IMG/VR virus record: IMGVR_UViG_3300027608_000171
Coordinates: 1-22,260 of that record
Source: a virus
DNA: 22,260 nt
Direction: 5' to 3' (one strand)
Shown: positions 1 to 22,260 of the stretch, piece after piece
How positions within the stretch are numbered: position 1 is the stretch's first letter
Layout of the letters: the number at the start of each line of letters is the position of its first letter
Notes under the pieces: generated by a model
What the model saw: the letters and a program-made list of their open reading frames with translations, nothing else
The model's database searches: none
What the model was told of the DNA's origin: nothing
Translations under genes and position numbers: made by a program

Positions 1-369
1 AAAGAAACTCCCATTGTAAGTGTATTATCAGTAGCCTATAGCGAAGACTATGGCAAAACATACACAAATTTAGTAAAATTCACAGACTGGGTTGCACGAG
101 GCGACGCAGTAGTTTCTATTAATCCAACAGGATTTCCTGAAGCAATAAACGGATACAGAGTAAATTATTTTGGTGGCTATGATGCTATACCAGGAGATTT
201 AAAGCTAGCTGTACTAGATTTAATAGAGTACTACTCTAGAAATAATGGTTCGGTACACAGTAGCCGAGACTTAAATCCTAATACTACACAAATTAATTAT
301 GTTAGCTCAACTAACCTACCGGCTCCAATCAAGCGTATACTAGACCAATATGTAGCGGATTTTACATGA
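1..369 (+). CDS. Head-tail connector (gp6-like), C-terminal 122 residues
   Basis: The reading frame is open from base 1 to a TGA at 367-369; the start lies outside the window. The fragment has the pattern of gp6-like head-tail connector/DNA-packaging proteins, which form a ring under the portal: a beta-rich stretch ending in a G-Y-D-x-I-P-G-D-L-K motif, then a helix (LAVLDLIEYYSRN, about residues 72-84), and near the end L-P-A-P-I-K-R-I-L-D-Q-Y, matching the usual 'pa.v..lL.pyr' ending. Its stop overlaps the next start (ATGA, 366-369), so the two genes are probably translationally coupled. Position before the tail-completion and terminator genes supports the role. The family call rests on motif memory and position, not on a search. 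Confidence 0.6.
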   Translation, partial: KETPIVSVLSVAYSEDYGKTYTNLVKFTDWVARGDAVVSINPTGFPEAINGYRVNYFGGYDAIPGDLKLAVLDLIEYYSRNNGSVHSSRDLNPNTTQINYVSSTNLPAPIKRILDQYVADFT

Positions 370-2105
370 GTATATCAGAGTTTAGTACAGTAATGAAAGC
401 TAGAGCTGCTTTACAAAAGATGAATAGCACCACAGAAACTCTTGCTTCTTGGACAGATGGTTTACAAAATAGTTTAACTGTTCCTGCAGATGTATCTAAG
501 GCAAAAGCAATGTTGGGTGTAACATCTTCATTGATGATACAGGATACTGTAAATCCGAATGATAAAAAGGGACGCGGTATTTCTACTTTTAGAAATAGAG
601 CAATGGCTTTAAGTCATAATGAAACAGTAGTTACCGAAGAAGGCTTACGCAGACATTGGAAATTTTACAAATTAAAAATGCCAGTAATTACAGACACTGG
701 CATTACTAAAGGTAAAGGCAAATACGATAATACGCCTTTATTAAAAGCATATATAACATGGTACAATAAAAATTATAAAAAGCGTAATAAAAGTACTTTA
801 GAATTATATTCTAATACCGGTACTACGGATAATGTAGAAGAAGCCACCGGAATAAAGTATCAAGACACTTACACAAACACAGCTAGTGTTATGAAACAGT
901 TTTTAAAAGCTTGTGGACTAGGCGCAGAAGAACTTAAAAATTATTCTAAAAATTTTGAAGTAGGTCATATAGAATCTCAAGCATTTATAAGATTAAAAAC
1001 TACATACCAAGCAGGTGAATTTATTGATGGTAATTTCATTGAAAAAATAATAAAACTGCACGAGATGCTAGATTTAGCTTCTAGTAGTTTATTACCAGAG
1101 TACGAAGCTTTAACTGCCGCTGTATTAAAAGGTACAGAAAATAGAGGCAATATTTTTGTAGCTGTTGAAGCGCAGTTAAAAGGAAAAGATGAGCGGAAAA
1201 ATAAAAGTAAATATGCAGGTATAGACAATGTTAATACTAATCAAGGTTCCGGAGCATTGTCAAGAGCTTTAGGATTAGTAGCACTTTTAAGAGATATAGG
1301 TAGTCAAGATAATTTAGTAGATCCTAAAGATAAAATGGCTGTTAGACATATAGGTCAAGAAGCAAAAATAGTTGCTAAGAAGCTTAATCAAATTTATAAA
1401 AATTATAAAGAAAATATAAAAGAAGTTAGAAAATCTTTATATAGTACTTTTCCTGATAACAAAAAAGAAATTGCAGCCTTCTTACTAGACTTAAAAAGCT
1501 CTAAGTCACTAAGAAGTCATATAAAAGAGGTTCAACTAGCAGCCTTGCGTAAAACAACAGTTAAGCCTTTTATTGCAAAAATTAGTCCAGTACCTATAAA
1601 ATCTTTTAATCCTACTGTTGCCAAAGGCAAACAATTAGACAGAGATATAAAAGCAGCTAGCAGTAAAATAAAAAGTAGCTTGTCTAAGCTTAAAGCCACA
1701 GTCAAAGCTAAAAAATCTCCTACTGTAGGTCCCGCATTAAGGTTAAGTGTTGATCCTGAGCAATCTCAGGTTAATTTACCTCAATTGTTAGTTTTAATAA
1801 ATTCACAATTAGAAGGACAAATCAGAGATAATATGGGCGACGGTAACAGCCGTGATATTTTAAACTATAGAACAGGAAGATTTGCTGGTTCTGCTAAAGT
1901 AGCCACATTAAGTGAAAGTAGACAAGGAATGATAACTGCATTTTATAGTTATATGAAATACCCCTACGCAACATTTAGCTCAGGCCCTCCAGTTGGTCGT
2001 CAGTCTTCTCCGAAAAGTAGAGAGCCTAAATTACTAATCTCTACATCAATTAGACAAATTGCACAACAAATGGTAGGCAATAGATTAAGGGCAGTAGCCT
2101 TATGA
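366..2105 (+). CDS. Large virion protein with tail-completion-like C-terminus
   Basis: 579 residues. The C-terminal part (about 470-579) looks like a head-tail joining/tail-completion protein of the HK97 gp10 kind: a helix with I-N-S-Q-L (about 480), the N-Y-R-T-G-R-F-A segment at 500-507 typical of these proteins, then Y-M-K-Y-P-Y-A-T-F and a final helix. The first 440 or so residues are lysine-rich, mostly helical and not recognised; they include V-G-H-I at 199-202. Usual gp10-like proteins are about 110-180 residues, so most of this polypeptide is extra. The start overlaps the upstream stop (ATGA) and the end overlaps the next start (ATGA, 2102-2105), placing it inside a tightly coupled head-tail interface operon. 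The C-terminal assignment is moderate; the N-terminal function is unknown. Confidence 0.55.
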   Translation: MSISEFSTVMKARAALQKMNSTTETLASWTDGLQNSLTVPADVSKAKAMLGVTSSLMIQDTVNPNDKKGRGISTFRNRAMALSHNETVVTEEGLRRHWKFYKLKMPVITDTGITKGKGKYDNTPLLKAYITWYNKNYKKRNKSTLELYSNTGTTDNVEEATGIKYQDTYTNTASVMKQFLKACGLGAEELKNYSKNFEVGHIESQAFIRLKTTYQAGEFIDGNFIEKIIKLHEMLDLASSSLLPEYEALTAAVLKGTENRGNIFVAVEAQLKGKDERKNKSKYAGIDNVNTNQGSGALSRALGLVALLRDIGSQDNLVDPKDKMAVRHIGQEAKIVAKKLNQIYKNYKENIKEVRKSLYSTFPDNKKEIAAFLLDLKSSKSLRSHIKEVQLAALRKTTVKPFIAKISPVPIKSFNPTVAKGKQLDRDIKAASSKIKSSLSKLKATVKAKKSPTVGPALRLSVDPEQSQVNLPQLLVLINSQLEGQIRDNMGDGNSRDILNYRTGRFAGSAKVATLSESRQGMITAFYSYMKYPYATFSSGPPVGRQSSPKSREPKLLISTSIRQIAQQMVGNRLRAVAL

Positions 2106-2542
2106 CAAAAAGAATTAGTATTATAACAGCTCTGGCTGAAAAGTTTAAAATAATTGACGGAACAGGATCGTTTGCTTCCGACTTAAATGACAACAGCTAC
2201 CCTAAATTGAAATTCTGGGATGAAGTACAAGATTTTCCTTGTGTATATCTTACAGCAGGTTCAGAAATCCGCGAATACATGCCCAGCGACTTTACGTGGG
2301 CGTATTTAAATGTTAGCGTCAAAGCATACGTTCGCAGCGAAAGCGAAACACAACAACAATTAGAAGATTTATTAAATGATCTCGAAAACGTAGTAGACGC
2401 TAATCGTGTATTAGTTTATGATGCTACTAGAAATCTGTCAACAACTGAAATTTTAATTCAGTCTATAACCACCGATGAAGGACTATTAACTCCTTATGGT
2501 GTCGGTGAAATCAACTTACAAGTGCGATACGCACTTGTATAA
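2102..2542 (+). CDS. Tail terminator / tail completion protein
   Basis: 146 residues, an alpha/beta protein with the size and layout of tail terminators (lambda gpU-type), which cap the growing tube and join it to the head. It has an N-terminal helix, a core strand F-P-C-V-Y-L-T-A-G, a strand W-A-Y-L-N-V-S-V-K-A-Y-V (about 64-75), a glutamate/leucine-rich helix (about 82-99), and a final strand pair ending in G-V-G-E-I-N-L-Q-V-R-Y, the usual ending of this fold. It sits directly before the major tail protein, the normal place for this gene. The ATG lies inside the previous stop (ATGA), and AAGGG about 10 bases upstream may act as ribosome binding site. The assignment rests on position and fold pattern. 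A different neck protein is possible. Confidence 0.6.
   Translation: MTKRISIITALAEKFKIIDGTGSFASDLNDNSYPKLKFWDEVQDFPCVYLTAGSEIREYMPSDFTWAYLNVSVKAYVRSESETQQQLEDLLNDLENVVDANRVLVYDATRNLSTTEILIQSITTDEGLLTPYGVGEINLQVRYALV
2517..2539 (+). promoter_or_regulatory. Strong hairpin at the end of the terminator gene
   Basis: TACAAGTGCG (2517-2526) and CGCACTTGTA (2530-2539) form a perfect 10-bp stem with a 3-base ATA loop, ending just before the TAA stop (2540-2542). No U-run follows, so it is unlikely to be an intrinsic terminator. It lies 88 bases before the major tail protein start and could act as an RNA processing or 5'-end stabilising element for that highly expressed gene. The structure is seen directly; the role is inferred. 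Confidence 0.6.
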
Positions 2543-2626
2543 CTCTCGGATTTACGCAAGCATAACAACAGATAAATATCTAGTTACGATGCTTAAAATA
2601 TTTCCAAAAATCATAAAGGAAAGAGT

Positions 2627-3814
2627 ATGGCATTAAATTTAATTCGTAATAGTCGAGTGTTCTTCACGACTAATGTAGACAGTAATGGTAGGGTCAAAGA
2701 CACAGACTTCCTTGCTTCAAACACATTTGAGATTCAAGTCCAAGACGGATTTTCATTCTCACAAAATTCAGCTCAAGAAACAGTTACACTAAATGAAGCT
2801 GGTGCAACACCAGTTCGCGGACAACGAAGTTTTAATACTTCGCTAGAACCCGCAGATTGGAGTTTTTCCACTTATATGCGTCCTAGATACCTAGAAGGTG
2901 CAACAACCACTACTGGCTACGACGCCGACGACACAGTTGCTTGTGAAGAGTCTGTGTTATGGGGGGCTATTTCAAGTTCAGACGGCGCTGGATGGGTAAC
3001 ATCTACTTCAACATCAACTTTTACAGATAAAAGAGCTAGCTATGCCACTTTTTCTGGTTCTAACAAGCACCAATTACAACGATTTGGTTTAGTTATTAAG
3101 TTTGATAACTCAGCTTATATTATTGATAACTGTGTTCTTGATACAGCCACTATTGATTTTGGTATTGATGCTATTGCTAGTATTGCTTGGGCTGGTAAAG
3201 GTATGAATGTACGTGAAGCTACTATTGTATTAGATGCAACCCCTGCTTCATTTCACGTAACTGTTAATCCTGCAGTAGCAGCTGGAGTTTATCAACCAAA
3301 AAATACTACTGCACCTTATATAGCTAATAAGTTGTCAACTATGACACTTACAAGCAATGCAACTACACCTGTTGTATACACAATAGCCTTAACAGGTGGA
3401 AGCTTAAGTATTGCTAATAATGTAACATATTTAACACCAGCCAACTTAGGTACACTAAATGTGCCTTGTACGTATTTCACAGGTACGCGCACTATAACAT
3501 CTAATGTTACTGCTTACTTAAAAACAGGTACAGGTTCTCCTTCAGCTTTACTATCAGCTTTACTAACTGCTAATAGTACTGAAAACAAGTTTAGTGCTTT
3601 AATTTCTATTGGTGGCAGTGTTGCTGATACTAATAAAGTAGAATTGGTTATGCCTACAACTATGTTATCAATTCCAACCTTAACCACAGAACAAGTTATT
3701 TCAACAGCAATTACTTTAACTGCTCAAGGTTCTGCTCTTGGCACTGCCGGTAGTACATACGACATTGAACAAGCTAATGAACTTACTGTTAAATATTACG
3801 CAGTACCAACTTAA
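2627..3814 (+). CDS. Major tail tube protein
   Basis: 395 residues, forming the tube through which DNA passes. The N-terminal half (about 1-205) has the all-beta pattern of phage tube proteins: A-L-N-L-I-R-N-S-R-V-F-F at the start, then F-E-I-Q-V-Q-D-G-F-S-F-S-Q-N and R-G-Q-R-S-F-N-T-S-L-E-P. The second half (about 210-395) carries T-G-G-S-L-S-I-A-N-N-V-T-Y-L-T-P and Y-F-T-G-T-R-T-I-T-S-N-V-T-A-Y-L, which I associate with a second tube-like domain in longer siphovirus tube proteins. GGAAAG lies just before the ATG and is a good ribosome binding site. An 84-base leader and a terminator behind it (3834-3865) make this nearly a stand-alone gene, fitting its need for high copy number. Its place between terminator-like and chaperone genes is standard. 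Confidence 0.85.
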   Translation: MALNLIRNSRVFFTTNVDSNGRVKDTDFLASNTFEIQVQDGFSFSQNSAQETVTLNEAGATPVRGQRSFNTSLEPADWSFSTYMRPRYLEGATTTTGYDADDTVACEESVLWGAISSSDGAGWVTSTSTSTFTDKRASYATFSGSNKHQLQRFGLVIKFDNSAYIIDNCVLDTATIDFGIDAIASIAWAGKGMNVREATIVLDATPASFHVTVNPAVAAGVYQPKNTTAPYIANKLSTMTLTSNATTPVVYTIALTGGSLSIANNVTYLTPANLGTLNVPCTYFTGTRTITSNVTAYLKTGTGSPSALLSALLTANSTENKFSALISIGGSVADTNKVELVMPTTMLSIPTLTTEQVISTAITLTAQGSALGTAGSTYDIEQANELTVKYYAVPT

Positions 3815-3833
3815 GTAGCTACTGTATTTTCAT

Positions 3834-3865
3834 AGAGACTGGTTTGATCTCCAGTCTCTCTTTTT
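3834..3865 (+). terminator. Intrinsic terminator after the major tail protein
   Basis: AGAGACTGG (3834-3842) and CCAGTCTCT (3851-3859) form a perfect 9-bp stem with an 8-base loop, followed by CTTTTT. I see no new promoter before the chaperone gene, so this should act as a partial terminator that lowers chaperone expression relative to the tube protein. Confidence 0.85.
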
Positions 3866-3879
3866 AATCTTATTATAAA

Positions 3880-4305
3880 ATGACTATTAATACTCTCTCT
3901 TTAAAAACACTGTTAGTTCCTTCAAAATCAGTACAGGTTGAATATCCTGGTATGCCTGGTTTTATGATTGATTTGGCATTTTTATCTCGCGAAACACTTT
4001 TGTCAATTCGCAAAAAGTCCACAAAGACTAGCTTTAAAAATCGTCAAGCTTCTGAAGAATTTAACGAAGATTTATTTCTACAACTTTACGTTGAAAATGC
4101 TATTAAAGGATGGTCCGGTTTTAAACTGACTTATCTTGAACAACTAGCACCAGTCGACTTAAAAGAACAAGACATGGGAGCAGACTTAGGTTATAGCGCA
4201 GAAAATGCACTTTACTTAATGAAAAACTCCAGTAACTTTGATGCATTTATTAGCGAACAGGTCACAGACTTGGGAAACTTTTCGACGACCAGCTCCAGCA
4301 AGTAA
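3880..4305 (+). CDS. Tail assembly chaperone, short form (gpG-like)
   Basis: 141 residues, made when no frameshift occurs. By analogy with lambda gpG, it would coat the tape measure protein and recruit tube subunits without entering the virion. Visible features are an early beta segment with V-E-Y-P-G-M-P-G-F (about 20-28) and a mostly helical middle with A-I-K-G-W-S-G-F (about 74-81). The last residues are serine/threonine-rich. The reading frame is closed upstream by TAA at 3865-3867, so ATG 3880 is the first possible ATG, yet no Shine-Dalgarno sequence precedes it (AATCTTATTATAAA). Low initiation, together with the terminator in front, would keep the amount small. Role assigned from position between tube and tape measure genes plus the frameshift site at 4272-4278. 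Confidence 0.8.
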   Translation: MTINTLSLKTLLVPSKSVQVEYPGMPGFMIDLAFLSRETLLSIRKKSTKTSFKNRQASEEFNEDLFLQLYVENAIKGWSGFKLTYLEQLAPVDLKEQDMGADLGYSAENALYLMKNSSNFDAFISEQVTDLGNFSTTSSSK

Positions 4306-4318
4306 ATCTGCAGTTGGT
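4272..4318 (+). promoter_or_regulatory. Programmed -1 frameshift signal: slippery site and hairpin
   Basis: The heptamer G GGA AAC (4272-4278) is in the correct zero frame (..TTG GGA AAC TTT..) for a -1 slip to GGG AAA, matching the X XXY YYZ rule and resembling lambda's GGGAAAG. About 9 bases on, ACCAGCT (4288-4294) pairs with AGTTGGT (4312-4318) with one G-U, then after a C-C mismatch CAG (4296-4298) pairs with CTG (4308-4310), leaving a 9-base loop that holds the zero-frame TAA (4303-4305). The -1 frame is open from after TAG 4251-4253 to TAA 4662-4664. Site, frame and hairpin are read directly; efficiency is unknown. Confidence 0.88.
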
Positions 4319-4664
4319 TAACTACATTCAAAATATGGGCGTGTCAATGACTAAAGACATGTATTTTGAAATGTGTGAAACATTAGGTACTGAACCTATA
4401 GAGTCTGAAATTCCGGTTGAATTTGACGACTTTCCATTTGAAGTGCAGCAAGCGTTTAATGCGTATAGAATGCTGCGAGATGAGTGGGATTTCATGAACG
4501 GAAACTACTTAGGTAAATCCTTAATAGGTATTAAAGATGTTTTAGAAGCAACAGAGGTTGATCCTTCTGAGCAAAAATTTATAGTTATGCTAATACGCGT
4601 AATTGATAATATTAGATCAGAAGAAATCAATAATAAGAAAAAAACACAAGAGCCTGCTAATTAA
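4278..4664 (+). CDS. Tail assembly chaperone, -1 frameshift extension (gpT-like)
   Basis: This is the second half of a G-T type fusion: 133 residues from the 3880 frame, then 128 from this frame starting L-F-D-D-Q-L-Q-Q, about 261 in all. The extension should bind tube subunits, as the lambda T domain does. It contains M-Y-F-E-M-C-E-T-L-G-T-E-P, a D-F-P-F-E-V-Q-Q-A-F-N segment, and W-D-F-M-N-G-N-Y-L-G-K, a pattern I know from tail chaperone extensions, then a charged lysine-rich tail. A separate start (for example TTG 4314) is possible but has no ribosome binding site and would cut into the conserved region, so it is best read as part of the fusion. The stop codon lies inside the stem of the following terminator. 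Confidence 0.85.
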   Translation, partial: LFDDQLQQVNLQLVNYIQNMGVSMTKDMYFEMCETLGTEPIESEIPVEFDDFPFEVQQAFNAYRMLRDEWDFMNGNYLGKSLIGIKDVLEATEVDPSEQKFIVMLIRVIDNIRSEEINNKKKTQEPAN

Positions 4665-4681
4665 AATTAGCGGGCTTTTTT
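4651..4681 (+). terminator. Intrinsic terminator after the chaperone genes
   Basis: AGCCTGCTAATT (4651-4662) pairs with AATTAGCGGGCT (4665-4676) with a single G-U pair, and a run of six T follows (4676-4681). The stem includes the chaperone stop codon. It isolates the chaperone transcript from the tape measure unit, which has its own promoter 20 bases on. Confidence 0.92.
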
Positions 4682-4700
4682 GCGTTAAAAATTTTTTGGT

Positions 4701-4729
4701 TTGACAACTGCGTGGTCACATGGTATAAT
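4701..4729 (+). promoter_or_regulatory. Perfect-consensus sigma70 promoter with extended -10
   Basis: TTGACA (4701-4706), a 17-base spacer and TATAAT (4724-4729) are all consensus, and TGG before the -10 supplies an extended -10 motif. The start of transcription would be near 4736. It drives the tape measure gene and probably everything down to the terminator at 22119-22153, since I see no convincing terminator or promoter in between. The promoter at 22157-22185 shares TTGACAAC and TGGTATAAT with it. Confidence 0.93.
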
Positions 4730-4743
4730 GATCTCTAGTTAAG

Positions 4744-4763
4744 TTATCAAAAAATTTTGATAA
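4744..4763 (+). promoter_or_regulatory. Perfect palindrome in the tape measure leader
   Basis: TTATCAAAA (4744-4752), AA, then TTTTGATAA (4755-4763) is a 9-bp perfect inverted repeat lying roughly +8 to +28 from the predicted start and 19 bases before the ATG. It could be a protein-binding operator just downstream of the promoter or an AU-rich 5' hairpin protecting the mRNA. No run of U follows, so it is not a terminator. Function inferred. Confidence 0.5.
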
Positions 4764-4782
4764 TATCCGAACAGGAGTAAGC

Positions 4783-7700
4783 ATGAGTAACGATACAACA
4801 GTTTTACAAGTTAAGCTAGACGACCTAGGAACCATTGAGAAGATTGACAATAAACTCAAAAAGGCTAGAGGTACCTTTGACTCATTTGATAAGCAGGTGA
4901 GTAAAGGTCTTGGCGGTGGAAAAGGTACTAGTGGTTGGAAAAAAGCCACAATGGGTACTAACGAATACGATATTGCCAGGGGTAGTGCCGGCGCCACAGG
5001 TGCGTCAGGACGAGACTTTGCAAACCAAGCTCGTGGTCTTGATGGATTAGTACGTCTATATGCTACTTATGCTGCCAATGTGTTTGCAGCTGGAGCAGCT
5101 TTTCGTGCATTAAGTGATGCAGCAGATACTTCAAACATGATTCAAGGTATGAATCAATTAGGTGCTGCTAGTGGAACAGCGTTAGGTACTATTGCTCAAA
5201 ATTTAAGAAATGCTACCGACGGCGCAATTAGTATGCGCGAAGCAATGGAAGCAACTACAAAAGGTACTGCTGCTGGATTGTCTGGTAAACAAATGGAGCT
5301 GCTAGGCAACGTTGCAAACAAAGCGTCTAAAGCTTTGGGTATTGGTATGCCTGACGCTATTAGTCGTTTGACTCGTGGTATTTCAAAACTAGAGCCTGAG
5401 TTACTAGACGAACTTGGTTTATTTACAAAAATAGGTCCCGCCACAGAAGATTATGCCCGTAGCATAGGTAAAGCTACAGGCAGTTTAACAGACTTCGAAA
5501 GACGTCAAGCATTTGCTAATGCCGTGCTAAAAGAAGGTATGGACAAATTTAGTTCGATTGATATACCTGCTAATCCCTACGATAAACTTTTAGCTAGTTT
5601 AAAAGATTTAAGTTTTGTAGCACTAGAAATTACTAACAAAGCTTTTGTACCCCTAGTTAATATATTGTCCCAAAATCCTGTAGCATTGCTTGGAGTTTTA
5701 GCAACAATAGGTGCATCAATAATTAAAAGTGCTATTCCTGCTTTAGGACAATATCGAGATAATTTAAAGAAAACTGCTGACGCAAGTCGCATGACTTTTA
5801 GTACTATGTACGCCGATCAGCAAGAACAGATAGGTATGGGAGCAGCGGCCGCAGGTGCAGCTGCTGAAAAAGCTTATAAAAAATCAGCAGCTACACAAAG
5901 TAGAATTCAAGAACTTTCAAAAAATGCTACTTTTAGTAAAACTAACAAAACAGACTATGCTGGATTAGCTGCTAAAGATCCATTTGCTCTTACAGCTGCA
6001 GAAATAAAATCTTTAGAGCGTCGTGCTAACGATTTAGCTAAACGAAATTCTGAAGAAGCTACCAGACTTAAAGCACACATTGCTGAATTAAAAGCAATAC
6101 GTGCGGGTGCCGAACTTGCTAATACAAATGTGCAAGCTGTTGCTTTAGCTAAAGGTACAGGTGTGCTCAGTACAGTCTATGCTAATGATATTATACAAAA
6201 ACGTACATTAAATAAATTAGCAAGTGATAGCATTAGATCTACAGCTGCAGAAACTCAAGCAGTTTATGGAGCCAGAACAGCTTATACTAAATTAAATGAC
6301 GAAATTAAGAAAGCTAGAGCCGGCCAATTAATGGTACAAATTGGTAGCGAAAAGAATGGTGATGCAATTATGAAACCCGCTCCATACATGAGTGCGTTTC
6401 AAGCAGGTTTAACTCGTACAGCCGGACTTACTGGTATAGTGGTACAAAAAATTGGCTCGCTAGTTTCAGCATTTGGAGTATGGGGTATGGCTATAGGTGC
6501 TCTAGTTGGAGCATTTGCTTTACTTGACTCTTGGTTTACAAAAACAGAAAAAGAAGCAGACGCTTTTAATAAAGCAATAAAAACTACTTCAGACGCAGTT
6601 GATAATTCAGCCAGAACTTTAGCAGCTCTTGCAAAACAACCTGGAATAGCTACAGCCTCAATTCAAGGTTTTTTTGCACTTTCAAATGCAAGTAACACTA
6701 CAACTGATGCAATTGAAACACAAATTCAAACTACTAAAGATTTATTAAAAGCGTTGGATAATAGTGGCTGGGATCGTGCAATAAATAATATTAAGGGATT
6801 GTTTGATAAAGATGCTAATTCTGAGTCAGCAAAAAATCTTGCCGCTACAGTACAGCAACAGTTGCAACTATTTCGTGCAGCGGGTATGGGAGATGAAGCA
6901 GAAGCAAGTTTTAAGAGAGCCATTGGTGTAAATAGTTTAGATCTTACTACTGTAGCAGCAAGATTTAAAGTAAGTACTAAAGCACAAGACGAGTTCCAAA
7001 TATCAAATAAAGCTCTTGCTGTTAGACTAGCGGAATCTAGTGCCAGACTTCAATCTTTTAAAACCGCTACAGAAAATGTTACAAAAGCCTATGATGAGTT
7101 TATACAATCTACAGCTAATAGTAATCCTTTATTTAAAATTGGAGCTGCCTTAACAGACTTATCATTAGTCATGGATGATTTAACAAAAGGTAGTCTTCAT
7201 GACATAAATGCTGCTTTTAATGACTTAGCAACTACTCCTAGGAAAATTGCACAGTTTGGTCCTGAGTTTGTTGAGCAATTTGTCGCAATACGCGCACAAT
7301 TTAAAAATACATTACAAGATTACACAGCATATGGACAAAGCCTAGCAGCTGTACAAGACCAGATAACTGCAAAAACAGAAGAATTTATACATGCTAAAGA
7401 CCCTACTTTCTGGGGAATTGGACCGCAAGATACAGGAAGTGCACAAGAACAAAGAGATATGTTAGGTGGAGAAATACGTGGTCTTAAACAAGCTGAAGGC
7501 ACATTACTAAACTTACAACTTGGTATAGATAAGAAAGTTTTTCAACAAGCCACAGAGTTATTTGGAAAAGGTGTTGAGATTTCTTTTAAAGAAGGTGCAA
7601 AATATATAGATATTGCACTTGGCCAAGCCTCTCAAAAAGCTGCACTTACTATTGCACAAGCTACGTTGCAGTCACTATCTGGCCCAGAAGCTGCAGCACG

Positions 7701-9816
7701 CACAGGCCAATTAAAAGACCAAGAAATTGGTGTTCAAATTGAAGCAATAACTACTACCATGAAGTTAATTAGAAGTAATATGGACTTAGAGTTAATATTA
7801 CAAGAAGTTAGTGATAGAATGGCTGTGCAAGATGCTAAAGACGCTAAAAAATCTCCTGGAACAATTGCAGAACTAGAAGCTAAGCTAGCTGGAACCCGAA
7901 ATTTTAGAGAAACATTAGCCAACAACCCGACTGGCATGATTAAACTTGAAAATCTTTCATCAACAGATCCAGATAATCCGCAGTATACAAGAAATGTAGA
8001 TGATCCGCAAATTAAATACGAAAAAAATTATGCTAATAAACTTCAGAATTTGTTGGGCCCACAGCTTGCTGCTTTAATATTAAAAAATAGTGAAAGAACA
8101 GCAAATTCTTTAGATACTAAGCAAAAAGTAAATCTAGGCGAGCTTGCTAAGGCAAAGCAAATAGCAGACGCTAGTAATGCTACACTACAACAAGAAATAG
8201 CAAGAGAAGATATTTTAATGAGCATTAATACTCTTAATGCTTCAGAAAATCTTGCTAAAAAGCAAATGTTAGAGATGCAAGTATTAGACAGTAAGTTTCT
8301 TCTAGAAAGACGTGGGTACGAAACAGCAATAACAAATGCAAAAATGGATAAGTCTAAAGAAGGTAAAGCTGAAGTCACAAAACAAGAACTTCTACTAGCA
8401 GAAGTTATAAAAAGACAAGAAAAAGAAAAAGACAATAAAGGTGTAGATAATAGAGTCAAACTTAAAGCGCAAGAGCTACAGCAAGCTACAACTTTAAATA
8501 GTCTAAACGAAGCAATACTTGATCAAGATATAGCTAGATTAGGTATAATTAGTAGTTTAGTTGGATTCTCTTCAGAGCAAAACGTAAAAGCAACAGCAAG
8601 ACTTGAAAACGAAAAGCTAGAAAATAAGTTTGTATTAGAGCGCAAAAAGGTAGAAAACGAAATAGAGGCTCTTAAGATCGGCTCACCTGGAGACGCTAAA
8701 AGCATAGCTTCAGCAGAAACAAACCTGAAGTTAGTTATAGCTAGACAAGAAAAAGAAAAAGATAACAAGGGACTACAAGATAGTTTAAAACTTATAGAAG
8801 CCCGCTTCGCGGTAGAACAAAAATTAGCTGGGTTTAAGAAAACCACAGCAGATGCTCAAAGCGGTAAAGCAGAAGACGAATTAAATTATAGAAAAGCACT
8901 TAATTTAGTTACGCCTGAAGCGGCCGCCAAAGAAAAAGCAGATTTAGACAGGGCCAGCGCACTTAGAGAATTTAATCAAGGACAATCTGATGTAAATAAG
9001 GAAAAAGAGAAAAGAGAACTAGCACAAAAAAATGCAGACGTTGATGAATTCGGTAACTATTCTAATCTTGCTCAGGTTGAGTCAATGACAACAATGAACA
9101 AAGTTATAAACGAACAAAGCAAGGCTTTTCAAGCTGTTTACGATCAAAAATTGGCTGCAGCTGATCAAACGGAAAATCTTTCTAGTAAAATGACTAGTTA
9201 TTCTAACATTGTACATGGTGCTTTCCAAAGTATGGGCGATGCTTTAGCTGAATTTGCCAGAACTGGTAAACTGGACTTTAAAGGTCTTGTAGATCAAATG
9301 TTGATGGATTTAATTAGATTTGAATTACGTGCGCAAATGTCTGCATTATACGGTGGTATGGGTGGACTTAATGGTATGCTAACTGCAGGTGTCTCACTTT
9401 TTACTGCAACACCTGTAGTACCTTCCGCTAAAGGTAGTGTATACGATACTGGATTGCAAACATACGCCAAAGGTGGAATGTTTACTAATTCAGTTGTTGA
9501 TCAACCTACCCTATTTAAATTTGCACAAGGTACAGGTTTAATGGGCGAAGCAGGTCCCGAAGCTATTATGCCCCTAAAGCGTGACAGCAATGGTAATCTT
9601 GGAGTTCGAGGTGGCGGTAGCAATGTAGATGTAGTTATTAACAACTATAGCACTGAAAAAGCAACTACTAAAGAAACTATGGATTCACGTGGAAATCGTC
9701 GTATCGAAGTAATGGTTGGGGATATGGTAGCAGGCGAATTAAACCGCGTAGGCTCAAATACTCAGCAAACAATGACAACTAGTTATGGTACAGCACCATT
9801 ACTGGCAAGGAGATAA
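4783..9816 (+). CDS. Tail tape measure protein
   Basis: 1677 residues. It fills the tube lumen, fixes tail length and is ejected with the DNA. The C-terminal end has the lambda gpH-like signature G-L-M-G-E-A-G-P-E-A-I-M-P-L-K-R (about 1585-1600) after a glycine/alanine-rich stretch. Hydrophobic segments at about 88-110, 298-322 and 558-583 suit membrane insertion during ejection. Residues about 1120-1480 are charged, coiled-coil-like and contain two copies of a roughly 110-residue repeat. At about 0.15 nm per residue, as for lambda gpH, the tail would be near 250 nm, which is an estimate. AGGAG lies 6 bases before the ATG, and the gene has its own consensus promoter. It is the first gene of the long downstream unit. 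Confidence 0.95.
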   Translation: MSNDTTVLQVKLDDLGTIEKIDNKLKKARGTFDSFDKQVSKGLGGGKGTSGWKKATMGTNEYDIARGSAGATGASGRDFANQARGLDGLVRLYATYAANVFAAGAAFRALSDAADTSNMIQGMNQLGAASGTALGTIAQNLRNATDGAISMREAMEATTKGTAAGLSGKQMELLGNVANKASKALGIGMPDAISRLTRGISKLEPELLDELGLFTKIGPATEDYARSIGKATGSLTDFERRQAFANAVLKEGMDKFSSIDIPANPYDKLLASLKDLSFVALEITNKAFVPLVNILSQNPVALLGVLATIGASIIKSAIPALGQYRDNLKKTADASRMTFSTMYADQQEQIGMGAAAAGAAAEKAYKKSAATQSRIQELSKNATFSKTNKTDYAGLAAKDPFALTAAEIKSLERRANDLAKRNSEEATRLKAHIAELKAIRAGAELANTNVQAVALAKGTGVLSTVYANDIIQKRTLNKLASDSIRSTAAETQAVYGARTAYTKLNDEIKKARAGQLMVQIGSEKNGDAIMKPAPYMSAFQAGLTRTAGLTGIVVQKIGSLVSAFGVWGMAIGALVGAFALLDSWFTKTEKEADAFNKAIKTTSDAVDNSARTLAALAKQPGIATASIQGFFALSNASNTTTDAIETQIQTTKDLLKALDNSGWDRAINNIKGLFDKDANSESAKNLAATVQQQLQLFRAAGMGDEAEASFKRAIGVNSLDLTTVAARFKVSTKAQDEFQISNKALAVRLAESSARLQSFKTATENVTKAYDEFIQSTANSNPLFKIGAALTDLSLVMDDLTKGSLHDINAAFNDLATTPRKIAQFGPEFVEQFVAIRAQFKNTLQDYTAYGQSLAAVQDQITAKTEEFIHAKDPTFWGIGPQDTGSAQEQRDMLGGEIRGLKQAEGTLLNLQLGIDKKVFQQATELFGKGVEISFKEGAKYIDIALGQASQKAALTIAQATLQSLSGPEAAARTGQLKDQEIGVQIEAITTTMKLIRSNMDLELILQEVSDRMAVQDAKDAKKSPGTIAELEAKLAGTRNFRETLANNPTGMIKLENLSSTDPDNPQYTRNVDDPQIKYEKNYANKLQNLLGPQLAALILKNSERTANSLDTKQKVNLGELAKAKQIADASNATLQQEIAREDILMSINTLNASENLAKKQMLEMQVLDSKFLLERRGYETAITNAKMDKSKEGKAEVTKQELLLAEVIKRQEKEKDNKGVDNRVKLKAQELQQATTLNSLNEAILDQDIARLGIISSLVGFSSEQNVKATARLENEKLENKFVLERKKVENEIEALKIGSPGDAKSIASAETNLKLVIARQEKEKDNKGLQDSLKLIEARFAVEQKLAGFKKTTADAQSGKAEDELNYRKALNLVTPEAAAKEKADLDRASALREFNQGQSDVNKEKEKRELAQKNADVDEFGNYSNLAQVESMTTMNKVINEQSKAFQAVYDQKLAAADQTENLSSKMTSYSNIVHGAFQSMGDALAEFARTGKLDFKGLVDQMLMDLIRFELRAQMSALYGGMGGLNGMLTAGVSLFTATPVVPSAKGSVYDTGLQTYAKGGMFTNSVVDQPTLFKFAQGTGLMGEAGPEAIMPLKRDSNGNLGVRGGGSNVDVVINNYSTEKATTKETMDSRGNRRIEVMVGDMVAGELNRVGSNTQQTMTTSYGTAPLLARR
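8196..8845 (+). repeat. Two-copy ~110-residue repeat inside the tape measure gene
   Basis: Residues about 1139-1246 and 1247-1355 resemble each other: K-F-L-L-E-R / K-F-V-L-E-R at 1171 and 1282, and the motif R-Q-E-K-E-K-D-N-K-G at 1211 and 1321, exactly 330 bases apart (8413 and 8743) with a 20-base identical DNA core. A weaker partial copy may precede them (Q-K-V-N-L-G-E-L-A-K, before residue 1127). Tandem duplication in the ruler region would lengthen the tail. Confidence 0.7.
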
Positions 9817-9819
9817 TAT

Positions 9820-10209
9820 ATGCCAATAGTAGCATGGCCAGCATCGCTTCCGCAAGTACCTCAAAAAGGCTTTACTGAATCGGTTGGAATTAATGTTATA
9901 CGCTCACAAACAGATGCTGGCCCTGCGAAACAAAGACGCAGGGCCTCGCGTCCTAATGAGCTTACTCTAAACTTTTTAATGACTACCGCACAGACTCAGA
10001 AACTAGAAGATTTTATAAAAAATCTTCCTACAAATACTACTACGCCTGGTATTGCTGGTGTTAATCGTTTTAGTTTTCCACATCCACGAATACTTGGTAC
10101 AACTATAGAAGTACGTATTATACCTGGTGGTGGTGGTGAGTTTTTTAATTTGCAATATATGGCACCAGGATACTGGTCTACCAGTCTTAAATTTGAAGTG
10201 ATGCCATGA
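9820..10209 (+). CDS. Distal tail protein (gpM-like minor tail protein)
   Basis: 129 residues, mainly beta. It starts M-P-I-V-A-W-P-A-S-L-P-Q and continues with R-S-Q-T-D-A-G-P-A-K-Q-R-R-R (about 28-41), a pattern common to small phage proteins encoded directly before DUF1833 genes, in the place where lambda has gpM. It ends in W-S-T-S-L-K-F-E-V-M-P. It probably belongs to the distal tail ring between the tube and the J-type tip. AAGGAG at 9807-9812, inside the end of the tape measure gene, is an excellent ribosome binding site. Its stop overlaps the next start (ATGA, 10206-10209). The exact structural role is inferred from gene order. Confidence 0.7.
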   Translation: MPIVAWPASLPQVPQKGFTESVGINVIRSQTDAGPAKQRRRASRPNELTLNFLMTTAQTQKLEDFIKNLPTNTTTPGIAGVNRFSFPHPRILGTTIEVRIIPGGGGEFFNLQYMAPGYWSTSLKFEVMP

Positions 10210-10748
10210 GCAGAATAAATAGTTTATCACAATCAGCCATTAGAGCAATGTTTGCTTCAGAAACACCAGAAGCATTAATTTTACTTGTTACTATTACTGA
10301 TCCATCAAATCCTACAACTCCTGTGCGTTTAGCTGATGGCTATACTAACAGGATTGAGTCTTTAACAACAGACATAGATGTAGTATATGGCGTTACTAGT
10401 ACTATTAATGGAGGCATTAGTAGAGACTATCTATTTTTGCCTATGCAAATAGCTTTGCCAGGCGAAGAAGAGGCAGGATCAGGACAATGTAGTTTAATAC
10501 TAAACTTTGTTACTCGTGAAGCGATTGATCTTATACGCACTCATTTAACAAGCCCCGTTAGTGTAGAAATAGATATAGTACTAGCTAGTAGCCCTAACAC
10601 TGTTGAAGCTAGTTTTTCAGGTTTTAAAATAACTAATGTTACTTACAACGCTGATCAAATCAGATTTGATTTAAATATGGTAAGCCTTAGTCGCGAACCA
10701 TTTCCATGTTTTACGTTTACTCCGGCCAACTTTCCAGGATTATTTTAA
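10206..10748 (+). CDS. DUF1833 family tail protein
   Basis: 180 residues. The ending S-R-E-P-F-P-C-F-T-F-T-P-A-N-F-P-G-L-F is the clear hallmark of DUF1833 phage proteins, found between the gpM-like and NlpC/J genes of lambda-like tails. The body is beta-rich, with Y-T-N-R-I-E-S-L near the start and a middle segment F-L-P-M-Q-I-A-L-P-G-E-E-E. It takes the place of lambda gpL in gene order, but I see no set of clustered cysteines like the iron-sulfur ligands of gpL (only two scattered cysteines). The start overlaps the previous stop (ATGA) and its stop overlaps the next start (TAATG, 10746-10750), so the three genes are coupled. Confidence 0.88.
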   Translation: MSRINSLSQSAIRAMFASETPEALILLVTITDPSNPTTPVRLADGYTNRIESLTTDIDVVYGVTSTINGGISRDYLFLPMQIALPGEEEAGSGQCSLILNFVTREAIDLIRTHLTSPVSVEIDIVLASSPNTVEASFSGFKITNVTYNADQIRFDLNMVSLSREPFPCFTFTPANFPGLF

Positions 10749-13700
10749 TGAATTATAATAAGTATATTGGATTACCTTATACCAGTAATGGTAGAGATGA
10801 AAGCGGAATTGACTGCTGGGGATTAGTGCGTTTATTTTATAAACAAGAGTATGATATCGACTTACCAAGCTATACTGAAGAGTATGCTGGAGCATATGAT
10901 ACACGTATTCTTGAGATGATGGATCAATATAAAAACAATTGGTCACAAGTTCAAACACCAGAAATCGGCTCAGTTATAGTATTCAATATATTAGGAGAAC
11001 CTTTTCACGTAGGTATCTACGTTGGAGAAGATAAGTTTATTCATGCCCGTGACGGCATGGACAGCGTTTTAGAGTCCGTTAATAGCCCAAAATGGGCAAA
11101 ACGTATTGAGGGTTATTATAAATATTCTACTCAAGCTAGCGCTGTGCTGGTAGGTAAACCTCACCCCTTAAAACAAACAAATTATACAGAGTTAGCTATA
11201 CCTGGATCTACATTAGCTGATATATCGCAAAATTTAATTAATACATATAAAATCAGTGACTACTTTGCTAAAAAATTAATCTTATTTTTAGACGGCGTTA
11301 AGATTCCGCAATCCGAGTGGAGCACTGTGCGCGTACAAGCAGGTCAAAGCGTAGTATATAACGTAGTGCCAGAGGGTAAGAGCACTATGCGTTTAATAGC
11401 TACCATTATTGTATTATATGTAGCTTTGAACTATGGGGCTGACGTTGGTGCGGCCATGGGCATGACAGCAGAAGCGCCGGTAGCATCAGCAATGTACGCA
11501 GAAGCCGGTGCTACAACTGCAACTGGAAAGCTAGTCGGTACTATGGCTATTAATATGGCAGGTATGGCACTTATTAATGCTGCCTTTCCTATTCGCCCAT
11601 TAAATGGAAAAGATCCAGGAAGTTCCGCACCTGTAAATGCGTTTAGCGGTGCTGCAAATCAAGCTAATCGTTTTGGCGCTATTCCTGTTGTGCTCGGCAA
11701 AATGCGTACCACTGCAATGCTTGGAGCAGTGCCTTATGTAGAAACATTAACAGATACTAGCTTATTACACTTATCCCTTGTATGGGGATTTGGGCCGCTA
11801 GCAGTTGATGATATTCGTGTAGGTGCAAAAACTTTAAATGAACTTTTTTACACTACTCAAGCTGGTGTTGGACTTGATCACCCAGTACCAGAGACTTTGT
11901 TAGGAGTACCTCAGGAAACTACAAGTGGTAAGCTAGATGCTTTTGACAAATTATTTCCAACTGATATAGAGCAAAAATTTCCTCAAATTGAGTTAGTTAA
12001 CAATCCAGTAGATGGAAATCCTCCTACAGTTGTTAGTTTAGAAGAGTTTGCTGAAGATATCGATGTAGCATTTAATTTTCCAGAAGGTATGCGCAAAATT
12101 AAAAATACTGACGGAACTATAACCGATGCTACTTGTTCAATTCAAGTTAGTTTACGTAATGACACTCTTGGTCAATCAGGTTTTGCAACATTACCTTCCT
12201 ATCATCTAGGCAACTATGCATCAGCAACACCTAGTGACACAGGTTTTAAAACTACAATTGGTTCTGCACCTACATACACTAACCCAGGCACTAATGAATT
12301 AGAAAATCTTTACAAATGGTATGTAATTGCTATGTCATCAGGCGGCGGCATAGCAGTATTTAGCGGAGCCGCTACTGATAATCAATATGCAGATCCCTCT
12401 AATTATCTAAAGAGTTTAACTACACAAGGGTCGTACGCGGCTTTTGTAGGTACTGACGGAAAGAATATATTAAGGCTACCCAATATTCCTAATGGTTATA
12501 TTAAATTACATACTTTATGTTTCTTTGGCTCAAATTATTTAGAAGCTTCTACAGTATCGCACCTAGCTAGTTCTGGTACCAGAACTATAGAAGGCCTAGG
12601 ACTTACTTCTGTTACCAGAGCAGTACAGCGTAATTCAGCTGGCGTGCCTATTATAGATCCTGATAGTGGTAATCAGATTGGTACAACTGATTATGATATT
12701 GTTATAGCCGCAGGACGAGTTGTAGAAACTGCAGTCGCTGCAGGTACACCACAACCTATATTTAATGCTAATCAATTTCCAGGTGTTGGCGGTCCATTGG
12801 GCGGCTATAATAGATGGAATCAATTTTTAACAAATAACGGAGTATGGCAGTACACAGGCACAGGCGCAGCAGCAGTAGGCCTTGTTGAGTTTGACAAAAC
12901 TGCTCAAGTAACTTTCCCGGAAGCAGGGTACTACGAAATAACAGCTGCTGCTGATGACGAAGGTTCTGTAAGCATTGATGGGGCGAAATTAATTACTATT
13001 CAAGGTAAAGATGCCTGGGCAAATGTAGGAGTAACTTGGTTTTATGCCGAAGCTAATAGTGTGCATGCAGTAAGAATGAAAGGTTTAAATTCTGGAAGCG
13101 GTGCAGCTGCAGTAGCTTTAACTATTACATACGCTAAAAATGCTGGATTAAACATTGCAGGTTCTATGGGTAATGAACTAATATTTGGCAAAGGTGGATT
13201 CTTTTCACAACGAAAAGACGCATTTAACTATGTTTATAAAATGCATGGATTACCACGAGCAAAGTACTCTATTCAAGTAATTAGAACAAACAATGATGAA
13301 ACAGAAAAACAAGAAGATAAAGATCATAGGTACTATAGTAAAGCAATTCTTTACGCAGTAACAGGATATAATAAACAAACATTAAACTCTAATAATCAAC
13401 TAGTACCTATTCGTGTTGTAAAAAATCCGCCAAATTGTCACTTAGCCAGAACTTTTATTAAAGTCCAAAGCACTAATAAAATAAATGGTAGTTTAGAAGG
13501 GGTTAATGCTTTAGTACAAACTAAGTCTAATGTACTAAATAGAATAACAAACGATTGGAAAACTGTAGATGTTACTAACAATCCTGCAGCACTATTCCTT
13601 TATGTACTAATGCACCCTGCTAATGCTTACAGAGTAGCAAACAATATTATAGATGCCGCAAATTATGTAGATTTAAATGCATTAGCTGATTGGTATAAGT

Positions 13701-15328
13701 TTTGTGAGCCTATGACCTATGCAAACGGTAAATGGACTAGAGACATTACCAAACCTTGGCTTACTTATAATGCAGTACTAACTAATATTACTAGTGTTAT
13801 GGATGTACTAAAAGACATATGCTCAGCGGGTAAAGCAAGTCCTAACTACATAGATGGTAAATGGACAGTAGTAGTTGATAAACCACGTACTGGAGTAGTT
13901 CAGCATTTTACTCCACACAATAGCTGGGGGTTTGAAGCTACAAAAATACTTCCACGCATACCTGACGCATTTCGTATTACTATTGCTGATGAAGAAAAAG
14001 GATATCAAGCAAATGAATACAGAGTATTTAATCTTGGTAAAACCGAGAGTAATGCAGAGTTATTTGAAGAACTTAATTTACCTGGTGTAACTAATTTTGC
14101 TCAAGCAAAACATATTGCTCAGTGGCATATGGCGCAGTTAAAATTGCGTCCAGAAATGTTTTCATTAAATGTAGATTTTGAATACTTAGTTTGTAATCGC
14201 GGAGACTTAGTACGTGTTACGCATGATGTTCCCTTATGGGGAGCAGGCAGTGGCAGAATTAAAACTTGCACAGTAGGCAACGCGGTTATAGCTTTAACCG
14301 AAGAAATTTACTTAGAAGCTGGAAAAACGTACAATATTAGAGTTAGAACTAATACAGGTGCTAGTGTATTAAAAACTTTAGCACCTATAACTACAACAGG
14401 ATATTATGCTAGTATTACACTATCTGCAGTACTAGCAGCTGGTGACGGCGTAAATCCTGACGACTTGTTTATGTTAGGAGAAGTTAGCAAAGAATCACAA
14501 GAGCTTATAGTATTAAGTATAGAAGCCAATAGCAATATTAGTGCTAGACTTATGTTAGCAGACTATTCTCCGTCAATATACACAGCAGATTTATCTGGTT
14601 ACTTATCTTATAACTCAAATATTACAACTATTGGTAATTATCTAAAGAGTGCAATAATTAACGAAGCTCCTACTATTGTTTCTGTAAATAGTGATAGTGC
14701 CATTAGTGATACAATTGCTAACGGCACATTTACAAATACTGCTATTATTAGTTATACTAATTCTGCTAACCTTAGTGTAAGTGCTGAAAGAGTGCAACTG
14801 CAAGTAATTCCTGGCAATGGATTATTTGATACAGCTTCTGCATCGTACTACGGTACTAAAGATTCTTCAAGTATTAGAGTACAGCAACTTACAACAGGTC
14901 TTCTTTACAAAGTTAGAGCTAGATATACTAACAATTCTGGAACTATTGTTGGGCCTTGGTCTGATACGTATTGGTTTACAAATAATGGTAAAACTATTAA
15001 TTTTGCAGCCTCACCAACACTTGCAATAGATTTACAACAAACTTATATTGTAGCAACTCCAACTATTGTAGATCAGCAAAAGGATTTTAAAGCCTATGCA
15101 TATAGATTATATAAAAGTACAACTATCACAGATTTGTGGGATACTACACCAATTATACCAGAAGTACAAACTCAAGGGCAGGGCTTTCTAGATCTAGAAA
15201 AGGTAGCAATACCTCGTATTTCGGAAGGCGGTATTGACTATAAGGTAGAATGTAGAATATTAGATAAAACTGGTAACTACAGTGCTGCAAGTTCTTATGC
15301 TTTAATTAAAATTAAAACAATTGTTTAA
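10748..15328 (+). CDS. NlpC/P60 hydrolase fused to J-type tail tip protein
   Basis: 1526 residues from ATG 10748, which overlaps the upstream stop (TAATG). An in-frame ATG at 10706 would only add 14 residues read through the DUF1833 ending. Domains: NlpC/P60 peptidoglycan endopeptidase (1-125) with Cys23 in G-I-D-C-W-G, His87 in P-F-H-V-G-I-Y and His99 as the probable third residue; a beta-grasp, gpI-like domain (about 132-210); a hydrophobic segment (about 213-238); the TipJ core beginning near 281 (P-I-R-P-L-N-G-K, then N-R-F-G-A-I-P-V-V-L-G-K); a PA14-like insertion (about 687-797); the rest of the J core (about 810-1270); and two FN3-like domains near the end. It would form the tail tip, cut the cell wall and help open the envelope. 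Lambda splits these jobs among K, I and J. Confidence 0.88.
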   Translation: MNYNKYIGLPYTSNGRDESGIDCWGLVRLFYKQEYDIDLPSYTEEYAGAYDTRILEMMDQYKNNWSQVQTPEIGSVIVFNILGEPFHVGIYVGEDKFIHARDGMDSVLESVNSPKWAKRIEGYYKYSTQASAVLVGKPHPLKQTNYTELAIPGSTLADISQNLINTYKISDYFAKKLILFLDGVKIPQSEWSTVRVQAGQSVVYNVVPEGKSTMRLIATIIVLYVALNYGADVGAAMGMTAEAPVASAMYAEAGATTATGKLVGTMAINMAGMALINAAFPIRPLNGKDPGSSAPVNAFSGAANQANRFGAIPVVLGKMRTTAMLGAVPYVETLTDTSLLHLSLVWGFGPLAVDDIRVGAKTLNELFYTTQAGVGLDHPVPETLLGVPQETTSGKLDAFDKLFPTDIEQKFPQIELVNNPVDGNPPTVVSLEEFAEDIDVAFNFPEGMRKIKNTDGTITDATCSIQVSLRNDTLGQSGFATLPSYHLGNYASATPSDTGFKTTIGSAPTYTNPGTNELENLYKWYVIAMSSGGGIAVFSGAATDNQYADPSNYLKSLTTQGSYAAFVGTDGKNILRLPNIPNGYIKLHTLCFFGSNYLEASTVSHLASSGTRTIEGLGLTSVTRAVQRNSAGVPIIDPDSGNQIGTTDYDIVIAAGRVVETAVAAGTPQPIFNANQFPGVGGPLGGYNRWNQFLTNNGVWQYTGTGAAAVGLVEFDKTAQVTFPEAGYYEITAAADDEGSVSIDGAKLITIQGKDAWANVGVTWFYAEANSVHAVRMKGLNSGSGAAAVALTITYAKNAGLNIAGSMGNELIFGKGGFFSQRKDAFNYVYKMHGLPRAKYSIQVIRTNNDETEKQEDKDHRYYSKAILYAVTGYNKQTLNSNNQLVPIRVVKNPPNCHLARTFIKVQSTNKINGSLEGVNALVQTKSNVLNRITNDWKTVDVTNNPAALFLYVLMHPANAYRVANNIIDAANYVDLNALADWYKFCEPMTYANGKWTRDITKPWLTYNAVLTNITSVMDVLKDICSAGKASPNYIDGKWTVVVDKPRTGVVQHFTPHNSWGFEATKILPRIPDAFRITIADEEKGYQANEYRVFNLGKTESNAELFEELNLPGVTNFAQAKHIAQWHMAQLKLRPEMFSLNVDFEYLVCNRGDLVRVTHDVPLWGAGSGRIKTCTVGNAVIALTEEIYLEAGKTYNIRVRTNTGASVLKTLAPITTTGYYASITLSAVLAAGDGVNPDDLFMLGEVSKESQELIVLSIEANSNISARLMLADYSPSIYTADLSGYLSYNSNITTIGNYLKSAIINEAPTIVSVNSDSAISDTIANGTFTNTAIISYTNSANLSVSAERVQLQVIPGNGLFDTASASYYGTKDSSSIRVQQLTTGLLYKVRARYTNNSGTIVGPWSDTYWFTNNGKTINFAASPTLAIDLQQTYIVATPTIVDQQKDFKAYAYRLYKSTTITDLWDTTPIIPEVQTQGQGFLDLEKVAIPRISEGGIDYKVECRILDKTGNYSAASSYALIKIKTIV

Positions 15329-15337
15329 GGAATAGAT

Positions 15338-16672
15338 ATGGCAGGAACTTTATTTCCAGGCGTAAACTCGTTAATATTAAAACTAGATACTCCATACGAC
15401 ACAATTAGAACAGACGATGTTAGAGATGATTTAATTAAAGTAAAAGTATGGTGTTCTGCAGTAGCAGGACCTTCGGGAGTAGGCTTTACTCCCTCAAATG
15501 CTAATCTAGTATTTGAGGGATTAAGTTTTTCTATTACTATAACTGGGTTACCTAATGGTGGAGGTACGCCTATTCCTTTTGTGCCAGGCACACCTTACTA
15601 TGTTAAATATGCTTTTATTAGTGATATTGAAGAAGAAGTATTTACTGTCTCTAGTCAGTTAACTACTACACCAATATCTGCTACTGCACAAGTTATTGAT
15701 ATTTCAGGATACACTAGTTTTGTACAAAATGCATCTCTTGTTTTTACACCACTAAACGCTACTTTAACAGCAGTAACACAAAATATAACTTCACCTCAAT
15801 ACGCTTGGGTAGTTACAGGCGGCACTCCTAGTAGCGGTAGCGGTTCAAGTATTACAGTAACTCCTGATGAAACTGCAATTAATGTAATAGTTACACTAAC
15901 TGTTAGTGCAGGTAACTTAGTAACTAATTTAACTAAAACTATTACACTGCCTATATTGTATAATGGGGCAAAAGGTGAGGCAGGCGTTGCAGGTAAAATG
16001 TCTGCTTTCCCAGCTATTTACCAATGGACTACCGGCTCTAGCCCTCCTGCCCGCCCAACTGCAGGTACTTATACGTGGGGTAATCCCGACTTTACAGTAG
16101 ACGGTGGCTGGGAAACAACTGTTCCTATAAATAGCACTCCTGGAGCTACTCTGTGGTCAATAACTATTCCGCTTTCTGTTGCTGGTACAACTCTAACAAG
16201 TCCACTTAATTGGGCGAGCACCACTTATCCTATTAGAGCAATTTCTTTCAATGGCACACTAGGTACTACCGGAGGACCAGGTGCGGCAAGTTATATAATT
16301 CAACGTGCCGCAAATTCAGACGTAGCGCCTACAGATGAAGAAGTAACTGCAGTAATTGGCAGAAGCCCAGTACGCGGCGATCTTGCAACTGTTAGTTATA
16401 ACAACTACAATGGTGCTAAAGTTTATCAATTGACTAGTGTTTCCCCTAAGACCTGGGCATTAATGACTACTTATATACCAGGTAGCTTAATTGTTGAAAA
16501 TACTATTACTAGCGAAAAATTAGTAACAGGTACTATTGATGCAACAAAGTTATCTATAGGAAACCCTAATGTAATTAATAGCAATAGAATACGTTTATAT
16601 AATAATAAAATCGAAGTCTGGGATAACAGTGGCAGCGGTAAGCCACGAGTTATCATTGGTGACTTATCTTAA
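15338..16672 (+). CDS. Tail tip protein resembling the C-terminus of J
   Basis: 444 residues. After two beta-sandwich (FN3/Ig-like) regions (about 1-105 and 110-205) comes a short collagen-like G-A-K-G-E-A-G-V-A-G-K (about 209-219), a tryptophan-rich beta domain, then I-V-E-N-T-I-T-S-E-K-L-V-T-G-T-I-D-A-T-K-L-S-I (about 384-406) and R-I-R-L-Y-N-N-K-I-E-V-W-D with R-V-I-I-G-D-L-S at the very end. The last three elements are typical of the C-terminal region of J-like proteins, where they form a trimeric stalk. Here they lie on a separate gene right after J, so this protein probably continues the central fibre. The start is set by AAGGA (15327-15331), which overlaps the upstream TAA. Confidence 0.75.
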   Translation: MAGTLFPGVNSLILKLDTPYDTIRTDDVRDDLIKVKVWCSAVAGPSGVGFTPSNANLVFEGLSFSITITGLPNGGGTPIPFVPGTPYYVKYAFISDIEEEVFTVSSQLTTTPISATAQVIDISGYTSFVQNASLVFTPLNATLTAVTQNITSPQYAWVVTGGTPSSGSGSSITVTPDETAINVIVTLTVSAGNLVTNLTKTITLPILYNGAKGEAGVAGKMSAFPAIYQWTTGSSPPARPTAGTYTWGNPDFTVDGGWETTVPINSTPGATLWSITIPLSVAGTTLTSPLNWASTTYPIRAISFNGTLGTTGGPGAASYIIQRAANSDVAPTDEEVTAVIGRSPVRGDLATVSYNNYNGAKVYQLTSVSPKTWALMTTYIPGSLIVENTITSEKLVTGTIDATKLSIGNPNVINSNRIRLYNNKIEVWDNSGSGKPRVIIGDLS

Positions 16673-16681
16673 GGAATATTT

Positions 16682-17005
16682 ATGTACGGTATGCAAATTA
16701 ATGATGCTATAGGCAATACTTACTATGATTCAACTAGTGAGGCAGGAATTTTTGTTGAGTTTTTAACATTATTTATAACAGGTAGTGGACTAGACAGATA
16801 TATTACTTATAATGGTGTAGGCGGTAAAGCAAACTTACAAGGACGAAGACTAAGATTGGTTACTTTGTATTCTGGTGATCATTGGCACGAGGCTGTAGAT
16901 AACGGTACTAGTGGTTATCCGCAAATAAAATACAATGAAACTAAACCAAATGTACCCGTAAGTAATGTTAGACGTGGAACAATTTTAATGGTACTAGCAC
17001 GATGA
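16682..17005 (+). CDS. Small tail tip protein, unknown function
   Basis: 107 residues, beta-rich, no signal peptide or membrane segment. The first residues Y-G-M-Q-I-N-D-A-I-G-N-T-Y-Y-D-S match the start of the next protein (Y-G-F-K-F-T-N-N-N-G-D-L-I-I-D-D) and even better an internal segment of it (191-206). It has G-D-H-W-H-E (about 65-70), and the end R-R-G-T-I-L-M-V-L-A-R looks like a final strand. AAGGA overlaps the upstream stop, with the same TAAGGAATA context as the previous gene. Its stop overlaps the next start (ATGA, 17002-17005). Position suggests a connector or cap between the J-type fibre and the large Calx-beta fibre; this is inference. Confidence 0.6.
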   Translation: MYGMQINDAIGNTYYDSTSEAGIFVEFLTLFITGSGLDRYITYNGVGGKANLQGRRLRLVTLYSGDHWHEAVDNGTSGYPQIKYNETKPNVPVSNVRRGTILMVLAR

Positions 17006-20000
17006 CTTACGGCTTCAAATTTACTAATAATAACGGTGACTTAATTATTGATGATTCTAATGTTAAGCCCTGGTATTTTACAGGATCAATTGCTGGTACC
17101 AGCAATTTTTTTGGACAAAACTACAAAAACATAGACGTTACTTATAATGCTTATGAATTTGGATCTTTTAACCCTACAGCAGCGTATCAACCAAGTAGCT
17201 ATGTAACTAACCCCTATTATACTGAAGATAAGTGGACAGTATATGAATTACGATATATAGCTCCAAATATTAGTGATTGTTTTTTTGCTTATACTCTTCC
17301 TCGAAGTAATGATACAGGCATCTGGTATTTTACACAAGATGCAGGTTTAGGTCAGGGCGGTCAAGCAACTGCAGGCGCAGGCCCTATACATTTATTGAAT
17401 AATCCTAAAATAGATAGCTTTCCTTACCCATACACTTTTGACTATTATGTTTCAATATTTGCAATAGTTCCTAATCGTTTCAATTTAACTAGTGCACAGC
17501 TACAAGCAGCTGTGCCAAAAGTATACTTTTTTTCAAATAAAGAAGTATCTAATAACATACTTAGCACTGGATATGGTCTGCAAGTATTTGACAGTACTGC
17601 TAAATGTATGTATGATTCTGGAAAAATACACATTCAATTTAAGGATTATTCTTTTCAAGACTGGCGTATTCCAGCACCCCCATACACCGCGGGACCTGAT
17701 TACAACGGAGCAACTATTGTAACATTTCCTATAAATACGTCTAATCCTCCAAGTAATACTGCTTTTGTAATACCTGCATCTTCTCAATATTTCTATAGAG
17801 AGTATCAATCTAATGAGTATGGAACTCTTGGTGCTGTTGATGTTCACAGAACAATGGTACAAAGAGTAGACAGTGGTACAGATACTGGAAGCGTTAGCAC
17901 ACTACGTACTAGAACTATTAAAGTGACAACGCAATCTACTCAGGCTTTAGGATGGGGAAATACAATTCCAGGAGTAGCTCCAAATACTTGGTGGAATTAT
18001 GGCGCCAACTCCTACAGTAGTTGGCTAGGTCAAGTGTATAATATGAGTATTATAGCAGTAGACACGACTCCTCTTGAACGAGGATATACCGCCAGCCAAT
18101 TTCCTTCTACTTTTAGCGTTACTGTAAATAAAACAGCTGTACTTGAAGGTAATAGTGATACTCCTCCTTACCAAGTAATTTTTACACTAACTACTTCACG
18201 AGTTGAGAATGGGTCTCAAATTGGGTATACTATTGCAGGTACTAATATTACTCTTGACGACATTCAATTTGTTACACGTAATGACGAATTAATACTTCCG
18301 AAATCTTTAACTGGATTTTTTACAGTAACTAATAATATTGGTACTATTAAATTAACTATTAGTGAAGACTACGTAACAGAAGGCACTGAAACTTTAACTT
18401 TATCTTTGAATAATGGACTATCTAGCGCTTCTGTTTCTTTGACAGAAGATAAAGCATATAGCCTATCATTTATAACCGCACCAGATACAACTACAGCAGG
18501 AGTGCCTGGATTTAATGAAGATACTAATGGCAATAATCGAGCAGTAGTATTTCAACTAAAAACAAAAAATGTTGCAACAGGCACATATATTCCTTGGAGT
18601 ATTTTAAATCTTTCAACAGATGCAGACGATTTTACTCAAGGAAATAGTGGTGACTTCATTATTGAAGCTTTACCTGTTGGAAATGCTCAAATAGATGGTT
18701 TTAACGGACAAGACACCGGAGCAATAATACTAAAAAGAGATCTAAAAACAGAAGGTACAGAAAATGCTAGAATAAGATTAACTGATATGCCTTCGGTTTA
18801 CTTAAATTTTGATATCATAGACAACTCAACTACCCCAATACCAGTATTTAATATGTTTAATCCAAGTGGTAATACTACTGGTGTTGTTTACTTAGATGAG
18901 GGCACAGAGTACGCATGGGTTATAACTGCTACAAACCTTCCTGCCGGTACTGTGGTATACCCAAGAATTATAGCAAATACAGCAGGATTTGCAGATCTTG
19001 ACTTAAGCCCTTGGTACTCAGGCGGTAGCTATAACGGAGTTGCATTAGGTAGTGGTGGTGCAGCAGTATTTAGAATGACTCCTGTAGCTGACTTACTGCG
19101 CGAAGGTACAGAAAACTTTACAGTAGCATTAGATTATCCATTAAATACAAGAGTACACACTTATCCTGGAACAGTATTTATTAATGATACTTCCAAGCCC
19201 CCAGAAGTATATAGTCTAAGTGTTAGTAATCAATTTACTAATGAAAATGAAATACTACGTATTACAATTACTTCTAGTTTAGATTATGCTCATCCAGTAC
19301 ATTGGAACTGGGAAGGGGTAGATCTAGGAACTTCTTATGGTGAAATCAGCCTAGCCGACATTTCTAGTATGAGGTACTATGATCCAGAAACTAATATTAG
19401 CGGAGGTGCTCAGTATACTAATTTTACTCCTAGTACTCAAGGAACATTTAGCTTTCCAACGTCTGGACTTAAATCCAGCAATTTACAGCTTGCTATAGAG
19501 TTTATACTTAATAACGATGGTGTTACAGAACAGCCAGAATACGGACAACTATATCTACGACCCATAGGTGGATATACTGGGTCAATTAATGGTTCTACTG
19601 GATTTTTTATACGAGATGTGCCTATAGTTACTTATAGTGTTGCTCCAAATGTTACAAGTATAAATGAGGGTGGTACTCTTATCTGGACAATTACAAGTGA
19701 GAATGTTGTAGACGGAACAACAATATATTGGCAACAAACAGGAACTAATACAGCTGCTGATTATAACGACAATCTTAGTTATAGTACTATTAATATTATT
19801 AATAATACAGCAACAATAACACGTGTAGTTAAAGCAGATGCGGCTGCTTATGAGGGGCCTGAAACAGCAGGTATGAGTTTATTTACCTATGGACCAGGCG
19901 GCACAATAGTTCCTTTAGCAAATTCTGCAACTACAGTAACTATTAATGACACTAGTGTAATATCTCAAAACGAAGTATTAACTATTAGTCCTTCAATGGT

Positions 20001-22098
20001 AACATACCCTAACGCAACGACACTTTCAATTACTGGAGGCACTCCTAATACTGTTTTTCGTTACGGTTTAGATAACCTTAGTTACTCAGGAAGTGCAACA
20101 TTAGACGCAAATGGTAGTTACTATAATCCTAATGCAGGACCTGGTGAAGTTGTTGGATCACATACAGTGTATGTAAAATTCGACTCTACACAAAATACTC
20201 GTCAAGCTTCTTGGTCCGTAGTGGCAGCAGCAACCTATGTATTAACAGCTTCTGTTAGTACTGCTAATGAAGGTACTAATTTTACAATTAGTTTTAGTAC
20301 CAATCAAGCAGGTAGTTTTGGTTATACTATTACGGGAGGGGTTAGTTCAGCAGATATTAACGGAGCTAGTTTAACTGGAACCGTTAGCAATGGTAGTGTA
20401 ATAACATACACTGTTACCGCAGACGCTACTACTGAAGGCACAGAGTATTTTACCTTTTCATTGAACAATGGCCAAGCTATAGCATACGTTAATTTTAATG
20501 ACACTAGTACAACAGTATATAATGAAGTAGTATCAGTTACTCCACTTTCTGTAGTTTCTCCAAACGGTGTTACCTTTAGTATTACCGGAGGCACACCAAA
20601 TGGAAGCTATAGATTTAGTGTTAATAATACTAGCTATGATAGCCCAGTTTATTACTTAGATGCTAATGGTAATGCAAGTAGTCCTCCTGGTAATGCAGGA
20701 TCAGGTTTTAATCCTGGAAACTATACAATCTATGTTTATTTTATAGACACTGGTCATACTCGCCAAACCCCAACCTGGACTGTTACCTCTCCAGCACCAA
20801 CTTATTCATTTTATAGGGATCAAAGCTTAAGAAATGAAGGCGAAGTTATTAACTATACTATTACAACTACTAATGTTGCAGATGGTACTCGTATATATTG
20901 GATTAATTATGGTGAGACAGATGCCAATGACTTTACATCATTTACTAATCAAGGTTTTGTAACAATAAATAACAACAGCGGTAGTTTTTTCAGGCAGCTA
21001 AGAAATGACGCTACCACAGAAGGCGAAGAAACTGTTTGGATATTCTTTTACTCAGATTCTGGTTATAACAACTTAATAGGATACGTAGGACAAACAACTG
21101 TAAGTGATACTAGTCAGACTAGTTACCCTGCTGCAGGAACTTTTATAAGTGAGTATTGTGCAGCATATGGTACAGAACCGTATACATTAAATAAAGTATA
21201 TGCTAACGGAAGTGGTGGTACATATACTGAAGGTACTCATAACAGCCCTACTTGCGGATATACAACACCAACATATACATTAACAGCTTCTGTTGGTCAT
21301 TTTGGTGAGGTTAATGAAGGTAGTAGCTTTACAATTAGTTTTAGTACTAATCGACCAGGTAATTTTGGTTATCAACTTGCAAATGTCACTTCAGCAGATC
21401 TTAATGGTGCGCCATTAAGCGGAACTGTCAGTAATGGTAGTGTAATAACATACACTGTAACTGCAGATACTACTACTGAAGGCAGGGAGTATTTTACTTT
21501 TACACTGGATAACGGCCAAGCTTCAGTATATGTCCAGATTATAGACACTAGTATCTCTTATCCTGCTGCAGGAACTTTGTTAAGTCAAGCATGCGATGGA
21601 AACTATACAAGGACTGGAACTTACGCTAATGGTAGTGGCGGTAGTTATAATCAAGTTATTGAATATAACTCTGCTTATTGTGGATATACACCGCCAGCAG
21701 CAAGCGCTCCATTAGTAACGTCTGTAACGGTTACTACTGGAACATTTTATCCAGGAGAAGTCGTTGAAGCCATTATTAACTTTAACGGACCAATAACTGC
21801 TACTACTTATCTAAATGTACAGCTAAATGCAGGTGGTTACGGTGTTTTCTATGTTCCAAACGGCACAGCTAGTGGGGGTTTTGCTCCTTCTTATGGTTAC
21901 GGCGGTGCTGGAGAAAACGTTCAAATGTTAGTAGGTGCTACAAGTGCTTATTATACAGGTCCAGCAAATCCGGGTCAACTGTATGTTGGTAACGCTAGAA
22001 TTTCTGCAAAAACAGTAACTGCTACTAGCGGTGGCAGTGACAGACAAGCCTATATTCAAAGTAGTAGCTTTAGATTAGAAACAGGAATCGCTCCATAA
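17002..22098 (+). CDS. Large fibre / receptor-binding protein with Calx-beta-like repeats
   Basis: 1698 residues. The N-terminal part (1-370) has two Y-G-x-x-x motifs (3-18 and 191-206) like that of the preceding small protein and probably anchors it to the tip. Then follow about eight Calx-beta-like domains (371-483, 486-611, 614-731, 736-873, 877-985, 1078-1169, 1267-1371, 1424-1517), recognised by an early N-E-G, a late T-E-G-x-E and an N-D-T-S-type end. Among them are two Ig-like domains (990-1076, 1174-1263) and two short two-cysteine modules (1374-1422 with Cys1386/Cys1418; 1519-1564 with Cys1531/Cys1560). The last 130 residues are a glycine/tyrosine-rich beta domain, the best candidate for receptor contact. 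Calx-beta domains often bind calcium. It is the last gene before the strong terminator. No chaperone gene follows within the window. Confidence 0.8.
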   Translation: MTYGFKFTNNNGDLIIDDSNVKPWYFTGSIAGTSNFFGQNYKNIDVTYNAYEFGSFNPTAAYQPSSYVTNPYYTEDKWTVYELRYIAPNISDCFFAYTLPRSNDTGIWYFTQDAGLGQGGQATAGAGPIHLLNNPKIDSFPYPYTFDYYVSIFAIVPNRFNLTSAQLQAAVPKVYFFSNKEVSNNILSTGYGLQVFDSTAKCMYDSGKIHIQFKDYSFQDWRIPAPPYTAGPDYNGATIVTFPINTSNPPSNTAFVIPASSQYFYREYQSNEYGTLGAVDVHRTMVQRVDSGTDTGSVSTLRTRTIKVTTQSTQALGWGNTIPGVAPNTWWNYGANSYSSWLGQVYNMSIIAVDTTPLERGYTASQFPSTFSVTVNKTAVLEGNSDTPPYQVIFTLTTSRVENGSQIGYTIAGTNITLDDIQFVTRNDELILPKSLTGFFTVTNNIGTIKLTISEDYVTEGTETLTLSLNNGLSSASVSLTEDKAYSLSFITAPDTTTAGVPGFNEDTNGNNRAVVFQLKTKNVATGTYIPWSILNLSTDADDFTQGNSGDFIIEALPVGNAQIDGFNGQDTGAIILKRDLKTEGTENARIRLTDMPSVYLNFDIIDNSTTPIPVFNMFNPSGNTTGVVYLDEGTEYAWVITATNLPAGTVVYPRIIANTAGFADLDLSPWYSGGSYNGVALGSGGAAVFRMTPVADLLREGTENFTVALDYPLNTRVHTYPGTVFINDTSKPPEVYSLSVSNQFTNENEILRITITSSLDYAHPVHWNWEGVDLGTSYGEISLADISSMRYYDPETNISGGAQYTNFTPSTQGTFSFPTSGLKSSNLQLAIEFILNNDGVTEQPEYGQLYLRPIGGYTGSINGSTGFFIRDVPIVTYSVAPNVTSINEGGTLIWTITSENVVDGTTIYWQQTGTNTAADYNDNLSYSTINIINNTATITRVVKADAAAYEGPETAGMSLFTYGPGGTIVPLANSATTVTINDTSVISQNEVLTISPSMVTYPNATTLSITGGTPNTVFRYGLDNLSYSGSATLDANGSYYNPNAGPGEVVGSHTVYVKFDSTQNTRQASWSVVAAATYVLTASVSTANEGTNFTISFSTNQAGSFGYTITGGVSSADINGASLTGTVSNGSVITYTVTADATTEGTEYFTFSLNNGQAIAYVNFNDTSTTVYNEVVSVTPLSVVSPNGVTFSITGGTPNGSYRFSVNNTSYDSPVYYLDANGNASSPPGNAGSGFNPGNYTIYVYFIDTGHTRQTPTWTVTSPAPTYSFYRDQSLRNEGEVINYTITTTNVADGTRIYWINYGETDANDFTSFTNQGFVTINNNSGSFFRQLRNDATTEGEETVWIFFYSDSGYNNLIGYVGQTTVSDTSQTSYPAAGTFISEYCAAYGTEPYTLNKVYANGSGGTYTEGTHNSPTCGYTTPTYTLTASVGHFGEVNEGSSFTISFSTNRPGNFGYQLANVTSADLNGAPLSGTVSNGSVITYTVTADTTTEGREYFTFTLDNGQASVYVQIIDTSISYPAAGTLLSQACDGNYTRTGTYANGSGGSYNQVIEYNSAYCGYTPPAASAPLVTSVTVTTGTFYPGEVVEAIINFNGPITATTYLNVQLNAGGYGVFYVPNGTASGGFAPSYGYGGAGENVQMLVGATSAYYTGPANPGQLYVGNARISAKTVTATSGGSDRQAYIQSSSFRLETGIAP
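19969..20790 (+). repeat. Ig-like domain pair (19969-20229 and 20521-20790)
   Basis: Both begin N-E-V-(L/V), then x-S-I-T-G-G-T-P-N, (Y/D)-L-D-A-N-G or L-D-A-N-G, a V-Y-V strand, and T-R-Q-x-x-W-(S/T)-V. They alternate with Calx-beta domains, so a two-domain Ig + Calx-beta unit seems to have been duplicated. Confidence 0.75.
20233..21552 (+). repeat. Nearly identical Calx-beta domain pair (20233-20508 and 21271-21552)
   Basis: The two domains share most residues (N-E-G-x-x-F-T-I-S-F-S-T-N, S-A-D-x-N-G-A, then G-T-V-S-N-G-S-V-I-T-Y-T-V-T-A-D). The DNA is also close, with a 26-base identical run (20389-20414 and 21433-21458). They are much closer to each other than to the other Calx-beta domains, which points to recent duplication within the gene. 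Confidence 0.85.
21121..21693 (+). repeat. Two-cysteine module pair (21121-21267 and 21556-21693)
   Basis: Each copy reads S-Y-P-A-A-G-T-x-(I/L)-S, a Cys, then Y-A-N-G-S-G-G-(T/S)-Y, and a final Cys-G-Y-T. The cysteines may form a disulfide or bind a ligand. The copies flank the last Calx-beta domain. I recall similar short modules in fibres of environmental phages but cannot name a family. Confidence 0.75.
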
Positions 22099-22118
22099 CC
22101 TAAACTTTCGCAAAAATT

Positions 22119-22153
22119 ATACCCTGTCCATTGTTTGGGCAGGGTATTTTTTT
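22119..22153 (+). terminator. Strong intrinsic terminator at the end of the tail unit
   Basis: ATACCCTGTCC (22119-22129) pairs with GGGCAGGGTAT (22137-22147) with one G-U, with a 7-base loop and a run of seven T (22147-22153). It closes the unit that starts at 4701. Confidence 0.93.
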
Positions 22154-22156
22154 GCA

Positions 22157-22185
22157 TTGACAACACCCCGCCCTTGTGGTATAAT
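22157..22185 (+). promoter_or_regulatory. Second perfect-consensus sigma70 promoter with extended -10
   Basis: TTGACA (22157-22162), a 17-base spacer and TATAAT (22180-22185), with TGG before the -10. The start of transcription would be near 22192. It begins 3 bases after the terminator U-run and reads out of the window. It has the same TTGACAAC and TGGTATAAT blocks as the promoter at 4701. Confidence 0.92.
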
Positions 22186-22260
22186 ATACCAAAATGTCAG
22201 AACATTCCAATATTTTTTCTTGACAAGCTTTTATCCCAATCTAAAAGGCGGACTTGCCGT
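22186..22260 (+). other. Leader region of the next unit, no clear gene
   Basis: Just after the predicted start of transcription there is a 5-bp dyad (AATGT 22193-22197, ACATT 22202-22206) and a nine-codon frame, ATG 22194 to TGA 22221-22223, with almost no leader and no ribosome binding site. A lone TTGACA occurs at 22220-22225 without a good -10. No convincing gene start is visible before the window ends. Confidence 0.4.

Follow-up and report, generated by a model that had tools for sequence, protein, structure and literature searches.

How is the second of two overlapping tail chaperone frames in this virus fragment translated: from a start codon of its own, or by ribosomes that leave the first frame shortly before it ends? 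The window, that is, the whole stretch of 22,260 bases that was analysed, carries a siphovirus tail module, and the chaperone pair (3880-4664) sits between the major tail protein gene and the tape measure gene, whose product is the expected client of the pair. The features of the locus are given below.

366-2105: neck/tail completion protein
2102-2542: tail terminator
2627-3814: major tail protein (PHROG 3575)
3880-4305, + strand: G-like tail assembly chaperone, zero frame, 141 aa (PHROG 313, E 7.7e-14)
4272-4278, + strand: slippery heptamer G_GGA_AAC in X_XXY_YYZ phase
4278-4664, + strand: T-like extension, -1 frame, 128 aa and stop (PHROG 3914, E 5e-12)
4287-4294, + strand: 5' arm of the hairpin, beginning 8 nt past the heptamer
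4295-4311, + strand: hairpin loop, holding the zero-frame TAA
4303-4305, + strand: zero-frame stop codon TAA
4312-4319, + strand: 3' arm of the hairpin, including TTG 4314 (a Leu codon, not a start)
4783-9816, + strand: tail tape measure protein, 1677 aa (PHROG 3779/1716, E 2.7e-42)
3' of the tape measure gene: minor tail and tip genes

Both chaperone domains match a T5-like family (PHROG 313 and 3914), and sequence matches were found in 895 phage records, largely T5-like phages of enterobacteria and vibrios. The neighbour genes are T5-like as well, with PF25747 (T5_p143) upstream and PF23818 for the terminator. Pfam gave no match for either domain or for the fusion, and the pair was not placed in the lambda gpG family by sequence; the search of isolates returned none close to the window's T5-related aquatic lineage. 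Thus, the term 'lambda-like' in the original prediction is apt for the mechanism but not for the proteins, which belong to PHROG 313/3914 with T5-like nearest isolates and neighbour genes. The AlphaFold model of the gene-1 product (pLDDT 85.6) matched T5-like 'tape measure chaperone' models (best E 7.2e-13); weaker matches were the pre-tape-measure chaperones of CcrColossus (E 8.9e-4) and Loki. The second domain was modeled with a pLDDT of 89.3, and its predicted first helix spans frame-2 residues 2-22, beginning in the overlap and covering TTG 4314. Fold searches of the PDB with both domains were without a match, as was the sequence search.

Several elements surround the pair. A terminator-like hairpin at 3834-3859 separates the major tail protein gene from the chaperone gene, and by eye another inverted repeat, followed by T residues in a run, was seen 3' of the pair at about 4653-4681. 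A perfect sigma-70 consensus promoter (TTGACA-17-TATAAT, 12/12, with TG preceding the second hexamer) is present at 4701-4729 and ends 54 bases 5' of the tape measure start. The start of chaperone gene 1, ATG 3880, has no SD-like sequence in 3860-3880; such a sequence is likewise missing at the gene-1 start in 58/81 loci of the GGGAAAC group and present in 38/38 T5-family loci. The tail module closes with a repeat-rich protein of 1698 aa (17002-22098), perhaps a fibre or adhesin.

The slippery site and its predicted product

The codons TTG (4270), GGA (4273) and AAC (4276) put GGGAAAC in the exact X_XXY_YYZ phase, which agrees with the frame claimed for it. In the -1 frame, TAG at 4251 precedes a stretch that is open from 4254 to 4661 and ends in a stop codon at 4662-4664, so the second frame does lie at -1 and is open across the site as proposed. 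The joined product, announced as a G-T type fusion of about 261 residues, was computed to be 261 aa, its junction falling between ...TDLGN and LFDDQLQQ.

From the window sequence alone, neither the heptamer nor the fold downstream of it is significant. When the tail of gene 1 was recoded synonymously, some X_XXY_YYZ heptamer arose in 23.5% of the trials and GGGAAAC itself in 0.8%, and the window holds three copies of GGGAAAC where 1.55 are expected. RNA folding gave an 8-bp stem (4287-4294 with 4312-4319) located 8 nt 3' of the heptamer with an MFE of -11.5 kcal/mol, but 31 of 200 shuffled sequences folded equally well (z -0.98). It is the conservation in relatives that makes the site non-random.

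The locus is best read, by a wide margin, as a -1 programmed ribosomal frameshift that yields a G-T-type fusion, and we hold this reading with little doubt. Most ribosomes would translate 3880-4305 and produce the 141-aa chaperone, and a minority would be paused by the hairpin while GGA and AAC are decoded. The two tRNAs would then slip back by one base, from GGA to GGG and from AAC to AAA, and the slipped ribosomes would exit the zero frame ahead of its stop and continue to 4661. The resulting 261-aa product would consist of the chaperone without its last 8 residues and the 128-aa extension. If the pair works as lambda gpG/gpGT does, the short form would coat the tape measure protein and the scarce long form would recruit tail-tube subunits. 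We infer the occurrence and efficiency of slippage as well as the short-to-long ratio and the roles of the two forms in tail assembly, the latter two by analogy with lambda (PMC5009743). Considering that E. coli prefers AAG over AAC as the second codon (PMC5009743), the frameshift efficiency at the AAC-ending heptamer of the window may be low, although the preference is that of E. coli and perhaps not that of the host.

Conservation of the heptamer, the hairpin and the second frame

Some 280 loci from IMG/VR and from annotated phages were compared with the window; the searches that supplied them made no use of the site. Aeromonas phage Akh-2 (L092) was excluded because gene 1 is broken in its record, a misread of L034 is explained by the contig end alone, and the mixed alignment A1 was too divergent for use as a search query. 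GGGAAAC was present in 80/80 nearest relatives, in which the second frame measures 127-128 codons save where the contig ends. Among the loci in the -1 register, 132 carry GGGAAAC and 107 carry AAATTTT (84 and 78 distinct, respectively), and none is without a canonical in-phase heptamer; in 14 further marine loci, obtained with a Vibrio T5-like query, A_AAT_TTT was found at -1 in 14/14. The alignment of related phages had been proposed as a check, with loss of the heptamer as the outcome to fear, and no relative in the -1 register has lost it, the changed ones carrying another canonical heptamer. In a tree of 77 representative fusions, A_AAU_UUU appears in two separate places, so at least two changes of heptamer type took place without any change of the -1 register. 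In one locus, L236:1917-3413, frame 2 runs to 499 codons and reaches into the tape measure frame; its near-twin L237 differs, and the long frame is probably due to a one-base sequencing difference.

The codons that make up the heptamer are frozen at the synonymous level. In the 84 distinct loci of the GGGAAAC group, which encode Leu-Gly-Asn, Leu is written only as TTG (48) or CTG (36), though G-ending codons make up 23% of all Leu codons in these genes. Gly is only GGA (25% of usage) and Asn only AAC (48%), and in the AAATTTT group Asn is only AAT and Phe only TTT. The in-frame codons of the heptamer show zero codon entropy and are the two lowest among 66 conserved columns in the former group and among 34 in the latter, where the medians are 1.0 and 1.1 bits, respectively.

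The downstream structure is present in the window's clade and covaries there, such a structure being usual for sites of this kind and not required. Across 49 distinct sequences of the clade, 97.7% of the cells over the 8 pairs are paired, and two stem pairs change on both sides. The stem covariation was 0.142 compared with 0.108 in shuffles, none of 500 shuffles reaching the former, and slid controls gave at most 0.066. The original prediction had described a mismatched hairpin about 9 bases downstream that ends at 4318. The stem is real and begins at 8 nt, with its end one base further on, at 4319; the inner 3-bp helix that gives the mismatched look is not conserved, whereas the outer 8 bp are. 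The loop does enclose the zero-frame stop, and this layout is conserved in the window's clade, with the same stop at +24 in 80/80 nearest relatives. Part of the stem is disrupted in L077 and L078, which diverge most within the clade, and the sister clade includes several GGGAAAC loci in which no clear stem was seen. Two alternative stems occur in the marine A_AAU_UUU clade, and each of the 54 aligned rows retains 7 or more pairs of one of them (40 near, 14 far); a near-invariant CAAGUA arm pairs with the nearer or the farther copy of UACUUG. The alternative pairings join columns 16-21 of alignment A4 with 29-34 or 38-43, as in L236 and L263. Since the same arm can pair with either copy, the hairpin has slid between species.

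The rival that survives best, though we consider it very improbable, is that of two separate genes, with translation of the second chaperone beginning at TTG 4314 or at an ATG further on, possibly through reinitiation once the TAA at 4303-4305 has been read. TTG lies 8 nt past the stop, ATG/GTG codons follow at 4335, 4341 and 4347, and in many public records of T5-like phages an internal start is given for the second gene. However, the codon at 4314, frame-2 codon 12, is kept as Leu in 66 of 70 unique sequences and not as a start, being TTG in 44, TTA in 11, CTG in 6 and CTA in 4. No SD-like 4-mer precedes any frame-2 start within the first 40 codons in 74/84 GGGAAAC loci, 76/78 AAATTTT loci and 37/38 T5-family loci, and 36/78 A_AAU_UUU loci have no ATG, GTG or TTG at all in those codons. 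Judged from the substitutions, frame 2 is coding ahead of any usable start codon: from the overlap onward changes are synonymous in frame 2 rather than in frame 0 (0.61 versus 0.11 over codons 9-20). The frame-specific substitution ratios for the first 8 codons of the A_AAU_UUU group (0.14 versus 0.41) carry no weight here, the start codons serving in their place. A start at 4314 would moreover truncate the helix predicted at the beginning of the second domain and would leave the synonymous freezing of the heptamer without an explanation. The search by sequence for an independent second protein near 4314 thus met starts that mostly lack an SD and a TTG that is not conserved as a start. As had been argued beforehand, calling the second ORF from TTG 4314 would be wrong, and separate genes are strongly disfavoured.

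Transcriptional rather than ribosomal slippage could also join the frames, and we give it next to no weight. Slippage-prone runs serve transcriptional slippage in other genes, and the marine loci do carry A4T4; the longest runs at the window's site are GGG, AAA and TTTT, however, and runs of this kind are too short by general experience. Transcriptional slippage also needs neither an in-phase heptamer nor a conserved hairpin at a fixed spacing. As for a single gene split by a sequencing error or a frame-disrupting mutation, which the -1 offset by itself resembles, this is hardly credible and is refuted by the relatives, in which the identical offset and site recur in 162 distinct loci from many metagenomes and the overlap holds conserved signals. 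Programmed frameshifting is therefore the reading we retain. Uncultured aquatic phages commonly carry this chaperone pair, and its annotation is settled by that reading, with the second chaperone assigned to a frameshift and not to an internal start.

The opposite register in the T5 family

The homologous pair of the T5 family (Demerecviridae) shares 28-37% identity and the same neighbours with that of the window, and in both frame 2 begins at the same protein position, just past Asn/Thr-Phe. Whereas frame 2 of the window lies at -1, that of the T5 family lies at +1 and follows an in-phase UUU_CGN, which was found in 38/38 distinct loci including T5 and Sugarland (drawn from L082-L094, L095-L120, L282-L284 and L300, with L284 taken as T5). 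These loci span Markadamsvirinae, Mccorquodalevirinae, Ermolyevavirinae, Novosibvirus, Pogseptimavirus and others, and their sites are ACU_UUU_CGU in 29, AAC_UUU_CGA in 3, AAC_UUU_CGU and UCC_UUU_CGU in 2 each, and ACC_UUU_CGU and GGG_UUU_CGU in 1 each. In T5 and Sugarland, some 150 open codons come after ACU_UUU_CGU. Among the conserved codons of the gene TTT varies least, and the overlap is read synonymously in the second frame (0.47 versus 0.03). No common hairpin was seen in the T5-family loci. The window itself lacks this site, having frame 2 at -1 and UUU_UCG in place of UUU_CGN.

Public T5-family records mostly annotate two separate genes. The record of Shivani joins both frames in a 277-residue entry whose length fits a -2 shift, and the joining is not discussed in the Shivani paper. 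A -2 shift, which gives the same frame as +1, was considered for the T5 family; tRNA-Phe would mispair at -2 in AAC_UUU phages, while at +1 it re-pairs perfectly (UUU to UUC). A shift by +1 is preferred over one by -2, short of proof. In the genome report of Sugarland, T5 and Sugarland are described as being without a predicted frameshift signal (PMC6256483); the family has a strongly conserved frame transition nonetheless, in the direction opposite to that of the window. A +1 site in the T5 chaperones was not described anywhere in the literature within reach of the search, most subscription journals lying outside it.

In the tree, the +1 group falls on one side of a branch with support of 99/97, so a single register switch suffices. 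The register thus appears to have switched once, although the long branches, above all that of L091, urge caution. The AAC_UUU_UCG of the window has one extra U relative to the AAC_UUU_CGA of Vibrio phages, which is enough to turn the need for +1 into a need for -1. The distant fold matches are predicted to use -1, which hints that this register may be the older of the two. We consider it probable, with clearly less assurance than the frameshift in the window, that a homologous pair changed its type of recoding, the aquatic T5 relatives using -1 tandem slippage with a hairpin and the T5 family a +1 slip of tRNA-Phe on a hairpin-free UUU_CGN. If so, a +1 fusion chaperone of about 275 aa would have gone unrecognised in T5 itself, and because T5 grows on laboratory E. 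coli the +1 claim is directly testable. Specialists would do best to look at the register switch and at the +1 site of T5.

Comparison with known recoding sites

The +1 site of influenza A PA-X is UCC_UUU_CGU, and those who described it expected UUU_C sites to form a class (PMC3498833), of which the T5 family, if the above is true, would be a bacterial case. The T5-family phages My1 and DU_PP_V carry UCC_UUU_CGU in phase, identical to the PA-X site; as virus and ribosome are unrelated, this is a resemblance only, and it does not concern the window.

For the -1 register, Xu, Hendrix and Duda reportedly described a conserved tail-chaperone frameshift of long-tailed phages in 2004. Its conservation in these phages and the lambda gpG/gpGT site, G_GGA_AAG, are documented (PMC5009743). 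GGGAAAC has been predicted as the chaperone frameshift site of HCTV-1 (PMC5009743) and, according to the parts of the reports consulted, of Caulobacter phage CcrColossus (PMC3556154) and Burkholderia phage KL1 (PMC3483164), and AAAAAAC has been predicted as the -1 site of the pre-tape-measure chaperone of Loki (PMC5313236). In these parts, the heptamer and gene place of CcrColossus and KL1 are identical to those of the window, whereas no hairpin is described for either phage and neither is listed among the sequence matches. Like lambda gpG/gpGT, the pair of the window lies just 5' of the tape measure gene, has an X_XXY_YYZ site at the end of gene 1 and gains a C-terminal extension in the -1 frame. 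It differs from lambda in that its heptamer ends in AAC instead of AAG, its proteins belong to a T5-like family without a Pfam match, and a conserved hairpin holds the zero-frame stop in its loop. Overall, the site of the window is a frameshift of the lambda G/G-T kind in a T5-related aquatic lineage.
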